In this document: positions 1 to 64,000 of the stretch, in pieces | How positions within the stretch are numbered: position 1 is the stretch's first letter | Layout: every line of letters starts with the position of its first letter | Assembly (NCBI RefSeq): GCF_004343305.1 | Contig: NZ_SMAF01000015.1 | Span: 1-64,000 of the forward strand | Origin: Pseudofulvimonas gallinarii | GTDB lineage: Bacteria; Pseudomonadota; Gammaproteobacteria; Xanthomonadales; UBA2363 | Direction: 5' to 3' | DNA length: 64,000 nt | Made by a program: the position numbers and the translations under genes | Notes under the pieces: model-generated | Databases searched by the model: none | Told to the model about the DNA's origin: nothing | Seen by the model: the letters and a program-made list of their open reading frames with translations, nothing else

Positions 1-263
1 AGGCCACGACGCATCAGGCTGCGCAGGAACGCGGTCCAGAACGGCTCGGCCTCCGACGCACCCACCCCCATTCCCAGCACTTCACGGCGGCCATCCGCGT
101 TGACTCCCACAGCGATTATCACGGCCACCGACACGATCCGGCCGGCTTCCCGCACCTTCACGTAGGTCGCGTCGATCCACAGATACGGCCAGTCACGCTC
201 GATCGCGACGTCGACTCGCTGCTGCCGCTGCGACAACACTGATCGATTCGCCGCAACAAGGTG
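1..263 (-). pseudogene. IS256 (mutator)-type transposase remnant
   Basis: Reading the minus strand gives an open frame that enters from the window edge and runs back to a TGA at 264-266. It encodes the central part of an IS256-family DDE transposase, including the block WPYLWIDATYVKVREAGR, whose Asp is the first catalytic acid, followed by VSVAVIIAVGVN and the segment SEAEPFWTAFLRSL. A normal transposase carries well over 100 residues before this block; here the frame opens just after a stop, with no ATG and no N-terminal helices, so the 5' part is missing or frameshifted. Whether the 3' end is intact lies outside the window. I see no clear terminal inverted repeat. It is the only mobile-element trace in the window and is likely an inactive relic. 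Confidence 0.8.
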
Positions 264-322
264 TCACCGCCGGTCGCTTAGCGTTGTCTCACCGGTCAGG
301 CAAATCAATTGTTACAAACGGC

Positions 323-355
323 AACGCCCCGGACATTGCCGGGGCGTTTCGTTTT
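323..355 (-). terminator. Hairpin terminator behind sucD
   Basis: Arms AACGCCCCGG (323-332) and CCGGGGCGTT (339-348) form a perfect 10-bp stem with a 6-nt loop. On the plus strand the stem is followed by TCGTTTT; on the minus strand by a weaker run. It lies about 110 nt beyond the sucD stop, so it probably ends the sucCD transcript and also shields the operon from transcription entering from the transposase side. Confidence 0.75.
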
Positions 356-463
356 CAGCACTGCGGAATGTCACGCTGCGGGCCGGCACGTTTCGTGACG
401 GCGATGTGGCGGCTGGCTTTGGTGCCAACCGCCTGGCGAGGCGATTGCGGCAGGTTGCGTAGG

Positions 464-1342
464 TCAGGCCCCAAGGCGCTTGGCGATGGCCGCGCCGAGG
501 TCGGCCGGCGAACGCACCGTCGTGACACCGGCCTTCTCCAGCGCCGCGAACTTGCCTTCGGCCGTGCCCTGGCCGCCGGAAGCGATGGCGCCGGCGTGGC
601 CCATGCGCTTGCCCGGAGGGGCACTGGCGCCGGCGATGAAACCGACGACCGGCTTGGTGACGTTGTCGGCGATGAACTCGGCGGCTTCCTCTTCGGCGCT
701 GCCTCCGATCTCGCCGACCATGATGATGCCCTCGGTCTGCGGATCGTCCTGGAACAGCGTCAGCGCATCGACGAAGTTCATGCCCTGGATCGGATCGCCA
801 CCGATGCCGATGCAGGTGCTCTGGCCAAGGCCGACCTGCGTGGTCTGGAAGACGGCTTCATAGGTCAGCGTGCCGGAGCGGCTGACGATGCCGATCTTGC
901 CCGGCTTGTGGATGTGGCCCGGCATGATGCCGATCTTGCACTCGCCCGGCGTGATGATGCCCGGGCAGTTCGGACCGATCAGCCAGGTGTCCTCGTAGTT
1001 CTTCTTGAGGACGTTGTGCACGCGAAGCATGTCCAGCACCGGGATACCTTCGGTAATGCAGACGATGACGCGGATGCCGGCGGACGCGGCTTCCAGGATG
1101 GCGTCGGCGGCGAACGGCGGCGGCACGTAGATGACGCTGGCGTCAGCGCCGGTTTCCTCGACGGCCTCGGCGACCGTGTTGAACACCGGCAGGCCGATGT
1201 GCTCGCTGCCACCCTTGCCGGGCGTCACGCCACCGACCAGCCTGGTGCCGTAGTCGAGGGCCTGCTGCGAATGGAAAGTACCCTGCGAGCCGGTGAAGCC
1301 CTGGCAGATGACCTTGGTGTTCTTGTTGACCAGAACGGACAT
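464..1342 (-). CDS. sucD: Succinate-CoA ligase, alpha subunit
   Basis: 292 residues, close to the usual 289-290. The alpha subunit binds CoA and carries the phosphohistidine through which succinyl-CoA is converted to succinate with ATP or GTP formation in the TCA cycle. Visible signatures are the N-terminal Rossmann start [14 protein letters not shown] (CoA-binding fold) and the active-site loop RMGHAGAI near residue 250, whose His is the phosphorylated residue. The ATG at 1342 matches family starts. It lies 14 nt downstream of sucC in the same operon and no other TCA gene is next to it. Confidence 0.97.
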
Positions 1343-1356
1343 GGGTGTTCGGCTCC

Positions 1357-2517
<1,161 letters not shown>

Positions 2518-2606
2518 CGATGGGGTTCCTGGGTACGTGCGAACACGGGCGGCTGCCGCCTGCACGCGAAACCGAATGCGTGCACTGGCGGGCCGGAGGA
2601 ACCGCT

Positions 2607-2635
2607 ATTGTCGGTCCGATGGTGCGCAGCGTCAA
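2607..2635 (-). promoter_or_regulatory. Likely sigma-70 promoter of sucCD
   Basis: On the minus strand, -35 TTGACG (2630-2635) and -10 GACAAT (2607-2612) are separated by 17 nt. The start of transcription would fall near 2600, giving a leader of about 80 nt before the sucC ATG. Recognised by eye only. Confidence 0.5.
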
Positions 2636-2775
2636 AAGCCGCTTGCGGTTGACGCGGCAACGCGAGTGTTCTACGGGGCCGGCGCCGGCACCGGTGGGCC
2701 CGGGTCCGGCCGGCCGAGGCCGCGATCGGGCCGGGCATGACTGGACGACGCTGCGGACGATCACCACGTTCTGGC

Positions 2776-2781
2776 TACACT
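2776..2781 (+). promoter_or_regulatory. Possible -10 element for the receptor/cyclase operon
   Basis: TACACT lies 26 nt before the ATG at 2808. No good -35 hexamer is present at the proper distance, so this is a weak or activator-dependent candidate. A plausible ribosome-binding site (AAGGGA) precedes the ATG. Confidence 0.35.
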
Positions 2782-2807
2782 ATGCGGCGTCCAGAAGGGA
2801 TTAGCCG

Positions 2808-3731
2808 ATGGCCCAGCTCGCGTCGCACAGGAGCCTGCATGTCCTGCTGGTCGCAGTGTTCGCCCTCGTCGCCGCGGCAAGGGTGGCCGCCTCGGATGTG
2901 CTCACCCTCGGCCGGATCTCCGACGATCCACGCAACCATTACGCACAGCTCAAGCCCCTGCTCGACTACGTCGTCCCGCGCATGCGCGACGTCGGTATCC
3001 GCCAGGGCCGCATCCTGATGGCCCGCGACGCACGCCAGATGGCCAATTACCTGCGCCGGGGCAGCGTCGACTGGGTGACGGAGACGCCGGCCATGGCCGT
3101 CGAGCTGCGCAACCTCACTGGCGCGCAGGCCATGCTGCTGACCGAGCGCAGCGGCGTCAGCGCCTACCGGAGTTTCTTCTTCGTCCGGCGCGACAGCGGC
3201 ATCCATTCGCTGGAGGGGCTGTCCGGACGCAGCATCGCCTTCGAACATGTGGCATCCACCAGCGCCTATCTCGTTCCCGTCATCGAACTTTTGCAGAACG
3301 GTCTTCGCCTGGAGCCGTTGACCGCGATCGGCGACGCTCCGCAGGGCCAGGCGGTCGGCTACCTGTTCTCGCGCTCGGAAGCGAACACCGCGATCTGGGT
3401 GGCGAAAGGCCTGGTCAGCGCCGGCGTCATCAGCAGCCTGGGCTGGGACAACCCGCGCACGCTGCCAGAAAGCGTGAAGAGCGAGCTGCAGGTCATCCAC
3501 GAAACCCGGGCGATGCCGCGCGGCCTGGAGCTGGTCCGCGCCGACCTCGACCGACGCGTCCGTGAACGGCTGCGGCAGCTGCTGCTGGCGGCCGCCGACG
3601 ATCCCGACGCCGCCGATGCAATGCGCGAGTTCTTCGGCGCCACCCGTTTCCTGCCACTGGACGACGTCCACGAACTGCAGCTGGAACGCCTGCGCGACGG
3701 TCTCGTGCGGGTGCACCGGGAGGTGGAATGA
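2808..3731 (+). CDS. PhnD-like periplasmic binding protein (receptor for adjacent cyclase)
   Basis: 307 residues with a cleavable-looking signal peptide (hydrophobic residues about 9-28, then a small-residue cleavage region). The rest resembles the phosphate/phosphonate-type substrate-binding fold: an N-terminal lobe with the RISDDPRNHYAQLKPLLDYV start, then DWVTETPAMAVELRN and SLEGLSGRSIAFEH segments typical of PhnD/SsuA-like proteins. No ABC permease or ATPase is next to it. Instead its stop overlaps the ATG of a membrane diguanylate cyclase by 4 nt (ATGA). The arrangement matches the XAC2383-XAC2382 receptor/cyclase pair described from Xanthomonas citri, so it is inferred to be a ligand sensor rather than a transport protein. 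The ligand is unknown. Confidence 0.85.
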   Translation: MAQLASHRSLHVLLVAVFALVAAARVAASDVLTLGRISDDPRNHYAQLKPLLDYVVPRMRDVGIRQGRILMARDARQMANYLRRGSVDWVTETPAMAVELRNLTGAQAMLLTERSGVSAYRSFFFVRRDSGIHSLEGLSGRSIAFEHVASTSAYLVPVIELLQNGLRLEPLTAIGDAPQGQAVGYLFSRSEANTAIWVAKGLVSAGVISSLGWDNPRTLPESVKSELQVIHETRAMPRGLELVRADLDRRVRERLRQLLLAAADDPDAADAMREFFGATRFLPLDDVHELQLERLRDGLVRVHREVE

Positions 3732-5065
3732 TCGCCGGCAAGGGACTGCGCCGCCGCGTCCTGGTCGCCAGCACCGCGATCACGCTGGTGATCCTCGGCG
3801 CCCTGTTCCTGCTGCTGATGCAGGAACGCAGCAGCCGGCGCGAGGTGCTTGCCCTCAACAGCGAAGTGCAGACCCAGCTGGTATCGCAGGTCGCACAGGC
3901 CCACGGCATCGCCCTGATCCGCCACCTCGCCGACGCGTTGACAAACGACCTCTACTATTTCGATCTGCGCTCCATCGGCGAGCAGCTGGCGGCTACGCTG
4001 CGGCAGCCGCCGATGACCGCGGCGCTGGTATTCGACAGCCAGGGCCGCGTCGTGCACGACGGCAGCCATGACATCTCCACGTACGGATCCTCGCTCAGCC
4101 TGGACCTGGTCAAGGCCGCGCTGGCCAGCGACGAAGTCCAGGTCCAGCGCGATGACGGCGTCATCACCGCGGCGCTGCGCATCCGCATCGGCGACGAAGT
4201 GCTCGGTGGCGTGCTGACGCGGTTCGGACTGGACGAGTTGAACCACACCGTTGCCAGCGGCAACCAGCGCCTCTCGGCGACGCTGGAGCATGCATCGCGG
4301 CAGCGCATCGGCAGCCTCACGCTCCTGCTGGCCTTCAGCACCGTGCTGGCGCTGGCCTCGGGCTGGATCATCCAGCGCTGGATCGTCCGGCCGATCCAGC
4401 GCCTGGCGACGGTCGCGCGGGAGATCGAGGCCGGGCAGTACGGCGACTACCAGCTGGACAGCGGCCGTCGCGACGAGATCGGCGAGCTCGAGCGCGTCTT
4501 CGAACGCATGAGCCAGCGCATTGCGGAAACCCATCGCAGCGTGGCGCGCAAGGCTTATCAGGACAAGCTGACGGGCCTGCCCAACCGGCGCGCCTTCGAC
4601 GAGGCACTGGCCGAACACGTCGCCCGCGCCAGGGCCGAGGGATCGCGTTTCGCCTTGATGTTCCTCGACGTGGACAACCTCAAGCAGGTCAATGACACCA
4701 TCGGCCACGATGCCGGTGACCGCGCGTTGATCCGTTTCGCGCTGCTCGCCGAACGCAGCCTGGAACAGCATTCCGGCGGCAGCGCCTGGCTGGCGCGAAT
4801 CGGTGGCGACGAATTCGCCGTGCTGGCGCGCGACGAGCCCTTGCCCGACAAGGCGCTGGCGCAGGCCGAAGCCCTGATGCAGCGCATTCGCGCCAGCAGC
4901 GATGCCGACCACACCGCGCTCGGCGCGTCGATCGGCATCGCCGTCTATCCAACGCACGCCACGGATGCCAGTGAACTGCTGCGCTGCGCCGACCACGCGA
5001 TGTACCGCGCCAAACAGCTGGGCAAGAACCAGATCCAGATCTCCGCTTGCACGCCGACGCCGTGA
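3728..5065 (+). CDS. Membrane diguanylate cyclase (HAMP-GGDEF)
   Basis: 445 residues. Domain order: a transmembrane helix at about residues 10-30, a periplasmic region of about 160 residues, a second helix at about 198-220, a HAMP linker (starting near RWIVRPIQRLATVAREIEAG), then a GGDEF catalytic domain with an intact GGDEF motif at 359-363 and the DKLTGLPNRRAF start. It should make c-di-GMP from two GTP. The RxxD inhibitory I-site normally placed five residues before GGDEF is absent (GGSA there), so product inhibition through that site is not expected. It is translationally coupled to the upstream periplasmic receptor, which probably contacts the periplasmic domain and controls output. Confidence 0.93.
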   Translation: MIAGKGLRRRVLVASTAITLVILGALFLLLMQERSSRREVLALNSEVQTQLVSQVAQAHGIALIRHLADALTNDLYYFDLRSIGEQLAATLRQPPMTAALVFDSQGRVVHDGSHDISTYGSSLSLDLVKAALASDEVQVQRDDGVITAALRIRIGDEVLGGVLTRFGLDELNHTVASGNQRLSATLEHASRQRIGSLTLLLAFSTVLALASGWIIQRWIVRPIQRLATVAREIEAGQYGDYQLDSGRRDEIGELERVFERMSQRIAETHRSVARKAYQDKLTGLPNRRAFDEALAEHVARARAEGSRFALMFLDVDNLKQVNDTIGHDAGDRALIRFALLAERSLEQHSGGSAWLARIGGDEFAVLARDEPLPDKALAQAEALMQRIRASSDADHTALGASIGIAVYPTHATDASELLRCADHAMYRAKQLGKNQIQISACTPTP

Positions 5066-5095
5066 TGGCCGACCGAGGCTGCGCGGCGACCCGGC

Positions 5096-5953
5096 TCAGC
5101 CATCCAGCGCCGGCAGGACCAGTTTTTCCCAGACCGCGCCGCCGGGTTCGCTGCGGAAAAAGCCGAAGTGGCCGATCCGGCGCAGGCCGGATCCGGCCGG
5201 ATCCACGCGCCGCCATGTCTTCGCCGCATTCGCATAGAACGCGTGCAGCGAGACGGTATTCCGTTCGGACATGTACTCGTCGTCGCAGAAGCTCAGGATC
5301 GTCATCGGCTGTCCGACACTGGCGTAGGCTTCGCGCAGCCAGTCGCCCTCGATGCCGACGGCATAGTCCGGATGCAGGCACCAGCGCCGCCACTGCGCCA
5401 TCACACCACGCGGCAGGTCGCCGATCTTGCGCAACCGCCGTCCGGGGAAATAGCCGGCCAGAGGCAACACCACCGGAACGACGACGTACCAGAGCCACCA
5501 GACGACGCGCTTCAGTGCCGGCGCATTCTCCCGCCAGTAGCCGCTGCCGGTCGCAACGGTGAGCACGCGATCGACGCGATCACGGTTCGGCACCATTGCG
5601 AACAGCTGCCCACCCAGGCTGTGGCCGATCCAGGTCAACGGCTTGCCGGGCGCCAATGCGGCGGCGGCGTCGACCGCGGCGGCGCAATCCCGGCGTGCCC
5701 AGGTCAGGACGTCGGCTTCGAGCCGGCGCAACGGGCCACGACGCGAGCGACCGATGCCGCGATAGTCGAAAGTCAGGACATGCCAGCCCTGCCCGGCCAG
5801 CCATTCCGAGAACGGCCGGTAGTAGCCCTGGGACACGCCCATGGCCGACGCGATGACGACGGCGCCCTGCACCGGCACGCGAGCCGGGTAGTGGGTCGCG
5901 GCCAGTTCGTGGCCGTCGTCCGCGCACAGGGAGAAGGTTCGGGATTCGATCAT
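5096..5953 (-). CDS. Alpha/beta hydrolase (serine-hydrolase fold)
   Basis: About 285 residues from the ATG at 5953 (in-frame ATGs at 5962 and 6019 also exist). The fold is shown by the nucleophile elbow GHSLGG, the strand VLTFDYRGIGRS before it, and a late acid and His (SFCDDEY; RRIGHFGFF). It resembles the group of predicted serine aminopeptidase-like hydrolases (COG4757 type) with no signal peptide. A hydrophobic stretch around WWLWYVVVPVVLPLAG may be a lid or membrane-touching region. Substrate cannot be told. Start choice: an inverted repeat at 5959-5976 covers the ATG at 5962, which makes the ATG at 5953 more likely if that repeat is an operator. Confidence 0.8.
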   Translation of the reverse strand: MIESRTFSLCADDGHELAATHYPARVPVQGAVVIASAMGVSQGYYRPFSEWLAGQGWHVLTFDYRGIGRSRRGPLRRLEADVLTWARRDCAAAVDAAAALAPGKPLTWIGHSLGGQLFAMVPNRDRVDRVLTVATGSGYWRENAPALKRVVWWLWYVVVPVVLPLAGYFPGRRLRKIGDLPRGVMAQWRRWCLHPDYAVGIEGDWLREAYASVGQPMTILSFCDDEYMSERNTVSLHAFYANAAKTWRRVDPAGSGLRRIGHFGFFRSEPGGAVWEKLVLPALDG

Positions 5954-5958
5954 GGGAT

Positions 5959-5976
5959 CCATACGAATGCGTATGG
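5959..5976. promoter_or_regulatory. Inverted repeat at the hydrolase start (possible operator)
   Basis: CCATACG (5959-5965) and CGTATGG (5970-5976) are perfect 7-bp arms around a 4-nt centre. The geometry resembles operators of TetR-family repressors. It sits immediately upstream of the ATG at 5953. No regulator gene is adjacent. Confidence 0.4.
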
Positions 5977-6086
5977 ACTCAGGATAGCAGGCGGGCGGCA
6001 ACGGTTCACTGCCCGCCATCGTTGCGCACGTGGCGGTTGAAGGCGCGTCGCCGACGAAGGAGCGAGACGTTCCGCGGCCGCTGTCG

Positions 6087-8957
6087 TCAGATCGAACTGA
6101 TGCCCTTGAAGGGCGGTAGCACGTCCAGCCCGCTTTCCTCGCGCAGTGCCTGCCGCGAACGCTCCACCCTGGCCGGATCAGGTGGCGACTTCCCCAGGTG
6201 CGCGGCGTGTTCGGCGATCAGCAGGTCCACCTGCCACAACGGCGCCGCGTCGGGCACCTCGAGCGCCACGGCGAGCCGCTGGCGCGCACGCTCCAGATCC
6301 TCGAGCCGGTCACGATCCGGCACCTGCACCAGCTCGGTCCAGAGAAGGTGGACGCGGGCGCGCGCCGTTCGCGGGCTGTCCTCGCCGACCTGCGCCACAT
6401 AGGTCTCGAGCGCGTTGGTGAAATGGACCGCCGCTTCCCGCGCCTGTCCTTCCAGCAGCGCCAGCCGCCCGACCGCATCCTCCATCAGCGGATCGAACTG
6501 GTCGGCAGTCAGCTGGCGCAGCTCGCGCATCTCGGCATAGGCGCGATCCAGCACCTCCCGCGCTTCACTGAAACGGCCCAGCTCGACCAGTGCGGCGGCG
6601 TGGACGCTGCCGAGGACCGCGGTTTCGAACGACGCACCCTCCGTTCGCTCTTGCAGCCACGCCATGCCCTCCTCGATCTCCGGCAGTGCCTCGGCCGCGC
6701 GCAGGCTGGCGATCATCAGGCGCGGACGAACCCCTTTCGCCACCAGCACGCGGTCCTTCTCGACCACGGCACCGGAGGCCTCCATGAACTGCAGGTTGTG
6801 ATCGACCAGCTCGAGCGCCTGCCGGTAGCGGCCGATTCCCATCAGCGCCTGTGCCATCTGGCTGCGTACGATGGTGGTGCGGTTGTGGCCTTCGCCGAAT
6901 ATCTGCTCCATCTCCGGCAGCGCCTGTGCATAGGCCTCCACCGCACGGGCCGGTTTGCCCATGGTCAGGTGCGCCAGCGCGCGACTGGTCTGGATGACCA
7001 GCAGGTTGACCTTCGACGTCGATGGATCCTCCAGGAGGATCCGCTCGGCGATGTCGAACTGCTCGATGGCCTCAGGCCCGCGGCCGATGCGCAAGAGCAT
7101 ATGGGCGTAGTCGCTGCGTCGAATGGCGCGGCGCCGCGGCGGGGCATGGGCGTCATTGCTGGCGTCAAGCACATCCTGGTACAGCGGTTCGGCTTCGGCC
7201 GGGTGACCGGAACTGGCCAAGGCGTCGGCCAGGATGCCCTTGAAGATGAATCGCCAGTGCGCGGCTTTGACCGACGCGTCGTCGCCGACCAGCGCCAACG
7301 CCTCCTCCGCCAGCCCGATGGCTTCCTCGTAGCCATAAAGCTCGAGCCTGACGTAGCCGACCGTCGCCAGGGTCTGCAGGTAATCGTCCGGCGCCACAGC
7401 GCGCCACGGTCGCTGCAACTGCAGGGCCACGTCCAGCAACCGCAACGACTCCTCGTAGCGGCCAAGGCTGCGATAGACATCGGCCAGTTCGGTCAGCAGC
7501 ACGGCGCGGGACGCGGGGTCGTCGGCGAACTGGCGGTCGATGCGCTCAGCTGCACCATCCAGCAGCTCCGCCACCGTGAGGGTCTGCCCTTCCGTCTCCT
7601 CCAGGTGGTTGGCGGAAAACAGCTCGCGCATGAAACCGAGGATCTTCTCGCTGCGCAGCTGCTGCTGCCGCTCTGCCTGGAACCATTGCCAGGCGAACAA
7701 CAGCGACACCGCGAGTGCGGCCGCCAGTATGCCCGTCACGGCCACCGGGAGCCGGTTGCGGCGGAGGAACTTGCGGATCCGGTAGGCGGTACCCAGCCGT
7801 CGCGCGCGGATTGGCCGGTTGTCCAGCCAGTTGCGCAGGTCATCGGCCAGTTCGCGCGCGGAACCGTAGCGGTCGCCCGGCTGGAACGCGAGCGCCTTGG
7901 CGAGGATGCTGCCGAGATCGCCATTGAGCACGGCGGCAACGCGTTGCGGCGACGTGCCGCGAAGTCCGGCGCGCCGCTTTCTCGCGGCCTCGTCCTGTGG
8001 ACCGCTGCCGCCCGGCTGCGAAAGCCCCTCCTCACCCGGACGTGCCCGAGGCGCTTCCAACGGCTCGCCACTGAGCAGCTCGAACAGCACCGCGCCCAGC
8101 TGGTAGACATCGGTCGCCGTCGTAATGGCCTCGCCGCTGCGTTGCTCGGGCGCTGCGTAGGCTGGCGTCATGATCAGGGTGGACGCTTCGCTGGACGCCG
8201 TTTCGTCCATCAGCTTGGCGATGCCGAAATCGAGCAGCCGCGGCCGGCCTTCGGCATCGACGAGGATGTTGGCCGGCTTGATGTCGCGATGGACGACCAG
8301 CGCCTGGTGCGCGAACTGCACCGCGGCGCAGACCGGCAGCATCAGGCGCACGCGGTCCTCGATGCCGAGGCGCTGGCGGTCGCACCAGCGCGTGATCGTT
8401 TCGCCTTCGACGAACTCCATCGCCAGCCAGGACAGGCCTGATCCGGTGACGCCGCCATCGACAAGATGGGCGATGTTGGGATGATTGAGGCGCGCCAGGA
8501 TCTGCCGCTCGCGCCCGAAACGCCGCAGCCAGTCCGCCCTGCTTTCGAGCATCAGCTTGATCGCGACCGTCTGTTCGAAGCCGCCCTCGCAGCGTTCGCC
8601 TCGCCAGACTTCTCCCATTCCACCGCGACCGATGCACTCGATCAGGCGATAGGCACCGACCCGACCGTCGGGAACCGCCAGTCCGCCCAGCGTGGCGTCG
8701 CCACGCCCGCCCGCGGGAACGGTGCGGGTGATGGCGTCGGCGCGTGCAAGCAGGCGCTGTACGCGGTCGCGCAACTCGCTGTCCTGCCCGCAGTGCTCGG
8801 ACAGCCAGCGATCACGGTCGCCGATGTCGACATCCAGGCCCTGCCTGGCCATCCGCAGCGCACGCGCGTCCAGCGCGTCCGACGGCCGCTCGCGATCACC
8901 GGACCGGCTTTCCACGCATCCAGACTGACCGGCCTCGCCGCCGCGGCGCTCACCCAC
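6087..8957 (-). CDS. Membrane serine/threonine kinase with TPR-rich C-terminus
   Basis: 956 residues from a GTG start preceded by GGGAG. A PknB-type kinase domain spans about 103-380: glycine loop GRGGMGEVW (110-118), ATP lysine in VAIKLM (134), catalytic HRDIKPAN (223-230) and DFG (243-245), then APE. One transmembrane helix lies at about 402-425, and the remaining 530 residues form repeated helical hairpins of tetratricopeptide type. The layout (cytoplasmic kinase, one helix, large extracytoplasmic TPR region) is common in Lysobacterales. Residues 1-100 form a short helical region before the kinase. All catalytic residues are present, so it should be active. Targets are unknown; an FHA phosphothreonine reader occurs at 62.4-63.1 kb but is not linked. 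Confidence 0.93.
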
Positions 8958-9108
8958 GCATGATCTCCCGGGGAGAATCGTTCCGGCGCCAGTCTATTAC
9001 CGTGTCACGGCATCATGGAATGCCGGTTGGACGTACCGCCCGCACCGGAATGCCGGAGCCGCTCCAATGTCGCCGCCGGAACCTGCCGTAATCTCGGCAG
9101 CGCCTTCG

Positions 9109-10221
9109 TCAGCCCGGCCTGATGCGGTTCCAGAACGCCTTGGCGGCATCGACCCAGGTGCTCTCGCGGGGCGAATGCCGGGAAGCGTCTTCGCCGAATG
9201 TCGACTCGAACTGGTGCAGCAGATCGCGCTGGGCCTGCGTGAGGTTCACGGGCGTCTCGATCACCACCCGGCACAGCAGGTCGCCGGCACCGCCACCCCG
9301 CACGGGCGTGACGCCCTTGCCGCGCAGGCGGAAAAGACGGTGGGTCTGGGTTTCCGGCGGCACCTTGACCACCGCTTCGCCATCCAGCGTCGGCACGACC
9401 AGTTCGCAACCCAGCGCCGCCTGCGAGAAGCGGATCGGCACTTCGCAGAACAGGTCGCGACCCTGGCGCTGGAAGATCTCGTGCTCACGCACCTGTACTT
9501 CGACGTAAAGGTCGCCCGGCTGAGCGCCCGCCGCGGCCTCGCCTTCACCGGCCAGACGGATGCGGTCGCCGGTATCGACGCCGGCAGGAATCTTTACCGA
9601 CAGGCGTTTCTCGTCTTCGACGTAACCGTCGCCATCGCAGGTCGAGCACGGATTCACCACCCTGCGGCCGCTGCCGCCGCAATGCGGACAGGCCTGCTGC
9701 ATGGAAAAAATGCCGCGCTGCATGCGCACCTGGCCATGACCGCCGCAGGTGTCGCAGGTCTCGACTTTGCCGTCGTCCGAGCCGGAGCCCTTGCAGCGCT
9801 TGCAGACCACGCGCGTCGGGAAGTGGATTTCCTTTTCGACGCCGAAGACGGCTTCTTCCAAATCCAGCTCGATCACGTAGCGCAGGTCGGCGCCGCGACG
9901 CGCCTGGCGGCCGCGCGCACCACCGAAGATGTCGCCGAAAATATCGCCGAAGATGTCGCCCAGGTCGTTGAAGCCGCCGGCACCACCGCCGCCCTGCCCG
10001 TTCACGCCGGCATGGCCGAACTGGTCGTAGCGCTGCCGCGAGCCGGCATCGCCCAGGACCTCGTACGCTTCCTTCACTTCCTTGAAGCGCTCCTCGGCTT
10101 CCTTGTCACCCGGATTGCGGTCCGGATGCAGCTTGGCGGCGAGACGGCGAAACGCGGTCTTCAGTTCGGATTCGGTGGCGGTCTTCTCGACGCCAAGGAC
10201 TTCGTAATAGCAGCGTTTCAT
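9109..10221 (-). CDS. dnaJ: Chaperone DnaJ (Hsp40)
   Basis: 370 residues, the usual size. N-terminal J domain with HPD in [11 protein letters not shown], then a Gly/Phe region with three DIFG repeats, then a zinc-binding domain with four CxxCxGxG motifs ([32 protein letters not shown]) and the C-terminal substrate-binding domains. It delivers unfolded proteins to DnaK and stimulates its ATPase. Last gene of hrcA-grpE-dnaK-dnaJ, separated from dnaK by 200 nt that hold three hairpins. No strong Shine-Dalgarno precedes the ATG. Confidence 0.98.
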
Positions 10222-10283
10222 GGGCGCAGGTCAGGCGGGCTTGAGTCTTGCGGCAGGCCGGGTAATCGTTGGTCCTTCAAACG

Positions 10284-10409
10284 CCGCGAGCCGCGTTCTG
10301 CGGCTCGCGGGCGTGCCCCGGTTCGTTCTGGAAGCAATGTGTCCGTCAATCGTCGCAACGGGTGGGCGATCGCACCACCCGTTGCACGGAAGCCGCCAAG
10401 CCGGCTTCC
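10284..10409. repeat. Three inverted repeats between dnaK and dnaJ
   Basis: Three separate perfect stems occur in the 200-nt gap: an 11-bp stem at 10284-10294/10300-10310, an 11-bp stem at 10355-10365/10375-10385, and an 8-bp stem at 10388-10395/10402-10409. None is followed by a long U tract in the direction of transcription. They could be processing or attenuation signals that lower dnaJ expression relative to dnaK. Confidence 0.6.
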
Positions 10410-10421
10410 CCCCGGTGGACA

Positions 10422-12344
10422 TTACTTCTTGTCGTCGTCGCGCACTTCGGTGAACTCGGCATCGACGACGTCGTCCTGCTGGGCCGAGGCGGCGCCGGCG
10501 GCGCCGGCATCGCCACCACCGTGGGCAGCAGCCGCCGCCGCGGCCAGCGACTGCGCCGCCGTCTCCAGCGCGCCGATACGCGATTCGATCAGCGCCTGGT
10601 CGTCGCCCTTCATGGCCGACTCCAGGTCCGACAGCGCGCCCTCGATGCCCGCCATCTGCTCGCCCGGCACCTTGTCGCCGTGCTCCTTCAGCGCGCTGCG
10701 CGTCGCGTGCACCAGGCCGTCGGCCTTGTTGCGCGTCGCCACCAGCGCCTGGAACTTCTGGTCTTCCTCGCGGTGCGCTTCGGCGTCCTGGACCATCTGC
10801 TGGATCTCGGCCTCGGACAGGCCGGAACCGGCCTTGATCTCGATCTTCTGTTCCTTGCCGGTCTTCTTGTCCTTGGCCGACACGTGCAGGATGCCGTTGG
10901 CGTCGATGTCGAAGGTGACCTCGATCTGCGGCATGCCACGCGGCGCCGGATCGATGCCCGCCAGGTCGAACTTGGCCAGCGACTTGTTGTAGCGGGCCTG
11001 TTCACGCTCGCCCTGCAGGACATGCACGGTCACGGCGTTCTGGTTGTCCTCGGCGGTGGAGAACACCTGCGTGTTCTTGGTCGGGATGGTGGTGTTCTTC
11101 TCGATCAGCTTGGTGAACACGCCACCCAGCGTCTCGATGCCCAGCGACAGCGGCGTCACGTCCAGCAGCAGCACGTCCTTGACATCGCCGGACAGCACGC
11201 CGCCCTGGGTCGCGGCACCGACGGCCACGGCCTCGTCGGGATTGACGTCCTTTCGCGGCTCCTTGCCGAAGAACTGCGAGACCGCCTGCTGGACCTTCGG
11301 CATGCGGGTCTGGCCGCCGACCAGGATGACCTCGTCGATGTCGGAGACCTTCAGGCCGGCGTCGTTCAGCGCCGTCCGGCAGGGCCCCAGCGTGCGCTGC
11401 ACCAGCTCGTCGACCAGCGACTCCAGCTTGGCGCGCGTGACGCGGATGTTCAGGTGCTTCGGACCGGAGGCGTCGGCCGTGATGTACGGCAGGTTGACGT
11501 CGGTTTGCTGCGCGCTGGACAGCTCGATCTTGGCGCGCTCGGCAGCGTCCTTCAGGCGCTGCAGGGCGAGCGGATCGGTGCGCAGGTCGATGCCCTGCTC
11601 CTTCTTGAACTCGTCGACAAGGTAGTCGATCAGGCGGCTGTCGAAATCCTCGCCACCCAGGAAGGTATCGCCGTTGGTGGCCAGCACTTCGAACTGCTTC
11701 TCGCCGTCGATCTCGGCGATCTCGATCACCGACACGTCGAAGGTGCCGCCGCCCAGGTCATAGACCACGATCTTGCGGTCCTTGCCCAGCGACTTGTCGA
11801 GGCCGTAGGCCAGCGCCGCCGCCGTCGGCTCGTTGATGATGCGCTTGACGTCCAGGCCGGCGATTTTGCCCGCTTCCTTGGTCGCCTGGCGCTGCGAGTC
11901 GTTGAAGTACGCCGGCACGGTGATCACCGCCTCGGTGACCGGCTCGCCCAGGAAGTCCTCGGCGGTCTTCTTCATCTTCATCAGCACGTGCGCCGACACC
12001 TGCTGTGGCGCCAGCTTGCTGCCGTCGGCCTTCGCCACCCAGGCGTCGCCATTGTCGTGCTGGACGATGGAATACGGCACCAGGTCGATGTCCTTCTTGA
12101 CCTCGGCGTCGGTGAACTTGCGGCCGATGAGGCGCTTCACCGCGAAGAAGGTGTTCTTGGGATTGGTGACGGCCTGGCGCTTGGCCGGCTGACCGACCAG
12201 CACTTCACCATCCTTGCCGAAGGCCACCACCGACGGCGTCGTGCGATCGCCCTCGGCGTTCTCGATCACGCGCGCCTTGCCACCTTCAAGGATGGCCACG
12301 CACGAGTTGGTGGTGCCCAGGTCGATACCAATGATCTTGCCCAT
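10422..12344 (-). CDS. dnaK: Chaperone DnaK (Hsp70)
   Basis: 640 residues, the normal length. Starts [17 protein letters not shown] at 12344; the frame is open further upstream but no homology is seen there. The nucleotide-binding domain has the phosphate-1 motif GIDLGTTNS, the [12 protein letters not shown] motif and [10 protein letters not shown]. The C-terminal substrate domain ends in a Gly/Ala-rich linker and an acidic tail ([11 protein letters not shown]). It refolds proteins with DnaJ and GrpE. A near-consensus sigma-32 promoter lies between grpE and dnaK, so dnaK and dnaJ can be induced separately from hrcA-grpE. Confidence 0.99.
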
Positions 12345-12404
12345 GTGTCTGTTGCTCCGAATGTCGGGGCCGTTGCCGGCCGCAATGTCTCTGTCTGTCC
12401 CGGG

Positions 12405-12432
12405 AAATGGGGCGTCCGCAAGCCGTTTCAAG
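12405..12432 (-). promoter_or_regulatory. Sigma-32 heat-shock promoter of dnaK
   Basis: On the minus strand CTTGAAA (12426-12432), 13 nt, then CCCCATTT (12405-12412). This fits the RpoH consensus almost perfectly. Predicted transcription start is near 12398, giving a leader of about 55 nt before the dnaK ATG. Confidence 0.85.
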
Positions 12433-12457
12433 CGCCCGTCGCCGCTTCGTGCGGCGG

Positions 12458-12991
12458 TCAGTCGGCGCCCTTGGCGACGACGACCAGCGCCGGGCGCAGG
12501 ACGCGCTCGTGCAGGCGGTAACCCTTCTGCAGCACCGCGATCACGGTGTTCTCCGGATGCTCGGCGCTGGGCTGGGCGGAAATGGCCTGGTGTTCGGCCG
12601 GATCGAAGGCCTGGCCGGCCGGGTCGATCTGGGCCAGCCCGTGCTTTTCCAGCGCGCTGGCGAACTGCTTCATGGTCAGCTCCAGGCCCTCGCGGGCCGG
12701 ATCGTCGGCGCCGACCGCGGCCAGGCCCTGCTCAAGACTGTCGGCCACCGGCAGCAGGTCGCCGAGGATGCGCTCGCCGCCGAACTTGCGGGCCGCCTCC
12801 ATCTCGCGCATCAGCCGCTTGCGCAGGTTGTCCATCTCGGCACGCGTGCGCAGCACTTCCTCGCGCGCGGCCGCCAGCTGCTGCTCGATCTGTCCGAGCT
12901 CCTGCTCGGCGGCATCCAGGCTGGACTGGGCGTCCTGGTCTTCGAAGGATTCGTCGTGGTGCTGCTGGCTGTGGTTCATGTCGTCTTCCAT
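12458..12991 (-). CDS. grpE: Nucleotide exchange factor GrpE
   Basis: 177 residues from the ATG at 12991. Acidic N-terminus, a long coiled coil (about residues 25-80, with [21 protein letters not shown]), and a C-terminal beta domain containing [10 protein letters not shown] and [19 protein letters not shown], the family signature. It releases ADP from DnaK. A second ATG four codons in (12979) has a better Shine-Dalgarno (GGAAG) and could be the true start. A GC-rich 6-bp hairpin (12440-12456) follows the stop, before the dnaK promoter. Confidence 0.97.
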
Positions 12992-13057
12992 AGGTCTGGG
13001 CAGGACGTCGCCGTACCCGCCTCGGCCGGCAGCGCCCTGTTCGATGGTTGTCCTGTC

Positions 13058-14116
13058 TTATTGGGCCGGCCGGCCGCCATTCAAGACGCTGGAGAGCACC
13101 TGCGAGGCGGCCTGCACCATGGGAATGACGCGTTCATAGGCCATGCGGGTCGGTCCGATGACACCCAGCACGCCGAGGATGCGGCCCTCGCTGCCGTAGG
13201 GGGCGGCGATCAGGCTGCACTGGTCCAGCGGCCCGACACCGGATTCCTCGCCGATGAACAGGCGGACGCCACGGGCGTGGATGCAGCGGTCCATCAGCTG
13301 CAGCAGTTCCTGCTTGCGGTTGAAGGTATCGAAGAGGTTGCGCAGGCGCTCGACGTTCGCCAGCTCCTGCACCCCCATCAGGTTGGTCTGCCCGCTGAGG
13401 ACCACGTCCTCGCCGGTGGCCACGTCCAGGGCGGCGCCGGCGATCTCGACCGTCGTCTTCATGGTGGCGTTCATGGCCACGCGCGCCTCGTCCAGTTCGC
13501 TCAGCAGGCGCTGGCGGATCTGCGTCAGGCTGAGGCCGGCGTAGTGGGCGTTGAGGTAGTTGGCGACCTGCTCCAGTTCGGAGCGGCTGTACGGGCGGGC
13601 CGTCTCGATCACCCGGTTCTGCACCTCGTTGTCGGTGAACACCAGGATGACCAGCACGCGCTGTCCATCCAGCGGCACGAAATCGATGTGCCGGAAAGCG
13701 AACGCCTCGCGACGCGGCACGGTCACCAGGCCGACGAAGTGCGTCGCCGCCGACAGCAGGCCGGACACCGAATTCAGCAGGTCCTGGGTCCCGGCCGGCG
13801 AGCCCAGTTCGGAGCGCAGGCGCTCGATCTCGCGCTCGGCCAGCGGCTGCACTTCGAGCAGCGAATCCACGAACACGCGATAGCCCTGCGTGGTGGGGAT
13901 CCGGCCCGCCGAGGTATGCGGCGCCGCCACCAGCCCGATCTCCTCGAGGTCGGCCAGCACGTTGCGGATGGTCGCCGGGCTCACGTCCAGGCCGGACTGC
14001 TTGGCCAGCGTGCGCGACCCGACCGGCTGTCCATCGCGGATGTACTGGGCGATCAGGGCGCGAAGCAGCCGCCGCGAGCGGGAATCGAGCAGGTCGGACT
14101 GGGCGGGACGGGTCAT
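13058..14116 (-). CDS. hrcA: Heat-inducible transcription repressor HrcA
   Basis: 352 residues. An N-terminal winged-helix DNA-binding domain (to about residue 75, with SPATIRNVLADLEEIGLV and TSAGRIPTTQGYRVFVD) is followed by a GAF-like domain and the conserved tail GVIGPTRMAYERVIPMV. HrcA normally represses genes carrying the CIRCE operator and is kept active by GroEL. No CIRCE element is visible in front of this cluster, so its own operon seems to be run by sigma-32, and its operator targets are probably elsewhere (for example groESL). First gene of the cluster. Confidence 0.97.
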   Translation of the reverse strand: MTRPAQSDLLDSRSRRLLRALIAQYIRDGQPVGSRTLAKQSGLDVSPATIRNVLADLEEIGLVAAPHTSAGRIPTTQGYRVFVDSLLEVQPLAEREIERLRSELGSPAGTQDLLNSVSGLLSAATHFVGLVTVPRREAFAFRHIDFVPLDGQRVLVILVFTDNEVQNRVIETARPYSRSELEQVANYLNAHYAGLSLTQIRQRLLSELDEARVAMNATMKTTVEIAGAALDVATGEDVVLSGQTNLMGVQELANVERLRNLFDTFNRKQELLQLMDRCIHARGVRLFIGEESGVGPLDQCSLIAAPYGSEGRILGVLGVIGPTRMAYERVIPMVQAASQVLSSVLNGGRPAQ

Positions 14117-14144
14117 GCGCGGCTTCAGAGGGGTTCCGGGTCAA

Positions 14145-14173
14145 ATATGGTGCACCCGGGGGCGATTTCCAAG
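14145..14173 (-). promoter_or_regulatory. Sigma-32-like promoter of hrcA-grpE
   Basis: On the minus strand CTTGGAA (14167-14173), 14 nt, then CACCATAT (14145-14152), close to the RpoH consensus but with one mismatch in the -35 and one in the -10 core. It is 29 nt before the hrcA ATG, giving a very short leader. Confidence 0.65.
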
Positions 14174-14234
14174 CGTGCTCACCGGTTGAGACAGCCGCCG
14201 GCGCCAGAATGCATGGACCGGGCGCGCCCACCCT

Positions 14235-14240
14235 TACAAT
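14235..14240 (+). promoter_or_regulatory. -10 element of recN
   Basis: TACAAT ends 7 nt before the recN ATG at 14248, so initiation would fall on or next to the start codon and the transcript would be leaderless or nearly so. No convincing -35 hexamer or LexA box was seen. Confidence 0.45.
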
Positions 14241-14247
14241 GCCGGCC

Positions 14248-15981
14248 ATGCTGACCCAGCTTACCGTCCGCGACTTCGCCATCGTCGAAGCCGTTGAACT
14301 CACCCTTGGTGCCGGCCTGACCGTGGTCAGCGGCGAAACCGGTGCCGGCAAGTCCCTGCTGGTCGATGCGCTGCTGCTGCTGTCCGGCACGCGCGCCGAC
14401 AGCGGCGTCGTGCGCGCCGGCTGCGAGCGCGCTGAACTGGCCGCCGCCTTCGATCTCGCCGCCCTGCCGGCGGTGCGCGCCTGGCTGGCCGAGCGCGATC
14501 TCGATGACGACGACCAGTGCCTGTTGCGGCGAGTCATCCGCAGCGAAGGCGCCTCGCGGGCCTGGATCAATGGCCGTCCGGTGCCGGCGCAGACACTGGC
14601 GGAACTGGCAACGCAGCTGGTCGAGATCCACGGCCAGCACGAACACCAGGCGCTGCTCGACCGCGCCGCCCAGCTCGACCTGCTCGATCGCCACGGTGAC
14701 CATGGCACGGTGCTGGCGCAGGTCGCCCGGACGGCTGGGGCCTGGCGCGACCTCGAGCGCCAGCGCAAGGAACTCGCCCGCCAGGGTGGCAGCGATCCGC
14801 GCCACCTTGACCACCTGCGCCATGAACTGGCGGAGCTGCAGCGCCATGCGCTCGCCGCCGAGGCCCTGGCGGAGCTCGAACAGGAACATCACCGCCTGTC
14901 GCACCAGGGCGACACGCTGGCCGCCTGCGCCGACGCGCGACGCCTGCTCGACGACGAAGGCGCCGTACTCAGCCAGCTCGTGCGCGCCCGCCAGCAGCTG
15001 GAGAACGCCGCTGGCGGCGATCCCGGCCTGGGCGCCGTCATCGAACTGCTGGCCGCGGCGGAAGTGGAAGTGCGCGAATCGGTACAGGCACTGGACCGTC
15101 ATCTCGACGGTGCCGACCTCGATCCCGATCGCCTGGCCCAGATCGACGCGCAGCTGTCGCGCCTGCACGACCTGGCACGAAAGCACCGCGTCCCCGTGCC
15201 GCAACTGGCGGAACGTCGCGACGCCCTTGCGGAAGAACTGGCGTCCGCTGAAAACGCCGGTGAAGCCCTTGCACAACTGGACACGCGCCAGGCCGGGGCG
15301 CTGTCGTCGTGGCGCGAGGCGGCGGCGAGGCTGTCGCGCGCACGCCGGGACACGGCGGCACGCCTTTCGGCGCAGGTCACCGCGCTGATGGCCGAACTGG
15401 GCATGGCCGGCGGCGCATTCCGGATCGAACTGGACGACACCGGCGACGGCGTCCCCGATCCGATGGGCAGCGAACGCTGCGAGTTCCTGGTCAGCGCCAA
15501 TCCGGGCCAGCCGTTGCGCCCCTTGCGCAAGGTCGCGTCGGGCGGCGAGCTTTCCCGTATCGCGCTGGCGATCGAAGTGGCGGCGCTGGGCGACGACCCG
15601 GTGCCGACCATGGTGTTCGACGAAGTCGACAGCGGCGTCGGCGGCGCGGTCGCCGAGATCCTCGGGCAGAAGCTCCGTCGCCTGGGCGGCCATGCGCAGG
15701 TGCTGTGCGTGACCCATCTTCCGCAGGTGGCGGCGCAGGGCCATCGGCACATCCGTGTCCACAAGCAAGCGCAGGAAGGCCACACGCGGACGCAGCTCGA
15801 CCTGCTCGATGACGAAGCGCGGCTGCAGGAAATCGCGCGCATGCTCGGCGGCGTGGAACTGACCGAGGCCACGTATGCCCATGCCCGGCAGATGCTGGAA
15901 CGCGCGCGCCAGGAGGGCGGCGGCTGGTCCGCGCGGCGACGGATGCAATCGCCGACCCGCAAGGACACGTCGCCTACCTGA
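14248..15981 (+). CDS. recN: DNA repair ATPase RecN
   Basis: 577 residues (family about 550-560). SMC-like: Walker A GETGAGKSLLVDALLLL near residue 35, a long coiled-coil middle, and at the C-terminal end the ABC signature (ASGGELSRIALAIEV) and Walker B (PTMVFDEVDSGVGG), followed by CVTHLPQVA. It aids double-strand-break repair by organising DNA ends. Start is the ATG giving MLTQLTVRDFAIVEAVEL, the usual N-terminus; upstream in-frame codons are not conserved. The C-terminal 25 residues are basic and hydrophilic. Divergent from hrcA. Confidence 0.97.
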   Translation: MLTQLTVRDFAIVEAVELTLGAGLTVVSGETGAGKSLLVDALLLLSGTRADSGVVRAGCERAELAAAFDLAALPAVRAWLAERDLDDDDQCLLRRVIRSEGASRAWINGRPVPAQTLAELATQLVEIHGQHEHQALLDRAAQLDLLDRHGDHGTVLAQVARTAGAWRDLERQRKELARQGGSDPRHLDHLRHELAELQRHALAAEALAELEQEHHRLSHQGDTLAACADARRLLDDEGAVLSQLVRARQQLENAAGGDPGLGAVIELLAAAEVEVRESVQALDRHLDGADLDPDRLAQIDAQLSRLHDLARKHRVPVPQLAERRDALAEELASAENAGEALAQLDTRQAGALSSWREAAARLSRARRDTAARLSAQVTALMAELGMAGGAFRIELDDTGDGVPDPMGSERCEFLVSANPGQPLRPLRKVASGGELSRIALAIEVAALGDDPVPTMVFDEVDSGVGGAVAEILGQKLRRLGGHAQVLCVTHLPQVAAQGHRHIRVHKQAQEGHTRTQLDLLDDEARLQEIARMLGGVELTEATYAHARQMLERARQEGGGWSARRRMQSPTRKDTSPT

Positions 15982-16159
15982 CCGAAGTGCCTGCAACAGT
16001 CGCGTTGCGACGATGGCGCGGTCCACGGGCACCCAGTCCGCGGCATTGCGCCATACGGGTGGGCAGCAAGACCGCTCGAGCCGGCTGCCATGCATCGCAT
16101 GGCCGGCCGCAGTCGTTCTGCATGGGCTTCGACGGCCGGAATAGGACCGTCGAGCCCGT

Positions 16160-16933
16160 TCACCGGCAGATGCGCGCCGCACCCCGGTCGAAATGGAAAT
16201 GGTCGGCATGCGCCCGGTTGTAGTCCGGGCCCAGCACCGCATCGAAATAGTGGCAGGCGCCGTCGCGCAGCGCCCGCAGGAACCGGCTGTTCGCGTCCGG
16301 GTGATCCCCGTTGCTGGAAGGCACAACGCCCGGGAAGGATGCGCTGGCCCTGTCCGCTGGCGTCCAGTGCGCCAGCACGCGGATGCGACGTCCATCGGCG
16401 AGGACGAAGCCGGCGATATCCAGCGCATCCGCGGTCGCATGGCGGCTTCGTCGCCGCCCGTCTTCGCCGTAGAGATTGCGGCAGGCGTACGAGCCGAGGT
16501 GCTCCAGTTTCACCACCGGCGACGCCAGGTGTTCATCGGCCGCCGGTTGCATGACATGGCGTTCCCACAACGCCAGTGACAGCGCGGCCGGGCAACCCAG
16601 CGCGAACGCCTCGCCGACGTCGACGTTCATCCGCTCGATCCGGAACGCATGGGTGAATCCGCAGCCCGGCCCGGTGACCGCATCGGGCAATGACGTGGCA
16701 CGAAACCCGGAACGTGACAGCGCGGCACGGCACGCTTCCGGATCGCCCGAGGCACGCTGCAGCTTGAAGCGCGTCAGCAGGTTCGGTGTCGCCTCGATGT
16801 CCAGCGGCGCCCACGGGTTCCAGCGATCGGGGATCACCAGGTGACCACTGCGGAGCGCCCAGGCCAGCAACAGCAGGCAGAGCAGGAACAGCCAGCCGGA
16901 CAGGCTGCGGCGAGGCGGCGATGGCAGGACCAT
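16160..16933 (-). CDS. Extensin-like C-terminal domain protein, membrane anchored
   Basis: 257 residues. One N-terminal transmembrane helix (about 12-30) anchors the protein with the rest in the periplasm. The remainder matches the bacterial extensin-like C-terminal domain: CGFTHAFRIERM, a WE pair, SYACRNLYG, RRSRHATADALDIAGF and the ending GPDYNRAHADHFHFDRG. The conserved His/Asp residues suggest a metal-binding, peptidase-like site, but the biochemical role of this family is not settled. Several Cys may form disulfides. It stands alone between recN and a glutathione transferase gene, with no clear Shine-Dalgarno. Confidence 0.85.
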   Translation of the reverse strand: MVLPSPPRRSLSGWLFLLCLLLLAWALRSGHLVIPDRWNPWAPLDIEATPNLLTRFKLQRASGDPEACRAALSRSGFRATSLPDAVTGPGCGFTHAFRIERMNVDVGEAFALGCPAALSLALWERHVMQPAADEHLASPVVKLEHLGSYACRNLYGEDGRRRSRHATADALDIAGFVLADGRRIRVLAHWTPADRASASFPGVVPSSNGDHPDANSRFLRALRDGACHYFDAVLGPDYNRAHADHFHFDRGAARICR

Positions 16934-17002
16934 GCCGGCAGTGTGACGGGCCGGGCCTGAACCGGCCTGGCGCGGACCTTTGCAGGCGTGCGAGGCGCAG
17001 CG

Positions 17003-17638
17003 TCAGGTCCAGTCCGTCAAGCCTTCGCGACGGTAGACCTCGGCAAAGGACGGCAGCGCCTTCATCCGCTGGGCGTAGGCCTGCAGTACCGGCCAGCTGT
17101 CCGTCGGCCGTGGCATGTTGCGCGACCAGCGCATCAGCATCGTCAGCAGGAAATCGACGACGCAGCGTTGTTCGCCGAGCAGGAAAGGACCATGGACCTG
17201 CAGATGATCGGCCACGTGTTGCCAGGCCGCCTCGATATCGTTTCGCGCCTGCGCCTTCGCAGCCTCGACATGTTCGGGTCCTGCCGGCTCTTCGGGATAG
17301 AACCAGTCGCGATAGGCCGGCTGCAGCGTGTTGGCGCAGAAGAAGGCCCAGCGGTAAAAGCGGGCCCGTTCGGGCGAACCGGGAGCGGGTGCCAGGCCTG
17401 CGCGTGGATGCAGATCGGCCAGGTGCAGGATGATCGCCGCCGCTTCGGTCAGCACCTGGCCGTCGATGACCAGCGTCGGCACCCTGCCCTGCGGATTGAT
17501 CTGCAGGTAGGTCGGGGATTTCTGTTCGCGTTTCGCGAAGTCGAGCTGGCGCAGCTGGTGCGGCAGGTCCAGCTCGATCAGCAACCAGTGGACGACCAGG
17601 GAAGCGGTACTCGGCGAACCGTAGAGAACAATGGACAT
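17003..17638 (-). CDS. Glutathione S-transferase family protein
   Basis: 211 residues. N-terminal thioredoxin-fold domain (about 1-80) with MSIVLYGSPST, the cis-proline segment GRVPTLVIDG and the glutathione gamma-glutamyl site LTEAAAIILHLAD; then an all-helical C-terminal domain with the VVDFLLTMLMRW helix. The start at 17638 follows a strong GAGGAGG Shine-Dalgarno. It should conjugate or reduce small electrophiles with glutathione. Substrate unknown. Ser in the SPST loop is the probable activating residue. Confidence 0.92.
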   Translation of the reverse strand: MSIVLYGSPSTASLVVHWLLIELDLPHQLRQLDFAKREQKSPTYLQINPQGRVPTLVIDGQVLTEAAAIILHLADLHPRAGLAPAPGSPERARFYRWAFFCANTLQPAYRDWFYPEEPAGPEHVEAAKAQARNDIEAAWQHVADHLQVHGPFLLGEQRCVVDFLLTMLMRWSRNMPRPTDSWPVLQAYAQRMKALPSFAEVYRREGLTDWT

Positions 17639-17919
17639 GCTGGCCTCCTCGCGATGCCGCGGCAGTCTAGCGCGGCAAAGGTCCGGCGGCGGAACCGGCA
17701 TGGGCGAACGCACACTGCTTCCGCCACGGCGCACCCAAGCGGCCCCGCCGTGCGGCGCCCGTTTCAGCGCCACGCGACCGGAGCGTCCGGCACCGCTCCG
17801 GTCAACGGCGAAACGGATTGCCTGGCGTCGGTCAGGGGCGGGATACGCAATGCAGCACGCCGAACCGCCATCGGTATGCGAGGATCGTGAAACGAATCCA
17901 CGGGAAGGGAGATCCGGGA

Positions 17920-18789
17920 ATGCAATCGACGCTGCTGACGACGCTGCTCCTGCCGCTTGCGTTGGGAATCATCATGCTGGGCCTCGGCCTGGGTCTCGCC
18001 CTTGACGATTTCCGCCGCATCGCGCGCTATCCGCGGGCGGTCATCATCGGCCTGGTGTTGCAGATCGGCGTGTTGCCCTGGGCCGCCTTCGGACTTGCCC
18101 TGCTGCTGGACCTGCCGGCAGAGCTGGCTGTCGGTCTCATGCTGCTGGCGGCGTCGCCGGGCGGCGCCACCGCCAACATCTACAGCCATCTGGCACGCGG
18201 CGATGTCGCGCTCAACATCACGTTGACCGCGGTCAACAGCGTGCTCTGCCTGGTCACGCTGCCGGTCATCCTGGATCTGTCGCTGCGCTGGTTCCTCGGT
18301 GCCGGACAGTACATCCCGCCCCCGGTCGGGAAGATCATCGAGGTGGCGGCGATCATCCTGTTGCCCGTGGCGATCGGCATGGTCATCCGCGCCTGCGCAC
18401 CCGGCTTCGCCGTGCGCATGGAAAAACCGATCCGCCTGCTGTCTGTGCTGGTCCTGGTGCTGCTGATCGTTGCCACCGTCGTCCAGGCCCACCAGGCGCT
18501 GCTGGCCTACTTCGCCGCCATTGGCCTGGCCTGCCTGCTGTTCAATCTCGCCAGCATGGGCGTCGGCTATGCGGCGCCCCTTGCGATGAAGCTGCCGCGC
18601 CGGCAGGCCATCGCGATCGCCATGGAGATCGGCATCCATAACGGAACACTGGCGATCTTCATTGCGCTGAACGTGTTGCAGAACGCGACGATGTCCATCC
18701 CAGCCGCGGTCTACAGCCTGATGATGTTCTTCACCGCCGCCGTGTTCGCGGTCTGGCTGGTGCGCGGGCGGCGGTCTCCTGACAGCTGA
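17920..18789 (+). CDS. Bile acid:sodium symporter (BASS) family transporter
   Basis: 289 residues from ATG 17920 with AAGGGAG upstream. About nine to ten hydrophobic helices cover the length. Family marks include GLGLALDDFRRI, LLAASPGGATANIYSHLARGDVALNI (the crossover helix region) and AMEIGIHNGTLAIFIALN. Members move organic anions with sodium; bacterial substrates vary (pantoate, 2-keto acids, bile acids) and cannot be told here. Single gene followed by a good terminator shared with the converging propeller gene. Confidence 0.9.
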   Translation: MQSTLLTTLLLPLALGIIMLGLGLGLALDDFRRIARYPRAVIIGLVLQIGVLPWAAFGLALLLDLPAELAVGLMLLAASPGGATANIYSHLARGDVALNITLTAVNSVLCLVTLPVILDLSLRWFLGAGQYIPPPVGKIIEVAAIILLPVAIGMVIRACAPGFAVRMEKPIRLLSVLVLVLLIVATVVQAHQALLAYFAAIGLACLLFNLASMGVGYAAPLAMKLPRRQAIAIAMEIGIHNGTLAIFIALNVLQNATMSIPAAVYSLMMFFTAAVFAVWLVRGRRSPDS

Positions 18790-18799
18790 GCCAAACGGC

Positions 18800-18838
18800 G
18801 ACGGCATCCGCGGCAAGGGCCACGGATGCCGTCCTTTT
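18800..18838 (+). terminator. Terminator between BASS transporter and propeller gene
   Basis: Arms GACGGCATCCG (18800-18810) and CGGATGCCGTC (18823-18833) form a perfect 11-bp stem with a 12-nt loop, followed by CTTTT. It sits between convergent genes and may work in both directions. Confidence 0.8.
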
Positions 18839-18842
18839 CAGC

Positions 18843-20804
18843 TCAGTCGGTGATGAGCGCCGACGGCGCGAAATTCGTGCGCCGCCGTTCCACGACGCGG
18901 CCGCTTTCGATGCGGCCCTCGACCAGTTCGTATCCCAGCAGCGCGAAGACGCGGTCGCCGATGAAGATGGGTCGCGCATTGCCGTACCAGTCCACGCAGC
19001 TGGCCCGGCAATGATCGTTCACCGTGCCGGCCGACCGGACCGCCAGTTCCCCCAGCGGCGACAGGTCAAGATCGCGGTTGCGCAGGTAGAGGACGGCAGC
19101 CGACCCGGACAGGTGGGACTGCATCCGGCTGCCGTGTGGCTGCCCGATCACGGGCAGGCCGACGACGCCACTGCCGCCGCCTTCGTCCTTGTAGAAGAAG
19201 CCATGCGTGCGGTTTTCACCCTGCGCAGCCTGTGCTTGCACGTAGACGCCGGCGAGGGCGACTTCACCGGCCTCCATGCGCAGGCTGGAGAAGTGCAGGT
19301 CCGCCTTCGCGCTGCCGACCACGATCGCGTGGGTACCCATCGCCTCGATACGTTCGACGCCGTGACCCAGCACCACCGCCTGCACCGCACCCGCTCCGGC
19401 ATGGCGCACGGCATAGGCGATGCCGCTGGCCTTGCTGTCCGTGGCCCGGGCCCACGGATTCCTCGCATGTCCATACACGAGCCAGTCGCCGATGTAGCGG
19501 TTCTGCATCGGGCCGTCGACCTGGCCGGGCAGGCGCCGGTAGGCGTTCGCCGGCGCTTCGTCCCGGCCGTCGCCGAACATGCCCAGATCGACCCGCAGCA
19601 AGGCCAGTTCGCCGTCCTGCGTCGCCTCGCCCCACATGCCTTCGCCCGCGCCGGCCTGCGTCAGCATCACATTGAGGTGACCGTCGTTGCCCTGCTGGAA
19701 GGACAGCTGGTCGATGGGCACGCCGCGCGTCCTCAACGCCGTCGGCTTACCTTCATCCAACGGAATGCGCACCAGCATCGAGGAGTTGGCCGCGGCGCCG
19801 CCATGCCGGGTCGTCCACACGAACACCGAGTCGGCGGATACATGGAACACCCGACCCGCCGCACCAAGCACCGCGACGGCCGAGCAATCGAGATCGTCGC
19901 CGCCCAGATCGCAGCGCACCACGGTATGCAAGGCCATGCCGGCGAAGGGATCGACGTTTTCGTCGGCACGGTACAAGCGCGTCGCCGGCAACAGGCGCTT
20001 GAAGTCGTCGGGCCCGGCATCCGCGCTCCAGCGCCGGACGGCCGGCATGAAGTCGCGGCGCTGGATGTTCCAGGCGTTGACGTACAGCGGCGTGTACAGG
20101 ATCAGGGTCTCGCCGACCAGGCGGCTGGCGTAGTTGCGCGACGAGAAGTAATCGTTGCTGCGCAGGTGCCAGGTATCGCGGTAGGACAGCGCCCCATCGC
20201 CATCGATCCTGAAACGCACCAGTTCGGTGCCGCCACGCGCGTAGCTGTAGCCGATGACCACGACGGTGTCGCCGGCAACGAGCATTTCGTCGTACCAGGC
20301 ACCTGCCGGGTTGATCCCGGGGCCGAAGGCATCGACCGTGGACACCGGACGCAGGCTGTCGCCGCCGATGCGCACGGTGAAAAGCCGACCACGTCGCAGC
20401 ACTACCAGGTGGTCGCCGTGGCGTTTGACGATGCCCCCTTCGTCAACACCGGGGGTCTGCAGGTTGGTGATCGATCCGGCCGAAGGCGGCTCGAAGGCGG
20501 AGGATGGCGCGGCCACGGACGCGGGTGCCGGTGGCGGCATGGGCGCCGACGACTGCAGCATTTCCGCGTGGCGCGCCTGCTGTTCACGCCGACGCTTCCC
20601 GGCTTCTTCCGCCCAGTGCGCCAGGAACGCCTCGAAGGCCTCCTCGCTCGCGAAGGCCGGCAGGCCGGGCTGTGCCGACGCCAGCGATGCCCGCGGAGAT
20701 TCTTCGACAGGCCCGGCGCCCATGGAGCCGGCGGGTTTCACGCCGGTGCAACCCGTCACGCCGATGACGGCCGACACCAGCGCAGTCCTCACAGATCGGT
20801 TCAT
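18843..20804 (-). CDS. Secreted beta-propeller lipoprotein
   Basis: 653 residues from ATG 20804 with GGAGGTG upstream. The N-terminus is a lipoprotein signal with lipobox VTGC (Cys about residue 18), followed by a low-complexity Pro/Ala/Ser linker to about residue 110. The body matches the bacterial beta-propeller domain family (PF09826 type), recognised by SITNLQTPGVDEGGIVKRHGD followed by many strand repeats such as LVVLRRGRLFTVRI. Function of the family is unknown; it is presumably an envelope protein. No linked partner gene. Confidence 0.8.
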   Translation of the reverse strand: MNRSVRTALVSAVIGVTGCTGVKPAGSMGAGPVEESPRASLASAQPGLPAFASEEAFEAFLAHWAEEAGKRRREQQARHAEMLQSSAPMPPPAPASVAAPSSAFEPPSAGSITNLQTPGVDEGGIVKRHGDHLVVLRRGRLFTVRIGGDSLRPVSTVDAFGPGINPAGAWYDEMLVAGDTVVVIGYSYARGGTELVRFRIDGDGALSYRDTWHLRSNDYFSSRNYASRLVGETLILYTPLYVNAWNIQRRDFMPAVRRWSADAGPDDFKRLLPATRLYRADENVDPFAGMALHTVVRCDLGGDDLDCSAVAVLGAAGRVFHVSADSVFVWTTRHGGAAANSSMLVRIPLDEGKPTALRTRGVPIDQLSFQQGNDGHLNVMLTQAGAGEGMWGEATQDGELALLRVDLGMFGDGRDEAPANAYRRLPGQVDGPMQNRYIGDWLVYGHARNPWARATDSKASGIAYAVRHAGAGAVQAVVLGHGVERIEAMGTHAIVVGSAKADLHFSSLRMEAGEVALAGVYVQAQAAQGENRTHGFFYKDEGGGSGVVGLPVIGQPHGSRMQSHLSGSAAVLYLRNRDLDLSPLGELAVRSAGTVNDHCRASCVDWYGNARPIFIGDRVFALLGYELVEGRIESGRVVERRRTNFAPSALITD

Positions 20805-21086
20805 GGTCACCTCCGCCGCTCGATAGTGGCGGATCCAACGCAGGTTCCGTGAAAACGGGGTTGGCAGCGGCCACCTTCCGCTGCGTGATCGACCTGGCAC
20901 CGGCGCCCTCAATGTCCCGCCCCATGGCCGCAAAACGCGCTCCCGTCGGCCGGCGCCCTGATGTCCTTGACGAGGATGCCCTCAGGGCGCACCGCAGCCG
21001 GGACGGATACCCCTGCAATGATTCAGTGCCTGTGCGACCCGAACCGGGGAAATTGCCGCAACCGCACCGCCGTCGCGGCGCGGCCC

Positions 21087-21907
21087 CTACTTCGCGGTCG
21101 AATCCAGCGCGGCGCGCAATGATCCGAGGAACTCGCCGGCCGTCGCGCCAGCGGTCGCCGGATCGGTGGCCGTGGCCATACGCTCGACCAGCGCCGATCC
21201 GACGACCACGCCGTCCGCCAGCGCACCCACCTCGCGCGCCGAAGCGGCATCGCGCACGCCGAAACCGATCACCACCGGGACGTTTGCCAGTTCGCGCAGC
21301 GCCGCGACCGGCGCTGAAACGGCCTGGGCATTCAGACGGGCGGCACCGGTCACGCCGGCGAAGGCGACGTAATAGATGAATCCGGTGGCCGCCGACGCCA
21401 GCTGCGCCCGGCGTTCGCCGCCGGTGGTGGGCGCCGCCAGCAGGATCTGGTGCAGCCCCTGTTCGGACAGCAGTGCCTGGAACGGCGCGGCCTCTTCCAG
21501 CGGGGCATCGACGAGCAACAGGCCATCGACGCCGGCCGCAGCCGCCTCGCGGGCGAACCGCTCTCGACCATGGATCTCGACGGGATTGAGATAGCCCATC
21601 AGCACCACCGGCGTGCAGGTGTCCCCGGCACGGAAGCGATTCACCAGTTCGAACACCGCCGGCGCATCGGTACCCGCGGCGATGGCGCGTTCGCTGGCCT
21701 TCTGGATCACCGGTCCATCCGCCATCGGATCGGAGAACGGCACGCCCAGTTCGATCAGGTCGGCGCCGGCGGCGACCGCGGCCTTCATCGCCGCGAGCGT
21801 CGCCTCGATGGACGGGTCGCCGGCGGTGATGAAGGGAATCAATGCCGTGCGTCCCTGCTCGCGCAGGGCGGCGAAGCGGACATCGATGCGGTTGTGGACG
21901 GTGGCGC

Positions 21908-21911
<4 letters not shown>
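21087..21911 (-). CDS. trpA: Tryptophan synthase, alpha subunit
   Basis: 274 residues. TIM barrel that cleaves indole-3-glycerol phosphate to indole. The catalytic Glu is in [19 protein letters not shown] together with the catalytic Asp; the phosphate-binding GFGVRDAA loop is near residue 215. The GTG start overlaps the trpB stop by 4 nt (GTGA), so translation is probably coupled and the two subunits are made in step. Last gene of trpF-trpB-trpA. Confidence 0.98.
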
Positions 21912-23119
<1,208 letters not shown>

Positions 23120-23193
23120 GGCAATCCGTCAGGACAGGAAACAGGGCCGGCAAGTTTCTCACGATCTGCTGCGCTGCGGGATAGCGGCGCCGT

Positions 23194-23835
23194 TCAGTGG
23201 TCGCAAGCGCGCACGGCCGCGACGAATGCCGCCATGCGCTGCGGATCCTTTACACCTGGCGCCGATTCGATGCCGGAAGAGACATCGACGGCAAAGGGTC
23301 GTGTCAGGGTGATGGCGTTTGCCACGTTGTCCGGGCGCAGGCCGCCGGCAAGGACCAGCCGGCGTGGCGTCCGCGGCCACTGCGACCAGTCCAGGGCATG
23401 TCCGCTGCCGCCGGCGCCACCGGGCGCATGGGCATCCAGAAGCAGCGCCTCGGCTGAGGGATGGCTGGTTTCAACGTGCGCCTGCGCATCGTCAACGCCG
23501 AGCACGCCCAGCGCCTTCCAGTACGGAATGCCGAAGCGGCTGCAGGACGCCTCGTCCTCGCTGCCGTGGAACTGCAACAGGTCCGGGCGGACGGCGGCGA
23601 CGACGGCATCCACGTCGCCCGGGCTGCTGTCGCGGACCAGTGCGACGATCCGTGCCTGCCGCGGCTGGCGGCGCGCAGCCTCGGCCAGTTCGACCGCCCG
23701 CGCCAGATCCACGCGCCGCGGACTGCCATGCGCGAAAACGAACCCGATGTAGTCGACATCGAGGGCACAGGCGATCTCGACGTCGGCCACCCGGGTCAAG
23801 CCGCAGAACTTGATCGCTGGCGGCTGCGCATTCAC
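23194..23835 (-). CDS. trpF: Phosphoribosylanthranilate isomerase
   Basis: 213 residues from GTG 23835. TIM barrel converting phosphoribosylanthranilate to the carboxyphenylamino sugar. Catalytic Cys in IKFCGLTR and Asp in ALVRDSS; the C-terminal phosphate sites LAGGLRPDNV and VDVSSGIES are clear. The GTG overlaps the truA stop by 4 nt (GTGA), which fixes the start against a longer upstream reading frame. truA next to trpF is a common gammaproteobacterial order. Confidence 0.96.
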   Translation of the reverse strand: MNAQPPAIKFCGLTRVADVEIACALDVDYIGFVFAHGSPRRVDLARAVELAEAARRQPRQARIVALVRDSSPGDVDAVVAAVRPDLLQFHGSEDEASCSRFGIPYWKALGVLGVDDAQAHVETSHPSAEALLLDAHAPGGAGGSGHALDWSQWPRTPRRLVLAGGLRPDNVANAITLTRPFAVDVSSGIESAPGVKDPQRMAAFVAAVRACDH

Positions 23836-24638
23836 AGCGGATCGTCGCACTCCAGCCAACCGGGTAGACCCAGGCCACGCGGATAGCGCGGCCCGAGGAA
23901 CGTCAGGCCGTCCGGCGGCGCGGTCACCACTTCGCGGATGCGCGTGCGTCCGGCCAGCAGCTCGGCAACCCACCCGGGATCGCGGTCACCGCGGCCGATC
24001 GGAAGCAGCGCCCCAACGATGTTTCGCACCATGTGGTGCAGGAAGGCGTTCGCCTCGACCTCCACGACGACGCGATCACCTTCGCGGCGAACGCCGACCT
24101 CGTGCATGCGGCGACGGGCGTGCCGGGCCTGGCAGGCCGCGGCACGGAAGGCTGAAAAGTCATGTTCACCGATCAGCGCCTGTGCCGCCTCGTGCATGCG
24201 CCCGGCATCAAGCGGCCGTCGCTCCCAGGTCAGGTAGCCGGCACCGAGTGCCGGTCGCACCGCGCGGTTGAGGATGATGTAGCGATAGCGGCGGCGGCGC
24301 GCCCAGAAGCGCGCGTGGAACTCCGGCGGGACGATACCGGCCCAGGTCACCACGACCGATGACGGCAGGTTACTGTTGCAGCCGAGGATCCAGCCGCGCA
24401 TGGGCCGCACGGCCGTGGTATCGAAATGCACGATCTGGTTGATCGCATGGACACCGGCGTCGGTGCGGCCGCATCCCTGGATGTCGACCGCTTCGTTGGC
24501 GACCCGCGCCACGGCGGCTTCCAGGACGCCCTCGACTGTCGGGCCGTGACTGAGCCGCTGCCAGCCGAGGAAGCCGCTGCCGTCATACTCGACCGCCAGC
24601 GCAATGCGCTGGCGGCCAGTCAACGGCGCTGCCGTCAC
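23832..24638 (-). CDS. truA: tRNA pseudouridine(38-40) synthase
   Basis: 268 residues from a GTG that overlaps the fimV stop by 4 nt (GTGA). It converts uridines 38-40 in the anticodon stem of many tRNAs to pseudouridine. The catalytic Asp is in QGCGRTDAGVHA; the family start ALAVEYDGSGFLGWQ and the late NAFLHHMVRNIVG motif are present. Placed between fimV and trpF, with overlaps on both sides, so all three are probably co-translated. Confidence 0.97.
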   Translation of the reverse strand: MTAAPLTGRQRIALAVEYDGSGFLGWQRLSHGPTVEGVLEAAVARVANEAVDIQGCGRTDAGVHAINQIVHFDTTAVRPMRGWILGCNSNLPSSVVVTWAGIVPPEFHARFWARRRRYRYIILNRAVRPALGAGYLTWERRPLDAGRMHEAAQALIGEHDFSAFRAAACQARHARRRMHEVGVRREGDRVVVEVEANAFLHHMVRNIVGALLPIGRGDRDPGWVAELLAGRTRIREVVTAPPDGLTFLGPRYPRGLGLPGWLECDDPL

Positions 24639-27391
24639 AGGGACGCGAGGAGCTTCCGCGCCGCCTCGCGCTGCGAGGTGTCTCCCTCGCCGAGCACTTC
24701 CTCGAGCATTGCCCGGGCGCCTTCCGGATCGCCCATGTCGAGGTAGGCACGCGCCAGTTCGAGCTTGGTCGCGGCGTCGTCTAGGCCGCCACTGCTGTCT
24801 TCAGCGAAGCGGTCGTCGCTGTCGTCAGCGGTGGTCGCCGTCGGTGCAACCGGCTCTTCCGCAGCGAAGCTGTCGATCTCCTCCCGCAGGCGCAGGCCAA
24901 GGTCGTCGTCACCGCTGTGGCTGACGAACTCCAGACCGGCGTCGTCCTCGGCGGAGGCAGCCGGCTCGGAGAATGTCGGCGCCTGTTCAGGCTCGGCGTC
25001 GCGGACCGAACTGAAGGCCGACGGATCGAAGGCGATCGGCTCGACCTCCGCCCCGAGGTCCTCGACCTTCTCCTCGGACGGATCGAAGGATGCACCGCTG
25101 AAGTCATGGACGTGGACGACGGACGACTTCGGCGCCTCCACCACGGCTTCGACCGGCGTCGCCTCGGGTTCGTCGAGATCGGGCAGGCCGATGTCGATTT
25201 CCTCTTCGGACGACCAGACCGGACGGTCCGGCTGCGCGGCGCTGGCGAACAGCGAATGACCGGCCAGCAGCTCGTTGCCCATGACCCGCACGCTCTGCCA
25301 TTCCTCGGAGATCTCGCTGCCCGGACGGTCGTGGAAGCGCTGCGCCCAGTACTCGAACTGTTCGGCATCGCCGTTGGAGTAATGGATGCTCAGCAGCTCC
25401 AGATAGGCGCCGAAATCGTTCGGGTCGGCCTCGATCTGGTCGACCAGGGCCTGCGTCTCGCTGGCCAGGCTGTCGTCAATGGCGGCAACCGCGTCGTCGG
25501 CGCCCGCGGCGTTCTCGCCGAACAGGTCGGCGACGGAACGGCGCGGTCCTTCCTCGACAGCCTGCGCCTGCTTGCGCTTGCGGGCGGAGAGCAGCACCAG
25601 CAGCAGGACCAGCGCGATCGCGACGAGCGCGCCGCCCTGGATCAGCGGATTCATGTACCAGGGATCGGTCCCGGCCGGGGCCGGAGCGGGTGCCTGGACG
25701 GACTGCGTCGGCGCGGCCTGCGTCGGGGCGGGCGTCGGTGCCGGGGTTGCGGTTGCCGGCTCTGCGGGCGTCCAGGTGTCGGCCGTGGAAGCGCCTTCAG
25801 CCTCTTCGCCGGCGAACGGATCCTCACTGCCGGCGGTGGCTTCGGACGCCCAGTCGGCTTCGCTCTGCTCTTCGCTGCCGGCCAGCGGGGCAACTTCCGC
25901 TTCCTCCGGCCCGGCGGCGTCGCTGTCGCCGCCGTCGGACTCGCTGGCGGTAGCCGTGGCGGTCGCGACCGGCTCGTCCGCAGTGACCGGGGCGGACGTC
26001 GGATCGACGATGGTCCCGGACTCAATCGCCGGCGCCGGCTCGACGGCCGGAGCAGGCGTTGCCGTCGCCGCCGGCGCAGTCGACGCTGCGGTCGCCTCGG
26101 CGAGGCGGCGCTGCAGTTCGGCCAGCTCGGTGTTCTTGAGCTCGAGCAGGCGCGAATTCTTGGCGTTCAGCTCTTCAAGGTCACGCACGCGCGAAGTCAG
26201 CTCGGAGAGCTCCTGGTCGCGGCTGCGCAGGTCTTCACGGGCACGCTGCAATTCGGACTGGAGTCCAGCCACGTTGGTTCCTCCCTGATCGGCGCCGGCA
26301 CGGCCGGCCGCCTGTTCACCCGAACCGTCCCGTCCGGGCGGCAGCAGTTCCAGACGATCGCCCGCCGGAGCGGTTGGACGTCCCTGGCTCGCGGTCGGCC
26401 GGCCCGATCCGGCGTCGGCCAGCGAGGCGACACCGGTCCAGCCGGAGTTCTGCCGGCGGACTTCGGCGCTGGCTTCGCTGGCGCGGACGCTGGCGGCGAG
26501 GTCGGCATCCGGAATGCGCAGCACCGCGCCGGCACGCAATGCGTTGATGTTGTCATTGAAGAAGGCGCGCGGATTCTCGCGCTGGATCGCCAGCATCATC
26601 TGGTTCGCGGTCACCCCGGCCGATTCGGCATAGCTGCGGGCGATGCTGCTCAGCGTGTCACCACGCTGCACCGTATAGCTGTCGCCACTGGCGACAGTCG
26701 CCGCGGCCGGAGCCGGCGCCTGGGCCGGGGCCGTGGCCGGGGACGACGGACGGCGCTGCTCGGCCGGTGCGGCAAAACCGGGCGGTGGCGGTGCACTGGA
26801 ACGCGGTGCCGGGGCCGGCGCGGGTGCCGGGGCCGGTGCCGGGGCCGGAGCAGGTTCGCTACGGACCGGCGCTGGCGCCTCGGCGACGGTCTCCATGGGC
26901 GGCACGTCCTGCGACACCAGCGGCGCCTCGGACAGTGCCTGGGTCTGCGCAGGGGCCGGCGGCGGCGGTGCGACGCGGGCGATGCTGCTGGAAGGTGCGG
27001 CGATGGGCGGATCGAGGAGCAGACCGTATTCGCGCAGCAGGCGGCCGCCACTCCAGTTCGCTTCGACGAGCAGGGTCAGGAAGGGCTCGCGGACCGGTTC
27101 GTCGCTGCGAACCCGGATGACCGTCTGGCCACGGTCGTTCTTGACGGTGTCGAAACGCACCATGACAGGCATGCGCGCCCTTTCCAGGCCCAGCCGAGCA
27201 AAGTCCTCCTGGCTGGCCAGCTTGGCGACAAGCTGTTCGGCTTCACCCGGCGTCGCCTCGCGCACGACGATCTCGGCATCGAGCGGCTGGTTCAGCTTGG
27301 ACTTGACGAGAATCTCGCCCAGTCCCAGCGCAAACGCGGCGCTCGACAACGCCGCCATCAGGCAAGCCCCTAACAGGACACGGATTTTCAT
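24635..27391 (-). CDS. fimV: Pilus/motility assembly protein FimV (HubP type)
   Basis: 918 residues from ATG 27391, preceded by AGGGGGG. Signal peptide (about 1-22), then the conserved FimV N-terminal domain (GLGEILVKSKLNQPLDAEI to about 125), a Pro/Ala-rich segment with an (AP)n run at about 181-194, a peptidoglycan-binding LysM domain (about 237-292), a coiled coil (about 380-435), a second low-complexity acidic region, one transmembrane helix (about 578-600, followed by RKRKQ), and a cytoplasmic acidic region ending in the FimV C-terminal TPR-like motif (LELARAYLDMGDPEGARAMLEEVL). FimV anchors polar type IV pilus and chemotaxis proteins. Confidence 0.96.
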   Translation of the reverse strand: MKIRVLLGACLMAALSSAAFALGLGEILVKSKLNQPLDAEIVVREATPGEAEQLVAKLASQEDFARLGLERARMPVMVRFDTVKNDRGQTVIRVRSDEPVREPFLTLLVEANWSGGRLLREYGLLLDPPIAAPSSSIARVAPPPPAPAQTQALSEAPLVSQDVPPMETVAEAPAPVRSEPAPAPAPAPAPAPAPAPRSSAPPPPGFAAPAEQRRPSSPATAPAQAPAPAAATVASGDSYTVQRGDTLSSIARSYAESAGVTANQMMLAIQRENPRAFFNDNINALRAGAVLRIPDADLAASVRASEASAEVRRQNSGWTGVASLADAGSGRPTASQGRPTAPAGDRLELLPPGRDGSGEQAAGRAGADQGGTNVAGLQSELQRAREDLRSRDQELSELTSRVRDLEELNAKNSRLLELKNTELAELQRRLAEATAASTAPAATATPAPAVEPAPAIESGTIVDPTSAPVTADEPVATATATASESDGGDSDAAGPEEAEVAPLAGSEEQSEADWASEATAGSEDPFAGEEAEGASTADTWTPAEPATATPAPTPAPTQAAPTQSVQAPAPAPAGTDPWYMNPLIQGGALVAIALVLLLVLLSARKRKQAQAVEEGPRRSVADLFGENAAGADDAVAAIDDSLASETQALVDQIEADPNDFGAYLELLSIHYSNGDAEQFEYWAQRFHDRPGSEISEEWQSVRVMGNELLAGHSLFASAAQPDRPVWSSEEEIDIGLPDLDEPEATPVEAVVEAPKSSVVHVHDFSGASFDPSEEKVEDLGAEVEPIAFDPSAFSSVRDAEPEQAPTFSEPAASAEDDAGLEFVSHSGDDDLGLRLREEIDSFAAEEPVAPTATTADDSDDRFAEDSSGGLDDAATKLELARAYLDMGDPEGARAMLEEVLGEGDTSQREAARKLLASL

Positions 27392-27507
27392 TTTTATTGA
27401 CCCCCCTGGCCCTGCCTCAGAAGCCCACGTCGGACGCCCCTGATACGAAGCCTTCTCATGACTTGGCCGCAACTATAGATCACATCTGATCTTTTTTGGA
27501 AGATCCA

Positions 27508-27528
27508 GGTCCACCGCGATGGTGGACC
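27508..27528. repeat. Hairpin between asd and fimV
   Basis: GGTCCACC (27508-27515) and GGTGGACC (27521-27528) form a perfect 8-bp stem with a 5-nt loop, 12 nt beyond the asd stop. No clear U run follows, so it may be a weak terminator or a transcript-stabilising structure in front of fimV. Confidence 0.5.
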
Positions 27529-27539
27529 CTAGCGAATTC

Positions 27540-28556
27540 TTAACGTGGAAGCAACAGCTCGGCCACCTGAACGGCGTTCAGCGCGGCGCCCTTGCGGATG
27601 TTGTCCGCCACCACCCACAGATCGAGTCCGCGGGGATGGGAAATGTCCTCGCGGAGCCGGCCGACATAAACCGGATCGGTGCCAGCGGCATGGCTCACCG
27701 GCGTCGGATAGCCGCCCGGCACGGCCTCGTCGACCAGTTCCACGCCAGGCGCCGCCGACAGCAGCACCCGCGCGCTTTGGACATCGATCTTCTCGCGCGT
27801 TTCGATATGGCAGGCCAAGGCATGGCCATAGAACACGGGCACGCGCACGCAGGTCGGATTCACCTGGATGTGTTCGTCCTCGAGGATCTTCCGCGTTTCC
27901 CAGACCATCTTCATTTCCTCGCGGGTGTAGCCGTTGTCCATGAAGCTGTCGATCTGCGGGATCAGGTTGAAGGCGATCTGGACGGGAAACCTTTCCGGTG
28001 CCGGATCCTGGAAGTTCAGCAGCCGCGCGGTCTGCTTGCCGAGCTCTTCCATCGCCGAGCGCCCTGCCCCGGACACCGACTGGTAGCTGGCGACATTGAT
28101 GCGTTCGATGCCGACCGCACGATGGATCGGCGCCAGCGCAACCAGCATCTGCATCGTCGAGCAGTTCGGATTGGCGATGATGCCGCGCGGGCGATCAGCA
28201 AGCGCATGCGGATTCACCTCACTGACGACAAGCGGCACGTCCGGGTCGTTGCGGAAGTGCGAGGTGTTGTCGATGACGACGGCGCCGGCCGCCGCCGCCC
28301 GCGGCGCATGTTCGGCGGACACGCTGCCACCGGCGGAGAAGAAGGCGAAATCGACGCCGGCGAAATCGAAGTCGGCGAGGTTGCGCACCGTCACCGGTCG
28401 GTTGTTGAAGCGCACACTGTCGCCAGCCGACCGTTCGCTGGCCAGCGCGACCAGTTCCCCGACCGGGAACCCGCGCTCCGCAAGAATGGACAGCAGGGTT
28501 TCACCGACGGCCCCGGTGGCACCGACCACCGCGACCCGATAGTTCTTGTTGCTCAT
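27540..28556 (-). CDS. asd: Aspartate-semialdehyde dehydrogenase
   Basis: 338 residues from ATG 28556 (MSNKNYRVAVVGATGAVG). It reduces aspartyl phosphate to the semialdehyde feeding lysine, diaminopimelate, threonine and methionine. NADPH-binding GATGAVGE near residue 12, active-site Cys in IIANPNCSTMQM near residue 131, and the QSVSGAG and CVRVPVFYGHA motifs are present. The open frame upstream of 28556 has no family similarity. Confidence 0.98.
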   Translation of the reverse strand: MSNKNYRVAVVGATGAVGETLLSILAERGFPVGELVALASERSAGDSVRFNNRPVTVRNLADFDFAGVDFAFFSAGGSVSAEHAPRAAAAGAVVIDNTSHFRNDPDVPLVVSEVNPHALADRPRGIIANPNCSTMQMLVALAPIHRAVGIERINVASYQSVSGAGRSAMEELGKQTARLLNFQDPAPERFPVQIAFNLIPQIDSFMDNGYTREEMKMVWETRKILEDEHIQVNPTCVRVPVFYGHALACHIETREKIDVQSARVLLSAAPGVELVDEAVPGGYPTPVSHAAGTDPVYVGRLREDISHPRGLDLWVVADNIRKGAALNAVQVAELLLPR

Positions 28557-28683
28557 GGATGCTTCCGTCACTGCACAGGGATGCGTGCCGCCGCGCCCGC
28601 GGGCGTCGGCGGCAGCGGCATGAGGATGAAGGTCGATTGTGGCAAATCGCGGGCGTTCCGGCGGAAGCCGTCCGACTCCCCGT

Positions 28684-29748
28684 TCATGGTCCGCCGCATT
28701 GCGCCCGATGGCGCAGGTACTGGTCGAGCAGCACCAGGGCAACCATCGCCTCGGCGATGGGCACGGCGCGGATGCCCACGCAGGGATCATGGCGACCCTT
28801 GACCTCCACCGTGACCGGGGCGTTGTCGCGATCCACCGACTGCACCGGCAGGCGAAGGCTGGACGTCGGCTTCAGCGCCATGGAACAGGTGATGGCCTGG
28901 CCGCTGCTGATCCCGCCCAGAATCCCGCCGGCATGGTTGCTGGCGAAGCCTTCCGGGCCGATCGCATCACGATGGTCGCTGCCGCGTTGAGCCGCCACCG
29001 CGAAGCCATCGCCGATCTCGACGCCCTTGACCGCGTTGATGCCCATCAGCGCCGACGCGAGCTCCGCATCCAGCTTGCCGTACAGCGGCGCGCCCCAGCC
29101 CGCCGGAACGCCTTCGGCGACCACGTCGACGCGGGCGCCGATGGAGTCACCCGACTTGCGCAGGCTGTCCATATAGGTCTCCAGCGCCGGCACCATGTCC
29201 GGGTCCGGCCAGAAGAACGGATTGCCTTCCGCGGCATCGGAATCGAAGCGCGTCGGCCGCAGTTCGCCGATCTGCGAGACATGTCCGCGCACGCGGATGC
29301 CGAAGCGCTCCGACAGGTACTTGCGGGCGACAACGCCTGCGGCGACCCGCATTGTCGTTTCACGGGCGGAGGAGCGGCCACCGCCGCGGTGATCGCGGAT
29401 GCCGTACTTCCTGTCATAGGTGAAGTCGGCATGCCCGGGACGGAAGACCCTGGCCAGGTCGTCATAGTCGCGGCTGCGTGCATCCGTATTGCGGATCAGC
29501 AGCGCGATCGGCGTGCCAGTGGTGACGCCTTCGAAAACGCCGGAGAGGATCTCGATGCTGTCGGCCTCGCGGCGCTGCGAGGTGTGGCGGCTGCGTCCCG
29601 TTGCCCGGCGCTGGAGATCGCGCGTGAAGTCGCCGGGCGCGATCGCCAGCCCGGGTGGACAACCGTCGATCACGCAACCGATCGCCGGTCCGTGGCTCTC
29701 GCCGAAGGTGGTCACGCGGAAAAGATGGCCGAAGGTGTTGTGCGACAT
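28684..29748 (-). CDS. aroC: Chorismate synthase
   Basis: 354 residues from ATG 29748 ([20 protein letters not shown]). Flavin-dependent last step of the shikimate pathway, giving chorismate for Trp, Phe and Tyr. Signature segments are [36 protein letters not shown] and [13 protein letters not shown]. First gene of the aroC-asd-fimV-truA-trpFBA chain. The upstream 187 nt separate it from the divergent HMG-CoA lyase gene and probably hold both promoters. Confidence 0.98.
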
Positions 29749-29935
29749 GGGCGGAGTGTAACGGCTGCACCCGTCCGGTTTGCGCGCCGGCCGATCGCCC
29801 CCGTCATCGCCTCCATCATCGCCCCCTCTGCGAACCCTGCTTCGGCCGGCACACCGCATGCACGTCGCGCCGGGTCACCGCATCCCCGCCTTGCCCGCAT
29901 AATGCATGCGTTCCGCCACCTGAGCACGAGCCCCC

Positions 29936-30847
29936 ATGTCCCAGCCCAGCATCCGTATAGTCGAAGTCGGCCCGCGTGACGGCCTGCAGAACGAGCAGAC
30001 CCTCGTTCCCACGCGCACCAAGATCGAACTGATCGACCGGCTGGCGGCGACCGGCCTGAGGACGGTCGAAGCGACGGCCTTCGTGCATCCCAAGTGGGTG
30101 CCGCAGATGGCCGACGCCACCGAAGTGATGGCCGGCCTGGATCCGCGGCCCGGCGTCAGCTATCCGGTGCTGGTGCCCAACCTCCAGGGCCTGGAGCGCG
30201 CGCTTGCGGCGGGCGCGCGGGAAGTGGCGGTTTTCACCGCCGCCTCGGAGGCCTTCAACCTGAAGAACACCAACGCCAGCATCGCCGATTCGCTGGAACG
30301 TTTCCGCCCCGTCCTGGCCCGCGCCGTGGAAGCCGGCGTCGCCGTCCGCGGCTATGTCTCGACGGTACTCGGCTGCCCATACCAGGGTGACGTGCCGGTT
30401 GCCGACGTCGTCGGCGTCGCCACCGCGCTGCATGAAATGGGCTGCTACGAGGTCTCGCTGGGCGACACCATCGGCGTCGGCACACCACGCAAGGCAGCGG
30501 CCCTGCTGGTGGCGGTGGCTTCCCAGGTTCCGATGGCGGCGCTGGCCGTGCATTTCCACGACACCTGGGGCCAGGCGCTCGCGAACATCCTTGCCTGCGT
30601 GGAAGCGGGCGTGCGCGTTGTCGACAGTTCGGTCGCCGGACTCGGCGGCTGCCCCTATGCCCGCGGCGCCACCGGCAATGTCGCCACCGAGGACGTCGTC
30701 TACATGCTTGACGGACTGGGCCTCGAAACGGGCGTCGACCTCGAGGCCCTGGCGCAGGTCGGTGGCTGGATTTCCGCCGAGCTGGACCGGACCAGCCAGA
30801 GTCGAGCCGGCCGCGCCCTCCTCGCCCGTGCCGGGAGCGCCGGTTGA
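29936..30847 (+). CDS. mvaB: Hydroxymethylglutaryl-CoA lyase
   Basis: 303 residues. TIM-barrel enzyme that splits HMG-CoA into acetoacetate and acetyl-CoA, the last step of leucine breakdown. The start has EVGPRDGLQNE, the middle has HFHDTWGQALAN, and the signature SVAGLGGCPYARGATGN holds the catalytic Cys. Other leucine-degradation genes are not in the window. ATG at 29936; its 3' end contains the start of the -35 element for the next gene. Confidence 0.96.
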   Translation: MSQPSIRIVEVGPRDGLQNEQTLVPTRTKIELIDRLAATGLRTVEATAFVHPKWVPQMADATEVMAGLDPRPGVSYPVLVPNLQGLERALAAGAREVAVFTAASEAFNLKNTNASIADSLERFRPVLARAVEAGVAVRGYVSTVLGCPYQGDVPVADVVGVATALHEMGCYEVSLGDTIGVGTPRKAAALLVAVASQVPMAALAVHFHDTWGQALANILACVEAGVRVVDSSVAGLGGCPYARGATGNVATEDVVYMLDGLGLETGVDLEALAQVGGWISAELDRTSQSRAGRALLARAGSAG

Positions 30848-30871
30848 CATTTACGACAAACATCGTACGAT
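30844..30871 (+). promoter_or_regulatory. Promoter with BlaI-type operator dyad
   Basis: -35 TTGACA (30844-30849, a perfect hexamer overlapping the lyase stop) and -10 TACGAT (30866-30871), spaced 16 nt. Inside lies the inverted repeat TACGA-N6-TCGTA (30852-30867). A dyad between -35 and -10 in front of a BlaI gene suggests self-repression. Confidence 0.7.
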
Positions 30872-30914
30872 CCTTCCCGATCGGCCGTTTCCGGATGCCG
30901 ATGTGGGAGCGACC

Positions 30915-31310
30915 ATGGGAAGACATCCCAGCAACAAGCCGACCGAGGCTGAACTGGCCATTCTCCAGGTGTTGTGGATGAAAGGGCCCTGCACGGTGCG
31001 CGAGATCTTCAACACGTTGTACCAGGCCGACGATTCCAGTTACACGACGGCCCTCAAGCTGCTGCAGATCATGCACGGCAAGGGGCTGGTCGAACGCGAC
31101 GAGTCGGCACGGGCACATACGTATCGTGCCGCGGTCAGCCAGTCCAGCACCCAGAGCCGGTTCCTCAGCGACGTCGTGAACCGGGTCTTCAATGGCTCCA
31201 GCTCGCAGCTGGTACTGCAGGCGCTGGGCACCGCACCGCCGACTTCCAGCGAGGAACTGGCCGAGATCCGGGCCCTTCTCGACCGCCTGGAAAGCGAACA
31301 CAAGGAGTGA
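30915..31310 (+). CDS. BlaI/MecI/CopY-family transcriptional repressor
   Basis: 131 residues from ATG 30915. Winged-helix domain in the first 70 residues (KPTEAELAILQVLWMKGPCTVREI, then SSYTTALKLLQIMHGKGLVERDE) followed by a dimerising helix. Such repressors control beta-lactamase or membrane-protease operons and lose DNA binding when cut by, or signalled through, an M56 protease. The partner M56 gene begins 6 nt after its stop. The longer open frame upstream is unrelated sequence within the lyase gene. Confidence 0.93.
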   Translation: MGRHPSNKPTEAELAILQVLWMKGPCTVREIFNTLYQADDSSYTTALKLLQIMHGKGLVERDESARAHTYRAAVSQSSTQSRFLSDVVNRVFNGSSSQLVLQALGTAPPTSSEELAEIRALLDRLESEHKE

Positions 31311-31316
31311 CCGCGC

Positions 31317-33014
31317 ATGCCCTGGGAGACGCTTCAGACCCTCAGCCAGACCCTTGCCTGGACGCTTTTGCACTTCCTGTGGCAAGGGGCGATCGTCGGC
31401 GTGATCTACCTGCTGGCCTGCCGCTGGGCCGGCACGACGCGGCAGCAGCATGCGCTCGCACTTGCCGCACTACTCGTGGTCCTCGCACTTCCCGTCATCA
31501 CTTTCCAACAGCTGCACGGTGCGGAAAAGGCAGTCGCCGCAACCCCTGCCCTTGCGCAGGGCGTCGCGTCCACGGCGGTGATGGCGACGGCCGACGTTTC
31601 ACCGCAGGTCATCGCGACACCGTCCGGTTCCGGCAGCAGCGCGAACTGGGCCTACCTGCTCGTCTTCGCCTGGTTTGCCGGTGCAATGGCGATCGCCTTC
31701 CGACTGCTGCGCGACTGGCGCCTGCTGCGCGGGGCGATCAGCTTGGGCAGTGATCCGGCACCGGAACTGCTGGCGATGCTTGAACGGCAGATCCGTCGCA
31801 TCGGCGTCGCCCGCCCGGTCCGTCTCCGGCTGACCGCACGCATCACCACGGCCGGCGTCTACGGCTGGCTGCGTCCGGTCATCCTGCTGCCGACCGCACT
31901 CGCCCTGTGCATGCCGCGCGACCAGCTTGAAACCCTGCTCGCGCACGAACTGGCGCATATCCGCCGCGCCGATTTCCTGGGCAATTCGCTGGCGCTGCTC
32001 GCCCGCACGCTGCTGTATTTCCACCCGGTCGTCCATCGCATCTGCAAGGACCTGGAGCGCACGCGCGAGCAATTGTGCGACGACCTCGTGGTCGCGATGG
32101 ACATCGACCGCATCAAGTACGCACGCGCGCTGAGCACCGCGGAGTCGTTCCGCCAGCGCGTCACCGTGCCGGTCCCGCTGCTGACCGCGACCGGTGGCGA
32201 GCTCAGCGAGCGCGTGCACCGCATCCTCGACCTGCCCACCGACGGCCACAGTGGGCGGGAGCGTGCGCCGCTGCTGCTGGCACTCACGGCCGTCGCGGTG
32301 GCCGTCCTCGGCCTGGGCGGTTCGGAGACCTCGCGCCTGCTCAGCATTGCCCGCCCCGAGTTCCAGGCCGTGTATCTGGCGCTGGCGGCACCGCAACCGC
32401 CGCGCATCGCCGCGCCGGACATCGACTGGTCCGCCGACGCACCCGCGTTGCCGACGTTGGCGACGCCTGCACCAGTGGATGTCCAGGCGCCCGTCGCTGG
32501 CGACTTCGTCATTCCGGCACCGGTCCTGGCCGCACCGGCCGTCACGACGAGCGTGCCCGCCCCGCCGGCGGTCGCGAACATGCAGGCCGATCCGGTGACC
32601 CCAATGGCCGCGGCTGATTTCGATGCGGGTGCGGTGTCCCCGCCGGCCACGGAATACGGTCCTGAATCCGCGGTCGCGGCCCCGGAAACAAGCCGGACGC
32701 CGATGGCGCGCAAACCACGTGTCATGCGCCAGGTCCAGCCGACGTATCCGCGCGACGCACGCCTGGACGGCATCGAAGGCAGCGTGACGCTCGCCTATCG
32801 CGTCGATGCGGACGGCTACCCGCGGGAGATCAGGGTGGTGTCTGCGAATCCCGCCGGCCCGTTCGAAAAGGCGACGATCGACGCGCTCGAACGCTGGCGT
32901 TTCGCCCCGGGTGACGCCGGCGAGTTCCAGCAGTCGTTCGACTTCCTCCTGGGAACCGACGAACGCTGTGCGCCGCGCATCGGCACGCGCATCTGCCGGC
33001 CGGGCCGCGATTGA
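31317..33014 (+). CDS. M56-family membrane protease with C-terminal TonB domain
   Basis: 565 residues. Multiple N-terminal helices (about 15-35, 45-62, 108-125 and others), then a cytoplasmic-facing M56 peptidase domain with the zinc site HELAHIRRAD (His210, Glu211, His214). A further helix lies near residues 318-335. After it a Pro/Ala-rich spacer (about 355-460) leads to a TonB C-terminal domain (about 460-545; PTYPRDARLDGIEGSVTLAYRV and FEKATIDALERWRF). Canonical BlaR1 has a penicillin-sensing domain in this place; none is present. AAGGAG at the end of blaI serves as Shine-Dalgarno. Function: probably senses an envelope signal and frees BlaI. Confidence 0.9.
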   Translation: MPWETLQTLSQTLAWTLLHFLWQGAIVGVIYLLACRWAGTTRQQHALALAALLVVLALPVITFQQLHGAEKAVAATPALAQGVASTAVMATADVSPQVIATPSGSGSSANWAYLLVFAWFAGAMAIAFRLLRDWRLLRGAISLGSDPAPELLAMLERQIRRIGVARPVRLRLTARITTAGVYGWLRPVILLPTALALCMPRDQLETLLAHELAHIRRADFLGNSLALLARTLLYFHPVVHRICKDLERTREQLCDDLVVAMDIDRIKYARALSTAESFRQRVTVPVPLLTATGGELSERVHRILDLPTDGHSGRERAPLLLALTAVAVAVLGLGGSETSRLLSIARPEFQAVYLALAAPQPPRIAAPDIDWSADAPALPTLATPAPVDVQAPVAGDFVIPAPVLAAPAVTTSVPAPPAVANMQADPVTPMAAADFDAGAVSPPATEYGPESAVAAPETSRTPMARKPRVMRQVQPTYPRDARLDGIEGSVTLAYRVDADGYPREIRVVSANPAGPFEKATIDALERWRFAPGDAGEFQQSFDFLLGTDERCAPRIGTRICRPGRD

Positions 33015-33065
33015 TCTCAGCCCGCGCTTGCTAGGATGGGCACCCGGAACCCAAGGTGCCCGTCG

Positions 33066-33575
33066 ATGACTACGCTGTTCTGCACACAGGAACTGTTCTC
33101 CAGGCTGCCGGCGAGCGGCCAGTCCGCGTCCGACGACAACCGGCTGGGTGCATGGACTGCCATGCCCGTGCCCCTCGCACCCGTGCGGATGGTGCTTGCG
33201 GTCAGCGACCATGCGCGCCTGCCCGTCGCACTGCTGGCCGAACCGCATGACGATCTCCTCGAACGCCTGCCGGCGGCGCTCTACGAGTTGCTGCTCGCCA
33301 TCCGGTTTCCCGCCGACCTGGCGCGGCTGGAGCGCGACGCCATGCAGCCGATGCACGTCGCGCCTGCCGGGGGTCGCACCGCGCTCGTTTTCCTGGAGGA
33401 CTACGCCGTGCAGTTGCGCACTGCCTGGGAACAGGGCCTGAGCCGCTCGCCGTCCGAACTGTCGCTGCACCTGACCACGCTGGCCACCGAACACCTGGAA
33501 GGCAGGACGCCGGCCCAGGCGGCCCGCCGCCGCTTCCAGCTGCTGCCCGACCAGACCGAAGCGCTCGGCCTGTGA
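33066..33575 (+). CDS. DUF6933 domain protein
   Basis: 169 residues from ATG 33066; function unknown. The sequence begins MTTLFCTQELFSRL, has a RLGAW turn, then a VLAVSDHARLPVALLAEP strand and a long helical C-terminus, the layout of the DUF6933 family as I recall it. No signal peptide, no catalytic motif visible. A hairpin in the leader (GGGCACC 33038-33044 with GGTGCCC 33055-33061) ends 4 nt before the ATG and could limit ribosome access. Sits 46 nt before sbcB and may be cotranscribed with it. Confidence 0.7.
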   Translation: MTTLFCTQELFSRLPASGQSASDDNRLGAWTAMPVPLAPVRMVLAVSDHARLPVALLAEPHDDLLERLPAALYELLLAIRFPADLARLERDAMQPMHVAPAGGRTALVFLEDYAVQLRTAWEQGLSRSPSELSLHLTTLATEHLEGRTPAQAARRRFQLLPDQTEALGL

Positions 33576-33621
33576 GTGCCGCGACGGATTTCGCGCCGTC
33601 CACGGTCAATCCGGGACGTCC

Positions 33622-35076
33622 ATGAGCGCGCGTTTCCTTTTCCACGACTACGAAACCTCGGGTGCGGATCCGGCGCGCGACGGGCCGCTGCAGTTCGCTG
33701 CCGTATGCACGGACGCCGACCTGGAGATCATCGAGGAACCGGTCAATTGGTTCTGCCAGCCGGCGATCGACCGTCTGCCGCAGCCGCAGGCCACTCTGAT
33801 CACCGGCATCACGCCGCAGCAGGCGCAGCGCGAGGGCGTGCCCGAGGCGGAATTCGCGGACCGCATCCACGAGCTGATGAGCCATCCGGGGACCTGCGCG
33901 CTTGGCTACAACTCGATCCGCTTCGACGATGCCGTGACGCGCCACCTGCTGTGGCGGAACCTGCATGATCCCTACGCGCGCGAGTGGGCCAACGGCAATT
34001 CGCGTTTCGACCTGATCGACCTCGCGCGGATGTGTTTCGCATTGCGCCCGGAAGGCATCGAATGGCCCGTCCGCGAGGACGGCAAACCGGGTTTCCGCCT
34101 TGAGCACCTGGCGCGGGCCAATGCGCTGGACCAGGAACGCGCCCACGATGCGCTCAGCGACGTCTATGCGACGCTGGGCCTGGCGCGCCTGATCCGCCGT
34201 CTGCAGCCTAAACTGTGGAACTACGCGCTGGGCCTGCGCGACAAGCGCCGCGTGCGCGGGATGCTGGACTGGCTGTCCGGCAACGCGTTGCTGCATACCT
34301 CGGAGAAATTCCCGGCCGAGCGCGGATGCACCTCGCTGGTACTCCCTGTGGGCCCGTGCGCGGACAGCGACCAGGGCGTGGTCGTCGTCGACCTGATGGC
34401 CGATCCCGGCATCCTGATCGACAACGATGTCGATGAGCTGCGCGATCGCCTGTTCACCCCGCGAGCCGACCTGCCCGAGGACATCGAACGGCCGGCGATC
34501 AAGGCGGTGTACGTCAACCGCTGCCCGATGCTCGCACCGGCAAGCGTGCTGAAGAACGTGGATCTTGCACGTATCGGCCTCGACCCTGAGCGTTGCGAAG
34601 CCAACCGCCAGCGCCTGCTCGCCACGCCCGGACTTGCCGACAAGCTGGCGCGCGTCATGCAGCGCAGCGATGCCGACGGTGCGGTCGAAGACGTCGAGCT
34701 GGGCCTGTACCGCGGCGGCTTCCCCAGCCCGTCCGAACGCGCACGCCTCGATCGCGCGCGGCGGATGCCGGCAACGGAACTGCACGGACAGGATTTCGGA
34801 TTCGAACAGCCCCGGCACGTGGAGCTGCTCTTCCGGCGACGCGCGCGCAACTGGCCGCAGACGCTCGACGATGCCGAGCAGCAGCGCTGGCGGCAGTTTG
34901 TCGCTGAGCGCCTGCACGGCACCCACCCGCTGTCACAGGGCCGCGACGGACCATTCGGTCTGGCCGAGTACCGGCAGACCATTGCCGCCTGCCGGGTGCA
35001 GGCGGACGGCCGCGCGCTGGCGCTGCTGGACCAGCTGGAAGCCTGGGGCAACGACCTGGAATCGCAGTGGCTTTGA
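33622..35076 (+). CDS. sbcB: Exodeoxyribonuclease I
   Basis: 484 residues (E. coli 475). Degrades single-stranded DNA 3' to 5' in recombination and mismatch repair. DEDDh exonuclease domain (1-190): FHDYETSGADP with the first Asp and Glu, GYNSIRFDDAVTRH with a further Asp, and AHDALSDVYATLGLA with the His and last Asp. An SH3-like and an all-helical C-terminal domain follow, including the acidic/basic stretch FRRRARNWPQTL. Convergent with the Nudix gene, 14 nt apart. Confidence 0.97.
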   Translation: MSARFLFHDYETSGADPARDGPLQFAAVCTDADLEIIEEPVNWFCQPAIDRLPQPQATLITGITPQQAQREGVPEAEFADRIHELMSHPGTCALGYNSIRFDDAVTRHLLWRNLHDPYAREWANGNSRFDLIDLARMCFALRPEGIEWPVREDGKPGFRLEHLARANALDQERAHDALSDVYATLGLARLIRRLQPKLWNYALGLRDKRRVRGMLDWLSGNALLHTSEKFPAERGCTSLVLPVGPCADSDQGVVVVDLMADPGILIDNDVDELRDRLFTPRADLPEDIERPAIKAVYVNRCPMLAPASVLKNVDLARIGLDPERCEANRQRLLATPGLADKLARVMQRSDADGAVEDVELGLYRGGFPSPSERARLDRARRMPATELHGQDFGFEQPRHVELLFRRRARNWPQTLDDAEQQRWRQFVAERLHGTHPLSQGRDGPFGLAEYRQTIAACRVQADGRALALLDQLEAWGNDLESQWL

Positions 35077-35090
35077 GATGAAGCCGTCGC

Positions 35091-35636
35091 TCAGCCGGCG
35101 GCGGGCAGCAAGCGGGCTCGACGTGCCATGCGTTGCAGGGAAGGATCGAAATCGCCACGTCCCACGTCGGCGAGTGGCCACCAGCGCAGGTCGTCCGATT
35201 CGTCGCTGACCATGTAGGCCTCGCTTTCCGTTGCCCGTACCAGGAATCTCACGTCGTAGTGCCAGTGCCCGGGCATTTCGCGGTACGGCGGAATCCAGTG
35301 CCGGTCCAGGTCGAAGATCGCCGGCTCGATGCGCAGGCCGGGCAGGCCTGTTTCCTCGCAGGCTTCACGCAGCGCGACGCGCCGCAGGTCGCTGTCGCCA
35401 TCGGCATGTCCGCCCGGCTGCAACCAGCGCTGCAGCTTGCGGTGGTGGGTCAGCAGCGTCCGTTGTCCATCGATGCCCAACACCAGCGACGATCCGGTGA
35501 AATGGCCGTGCCTGCCGCTGCGCCCATACGGTTCCGGATCGGCACCGGCCGCCAGTGCCCGGAACAGCTCGACGGCGGCAGCGTCCCCGGGATGGCGGTA
35601 CAGATAGTCGGCCAGTTCACGGCTGAGATCGAACAT
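35091..35636 (-). CDS. Nudix hydrolase
   Basis: 181 residues from ATG 35636 (a GTG one codon upstream is possible). The Nudix box is GHADGDSDLRRVALREACEETGL, with RE, EE and G present. The first Glu position is Ser, as in the GGHADGD branch, where metal is held by the later EE pair. It hydrolyses a nucleoside-diphosphate-linked compound that cannot be told from sequence. No Shine-Dalgarno is evident. Stands alone. Confidence 0.9.
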   Translation of the reverse strand: MFDLSRELADYLYRHPGDAAAVELFRALAAGADPEPYGRSGRHGHFTGSSLVLGIDGQRTLLTHHRKLQRWLQPGGHADGDSDLRRVALREACEETGLPGLRIEPAIFDLDRHWIPPYREMPGHWHYDVRFLVRATESEAYMVSDESDDLRWWPLADVGRGDFDPSLQRMARRARLLPAAG

Positions 35637-35853
35637 CACTGTGAGGAAGAGAAAGCGGCAGGCGGTTGCGGAGGATGCCCTTTCGGCGTGCCCGGGAACA
35701 GCCCGCGCGTCGCCCGGACGGCCGTTTTCGCCGCGCCGCCCCTTGCCCTGAGCGCGCTGCTGCCGTAGCGTTCGGCGGTCTGCCTCTGGGCAGGGAGGAG
35801 TCGGTCAACACGCCGGCAGTCGATTTCAACACACCTGACAGGTGGTCAAGCAC

Positions 35854-37320
35854 ATGCTCAAAGGTCTATTCGCCATCAAGCCGATCACACCCGCACCGCA
35901 CGTCGATGCCGGTGAACCCGTCGAAGGATCCCTTGCCGGCGAGGGCTCGCTGAAGCGCACGTTGACCGCCACCCAGCTGGTCATGCTCGGCGTCGGCGCG
36001 GTCATCGGTGCCGGCATCTTCGTGCTCACGGGCCAGGCGGCGGCGGCGCACGCCGGCCCTGCCATCGTCCTCAGCTTCGTCATGGCCGGCTTCGCCTGCG
36101 CCCTCGCCGGCCTGTGCTACGCCGAGTTCGCCTCGATGATGCCGGTCTCCGGCAGCGCCTATTCCTACTCGTACGCAACGCTTGGCGAATTCGTCGCCTG
36201 GTTCATTGGCTGGTGCCTGGTGCTCGAATACCTGTTCGCCGCGTCCACGGTGGCCGTCGGCTGGTCGGGCTATCTCAACAGCCTGCTGGGGACGATGAAC
36301 ATGGCTTTGCCGGATACGCTGGCAATGGCCCCGTTCTCGGTGGTCGGCGGCGAGTTCATCCGAACCGGCGCCATCATCAACCTGCCCGCCGTCCTCATCA
36401 TCGCTGCGATCAGCGGCCTGTGCTACGTCGGCATCACGCAGTCGGCGTTCGTGAATTCGATCATCGTCGCCATCAAGGTCACGGTGATCCTGCTGTTCGT
36501 GGCATTCGGCCTGCAGTTCGTCGATACCAGCAACTGGGTGCCCTTCATCCCGGAGAACACCGGCCCCGGCCAGTACGGCTTCGAAGGCGTCGTCCGCGGC
36601 GCGTCGATCGTGTTCTTCGCCTACATCGGCTTCGACGCCGTCTCCACGGCCGCCGGTGAGGCGCGCAATCCGCAGCGCGACATGCCGATCGGCATCCTGG
36701 TCTCGCTGGCGGTCTGCACCCTGATCTACATCATCGTCTGTGCCGTGCTGACCGGCATGGTGCATTACTCGCAGCTGGGCACGGCGAAGCCGGTGGCCAC
36801 GGCGCTGGAAGCCTATCCGAGCCTGCTCTGGCTGAAGACGCTGATCGAGATCGGCGCGATCGCCGGCCTGTCGTCGGTGATCCTGGTGATGTTGATGGGC
36901 CAGCCGCGCATCTTCTACAGCATGGCCAAGGACGGACTGCTGCCCAAGGTGTTCGGCAAGGTGCACCCGAAGTACCAGACGCCTTACATGGGAACGATCA
37001 TCGTCGGCGTGACCGCCGCCGTGCTCGCCGGTTTCCTGCCGATCAACCTGCTCGGCGAAATGGTGTCGATGGGCACGCTGCTGGCCTTCGCCACCGTCTG
37101 CGCCGGCGTCCTGATCCTGCGTTTCACCCAGCCGAACCTGAAGCGGCCCTTCCGTGTGCCGGGCGCGATCCTGGTCTGCCCGCTGGGCGTCGCCGCGTGC
37201 CTGTACCTGTTCGTGCCGCCGTTCGCCGAGCACTGGCCGATCTTCGTCGGCTGGACCGCGCTGGGCATGCTGATCTACTTCGGCTACGGCTACTGGCACA
37301 GCAAGCTGCGCACGCGCTGA
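35854..37320 (+). CDS. APC-family amino-acid permease (cationic amino-acid transporter type)
   Basis: 488 residues from ATG 35854 (a GTG at 35842 is less likely). About twelve membrane helices. The first carries GVGAVIGAGIFVLTGQAAA, the substrate-site unwound helix; PVSGSAYSYSYATLGEFVAWFIGW and FFAYIGFDAVSTAAGEARNPQRDMPIGI are family marks of the CAT branch (YfnA/YhdG type). Likely a proton-coupled importer. Its terminator lies inside the 3' coding end of the convergent rmuC. Confidence 0.94.
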   Translation: MLKGLFAIKPITPAPHVDAGEPVEGSLAGEGSLKRTLTATQLVMLGVGAVIGAGIFVLTGQAAAAHAGPAIVLSFVMAGFACALAGLCYAEFASMMPVSGSAYSYSYATLGEFVAWFIGWCLVLEYLFAASTVAVGWSGYLNSLLGTMNMALPDTLAMAPFSVVGGEFIRTGAIINLPAVLIIAAISGLCYVGITQSAFVNSIIVAIKVTVILLFVAFGLQFVDTSNWVPFIPENTGPGQYGFEGVVRGASIVFFAYIGFDAVSTAAGEARNPQRDMPIGILVSLAVCTLIYIIVCAVLTGMVHYSQLGTAKPVATALEAYPSLLWLKTLIEIGAIAGLSSVILVMLMGQPRIFYSMAKDGLLPKVFGKVHPKYQTPYMGTIIVGVTAAVLAGFLPINLLGEMVSMGTLLAFATVCAGVLILRFTQPNLKRPFRVPGAILVCPLGVAACLYLFVPPFAEHWPIFVGWTALGMLIYFGYGYWHSKLRTR

Positions 37321-37334
37321 GCCGCCGCAGCAGT

Positions 37335-38837
37335 TCAGCCGTTGGAGGAAGGCGCGGAGATGTCCGCGCCTTCTTCGTTTCCGGGCTCGCGGGAATCGGA
37401 CTGGTCCAGCAGGGACGCCGGCAGCTGCTTGCCGGGCGCCACGCCCAGCTGGCGAAGTTCCTCGGCGCGGCGCACCAGGTTGCCGCGGCCGCGGGCCAGC
37501 TTGCCCAGTGCCTGCTGCTGCGCACGCATCGCACGGTCGAGGTGGTCGCCCAGCTTGGACAGGTCATCGACGAAGCCGACGAACTTGTCGTACATCGCGC
37601 CGGCCTTGTCGGCGATCAGCTGGGCATTGCGGTTCTGGTCCTCGGTGCGCCAGATCTGCGCGACCAGCCGCAACGAAGCGAGCAGGTTGCTGGGGCCGAC
37701 GAGGATGATGCGGCGCCGGTGGGCGTCGTCGTACAGCGCCGGATCACGACGCAGCGCTTCCAGGAAGGCGCCTTCCACGGGCACGAACATGAAGACCAGG
37801 TCCGGCGCCGACAGGCCGTCCAGGCGGCTGTAATCCTTCTGGCCCAGCTGCGTGATGTGGCGGCGCAGGGCAGCGACGTGCTGGCCCAGGTGACGATCGC
37901 GTTCGGCGTCGTCCTCGCAGGCGCAGGCGCGCTGGTAGTCGGTCAGCGCGACCTTGGCATCGACGACGATGTCGCGCCCGCCCGGCAGCTTCAGCACCGC
38001 ATCGGGGCGGTACAGGTCGCCCTCACCATCGCGGAAACTCTCCTGCGTGATGTACTGGTGGCCCTTCTCCAGGCCGGCCATCTCCAGCAGCCGCTCGAGC
38101 TTGAGCTCGCCCCAGTAGCCCTGGCTGCGGCTGTCCGCGCTCAGTGCACGCGTCAGGTTGCGCGCCTCGGCATTGAGGCTGAGGTTGAGCTCACGCAGCT
38201 GCTGCACCTCGCTCTGCAGGGCGACGCGCGCCAGGCTTTCCTTTTCGTAGGCGTCACTGACGATCTTCCGGAAATCGCCGATCTGCTCGCGCAGCGGATT
38301 GAGCAGGCTGCCCAGTTGCTCGTTGTTGCGTTCGCTGAAGCGGCGCGCCTTGTCCTCCAGGATCTCGCTGGCCAGGGCCTGGAACTCCGACTTCATGCGT
38401 TCGCGCGCCGATTCGAGGTCGCGCAGGCGCGCCGTGGCAGCCTGCTGCTGTTCCTCGTTGCGAGCCCGCAGCTCAGCCACCGCCTGCATGGCCTGGGCAT
38501 GCTGACCGCGCAGTTCCGCCAGTTCCGATTCCAGCGTGGTGACCCGTTCGGACCGCACCTGGAAGGCCGAACGTTCGCTGCCCAGCCGCTCCACCTGCCG
38601 GCGCAGGTCGTCCGCCAGTGAGCGGCTGCGCTCGACGGCGGACTCGGCCTGCTGCAGTTCGTGGCGCAGCGCCTCGCGGTCGCCGGCCAGCGTGGCCACT
38701 TCGACATCGCGGCTCTGCCGGCCGCGCTCGAAACCGGCACGGCTGCCGAGCCGCAGCGCCAGCACCACGCCGACGACGGTCGCGGTCAGCGCAAGGAGCA
38801 GGGCGAAGAGCAGGCTGGGGGTATCGGATGGGATCAT
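37335..38837 (-). CDS. rmuC: RmuC-family protein
   Basis: 500 residues from ATG 38837. One N-terminal transmembrane helix (about 7-28), a long coiled coil (about 35-190), then the RmuC domain (about 200-440; ADSRSQGYWGELKLERLLEMAGLE, IVVDAKVALTDYQRA, LVFMFVPVEGAFLEALRRDP). The domain has a restriction-endonuclease-like fold; loss in E. coli affects inversion rates at short inverted repeats. The last ~60 residues are variable and acidic. Divergent from peroxiredoxin. Confidence 0.94.
   Translation of the reverse strand: MIPSDTPSLLFALLLALTATVVGVVLALRLGSRAGFERGRQSRDVEVATLAGDREALRHELQQAESAVERSRSLADDLRRQVERLGSERSAFQVRSERVTTLESELAELRGQHAQAMQAVAELRARNEEQQQAATARLRDLESARERMKSEFQALASEILEDKARRFSERNNEQLGSLLNPLREQIGDFRKIVSDAYEKESLARVALQSEVQQLRELNLSLNAEARNLTRALSADSRSQGYWGELKLERLLEMAGLEKGHQYITQESFRDGEGDLYRPDAVLKLPGGRDIVVDAKVALTDYQRACACEDDAERDRHLGQHVAALRRHITQLGQKDYSRLDGLSAPDLVFMFVPVEGAFLEALRRDPALYDDAHRRRIILVGPSNLLASLRLVAQIWRTEDQNRNAQLIADKAGAMYDKFVGFVDDLSKLGDHLDRAMRAQQQALGKLARGRGNLVRRAEELRQLGVAPGKQLPASLLDQSDSREPGNEEGADISAPSSNG
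37348..37380 (+). terminator. Permease terminator inside the rmuC 3' coding region
   Basis: GAAGGCGCGGA (37348-37358) and TCCGCGCCTTC (37363-37373) form a perfect 11-bp stem with a 4-nt loop, followed by TTCGTTT. It lies 27-60 nt after the permease stop and is also translated, on the other strand, as the last residues of RmuC. Confidence 0.8.
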
Positions 38838-38968
38838 GGTCGGGAAATCTTCAAAAGGTTGCCGCATTGTAGGGACCGCGGCGTCTCCGGCCGTGCGACG
38901 GGCACAGCAGGCGGGCCGGCGATGGACTTTGCCCTATCATCCAGCGCTCACCCCGTGGAACCACGATC

Positions 38969-39451
38969 ATGACCATCAAGGTTGGCGACACCCTTCCCGC
39001 AGCGCAGTTCAAGCTTGTCCACGACGGCATCCAGGATGCCGGTACCGATGACGTGTTCAAGGACCGGACGGTGGTCCTGTTCGCCGTTCCCGGCGCGTTT
39101 ACACCGACCTGTTCCGCAAAGCATCTGCCGGGCTATGTCGGGCACTATGAGGCGTTCAAGGCCCGCGGCGTCGATGTCGCCTGCCTCGCGGTCAACGACG
39201 CCTTCGTCATGGAAGCCTGGGGCCGGCAGCAGAACGTGCCCGCGGGCCTGATGCTGATCGCCGACGGCAACGCCGACTTCACGCGCGCGCTGGGCCTGGA
39301 ACTGGACGCGACGGGTTACGGCATGGGCCTGCGCGCAAAGCGTTTCGCCCTGCTGGCGCGCAATGGCGAAGTGGTGTCACTGCACGTCGAAGCGCCCGGG
39401 GAGTTCAAGGTTTCAAGCGCCGAGGCCATGCTGGCCGCGCTCGGGGACTGA
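38969..39451 (+). CDS. Peroxiredoxin (Prx5 type)
   Basis: 160 residues. Thioredoxin-fold thiol peroxidase with the peroxidatic Cys in VPGAFTPTCSAKHLPGY (residue about 49). The C-terminal part has GMGLRAKRFALL as in Prx5/hybrid peroxiredoxins; no resolving Cys is obvious in the usual position, so it may be a 1-Cys enzyme recycled by glutathione or glutaredoxin, and no glutaredoxin domain is fused. A TATCAT -10 lies at 38935-38940. Divergent from rmuC. Confidence 0.95.
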   Translation: MTIKVGDTLPAAQFKLVHDGIQDAGTDDVFKDRTVVLFAVPGAFTPTCSAKHLPGYVGHYEAFKARGVDVACLAVNDAFVMEAWGRQQNVPAGLMLIADGNADFTRALGLELDATGYGMGLRAKRFALLARNGEVVSLHVEAPGEFKVSSAEAMLAALGD

Positions 39452-39479
39452 TCCCGGCCGACTGCACAGTTGGCGCCGC

Positions 39480-39614
39480 TCAACGCGGCGGCGCGGCGCC
39501 CTGGAGGTCAACGGGCAGCAGGCCAGATCCGGCCAGGATCCAGGCCACCAGCACTGCCAACAGCAGCAGCACCAGCGCCAGCCATGCGCGCTGGCGACGC
39601 TTCACCAACGCCAC
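39480..39614 (-). CDS. Possible small membrane protein behind gyrA
   Basis: Open frame of about 41-44 codons in the gyrA/peroxiredoxin gap, too short for the usual calls. The product is a basic N-terminus (VKRRQRAW), then one clear transmembrane helix (LALVLLLLAVLVAWIL), then a short polar tail ending in PPR. Only GTG and TTG starts are available (39614, 39608 or 39605), with no strong Shine-Dalgarno. It is 75 nt downstream of the gyrA stop on the same strand. Hypothetical; the regular helix speaks for a real gene, the start codon against. Confidence 0.35.
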   Translation of the reverse strand: MALVKRRQRAWLALVLLLLAVLVAWILAGSGLLPVDLQGAAPPR

Positions 39615-39689
39615 CGCTCAAGCCCAGGGATCGACAGCCGCCACGGCCCGCCACGGCCTTCCGGCCGGGGCGGATTGCCGGCGACGTCG

Positions 39690-42374
<2,685 letters not shown>

Positions 42375-42461
42375 CAGGGTTCCTCAACGGTGTCACGGGC
42401 AACAGCGCGTCCCGTCCGCCAGCCATGGCGGATCTGGAAATGCGCTGTGATCAAGCCGTGG

Positions 42462-42490
42462 ATTCTAGCACATTCGGGCGACCGCCCGAA
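42462..42490 (-). promoter_or_regulatory. gyrA promoter with a perfect inverted repeat
   Basis: On the minus strand -35 TTCGGG (42485-42490), 17 nt, then -10 TAGAAT (42462-42467). The -35 and the spacer contain the perfect repeat TTCGGGCG-GT-CGCCCGAA (42473-42490, 8-bp arms, 2-nt centre). It may be an operator or a cruciform-forming element; it also lies behind the gtrA stop but no U run follows. Confidence 0.6.
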
Positions 42491-42515
42491 CGTAAGCCAT
42501 TGTTTCACGCTGTCT

Positions 42516-42907
42516 TTAAGGCTGCCGTGCCGGCGCCTTGAAGACCAGGAACCAGGAACTGAGGAAGTTCAGCACCATGCCGGCCAGCGAACCGGCCGCG
42601 ACCCCCAGTACCGGCCATGTCCGCACCACCTCGCTGTGGCCGACCAGGACGGCATAGACCGCGTAATTCAGCACGCCGCCGGCGATCATCGCCACCACGT
42701 AGCGACCCCATTCACTGCCGCGCCGCAGGCTGCGGCGGTCGGCGAACGTCCAGTAGCGGTTGATCAGCCAGGTGGCGGTGGCTGCGCACAGGAACGACGG
42801 CACGCGCGCCGCGTACGGACCCAGCCCGACCGCCATCAGCGCATACAGCACGCCGCTGTCGACCAGGAAGCCGACGACGCCGCCGACGCCGAAGCGCAGC
42901 AGACGGG

Positions 42908-42911
<4 letters not shown>
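42516..42911 (-). CDS. GtrA-family membrane protein
   Basis: 131 residues from a GTG that overlaps the mtnA stop by 4 nt (GTGA). Four transmembrane helices with the family start [23 protein letters not shown] and the [13 protein letters not shown] motif after helix two. GtrA-like proteins are thought to flip lipid-linked sugars for cell-surface glycosylation; no glycosyltransferase gene is adjacent, so the role here is open. Coupled to mtnA without obvious shared function. Confidence 0.9.
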
Positions 42912-43939
<1,028 letters not shown>

Positions 43940-44265
43940 CGCGGAGACAGGGGTCCGGTTCGCGCCGTGGCCGGCGGGGGCGCATAGCATGCACGCCCTG
44001 CTGCCGGTTCGGCAAAACCGCCGCTGAGTGACGGGACCTGTGGCGAAGTCGCTTCGCTGCCGCGCCGGTCGATCCCGGCAGCCACGATCCCTGCCACCGA
44101 TGCGGAGACCTGCGCCGGGGCCGCCAGCCGGTGAGGCCTGGCGCTCTCAACGGCCGCGGCCCGGGGATCCCGTGCCGGTGTGCTTTGCGTGGTGCGTGCC
44201 GAGGTGGCTGGACGGTTGAAATCGCCGGTCGTTGCCCAGGGCGACCGTCCAGCGGACGGCACCGG
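43940..44265. other. Gene-free stretch upstream of mtnA
   Basis: 326 nt without a believable gene; the open frames here are GC-driven. It holds two short hairpins: GCGAAG-TCG-CTTCGC (44043-44057) and CGGTCG/CGACCG (44226-44247), the latter possibly ending the lolA transcript. A weak -10 (TATGCG on the minus strand, 43981-43986) may serve mtnA. Confidence 0.4.
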
Positions 44266-44628
44266 TCAACCGGATGCGGGTCCAGCCGATGAAGTCGCTT
44301 CGGCCACTGCGGGCGGCACGACGCCACCCGGGCGGAAGCGCGCGAAACCGAAGCTGTCGTCACCACGCACCGACATGACCAGGCGGATGTAGCCGTGCGG
44401 CACCATCACCTGCATCTCGACCTCGTTGCCGGCCCCGTCGCGGCCTTCGAAAGTCATTTCGAAGTACGGGCCATTGCTGTTCACCTGTCGGCAGAGCACA
44501 TGCGGACCCAGCTGTTCGCCATCGCGCAGGTGTCCGCCGAGGGCGCCACCGATCGCTTCGACGGCCTGGGGAAAGAACAGGACGGCGACGGAAGGTTGTT
44601 CGTTCGACACGCCAGGTTCCTCGCTCAA
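44266..44628 (-). CDS. Conserved-looking hypothetical protein linked to lolA
   Basis: 120 residues if it starts at TTG 44628, which overlaps the lolA stop by 4 nt (TTGA); a GTG at 44610 is the alternative. I do not recognise the family. The sequence has no signal peptide and no membrane helix. It looks like a small alpha/beta protein: VAVLFFPQAVEAIGG, VLCRQVNSNGPYFEMTFEG, EMQVMVPHGYIRLVMSVRG, with a Gly/Pro-rich C-terminus. Position after lolA and ftsK suggests cotranscription. Confidence 0.6.
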   Translation of the reverse strand: MSEEPGVSNEQPSVAVLFFPQAVEAIGGALGGHLRDGEQLGPHVLCRQVNSNGPYFEMTFEGRDGAGNEVEMQVMVPHGYIRLVMSVRGDDSFGFARFRPGGVVPPAVAEATSSAGPASG

Positions 44629-45281
44629 TCCTCAATGGGCCGGATATCCGGCAGGCTGTCGACATCGCCGACCAGGTCGACACCGTCCGGCGGAACGAAG
44701 CGGAACAGACCCGCATCCAGGTCGGGATTGCGCTGCCAGCCGCTGAAGCGGATCTCGCTGCGTCCACCAAGGCTGTCTTCCAGGCGCATGCGTTCCAGGC
44801 CGTTGTCACCCAGGCCGAGCAGCGCCTCACGGAATCCGTCGTCGCCTTCCTTGGGCGTCAGACTGAGCCAGTCCAGCCCGTCGCTGCGACCACCCTCGCC
44901 GACTTCATAGCGCGCATCGAGGCTGGCCGGATCGGTCAGCACGACGAGCGGGCTCTGCGCCTCCTCGTCCGCCTGGCGACGCACGGTGACCTGCTCGAGA
45001 TCGACGTCATACAGCCAGACGTGGCTGCCGTCGGCCACGACGACCTGCTCGTAGGGCGTGCGGTACTGCCAGCGGAACTGCCGCGGCGCACGCATCGCCA
45101 GGTCGCCTTCGGACTGCTCGCGCAGGCTGCCATCGACGTTGTAGACCTGCTGTTCGAAACGGCCCTGCAAGGACACCAGGCCATCGGCGAACCGGTCGAG
45201 CTTCGCACGCGCCTGCGCGAAGGCGCTGCCGCCCGTGGCCGCCAGGCCGATCGCCATCATTACCGTACAGAGTCGTCGCAT
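44625..45281 (-). CDS. lolA: Outer-membrane lipoprotein carrier protein LolA
   Basis: 218 residues from ATG 45281 with GGAGA upstream. Signal peptide (about 1-23, ending FAQA). The mature part is the half-barrel that shuttles lipoproteins from LolCDE to LolB: RFEQQVYNVDGSL, GDLAMRAPRQFRWQYRTPYEQVVVADGSHVWLYDVDLEQV, and FVPPDGVDLV at the end. It lies downstream of ftsK as in other Lysobacterales. Confidence 0.97.
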   Translation of the reverse strand: MRRLCTVMMAIGLAATGGSAFAQARAKLDRFADGLVSLQGRFEQQVYNVDGSLREQSEGDLAMRAPRQFRWQYRTPYEQVVVADGSHVWLYDVDLEQVTVRRQADEEAQSPLVVLTDPASLDARYEVGEGGRSDGLDWLSLTPKEGDDGFREALLGLGDNGLERMRLEDSLGGRSEIRFSGWQRNPDLDAGLFRFVPPDGVDLVGDVDSLPDIRPIED

Positions 45282-45409
45282 CGTTTCTCCGGCCCGCAGT
45301 TCCGCTGGCGAGACTCTAGCAGCGTCACCGCGGCCGTCGCGTGGCCGGGCCCGCGGCGGGACGCCGCGCATTCAGGCTGCCGCCCGCCCCCTCATCACCG
45401 GCCGGGCAT

Positions 45410-47725
45410 CTAGTCCTTCGGACGCGCCGGCACCAGCACTTCGCGGTTGCCGTTGTGCGAGGGCGGCGAAACCAGCCCCGCCGCCTCCATCTGTTCGATC
45501 AGGCGCGCGGCGCGGTTGTAGCCGATCTTGAGGCGACGCTGCACGCCGGAGATCGACGCACGCCGCGACTCCAGCACGATCTGCACGGCCTGGTCGTACA
45601 GCTTGTCGGATTCCGGATCGTCGCCATCGGCATCCTCGGGCAGGCCGGTGGCGCCGACGAGCTGGCCGTTGTCCATCATCTGCACTTCCTCGAGCACGCC
45701 CTCGACGTAGCTGGGCTCGCCGAAGCGCTGGCGCAGGAACTCGACGACGCGATGCACCTCGTGATCGTCCACCCAGGCGCCGTGCACGCGTTCCGGCGAC
45801 GCCGTGCCTGGCGGCAGGTAGAGCATGTCGCCACGACCGAGCAGGGTCTCGGCGCCGCTCTGGTCGAGGATGGTGCGCGAGTCGATCTTGCTCGATACCT
45901 GGAAGGCGATGCGCGTCGGCACGTTCGCCTTGATCAGGCCGGTGATGACATCGACGCTGGGACGCTGTGTCGCCAGGATCAGGTGGATGCCGGCGGCGCG
46001 CGCCTTCTGCGCCAGGCGGGCGATCAGTTCCTCCACCTTCTTGCCGACGATCATCATCATGTCGGCGAACTCGTCGATCATCACGACGATGAAAGGCAGG
46101 TTGTCCAGCGCCGGCGGCGCCGCGCCGTCCTCGGGTCGGAAAAGCGGATCGAGCACCGGCTGGCCGCTGGCCTTGCCGTCGCGGACCTTCTTGTTGTAGC
46201 CGGCCAGGTTGCGGACGCCGAGCGCGGCCATCAGCTTGTAGCGCCGCTCCATTTCCGCGACGCACCAGCGCAGCGCGTTCGCCGCTTCCTTCATGTCGGT
46301 GACCACCGGCGCCAGCAGGTGCGGGATGCCCTGGTAGATGCTCAGTTCCAGCATCTTCGGGTCGATCATGATCATGCGCACGTCGCTGGCGGTGGCCTTG
46401 TAAAGCAGGCTCAGCACCATGGCGTTCAGGCCGACCGACTTGCCCGAGCCGGTGGTACCCGCAACGAGCAGGTGCGGCATCTTGGCCAGGTCGACGACCA
46501 CAGGAATGCCGCCGATGTCCTTGCCCAGCGCCATCGACAGCGGCGAGCCGGCGCGCGAATAGGCATCCGAATCAAGGATCTCGCGGAAATACACCGTCTC
46601 GCGCTGCGCGTTCGGAATCTCCAGGCCGATGGTGGTCTTGCCGGGAATGACCTCGACCACGCGCACGCTGACCACGGACAGGCCGCGGGCGATGTCCTTG
46701 TCGAGATTGGACACCTGGCTGGCTCGCACGCCCGGTGCCAGTTCCAGTTCGAAACGGGTGATCACCGGGCCGGGATAGACGCCGACGACGCGCGCCTCGA
46801 TGCGGAAGTCCTTGAGCTTCAGTTCGACCTGGCGCGACAGCGCCTCCAGCGCTTCCGGCGAATAACCCGCCGGCTGCGCACGCGGCTCGTCGAGCAGCGA
46901 CAGCGGCGGCAGGTCGCCTTCGCCGCCACTGCCGGGAAACAGCGGCATCTGCACTTCGCGCTTGCGTTCGACCTTGGCCGGCTTTTCCACCGGCCGCTCG
47001 GCGATCACGATGGGCTCGCGCTCGGCGCGCGACTTTCGATCGGCCTTGCGCACCTGTTCGCGCTCGCTGCGCGCGACCTTGGCGGCGCTGCGGTCCTCGC
47101 GCCGGCGCAGGTGCGTCATCGTCCAGGCGAACAGCCGCAGCGCGGCATCGCCGAGGGCGTCCATCACCTTCGGCCAGGAGATGCCGAAGGCCAGTGTCAC
47201 CGCGGCCAGGAACATCGTCAGCAGCAGCAGGCTGGCACCGGTGTGCGCCAGCACGCTGGCGAGGCCGCCACCGAGCAGCTGCCCGAGCAGGCCGCCCGGT
47301 GAAGCCGGCAGGTTGACGCTGGCCGCCAGATGCAGGTGCGCAAGTCCGCTGCCCGTGAGCAGGAACATCAGCATGCCAAGCAGGCGCAGGCTGGGATCGA
47401 AGCGCGACTCGTCGGCGCGCGGACGCACCATGTTCCAGCCCAGCCACAGCACCAGCGGCGGCAGCGTCCAGGCGACGTAGCCGAAGAAATACAACGCCAG
47501 GTCCGCCAGCCAGGCGCCGGCGACGCCGCCAAGGTTGCGGACATCACCGCCGGTGCCGGCGTGCGACCAGCCCGGATCGTCCGGGTGGTGGCTGATCAGG
47601 CACAGCAGCAGGTACAGCGCCACCAGCATCAACAGCAGCAGCGCCACGTCCTTGAGGTGGCGCTGCATGGTGTCGGAGAACAGCGGCTTGTCGTCGCCGG
47701 CGGCGCGTGCTTTCGATGGTGGCAT
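45410..47725 (-). CDS. ftsK: DNA translocase FtsK
   Basis: 771 residues, a compact FtsK. Four N-terminal transmembrane helices (to about residue 195) place it at the septum; a short linker follows; the motor domain has Walker A in [16 protein letters not shown], Walker B in [14 protein letters not shown], and a C-terminal gamma winged helix ([20 protein letters not shown]) that reads KOPS and activates XerCD. It pumps sister chromosomes during division. Short linker compared with the 1329-residue E. coli protein. Confidence 0.97.
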
Positions 47726-47802
47726 GTCAGTCGACCTCTGCGGCGATCATGCCACGATCACGTCGCGGCAACGGCGACGCGCCGCATTCGCTGCCTTGTC
47801 TC

Positions 47803-48870
47803 TCAGAGCATGCCCTGCAGCGCAGGGTGCACCAGCTTGCCGGCCTCGACGTTGATGCCGCGCGCCAGCGACGTGCCCTCGCGCCAGACGTCGCCCGCCG
47901 CCAGATTCTGCACGTAGGGCAGGATCGCGGCGCAGATGGCTTCCGACGAGGTCTTCGGCACCGCGCCCGGCATGTTGGTCACGGCGAAATGGGTCACGCC
48001 GTGCTCGACATAGGTCGGGTTCGCCCAGGTCGTCGGGCGCGTCGTCTCGAAGCAGCCGCCCTGGTCGACGGAGATGTCCACCATCACGGTCCCCGGCTCC
48101 ATCGACCGCACCATCTCCGCGGTCACCACGCGCGGCGCGCGGGCGCTCGGGATCAGCACGGCGCCGATGATCAGGTCGGCATCCGTAACTTCGCGGGCAA
48201 CATACTCCTCGTACGGGTACAGCGCCGTCACGTTCGGGCCCATCGCCATCATTTCCGCGAGACGGTCCTGGCGCTTGTCGAAGACGATGACATTGGCGCC
48301 ACCGGCGGCGGCGAGCGCTGCGGAGTTGCCGCCGGCCGCCCCGGCGCCCAGCACCACGACCTTGCCACGCTCGGTGGACGGCAGGCCGCCGAGCAGCTTG
48401 CCCTTGCCGCCCGCCGGCTGGTGCAGCAGGTGCGTGCCGACCTGGGTGGCGATGCGCCCGGCGATGATCGACATCGGCGCCAGCAGCGGCAGCGTGCCGT
48501 CGTCGAACTCGACGCTTTCGAAGGCGACGCCGGTCAGGCCGATCTCGAGCAGCTTGCGGGTCAGCTCGGGCTCGGCCGCCAGGTGCAGGTAGCAGAACAG
48601 CAGGTGGTCCTTGCGCAGGTGCTGCAGGTCACCGGCGATCGGCTCCTTGACCTTGACGATCAGCTCGCCCTTCTCGTACAGCGCCGCCGCGTCCGGGGCG
48701 ATCTTCACGCCGACGCGCGTGTAGGCGTCGTCGCTGAAGCCGCTCTTGATGCCGGCGTCCTTTTCCAGCCAGACCTCATGGCCACGGCGGACCAGGTCGC
48801 CGCAGGCTGCGGGAACGAGCGCGACGCGACCTTCGAGGGTCTTGGTTTCGCGGGGAATACCGATACGCAT
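47803..48870 (-). CDS. ald: Alanine dehydrogenase
   Basis: 355 residues from ATG 48870. NAD-dependent conversion of L-alanine to pyruvate and ammonia. Start MRIGIPRETKTLEGRVALVP, catalytic Lys in IVKVKEP and His in FCYLHLAAEP, nucleotide-binding GAGAAGGNSA, and VDQGGCFETTRPTTW are all family marks. Divergent from trxB with 119 nt between starts. Confidence 0.97.
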   Translation of the reverse strand: MRIGIPRETKTLEGRVALVPAACGDLVRRGHEVWLEKDAGIKSGFSDDAYTRVGVKIAPDAAALYEKGELIVKVKEPIAGDLQHLRKDHLLFCYLHLAAEPELTRKLLEIGLTGVAFESVEFDDGTLPLLAPMSIIAGRIATQVGTHLLHQPAGGKGKLLGGLPSTERGKVVVLGAGAAGGNSAALAAAGGANVIVFDKRQDRLAEMMAMGPNVTALYPYEEYVAREVTDADLIIGAVLIPSARAPRVVTAEMVRSMEPGTVMVDISVDQGGCFETTRPTTWANPTYVEHGVTHFAVTNMPGAVPKTSSEAICAAILPYVQNLAAGDVWREGTSLARGINVEAGKLVHPALQGML

Positions 48871-48917
48871 GGAAAGGACTCCGGTCTTGATTGGCTGGCG
48901 AACGGGCCCCATGCTGA

Positions 48918-49940
<1,023 letters not shown>

Positions 49941-50003
49941 ATACGCGACGAACCGAATGCGGCTGCGACGGTCAATGTACGTTGATCGTCGTAGCCTGTA
50001 GGC

Positions 50004-51152
50004 ATGTCGCTGAAATTACGGATCCATCCGCAACTCGATGACATCGAACCGGCCCGCTGGGATGCCCTGCGGCCCGACGATGACCCGTTCCTCAGCCACG
50101 CCTTCCTGGCCGGCCTGGAACGGCACGGCTGCGTGCGCAGCGAGGTCGGCTGGCAGCCCTGGCACCTGGCCTGGTACCGCGGGGACGAACTGGTTGCCGC
50201 AGCCCCGGCCTACCTGAAAAGCAATTCGCACGGCGAATTCGTCTTTGACTGGTCGTGGGCACAGGCGCATGAGATCGCCGGGCGCCGCTACTACCCGAAA
50301 CTCCTCTGCGCCGTGCCCTATACGCCGATCACCGGCGCGCGCCTGCTGACCGGCACGCGTCCGGAACCGAAGCTGGCGCGGGCACTGTCCAGCGCGCTGA
50401 TCGCCGAGGCCTCGCGCCTGGGCCTGTCCGGCGCGCACGTCAACTTCAGCGATGACGCCAGCAGCGCCGAGCTGGATCGTGATCCGCGCTGGTTGCACCG
50501 CTGCGACATCCAGTTCCACTGGCACAACCGGGGTTATGGCCACTTCGACGAGTTCCTGGCCGAGCTGAGCCACAAGAAGCGCAAGAACATCCGCCAGGAA
50601 CGCGAGCACCTGTACCGCGCCGGCTGGCGCTTCCAGCGCCTGCGCGGCGACGGACTGGAGGCGCGCGACTGGGAGTTCGTGCATGCGCTGTACGTCAGCA
50701 CATTTGCCGAGAAGGGCAACTACCCTGCCCTCAGCGAGCGCTTCTTCCGGCACCTGGGCGAAGCGCTGCCGGCGCAGACCATGGTGGTACTGGCACGTGC
50801 GCCGGATGGCCCGCCGGTCGCGATGGCGCTGTTCCTGCACAGCCGCACGCGCCTGTACGGGCGCTACTGGGGCAGCCTTTACGACGAGCCAGGCCTGCAT
50901 TTCGAGTGCTGCTATTACCAGGGCATCGAATACGCCATCGAGCGCGGGCTGTCCGTGTTCGAGCCCGGTGCGCAGGGCGAACACAAACTCGCTCGTGGCT
51001 TCCTGCCGATGCTGACCCGGTCCTACCATCACCTGTGCGACGCGCCGATGCAGGCGCGCATCGGCGAGGCGCTCCGCCACGAACGCGCCGCCGTTTCCGA
51101 GTGGCGCGACGGACTTCTGGAGCGGTCTCCCTTTGCCCATGCACCTGACTGA
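50004..51152 (+). CDS. FemX-like acyltransferase (COG3146 type)
   Basis: 382 residues. GNAT-fold protein of the family annotated as GNAT N-acetyltransferase or peptidoglycan biosynthesis protein. Marks are the start HPQLDDIEPARWDAL and FLSHAFLAGLE, the central ELSHKKRKNIRQEREH and the C-terminal FECCYYQGIEYAIERGLSVFEPGAQGEHKLARGF. The fold is shared with FemABX amino-acid transferases that use aminoacyl-tRNA. Donor and acceptor are unknown. Its 3' end overlaps aat by 14 nt, so the two are probably coupled. Confidence 0.85.
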   Translation: MSLKLRIHPQLDDIEPARWDALRPDDDPFLSHAFLAGLERHGCVRSEVGWQPWHLAWYRGDELVAAAPAYLKSNSHGEFVFDWSWAQAHEIAGRRYYPKLLCAVPYTPITGARLLTGTRPEPKLARALSSALIAEASRLGLSGAHVNFSDDASSAELDRDPRWLHRCDIQFHWHNRGYGHFDEFLAELSHKKRKNIRQEREHLYRAGWRFQRLRGDGLEARDWEFVHALYVSTFAEKGNYPALSERFFRHLGEALPAQTMVVLARAPDGPPVAMALFLHSRTRLYGRYWGSLYDEPGLHFECCYYQGIEYAIERGLSVFEPGAQGEHKLARGFLPMLTRSYHHLCDAPMQARIGEALRHERAAVSEWRDGLLERSPFAHAPD

Positions 51153-51882
51153 GCTTGATGACGACCCGGCCTCGCCGTTCCCACCCGTGGAGCGCGCGCT
51201 GCGCGAGCCCGACGGCCTGCTGGCCTGGGGCGGCGACCTGTCGGTGCCGCGACTGCTCAACGCCTACCGGCACGGCTGCTTCCCCTGGTTCAGCGAAGGC
51301 CAGCCCCTGCTGTGGTGGGCGCCGGACCCACGCATGGTGCTGCCCAGCGATGGTTTCCACGTCTCGCGCAGCCTGCGCCGCTTCCTGCGCCGCAGCGACT
51401 GGACCCTGCGCGCCGACTGCCGCTTCGACGCGGTGATCTCGCACTGTGCTGACACGCCAAGGCGGGGCCAGGATGGCACCTGGATCCTGCCATCGATGGC
51501 CACCGCCTACCGGCGCATGCACGCACGGGGACATGCGCACAGCGTCGAGGTGTACGACCGGGACGATTGCCTCGTCGGCGGCATCTACGGGATCGCCATC
51601 GGCCGGATGTTCTTCGGCGAGTCGATGTTCAGCCTTTCCGACAACGGTTCGAAGGTGGCGCTGCTCGGCCTGTGCCGGTTCCTTCATCGCAACGCCATGC
51701 CGATGCTTGACTGCCAGATGCACACGGCGCACCTGGAAAGCCTGGGCGCCCGCACGCTGCCGCGCGAACGGTTCATCCGGGAGAGCCGGGCGCTCTGCGC
51801 ACTGCCGGGTCCGCCCGGCAGCTGGCAGGATGGCTTCGGGCACGTCACGGCCGCCGGCTTGTCCGACAGCGAACCGCGTTAG
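51139..51882 (+). CDS. aat: Leucyl/phenylalanyl-tRNA-protein transferase
   Basis: 247 residues from ATG 51139 (a TTG two codons upstream is also open). Transfers Leu or Phe from tRNA to proteins with basic N-termini, marking them for ClpS/ClpAP. Family marks are GLLAWGGDLSVPRLLNAYRHGCFPWF, WWAPDPRMVL, WILPSMATAYRRMHARGHAHSVEVYD and GRMFFGESMFS. ClpS and ClpA are not in the window. Confidence 0.97.
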   Translation: MHLTELDDDPASPFPPVERALREPDGLLAWGGDLSVPRLLNAYRHGCFPWFSEGQPLLWWAPDPRMVLPSDGFHVSRSLRRFLRRSDWTLRADCRFDAVISHCADTPRRGQDGTWILPSMATAYRRMHARGHAHSVEVYDRDDCLVGGIYGIAIGRMFFGESMFSLSDNGSKVALLGLCRFLHRNAMPMLDCQMHTAHLESLGARTLPRERFIRESRALCALPGPPGSWQDGFGHVTAAGLSDSEPR

Positions 51883-51910
51883 ACTTCCTTTTTTCCAAGC
51901 GAAAACCACC

Positions 51911-54067
51911 ATGTCACTGCATCCGGCGGTCCGGACCGCCCTGCTTTCCCTCGGCCTTCCCCTTCTGATCACAGCCTGCCAATCCGTGAACGACAACGCC
52001 CCCGCTGCCGCCGATCTTCCGCCCGTCGCCGAGCGCATCGACCATGTCGTCGAGGCGCCGGCCGGCTCGCGCACCGATCCCTATTACTGGCTGCGCGACG
52101 ATTCGCGCAGCAACGAAAAGGTGCTCGACTACCTGCGCGCGGAGAACGCCTGGTTCCACCGTCACATGGAACGGCTGGCGCCACGGACGGAAAAGCTGTA
52201 CGGCGAAATTGTCGGCCGCATCAAGCAGGACGACAGTTCCGTGCCGGTCCGCCATCGCGGCTACTGGTACTACGTGCGTTTCGCCGAAGGGCAGGAATAT
52301 CCGGTCTACGCGCGTCGACGCGGCGACATGACGGCGCCTGAGGAAATCCTGCTGGACGGCAACACGCTGGCGGAAGGCCATGGCTTCTTCCAGATCGGCG
52401 ACTACGAGGTTTCCGACAACGGCCGCTGGCTGGTCTGGGCGGAAGACACCATCGGCCGCCGCCAGTACGTGCTGCGCTTCAAGGACCTGGAAACAGGCAC
52501 GATGCTGGACGACCGCATCGAAGGCGTCTCTGCCGACCTGGTCTGGGCTGCCGACGACAGCACCCTGTTCTACATCGAGAACGATCCGGACACCCTGCTC
52601 GGCAAGCGCGTCAAGCGCCACCGGCTGGGCACGCCGACCAGCCAGGACGTGCTCGTCTATGAAGAGCCGGACGAATCGTATTACCTGGCCATCGGCAGGA
52701 CCGGTGACGAGCGCTTCCTCGTCATCCACAGCTCCAGCACGGTGTCGGACGAGCTGCGCTACGTCGCCGCCGACCAGCCGCAGCAGCCGTTCACGGTGCT
52801 CGCTGCGCGCGAGCGCGACTTCGAATACGACGCCGACCACATCGACAACCGCTGGATCATCCGCACCAACTGGCAGGCGCCGAACTTCCGCCTGATGGAA
52901 GCGGCGGACAGCGACATCGCCGATCGCGGCAAGTGGCGTGAACTGGTCGGCCACCGCGACGACGTCTACATCGAGGAGTTCGAACTGTTCCGCAACCACC
53001 TGGCGATCGGCGAGCGCAGCGAAGGGCTCAAGCGCGTGCGCATCAGGCGCTGGGATGGAGCGCGCGAGGACTACATCGGCGCCGACGAGGCGGCCTATGT
53101 CGCCGAGATCGACGTCAACTCCGAACAGGATTCGGAGTGGCTGCGTTACAGCTACAGCTCGCTGACCACGCCGGAATCGATCTACGAGGTGCACATGGAC
53201 AGCGGCGAACGCCGCCTGCTCAAGCGCGCACCCGTGCTCGGCGGCTTCGACAGCGACAACTACGTGACCGAGCGAACCTGGGCCACGGCCGCCGATGGCG
53301 AGAAGATTCCGGTCAGCCTGCTGTACCGCAAGGGCTTCCAGCGTGACGGCAGTGCCGCGCTGTACCAGTACGCCTACGGTTCGTACGGCATGTCGATGGA
53401 CCCCTATTTCAGCACCGCGCGGCTGTCGCTGGTGGACCGCGGGATGGTGTTCGCCATCGCCCACATACGCGGCGGCGAGGAAATGGGTCGGCGCTGGTAC
53501 GAAGCCGGCAAGCTGCTCGACAAGCGCAATACCTTCACCGACTTCATTGCCGTCACCGACCACCTGGTCGCGGAAGGCTACGTCGCCAGGGACCGCGTCG
53601 CCGCGATGGGCGGCAGCGCCGGCGGCCTTCTGATCGGCGCGGTCGCCAACCTGGCGCCTGAGAAATACCGGGTGCTGGTGGCGCATGTGCCGTTCGTCGA
53701 TGTGGTCACGACCATGCTCGACGAATCCATTCCACTGACGACCAACGAATACGACGAATGGGGCAACCCGGCCGAGAAGGCGTATTACGACTACATGCTG
53801 TCGTATTCACCGTATGACAACGTGCGCGCGACCGCCTATCCGGCGATGCTGGTGACCACCGGGCTGTGGGATTCGCAGGTGCAGTACTGGGAGCCGGCGA
53901 AGTGGGTGGCGAAGCTGCGCGCGACCGCCACCGGCGCCGCGCCGCTGCTGTACAAGACCAACATGGAAGCCGGCCACGGTGGCAAGTCGGGTCGTTTCCA
54001 GCGTTACCGCGAAACCGCCGAGGAATATGCCTTCGTGCTTGACCAGCTCGGGGTTGCGGAGCGCTGA
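51911..54067 (+). CDS. ptrB: Oligopeptidase B as a lipoprotein (S9A)
   Basis: 718 residues from ATG 51911. N-terminal lipoprotein signal with lipobox ITAC (Cys about residue 20) places it in the envelope. A seven-bladed propeller (about 80-430) covers a C-terminal hydrolase domain with Ser569 (GGSAGG), Asp654 (GLWDSQV) and His689 (EAGHGG), spaced as in E. coli oligopeptidase B. It cuts short peptides after basic residues. No Shine-Dalgarno; a TAGACT -10 overlaps the aat stop, so it may have its own promoter. Confidence 0.95.
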   Translation: MSLHPAVRTALLSLGLPLLITACQSVNDNAPAAADLPPVAERIDHVVEAPAGSRTDPYYWLRDDSRSNEKVLDYLRAENAWFHRHMERLAPRTEKLYGEIVGRIKQDDSSVPVRHRGYWYYVRFAEGQEYPVYARRRGDMTAPEEILLDGNTLAEGHGFFQIGDYEVSDNGRWLVWAEDTIGRRQYVLRFKDLETGTMLDDRIEGVSADLVWAADDSTLFYIENDPDTLLGKRVKRHRLGTPTSQDVLVYEEPDESYYLAIGRTGDERFLVIHSSSTVSDELRYVAADQPQQPFTVLAARERDFEYDADHIDNRWIIRTNWQAPNFRLMEAADSDIADRGKWRELVGHRDDVYIEEFELFRNHLAIGERSEGLKRVRIRRWDGAREDYIGADEAAYVAEIDVNSEQDSEWLRYSYSSLTTPESIYEVHMDSGERRLLKRAPVLGGFDSDNYVTERTWATAADGEKIPVSLLYRKGFQRDGSAALYQYAYGSYGMSMDPYFSTARLSLVDRGMVFAIAHIRGGEEMGRRWYEAGKLLDKRNTFTDFIAVTDHLVAEGYVARDRVAAMGGSAGGLLIGAVANLAPEKYRVLVAHVPFVDVVTTMLDESIPLTTNEYDEWGNPAEKAYYDYMLSYSPYDNVRATAYPAMLVTTGLWDSQVQYWEPAKWVAKLRATATGAAPLLYKTNMEAGHGGKSGRFQRYRETAEEYAFVLDQLGVAER

Positions 54068-54086
54068 TCCCGGGGAAACAGGCGAT

Positions 54087-54110
54087 GCGCCCGGCGCTTC
54101 AGCCGGGCGC
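54087..54110. terminator. GC-rich hairpin between convergent genes
   Basis: GCGCCCGGC (54087-54095) and GCCGGGCGC (54102-54110), a perfect 9-bp stem with a 6-nt loop, 20 nt after the oligopeptidase stop and just beyond the end of the converging gene. No U run, so termination strength is uncertain. Confidence 0.5.
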
Positions 54111-54120
54111 GTCCAGTACG

Positions 54121-54705
54121 TCAGCGCGAGGGACTGGCGACCTGCCAGCTGCCAGCGCCCGTCGCCGTTTCGGCCGCTGGAACGACCGCCACCCGGATGC
54201 GCAGGCGGTCGCCGGGATCATGGTCGAGGCGGGATACGAACACTTCACCGCGGTAGCGGTATTCGACGTCGAAGCCCTCCTGGCGGGTGACCGTCACCAC
54301 ATCGTCAACCAGCGGGCAGCCTTCGGGTTCGGCCGTGTGTTCCTCGGGCAATGCCTGGCGTGGTGCCGGCGCAGCTGCCGCGAACCCCGTCTGCAGCAGT
54401 GTCCCGACGGCGCCCATGCGACCGCCGGGGACGGTGGTGACAGGCGGCTCCCGCTCCGCTGCCGCATTCGCAGACGAAGCATTCAGGGCCGTACAGTCTT
54501 CCCGCAGTTCCGTCACCTGTATCTCACTGAACACCGGCACCACGCGCAGCACCTGCGCATAGGTGTACGTGACGTGCTCGACATAGGCGTCCTCGACCGC
54601 CCCTGCCGAAGCGGGCCGGGGCGTCTGGGCAACGGCGGTTGCTGAGTAGAGGAGAATCAGGCAGGAGGCGGCAGTACCGCAGGCAACTCGGGAACTCGAA
54701 TGCAT
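54121..54705 (-). CDS. Secreted protein of the glycine-zipper/UmoD-like type, zipper lost
   Basis: 194 residues. Signal peptide (about 1-26, ending AVAQT). The opening VEHVTYTYAQVLRVVPVFSEIQVTELREDC and the end YRYRGEVFVSRLDHDPGDRLRIRVAVVP match the flanks of outer-membrane proteins that normally carry a glycine-zipper 2TM segment. Here the middle is a Gly/Ala/Pro-poor-conserved stretch without a regular GxxxG zipper, so it is a divergent member or a degraded one. Function unknown. Confidence 0.6.
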   Translation of the reverse strand: MHSSSRVACGTAASCLILLYSATAVAQTPRPASAGAVEDAYVEHVTYTYAQVLRVVPVFSEIQVTELREDCTALNASSANAAAEREPPVTTVPGGRMGAVGTLLQTGFAAAAPAPRQALPEEHTAEPEGCPLVDDVVTVTRQEGFDVEYRYRGEVFVSRLDHDPGDRLRIRVAVVPAAETATGAGSWQVASPSR

Positions 54706-54920
54706 GTCTTGGATCGCCTCGCCGTCCTGGCGTCAGGAGCTGTGAGCAACGGGCATTCAAGCCCAACGAATATGAACGGCAGCTGATAATTCGTCCCTGC
54801 AGCGGATCGTTTGCTAAAGTTGCCCCTTGCTGCTGCGCACCAATGCACGTGCCGCCCTGACCGGGCTGGCCCGTGCCAGCCACCGCCGTCGCGCAGTTTG
54901 ACCATCCAACCGGGGCCTCC

Positions 54921-56315
54921 ATGCAGCTTCATCTTTTCAACAGCCTCAGCCGCCAGCTCGAACCGTTCCAGCCGCTCGACCCGCAGCGGGTGACGCTCTA
55001 CATCTGCGGACCGACGGTCTACAACTACGTCCATATCGGCAACGCGCGGCCGCCTGTGGTTTTCGGGCTCCTGGTGCGGCTGCTGCGGCGCCTGTATCCG
55101 AACGTCGTCTATGCCCGCAACATCACCGACGTCGACGACAAGATCAACGCCGCATCGGCGGAGCGCGGCGTGCCGATCTCCGAGATCACCGACCGCTACG
55201 CGCAGGCCTACCACGAGGACATGGACCGTCTCGGCGCCGATCGTCCCGACGTGGTGCCACATGCCACCGACCACATCGGCCAGATCATCGCCATGTGCGA
55301 GCGGCTGATCGCCAGCGGCCATGCCTATGCCGCCGACGGCCACGTGCTGTTCGATGTCACCACCTATCCGGCGTACGGCCAGCTCTCGCGCCGCTCCACC
55401 GATGAAATGCTCGCCGGCGCCCGCGTCGAGGTCGCACCCTACAAGCGCACGCCCGGCGACTTCGTGCTCTGGAAGCCGTCGACGCCGGACCTGCCGGGCT
55501 GGGACAGCCCCTGGGGACGGGGACGGCCAGGCTGGCACATCGAATGTTCGGCGATGGCGGCAACCCACCTGGGCGAGACCATCGACATCCACGCCGGTGG
55601 CATCGACCTGCAGTTCCCGCACCACGAGAACGAGATCGCCCAGAGCACCTGCGCGCATGGCGGCAAGGTCTTCGCCCGCTACTGGCTGCACAACGGCATG
55701 CTCAACATGGGTGGCCGCAAGATGTCGAAGTCGCTGGGCAACGTCACGCTGGTTCACGACCTGCTGGACGCCTATCCCCCCGAAGCGCTGCGCTACGTGC
55801 TGATGTCGGCGCATTACCGGCAGCCGCTGGACTGGTCGGAAGGAGCCGTCGAGCAGGCCATCCGCACGCTTGACCGCCTCTACGGCACGCTGCGCGACCT
55901 CGCGGACGTGGACGCCGGCGAAGCGGGCGACCCGCCTGCTTCGATCCTGCAGGCGCTGTGCGACGACCTCAACACGCCTGAAGCGCTGGCGCACCTGGCC
56001 GGCATCGCCGCGGAGGCGCGCCGCGCCGGCGACGAGGCCACGCGTCGTGCCCGCAAGCGCGAACTGCTCGACGCCGGCGCCCTGCTCGGCCTGCTGCAGC
56101 AGACGCCGGACGAGTGGTTCAAACGCGGAGCGACCTCCGGGGACGAAGGCGAAGGCGAGCTCGCGGCAAGGATCGACGCCCTGGTCGCCGAACGCGAGGC
56201 GGCACGCAAGTCGCGGGACTTCGCCCGCGCCGACGAACTGCGCAGCACGCTGACGGACCTGGGCGTGCTGGTCGAGGACGGCGCCGACGGCGCACGCTGG
56301 CGCTGGAACCGCTGA
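54921..56315 (+). CDS. cysS: Cysteinyl-tRNA synthetase
   Basis: 464 residues from ATG 54921 ([19 protein letters not shown]). Class I synthetase: zinc Cys in [14 protein letters not shown]-type motif HIGNARPPV, a second zinc ligand set with [11 protein letters not shown] and [10 protein letters not shown], and the KMSKS loop [11 protein letters not shown]. The C-terminal helical domain ends in the DALR-type region [21 protein letters not shown] -10 candidate lies ~110 nt upstream. Its stop overlaps the sufE start by one base (TGATG). Confidence 0.98.
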
Positions 56316-56758
56316 TGTCCAGCGCCATCGACGCGGCACAGGCCGCCATCGCCGAGGAATTCGCGCTGTTCGGTGACTGGAGCGAGCGTTACCAGTACCT
56401 GATCGATCTGGGGCGCAAGCTGCCGCCTTTCCCCGATGCCTGGCGCAACGAGGACAATCGCCTTCACGGTTGCCAGTCGATGGTGTGGATCGTCGCCGAA
56501 GGCGATGCGCAACGGCTGGACTTCCACGCTGCCAGCGATTCAGCGATCGTCTCCGGACTGATCGCACTCGTGCTGCGTGTCTACGGGGGCGGCCACGACG
56601 CCGCCGAGATCGAAGCGACCGAACCGGATTTCATCCGCGCCATCGGACTGGGCAGCCACTTGTCGCCCACGCGAAGCAATGGCCTGGCGGCCCTGCTTGC
56701 ACGCATCCGCGACATCGCGCGGCGTGCCCAGGCCGGCGAACGCTTCGATCCCGGCTGA
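56315..56758 (+). CDS. sufE: Cysteine desulfuration protein SufE
   Basis: 147 residues from ATG 56315. Accepts persulfide sulfur from SufS for Fe-S assembly; the acceptor Cys is in RLHGCQSMVWI (residue about 51). The GLGSHLSPTRSNGLAALLARI C-terminal motif is typical. It lies alone behind cysS, away from sufBCDS, with start and stop codons overlapping by one base. Confidence 0.96.
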   Translation: MSSAIDAAQAAIAEEFALFGDWSERYQYLIDLGRKLPPFPDAWRNEDNRLHGCQSMVWIVAEGDAQRLDFHAASDSAIVSGLIALVLRVYGGGHDAAEIEATEPDFIRAIGLGSHLSPTRSNGLAALLARIRDIARRAQAGERFDPG

Positions 56759-56834
56759 ACGGTGCGCGTGGTCCGGCGCTTGCCGGCGCCGGGCCTGTGC
56801 TAGCGTTCGGCCCCTGCAACAACCGGACACTGCC

Positions 56835-57242
56835 ATGCGCATTCGTATCGCCACCCTGCTCACGCTCGCCTTGATCAACGGCACCGCCGCCTTCGCCGAT
56901 GAAGGCGACATCGGCTATCCGTCGGTGGAAGCGGCACGCGCCGCGCTGGCCGCGCGCAGCGATGTCGCCATGTCGCGCGCCGACGGCTGGCTGACCATCG
57001 AGGACCGCGCCGGAAAAACCCTGTGGACCTTCGCGCCGGAGACCGATCCCGCGCATCCGGCGGCAGTGAAGCGCAGCGTCGTCGAGGAAGGCGACCGCAT
57101 CGTGCTGCGCATGGATATCCGCTGCGAAGGGGACGCCGCCGCCTGCGACGCCCTGGAAGCGCACTTCCTCAGCCTCAACGAATCGGTGGTGGGCAAGGCG
57201 CGTGAAGACGCCGAGGGCGGCGAAGAGAACAACGGCGACTGA
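56835..57242 (+). CDS. Small secreted hypothetical protein
   Basis: 135 residues from ATG 56835. Signal peptide (about 1-21, ending AFAD). The mature part has SVEAARAALAARSDVAMSRADGWLTIED, WTFAPETDPAHPAAVKRSVV and CEGDAAACDALEAHFLSLNES, with two Cys that could form a disulfide, and an acidic Glu/Asn-rich tail. I do not recognise the family; it looks like an envelope protein of about 12 kDa mature mass. Confidence 0.65.
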   Translation: MRIRIATLLTLALINGTAAFADEGDIGYPSVEAARAALAARSDVAMSRADGWLTIEDRAGKTLWTFAPETDPAHPAAVKRSVVEEGDRIVLRMDIRCEGDAAACDALEAHFLSLNESVVGKAREDAEGGEENNGD

Positions 57243-57313
57243 TTCCGGCCGGCGCCCGGCGGCCCGCCATCGGCCGCCCTGCTATGCTGCGCGCCGCTCA
57301 ACCGGAGATCTCC

Positions 57314-59374
57314 ATGTACCGTGCCCTGCGCCGGCTGCTGCCGGCGGCCCTGCTTGTCGCCGCGCCGGCGGCGTCCGCCTTTGTCTCGGGCACGACGCCC
57401 GTGTTCATCAACGAGCTGCACTACGACAACGTCGACGTCGACGTCGGCGAGGCCGTGGAGATCGCCGGTCCGGCCGGCACCAGCCTGACCGGCTGGTCGG
57501 TCGTGCTCTACAACGGTTCCAACGGTACCGTCTACGACACCATCCCCCTGTCCGGCACCATCCCCGACCAGTGCTCGGGTTTTGGCACGGTGGTGGCGCT
57601 GCCGGGTGGCAGCAACCCGCAGATCCAGAACGGATCGCCGGACGGCCTGGCCCTGGTCAGCCCGCAGGGCGTCGTGCAGTTCCTCACCTACGAAGGCAGC
57701 TTCACGGCAACCAATGGCCCGGCCCAGGGCATGGTCGGCACCGACATCGGTGTCAGTGAGCCGGGCAGCACGCCGGTGGGCCATTCACTCGCACTGGCCG
57801 GCAGCGGCGGCTCGGGCTATGAGTCCTTCACCTGGCAGCCGCCCGCTCCCGCCTCCTTCGGTGCCTGCAACCCTGGCCAGAGCTTCGCACCCGCGGTGGA
57901 CGTGCCGCCGCAGTTGAACTCGCTGACGCCGGCCAATGGCGCCATCGGCGTGTCCACCCTGCCGGTCATCAATGCGGTTTTCAGCGAGGCCGTCGACCTT
58001 GCACCCGGCGCCATCACGCTCGGTTGCGCCACCTCCGGCCCGATCGCGCTCTCAATTTCCGGCACGGACGCCAGCTACCAGGCGACCGCGCAGACCGCCG
58101 TGCTCAACCTGGAGTCCTGCACCGTCACCGTCACGGGCGCCCTGGTCACCGACCGCGACGGCACGCCGGACGCCATGGCCGGCAACGTCAGCCACACTTT
58201 CACCACCCAGGCCGACCTGCCGCCGGCCGTGGCCCATCACATTCCCGCTGTCGGCGCCGGCGGCGTTGCGCACAGCGCCAATATCCAGGTCGATTTCAGC
58301 GAACCGGTCACCACGCAGCCGGGCTGGCTGCAACTAAGCTGCGATGAAAGCGGCAACGTCAGCGTCAGCATCAGCGGCGGCCCGACCCAGTACGTGGTCA
58401 ATCCGGACAGCGACTTCGCTGCCCTGGAAACATGCACGGTTCTCGTCGATGCCGACCACGTCATCGACCTTGACGGCGTCCCGACCCCGATGGTCGCCGA
58501 CTACACCTGGACCTTCACGACCGCGTCCGACAATGGCGACTACTACGCCAGCGTCGTCGCCACCAGCGCCGCCACCCTGCGCGCGACCCTGCACGAGGTG
58601 ATCGACGACCACCAGTGGTACCCGTATTCGTCGAGCAGCGGTCCGGATACCTGGGAGATCCTCGAGAAGGCGGACGAAGATCCCGCCGATCCGACGCGCA
58701 TTCTCGACATCTACCGCAACGAGAGCATGGCCAAGTTCGGTGGCGGCCAGGGCCCGTACAACCGCGAGCACACCTGGCCCAATTCGCTGGGCTTCCCCAA
58801 CAGCGGCAACAGCCACGCCTACACCGACACGCACATGCTCATGCTGTCGCATGTCGGCTACAACTCGGACCGCGGAAACAAGTACTTCGGCACCTGCAAC
58901 AGCGGCTGCACCGAGCGCACGACGCTGGTGAACGACGGCCAGGGCGGCGGCAGCGGCACGCACCCGGGCAACTCCAACTGGTTCAACGGCAACCTCTGGG
59001 AGACCTGGGTCGGCCGTCGCGGCGACGTCGCCCGCGCGGTGATGTACATGGACATCCGTTATGAAGGCGGCACGCACGCCAACGGCTGGCATGAGCCGGA
59101 CCTGATCCTGACCAACAACACCAGCCTCATCCAAGGCACCAACACCGCCAACAACGGCACCGGGCGCGCCTATATGGGCCTGCTCGACGTGATCCTGGCC
59201 TGGCACGAACAGGATCCGCCGGACGAGAAGGAGCGCTTGCGCAACGAGGTGGTGTACAGCTACCAGGGCAACCGCAATCCCTTCATCGACCATCCGGAAT
59301 GGGCGGCCTGCCTGTTCAAGGACATCTGCCCGGTCGTCAGCGACGTGATCTTCGCGAACGGATTCGGCGACTGA
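57314..59374 (+). CDS. Secreted endonuclease I-type nuclease with lamin-tail and Ig-like domains
   Basis: 686 residues from ATG 57314. Signal peptide (about 1-22). A lamin-tail-like domain (about 28-190, starting FINELHYDNVDVDVGEAVEI) is followed by two SbsA-type Ig-like domains (about 198-300 and 302-405, with SLTPANGAIGVSTLPVINAVFSE and VDFSEPVTTQPGW) and an EndA/Vvn endonuclease I domain (about 415-680). The catalytic motif NREHTWPNS has His486; HMLMLSHVGYNSDRGN and GNLWETWVGRRGDVARAVMYMDIRY are family marks. The last residues are DVIFANGFGD. An extracellular DNase or RNase is likely. Confidence 0.92.
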   Translation: MYRALRRLLPAALLVAAPAASAFVSGTTPVFINELHYDNVDVDVGEAVEIAGPAGTSLTGWSVVLYNGSNGTVYDTIPLSGTIPDQCSGFGTVVALPGGSNPQIQNGSPDGLALVSPQGVVQFLTYEGSFTATNGPAQGMVGTDIGVSEPGSTPVGHSLALAGSGGSGYESFTWQPPAPASFGACNPGQSFAPAVDVPPQLNSLTPANGAIGVSTLPVINAVFSEAVDLAPGAITLGCATSGPIALSISGTDASYQATAQTAVLNLESCTVTVTGALVTDRDGTPDAMAGNVSHTFTTQADLPPAVAHHIPAVGAGGVAHSANIQVDFSEPVTTQPGWLQLSCDESGNVSVSISGGPTQYVVNPDSDFAALETCTVLVDADHVIDLDGVPTPMVADYTWTFTTASDNGDYYASVVATSAATLRATLHEVIDDHQWYPYSSSSGPDTWEILEKADEDPADPTRILDIYRNESMAKFGGGQGPYNREHTWPNSLGFPNSGNSHAYTDTHMLMLSHVGYNSDRGNKYFGTCNSGCTERTTLVNDGQGGGSGTHPGNSNWFNGNLWETWVGRRGDVARAVMYMDIRYEGGTHANGWHEPDLILTNNTSLIQGTNTANNGTGRAYMGLLDVILAWHEQDPPDEKERLRNEVVYSYQGNRNPFIDHPEWAACLFKDICPVVSDVIFANGFGD

Positions 59375-59399
59375 TCGCCGATCCGCATGCCGGAAAAAC

Positions 59400-59425
59400 A
59401 AAGGGCGGCCGATGGCCGCCCTTTT
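59400..59425. terminator. Bidirectional terminator
   Basis: AAAGGGCGGCC (59400-59410) and GGCCGCCCTTT (59414-59424), an 11-bp stem with 3-nt loop, with U-rich sequence on both strands (TTTT; TTTGTTTTT). It ends the nuclease transcript and the THX transcript. Confidence 0.9.
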
Positions 59426-59455
59426 CCGTTCGCGCTACGGAGCGCGCGAGCGTGA

Positions 59456-59602
59456 TCAGGCCTTCTTGCGAGCGGCCGTCTTCGCAGCCGGCTTGGCCGC
59501 TGCCTTGGTGGCCACCGCCGCCTTCGCCTTGTGCGGACGTGCGATGCCGTAGCTGCCCGCCGAAATCTTGCCGCGCCGCGTGCTCTTGTCGCCCTTGCCC
59601 AT
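59456..59602 (-). CDS. 30S ribosomal protein bTHX
   Basis: 48 residues from ATG 59602 with AGGAGA upstream. MGKGDKSTRRGKISAGSYG followed by IARPHKAK is the THX fold sequence, a small basic peptide of the 30S head. The C-terminal half is an Ala/Lys-rich extension (AAVATKAAAKPAAKTAARKKA), longer than in Thermus. Shared terminator with the nuclease gene. Confidence 0.9.
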   Translation of the reverse strand: MGKGDKSTRRGKISAGSYGIARPHKAKAAVATKAAAKPAAKTAARKKA

Positions 59603-59753
59603 GACCGTTCTCCTGCTTTGTCGTAGTGGGATGGAAGGGCGCGGAGAATAGCAGAACGCCCCGGCCTGCTGCGCGAGGCACCCTGGCGCGACCCCGCCCA
59701 CCGCGCGCGGTGGTGAAATGGCGCGCATCCGGGACCGGACCGGCTTGCAGGGC

Positions 59754-59782
59754 TTGGGGGAAAGCGCCGGGCTGGCTATACT
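59754..59782 (+). promoter_or_regulatory. Strong sigma-70-like promoter of the cytochrome pair
   Basis: -35 TTGGGG (59754-59759) and -10 TATACT (59777-59782), spaced 17 nt, ~38 nt before the first ATG. Confidence 0.7.
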
Positions 59783-59819
59783 TCCCGCTTTCGTCCGCCC
59801 CGTCCTGGAACGCCGCAGC

Positions 59820-60140
59820 ATGAAGCTGATTCCGCTGATCGTCGCCACCGGCGCCCTGTCATTGGCCGCCACAACCCACGCCGCCGACCTCGATGCCGGC
59901 CGCCAGCTCGCCTACACCTGCACCGGTTGCCATGGCATCGCGGGCTACAAGAACGCCTACCCCAACTATCACGTGCCGCGCATCGCCGGCCAGAACCGGG
60001 ATTACCTGGTGGCCGCGCTGACCGCGTACAGCAAGGGCGAGCGTACCCATCCGACCATGCGTGCGCAGGGTGAAGCCCTGAGCGCCGAAGAAATCGACAA
60101 CGTTGCCAGCTACCTGGCCAGCCTGAGGGAAGCACCATGA
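59820..60140 (+). CDS. Class I monohaem cytochrome c
   Basis: 106 residues from ATG 59820. Signal peptide (about 1-20, ending THAAD). Haem site CTGCH near residue 30, with the axial Met in MRAQGEALSAEEI. A small periplasmic electron carrier of the c553/c5 group. Its stop overlaps the next cytochrome's ATG by 4 nt (ATGA). Confidence 0.9.
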   Translation: MKLIPLIVATGALSLAATTHAADLDAGRQLAYTCTGCHGIAGYKNAYPNYHVPRIAGQNRDYLVAALTAYSKGERTHPTMRAQGEALSAEEIDNVASYLASLREAP

Positions 60141-60481
60141 TGTCCCGCGCCATCCTTGTCGCCAGCGCGCTGGTCCTGTTCGGCCTGAACGCCCCGGCCT
60201 TCGCCGCCGGCGACGCCGAACGTGGCCGCGAGAAGTCGCAGGTATGCCAGGCCTGCCACGGTGTCGACGGCAACGGCATCGGTGATCCCCAGTATCCGCT
60301 GATCGCCGGCCAGTACGCCGACTACCTGTCGCAGGCCATGCGCGCCTACCAGACCGGCGAGCGCCAGAACGTCATCATGCAGGGCTTCATGGCGACGCTG
60401 ACCGCGCAGGACATCGACGACCTGGCGGCGTACTTCGCCTCGCAGAAGGGTTCGCTGGACGACCTCAGCCACTTCAAGTGA
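60137..60481 (+). CDS. Class I monohaem cytochrome c, second of the pair
   Basis: 114 residues from ATG 60137 (a second ATG follows immediately). Signal peptide (about 1-23, ending AFAAG). Haem site CQACH near residue 37, axial Met probably in MQGFMATLTAQDI. Related to the first cytochrome (PLIAGQYADYLSQAMRAYQTGER echoes PRIAGQNRDYLVAALTAYSKGER), so the pair looks like a tandem duplication or a split di-haem c4-type protein. Confidence 0.9.
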   Translation: MMSRAILVASALVLFGLNAPAFAAGDAERGREKSQVCQACHGVDGNGIGDPQYPLIAGQYADYLSQAMRAYQTGERQNVIMQGFMATLTAQDIDDLAAYFASQKGSLDDLSHFK

Positions 60482-60507
60482 TCGCGTCGTCGCCCGCCGG
60501 CAACAGG

Positions 60508-60534
60508 AAGGCCGCCCCTTGGGCGGCCTTTTCC
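60508..60534. terminator. Terminator behind the cytochrome pair
   Basis: AAGGCCGCCC (60508-60517) and GGGCGGCCTT (60521-60530), 10-bp stem with 3-nt loop, then TTCC. Also lies behind the converging nfuA gene. Confidence 0.85.
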
Positions 60535-60595
60535 GTTTCAGGGGCTCTTAGCGCCCACGCCGGCAGCGCGACACGCCGTGGCGCACGACGATCAC

Positions 60596-61180
60596 TCAGC
60601 GGTAATAAGGCGTCTGCCCGCGCGCGTGGTCGGTGGCATCGCGCACGGCGCTGATTTCCGGGAAGGCATCACGCAGGCGCTTCTCGATGCCGTCGCGCAA
60701 GGTCACGTCGGCCATCCCGCAACCCTGGCAGCCGCCGCCGAAGCGCAGCACCACCTCGCCGTCCGCGGTGACTTCCTCCAGCGCGACACGACCGCCGTGG
60801 TTGCCGAGCTGCGGATTGATCTCGCTTTCGATCAGCCAGCGCACGCGCTCGACCAGGCTGGCGTCGCCGGCCGGCGCGCTGGCCTTGAGTCCTGGCGCAC
60901 GGATGCTCAGCTGCTCGCTGGTGCCTTCGCTGCGCAGCGCGATTTCCGCCTGGTCCAGGAACGGCGCGCTGTCGGAATCGACATACAGTCGCAAGCCGTC
61001 GCAGACATCGACTTCCCACTCGTCGCCGCGCAGGTCCACGGCTTCGCAGTAGCGCAGCGCGACATCGGCCCGGGGCGTTCCCGGCGCCACCGCGCTCAGA
61101 TGGATACCGAGGATGTCCGGCCCCTGCTGTTCGAGCAGGCGGATGAAATAGGCCCGGGCACGGGCGTCGACGTGGATCAT
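60596..61180 (-). CDS. nfuA: Fe-S biogenesis scaffold/carrier NfuA
   Basis: 194 residues from ATG 61180. A degenerate A-type (IscA-like) N-terminal domain is followed by an Nfu domain with the CxxC pair in FGGGCQGCGMADVTL and the tail RDATDHARGQTPYY. It carries 4Fe-4S clusters to target proteins, especially under oxidative stress. Follows serC by 44 nt. Confidence 0.96.
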   Translation of the reverse strand: MIHVDARARAYFIRLLEQQGPDILGIHLSAVAPGTPRADVALRYCEAVDLRGDEWEVDVCDGLRLYVDSDSAPFLDQAEIALRSEGTSEQLSIRAPGLKASAPAGDASLVERVRWLIESEINPQLGNHGGRVALEEVTADGEVVLRFGGGCQGCGMADVTLRDGIEKRLRDAFPEISAVRDATDHARGQTPYYR

Positions 61181-61224
61181 GGCGAAATGGTACCAGAACG
61201 GTCCGATATGAAGGAGTCGCCCGT

Positions 61225-62307
61225 TCAGCCGTGACGGCGCGCGAAATCGGCCATGAAGTCGACCAGCTGCCCGACACCGGCCATGGTCATGGCGTTGTAG
61301 AGGCTGGCGCGCATGCCGCCGACGACACGATGGCCCTTCAGGCCGATCAGGCCGGCGGCGGCGGACTCGGCCAGGAACGTCGAGTCCAGTCCCGGATCCC
61401 GCAACTGGAACGGTACGTTCATCCACGAACGCGCGGCCGGGTCGACTTCGTTGCGGTAGAAGCCGCCGGAGCCGTCAATGGCCGCATACAGCGCCGCGGC
61501 CTTGGCCTGGTTGCGCTGCGCCATCGCCTGCAGGCCGCCCTGCTCGCGCAACCAGCGGAACACCAGCGCGGAGACATACCAGGAAAAGGTCGCCGGCGTA
61601 TTGAGCAGCGAACGCTGCGCGGCGTGGCGGTCGTAGCGGAAGATCTCCGGCAGGCTGTCCGGCGCACGCGACAACAGGTCGCGGCGGACGATCAGCAGCA
61701 CCAGTCCGGAAGGACCGATGTTCTTCTGCGCGCAGGCGTAGATCAGTCCATAGCGGGAGATGTCCAGCGGCCGCGAAAGCAGCGTCGACGACATGTCGGC
61801 GACGATGGGCACCGCGCCGGTATCGGGCAGCCCATGCATCTCCACGCCGTGGATGGTTTCGTTGGGCGTGATGTGTACGTAGGCGGCATTGCGATCCAGC
61901 TGCCAGTCGCCAGCCGCCGGCAGGCCGCGGAATCCGCCCTGGGCGCTGCTCGCGGCGATGCGCACGCTGCAGACCTGGGAAGCCAGTTTCGCCGCACGCG
62001 CGCCCCAGTGGCCGGTGATCACGTAATCGGCGCTGGCGCCGTGGGCGATGTTCATCGGCACCTGCACGAAATGCTGCGTCGCGCCGCCCTGCAGGAACAG
62101 CACGGCATGGTCGTCGCCGATACCCAGCAGCTCGCGCAGATCCTGTTCGGACTGCGCAGCCATGGCCTCGAACGCGGCGCCGCGATGGGACACTTCCATC
62201 ACCGATGCACCGGTACCGTTCCAGTCCAGCATCTCGTCGCGGACGCGCTCGAGGACGGCATCGGGCAGCGCAGCCGGACCGGCGCTGAAATTGAAGGCTC
62301 GTGTCAT
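61225..62307 (-). CDS. serC: Phosphoserine aminotransferase
   Basis: 360 residues from ATG 62307 (MTRAFNFSAGPAALP). PLP enzyme that makes phosphoserine; also used in pyridoxal synthesis. Substrate loop EVSHRG, PLP lysine in CAQKNIGPSGL near residue 197, TPATFSWYVSALVFRW and GMRASLYNAM are family marks. Usually near gyrA or pheA in related genomes; here it is over 20 kb from gyrA. Confidence 0.97.
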   Translation of the reverse strand: MTRAFNFSAGPAALPDAVLERVRDEMLDWNGTGASVMEVSHRGAAFEAMAAQSEQDLRELLGIGDDHAVLFLQGGATQHFVQVPMNIAHGASADYVITGHWGARAAKLASQVCSVRIAASSAQGGFRGLPAAGDWQLDRNAAYVHITPNETIHGVEMHGLPDTGAVPIVADMSSTLLSRPLDISRYGLIYACAQKNIGPSGLVLLIVRRDLLSRAPDSLPEIFRYDRHAAQRSLLNTPATFSWYVSALVFRWLREQGGLQAMAQRNQAKAAALYAAIDGSGGFYRNEVDPAARSWMNVPFQLRDPGLDSTFLAESAAAGLIGLKGHRVVGGMRASLYNAMTMAGVGQLVDFMADFARRHG

Positions 62308-62390
62308 GGCGGCAGGCACCGGGAACGCTCGAAAGGAAGCGGCGATTATGCCTGAGCCGCCGGTGCGGACGGCGTCGGGAACCGTCGGGA

Positions 62391-63137
62391 TCAGGCGTTG
62401 TTGAAGTACAGCAGGATGGCGACGGCGCCGGCAATGACCGCCGCCAGCACGATCAGTCCCCAAAGGCCGCCGGCCTGCTGTGCCGCCGGCCTGGCGCTTG
62501 CGACATCGGCGACCAGCGGGATGTCGTCGACCTCCAGTCGCTGCGTCGCCTGTTCCGGCGGTGGCGCAGCCAGTGTCTCGACGATGTAGCGGCGCTGTCC
62601 GATCTGCAGCTGGTCGCCATCGACGACGGTGACCGTTTCCTTCAGCGGCGTGCCGTTGAGGCGGATGGCGGAGCCGTTCGGATCCAGGCGGACGCTGCCT
62701 TCGACCAGGATCAGTCCGACCACGCCGGCAGCCGCGGACACCACTTCGCCGTGGTCGTCCAGGTGCAGCACCGGCCCGCGATGGACATTGCCGCTGCGGG
62801 CGCCGTTGCGCACGCGCAGGAAGAAGTCGGCGACGGTATCCGTCCCGGGGACTCCGCGCCCGGCGGCGACGAGATCGATGCAACTGCTGCCGAAGCACAC
62901 GCGGTCGCCGGCGCGCAGTCGTGAAAGATGCTGGACCGGACGGCCGTTGACGCCGACCTGCGTGTCAGCGGCCAGCACCTGCATCCAGACATCATCGCCG
63001 CGCCGCTGGAGGAGCGCACAGCGGTCCGGCAGCGCGGGCAGCTTCAACTGGGCATTGCCGGCGGCGCCGACCAGCATGTCGACATCCGCTGCGAGGGTCA
63101 GGCGCCGGCCATCCGGGCATTGAAGATGCCATTCCAT
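62391..63137 (-). CDS. FHA-domain protein with C-terminal membrane tail
   Basis: 248 residues from ATG 63137. An FHA-like domain (about 1-92) with VGVNGRPVQHLSRLRAGDRVCFG, and a second, more regular one at about 125-200 with RLNGTPLKETVTVVDGDQLQIG, then a variable linker and a single C-terminal helix (WGLIVLAAVIAGAVAILLYF), i.e. a tail-anchored protein. FHA domains bind phosphothreonine; the arginine and serine that grip the phosphate are not obvious. No kinase gene is adjacent. Confidence 0.75.
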   Translation of the reverse strand: MEWHLQCPDGRRLTLAADVDMLVGAAGNAQLKLPALPDRCALLQRRGDDVWMQVLAADTQVGVNGRPVQHLSRLRAGDRVCFGSSCIDLVAAGRGVPGTDTVADFFLRVRNGARSGNVHRGPVLHLDDHGEVVSAAAGVVGLILVEGSVRLDPNGSAIRLNGTPLKETVTVVDGDQLQIGQRRYIVETLAAPPPEQATQRLEVDDIPLVADVASARPAAQQAGGLWGLIVLAAVIAGAVAILLYFNNA

Positions 63138-63393
63138 TGCCGCCAGCGTAGCGGAAACCGGCACGGTGCTGCGAGGGGACATGACCGGTTTCCGGTGCGG
63201 ATCGACGAAGCGCGTCGGGTGACGGTCGGCGGTGCGTTGCGAGCGCTGCTGCAGGCCCAGCCGGGCGCACCGGCGGCGGCTGGATCACTGCCGTGAAGAC
63301 ACGTCGGCACCGGGCCAGTGGAACGGCAGGCAGGCCTCGGCGCAGAAACCGCCGCGGGGCGGATGGACCACATCCGCCCGGGGCCTTACGGGA

Positions 63394-64000
63394 TCAGGGC
63401 GCGGCACTGCCGTCCACAGCCGCTGCCAGCTGTCGCCACACCTCCGGCAGCAGCGGCACGTAGCCGGCCATGGCCGGAAACGGCAGGAAGGCATCGAAAT
63501 GCTGCGCGCGCGGCACCTCGACATAGGTCACCGCACGACCATGGGCATTCGCCATCGCCGCGTAAGGGCGGCTGGTGAAGGCCGGCGGGATCAGCGCATC
63601 GTCGGCGCCGTGGACGATCACCGTATCCGCCACGCGCGGCTGGCCGCTGGCGGCGACCGCGTCGACGCCCTCGCGGACGCGGCGCGCATCGGGCCCCTCT
63701 TCCGTCCAAAGGCGACGCAGGCACATCAGGCCGGGCAGCAGCGGATCTTCGCCGCCGGCGCTGGGATCGACGATGGCGACGCCGGCGGTCGGTGGAATAC
63801 CGCTGCCGTCGCTGCGCCACAGCTGCTGCTCCAGTGCGGTGGCCGCACGCTGACGGCCGTTGGCGTCGAGCATGGCAAATCCGAAGCCGCAGGGATGGCC
63901 GCCGACGCCGTAACGACCATAGGCACTGGCGTAGGTGACCGCGACCGCACGCCAGACATCGAAGGCGATGTTCTGGCCGGCCAGCTGCAGCGCGCCTTCG
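63394..64000 (-). CDS. 3-hydroxybutyrate-oligomer hydrolase, C-terminal part (window edge)
   Basis: The frame runs off the window end; about 201 residues are visible, ending at the TGA 63394. The sequence GQNIAFDVWRAVAVTYASAYGRYGVGGHPCGF, GLMCLRRLWTEEG, IVHGADDALIPPAFTSRPYAAMANAH and AQHFDAFLPFPAMAGYVPLLPEVW matches the C-terminal half of the D-(-)-3-hydroxybutyrate oligomer hydrolases, which complete breakdown of the storage polymer PHB. The acid and His of the triad are probably Asp in HGADDAL and His in AQHFDAF; the nucleophile is outside. Normal members have 650-700 residues. Confidence 0.8.
   Translation of the reverse strand, partial: EGALQLAGQNIAFDVWRAVAVTYASAYGRYGVGGHPCGFGFAMLDANGRQRAATALEQQLWRSDGSGIPPTAGVAIVDPSAGGEDPLLPGLMCLRRLWTEEGPDARRVREGVDAVAASGQPRVADTVIVHGADDALIPPAFTSRPYAAMANAHGRAVTYVEVPRAQHFDAFLPFPAMAGYVPLLPEVWRQLAAAVDGSAAP

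Follow-up and report, generated by a model that had tools for sequence, protein, structure and literature searches.

A PhnD-type receptor and cyclase pair of the kind described from Xanthomonas, with an enzyme that keeps the synthesis half alone in Pseudofulvimonas

In Xanthomonas citri, the receptor XAC2383 is encoded beside the cyclase XAC2382 (Teixeira et al. 2018, J Biol Chem 293:10767), and the ligand-bound receptor reportedly inhibits the cyclase. Two further systems combine a membrane GGDEF protein with a binding or partner protein. YfiN (DgcN) is a cyclase without I-sites that is held down by its periplasmic partner YfiR (PMC10127611). MbaA of Vibrio cholerae, which has SGDEF and EVL domains, has been argued both to make and to break c-di-GMP (PMC8079147).

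The window analyzed in this study, i.e., the whole stretch of 64,000 nucleotides that forms positions 1 to 64,000 of the forward strand of Pseudofulvimonas gallinarii contig NZ_SMAF01000015.1, contained a receptor-cyclase pair of the type already described from Xanthomonas, and the enzyme of this genus keeps the synthesis half alone. The features of the pair are collected in Table 1, and residue numbers given for the cyclase are those of the window's protein. Upstream, the pair was flanked by sucD and sucC, located at 464-2565 on the minus strand and divergent to it. Downstream, an alpha/beta hydrolase gene was followed by a gene encoding a Ser/Thr protein kinase with TPR repeats (6087-8957), both on the minus strand, the latter convergent with the cyclase gene beyond the hydrolase gene. 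The gene sucC adjoined the pair in each of the three genomes known for the window's genus and in no other locus read; this restriction of the sucC/sucD neighborhood indicated that the position of the pair is genus-specific. Scans for promoters and terminators returned nothing on the plus strand.

Table 1. Features of the receptor-cyclase pair in the window
Feature	Coordinates	Strand	Details
PhnD-family periplasmic receptor gene	2808..3731	+	307 aa, ATG start
Probable Sec signal peptide, residues 1-28, boundary inferred	2808..2891	+	hydrophobic helix 4-25 in model; 5ub3 aligns from residue 29
S150-T151-S152 at helix start	3255..3263	+	aligns with ASTSSHL of phosphite-binding PtxB; model helix 151-163
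SD-like GGGAGG of cyclase, within receptor gene	3718..3723	+	read from sequence
ATGA stop/start overlap, 4 nt	3728..3731	+	read from sequence
Membrane diguanylate cyclase gene	3728..5065	+	445 aa, ATG start; Cache-HAMP-GGDEF, without EAL
Periplasmic Cache-like domain, residues about 40-190, between membrane helices	3845..4297	+	PAS/Cache-like strand order in model; family alignment
HAMP, residues 216-266	4373..4525	+	PF00672 E 2.8e-11
GGDEF domain, residues 276-435	4553..5032	+	PF00990 E 6.7e-41; GGDEF motif 4802-4816

The first-pass annotation of this DNA had described a PhnD-type binding protein whose gene overlaps the cyclase gene by 4 nt, and both statements were confirmed, the former by a PF12974 match (Pfam, E 2.8e-42) and the latter by the ATGA read at the junction. 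The overlap was exactly 4 nt in 74 of the 79 pairs examined in the order, although the receptors have diverged, with whole-length identities to the window's receptor of 38-57% across 39 aligned relatives; judged from these sequences, the overlap is not a product of chance. An SD-like 4-mer lay 4-14 nt ahead of the partner's start in 43 of the 74 pairs with the 4-nt overlap, against 8.8% of random receptor-gene sites, and in 41 of the same 74 pairs the receptor ended in E-V-E. Given such sites within the receptor gene, the conserved tail may reflect the ribosome site of the partner as much as the protein.

The best sequence match of the receptor in the PDB was 5ub3 (E 1.7e-84, residues 29-307), which is identified as XAC2383 in the literature (PMC10942540). 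Comparison of folds, the check that had been suggested against XAC2383, agreed with this, as the AlphaFold2 model of the receptor (mean pLDDT 95.9) retrieved 5ub3_B at Foldseek rank 1, with a TM score of 0.92 over the target and 49% identity. The closest folds were 5ub3 and 5ub7, whose PDB titles name XAC2383 with chloride and with ATP as ligands. Assignment of the receptor as PhnD proper of phosphonate importers was rejected, with a TIGR03431 score of 63.9 against a cut-off of 261.1 bits. The S150-T151-S152 stretch presumably forms an oxyanion cradle, with a role as in PtxB-type proteins; S150 was kept in 78 of 78 receptors, and T151 and S152 each in 76. Because this stretch corresponds in the alignment to the start of the ligand-side helix in PtxB, and at least 76 of the 78 receptors retain it, a phosphate-bearing compound is the likely ligand, as far as sequence can indicate it.

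The downstream protein had been described as a two-helix HAMP-GGDEF cyclase. The HAMP domain, the GGDEF domain, and the two helices were all found, but the description had left unnamed a Cache-like domain between the helices. In the AlphaFold2 model (mean pLDDT 91.8, pTM 0.57), long helices at residues 7-76 and 169-234 enclosed a strand-rich domain of PAS/Cache type. Pfam made no Cache call in the window's own cyclase at E 0.01 (CHASE8 gave E 0.15) and called sCache_3_2 in 31 of 40 aligned partners; a Cache domain is predicted in the window's cyclase by homology and by the model only. Foldseek searches with the cyclase mostly matched the GGDEF domain and listed no solved Cache structure, so that the Cache fold was barely tested by them. 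Six Cache residues (N73, D79, D103, G106, D111, and G112) were identical in 15 of 15 aligned partners, one of them a histidine kinase, and a signature common even to that partner would fit a docking face kept while the output changes. In the GGDEF domain, the catalytic positions D314, N322, D323, and G359-F363 were kept. Its best matches were partners of this family and not the other GGDEF domains of the genome, and a domain swapped in from another cyclase was rejected.

The absence of the RxxD feedback site was part of the same description and was correct: the residues at -9 and -6 before the GGDEF motif were G and A (GGSAWLARI-GGDEF). The further suggestion, that output might for this reason be set by the ligand alone, did not hold. 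RxxD was found in none of the 79 partners examined in the order, in none of 78 complete named pairs (from the best 80 of 332 relatives, a set that overlaps the 79 partners), and in only 5 of the 14 canonical GGDEF domains of this genome, being absent in the other 9. The missing site was rejected as a special trait of the window's cyclase; since it is generally absent in the order, it marks no special property of the enzyme and supports no conclusion that the ligand alone sets the output. By contrast, R at -9 and D at -6 were present in each of the four GGDEF partners that came from outside the order, which indicated that the loss is old and shared in the order and not family-wide.

The distribution of the EAL domain was read from a survey of the order, in which the receptor was found in 136 of 398 genomes, including 40 positives among 121 related genomes. 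Eighty-one loci were read: the window, 40 from the 121-genome survey (minus the window, plus a named X. sacchari plasmid), and 40 that were selected by genus from the remaining 96. Receptor and partner adjoined in 79 of the 81; the two loci dropped were L043, with a broken receptor match, and L064, at a contig end, while L044, with a receptor truncated at the end of its contig, contributed its partner alone to the counts. The partner was a GGDEF-EAL protein of about 700-720 residues in 74 of the 79 loci, and the EAL catalytic residues were at least 97% conserved in these long partners. A short partner without EAL (445-466 residues) occurred in the other five, namely in the window, in its two congeners, and in two genomes that belong to a different family. 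Every genome of the window's genus (3 of 3) had the EAL-less form, and in the other family with the short form the pair was present in 1 of 59 genomes sampled. A scan of named pairs, in which an alignment query returned 332 relatives and the best 80 were kept (X. citri not among them), gave the long form in 78 of 78 complete pairs, in this set that overlaps the survey. A search of a contig collection with the single receptor as query gave no matches.

The window's cyclase ended at residue 445, after the GGDEF domain, with EAL absent. No EAL remnant was detected between 4801 and 64000 of the window, and the remaining four short loci had none either (best E 0.16). Relocation of the EAL domain elsewhere in the genome was also rejected, as the seven EAL domains of the genome were 29-41% identical to the EAL of this family (maximum 40.6%), against 45-76% among six long partners. 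The pair appears to be a synthesis-only version of a make-or-break sensor. Literature searches for a PhnD-type receptor with a cyclase, and searches for papers that cite the X. citri work, listed no report of the EAL-less variant, which is weak evidence of novelty because subscription papers mostly fell outside this scope.

A class-level search matched 10 of 369 genomes, and all six loci outside the order were read. Four had GGDEF-EAL partners, one had a hybrid histidine kinase, and one was without a partner; PAS was also present in 3 of the 3 GGDEF-EAL partners scanned with Pfam. The histidine kinase (L236:2698-4749) was a Cache-HAMP hybrid that followed the receptor in place of the cyclase. 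At the locus without a downstream signaling partner (L241, in genome G540), the receptor was a distant relative and a sodium:alanine symporter gene came next. An assembly titled Bacillus subtilis (L216, JAHREJ010000037.1) carried a Stenotrophomonas-type receptor with 55% identity and is probably mislabelled or contaminated.

The correspondence with XAC2383-XAC2382 that had been claimed for the pair was upheld for the sequence and fold of the receptor and for the adjoining cyclase, but not for the EAL domain of the usual partner, which is absent here. The likeness covers an orthologous-type receptor, an adjoining membrane cyclase of Cache-HAMP-GGDEF order, and the gene overlap, the last measured in the nearest compared relatives of XAC2383. 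These relatives, the receptors of L061 and L106, were 85% identical to 5ub3, and their partners were 705-aa proteins with EAL, whereas the window's partner stops after GGDEF. From these two partners, we infer that XAC2382 is itself a GGDEF-EAL protein. The parallel drawn with NspS-MbaA likewise stood in part: a binding protein gene lies directly upstream of that of a membrane GGDEF protein in both, but NspS is a binding protein of the polyamine type and comes from a different Pfam family, and MbaA has an EAL-type domain where the window's cyclase has none. In the Vibrio system, a periplasmic contact sets c-di-GMP; the counterpart contact in the window's pair is proposed, and without EAL it would act on synthesis only. 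YfiN is likewise an inner-membrane cyclase without I-sites that is controlled by a periplasmic partner protein. The top NCBIfam match of the window's cyclase was NF007423 (YfiN), but membership of the YfiN/DgcN family was rejected at 169.5 bits against a cut-off of 325, and the partner here is a PhnD-family receptor and not YfiR. The binding proteins PtxB, PhnD, ArrX, and AioX resemble the window's receptor in fold and in the STS stretch. PtxB and PhnD serve importers, whereas the window's receptor is without one.

PF12974 proteins carry an ABC-transport name, and some Cache domains bind ligands directly. On that basis the receptor could be read as an ABC importer's binding protein, either orphaned or moonlighting, with the cyclase sensing something else through its own Cache domain, a reading that we regard as highly improbable. 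As the first-pass annotation had stated, no ABC genes flanked the pair (neighboring ORFs, Pfam), and the permease that could have spoken against a signaling role was not found elsewhere. In the whole genome, listed as 100% complete in 57 contigs, the window's receptor was the only PF12974 protein and the PhnE profile had a single match, at 52.6 against a cut-off of 216.7 bits; this sole PhnE-like (MetI-like) permease, judged from the surrounding ORFs, is part of a MetNIQ-type operon, which includes a binding protein of its own. The PhnD equivalog score given above and the persistence of the pair while the partner's output varies among GGDEF, GGDEF-EAL, PAS-GGDEF-EAL, and hybrid histidine kinase also argue against an orphan importer protein. 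Another reading, that the cyclase is catalytically dead or a scaffold only, its GGDEF domain decaying after loss of EAL, draws on sequence drift. The median identity to long partners was 42.6% for the short-form GGDEF domains and 53.6% for the receptors, against 65.2% and 59.9%, respectively, among the long forms. In a regression on the long rows, the GGDEF domains of the window and its congeners were less like long partners than the receptor predicts, with residuals of -3.6 to -3.9 sd, and that of L112 was at -3.5 sd, so that four of the five short rows fell under all 73 long rows; the fifth, L110, was at only -1.3 sd (rank 6 of 73). However, the catalytic and nucleotide-binding positions were all kept in the window's GGDEF domain, the GGDEF profile match still stood at E 6.7e-41, and the Cache residuals of the window's genus (-1.9 to -2.2 sd) were also lower than expected, so that the effect is not on the enzyme alone and lineage-wide speed accounts for part of the GGDEF drift. 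Loss of catalysis is therefore very doubtful.

The direction of change was considered on the trees, of which the receptor tree was built with a quick search method. The EAL-less form could be the older state, with EAL gained by the long partners, since in the midpoint-rooted partner tree the window's clade branches close to the root, albeit with weak support (70/91), and constraint of the five short rows to one clade was not rejected in the AU test (p-AU 0.433), which leaves them free to form one. This is improbable, however: of the five class-level relatives from outside the order that have a partner downstream, four carry GGDEF-EAL, and on the best tree the other group of short partners was nested among the long forms. 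On that tree, made from the shared partner region, two changes were needed, with the starred branches forcing two, but the result of the one-clade constraint meant that two independent EAL losses were not upheld. We suggest tentatively, as a reading of some plausibility, that the receptor module was re-wired from a GGDEF-EAL enzyme to a one-way cyclase, perhaps twice in the order, that the GGDEF domain afterwards evolved more quickly, as though released from an interface with EAL, and that, with an outgroup receptor that feeds a hybrid histidine kinase, receptor and Cache domain together would be a transferable input module.

Functionally, it is highly probable that the pair is a two-protein sensor of the XAC2383/XAC2382 kind, in which the receptor would bind a small anion, dock on the Cache domain and alter GGDEF activity, and in which loss of EAL leaves only the rate of synthesis to be set. 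The receptor would be exported, and the small anion on which it would close is probably a compound that bears phosphate, the class being suggested by the conserved STS stretch. Open or closed, it would dock on the Cache-like domain of the cyclase, and the change would pass through the HAMP helices to raise or lower the activity of the GGDEF dimer. Receptor closure and GGDEF activity are expected from the respective families, whereas the docking and the sign of its effect are our proposals. By analogy with the X. citri pair, the ligand-loaded receptor more likely inhibits than activates the cyclase. Coupled translation would allow both partners to be made together. The ancestral C-terminal EAL domain would have gone from the window's genus, the direction of evolution being taken from the comparisons above, and with EAL gone the pair could set the rate of c-di-GMP synthesis only and could not act as a make/break switch.

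If the re-wiring took place as suggested, the ligand would now only tune synthesis and would no longer be able to drive breakdown of c-di-GMP. In other respects, the pair is an ordinary member of the described kind; comparison of its naturally occurring short and long forms, however, can show which part the EAL half plays in the control of c-di-GMP by the ligand.
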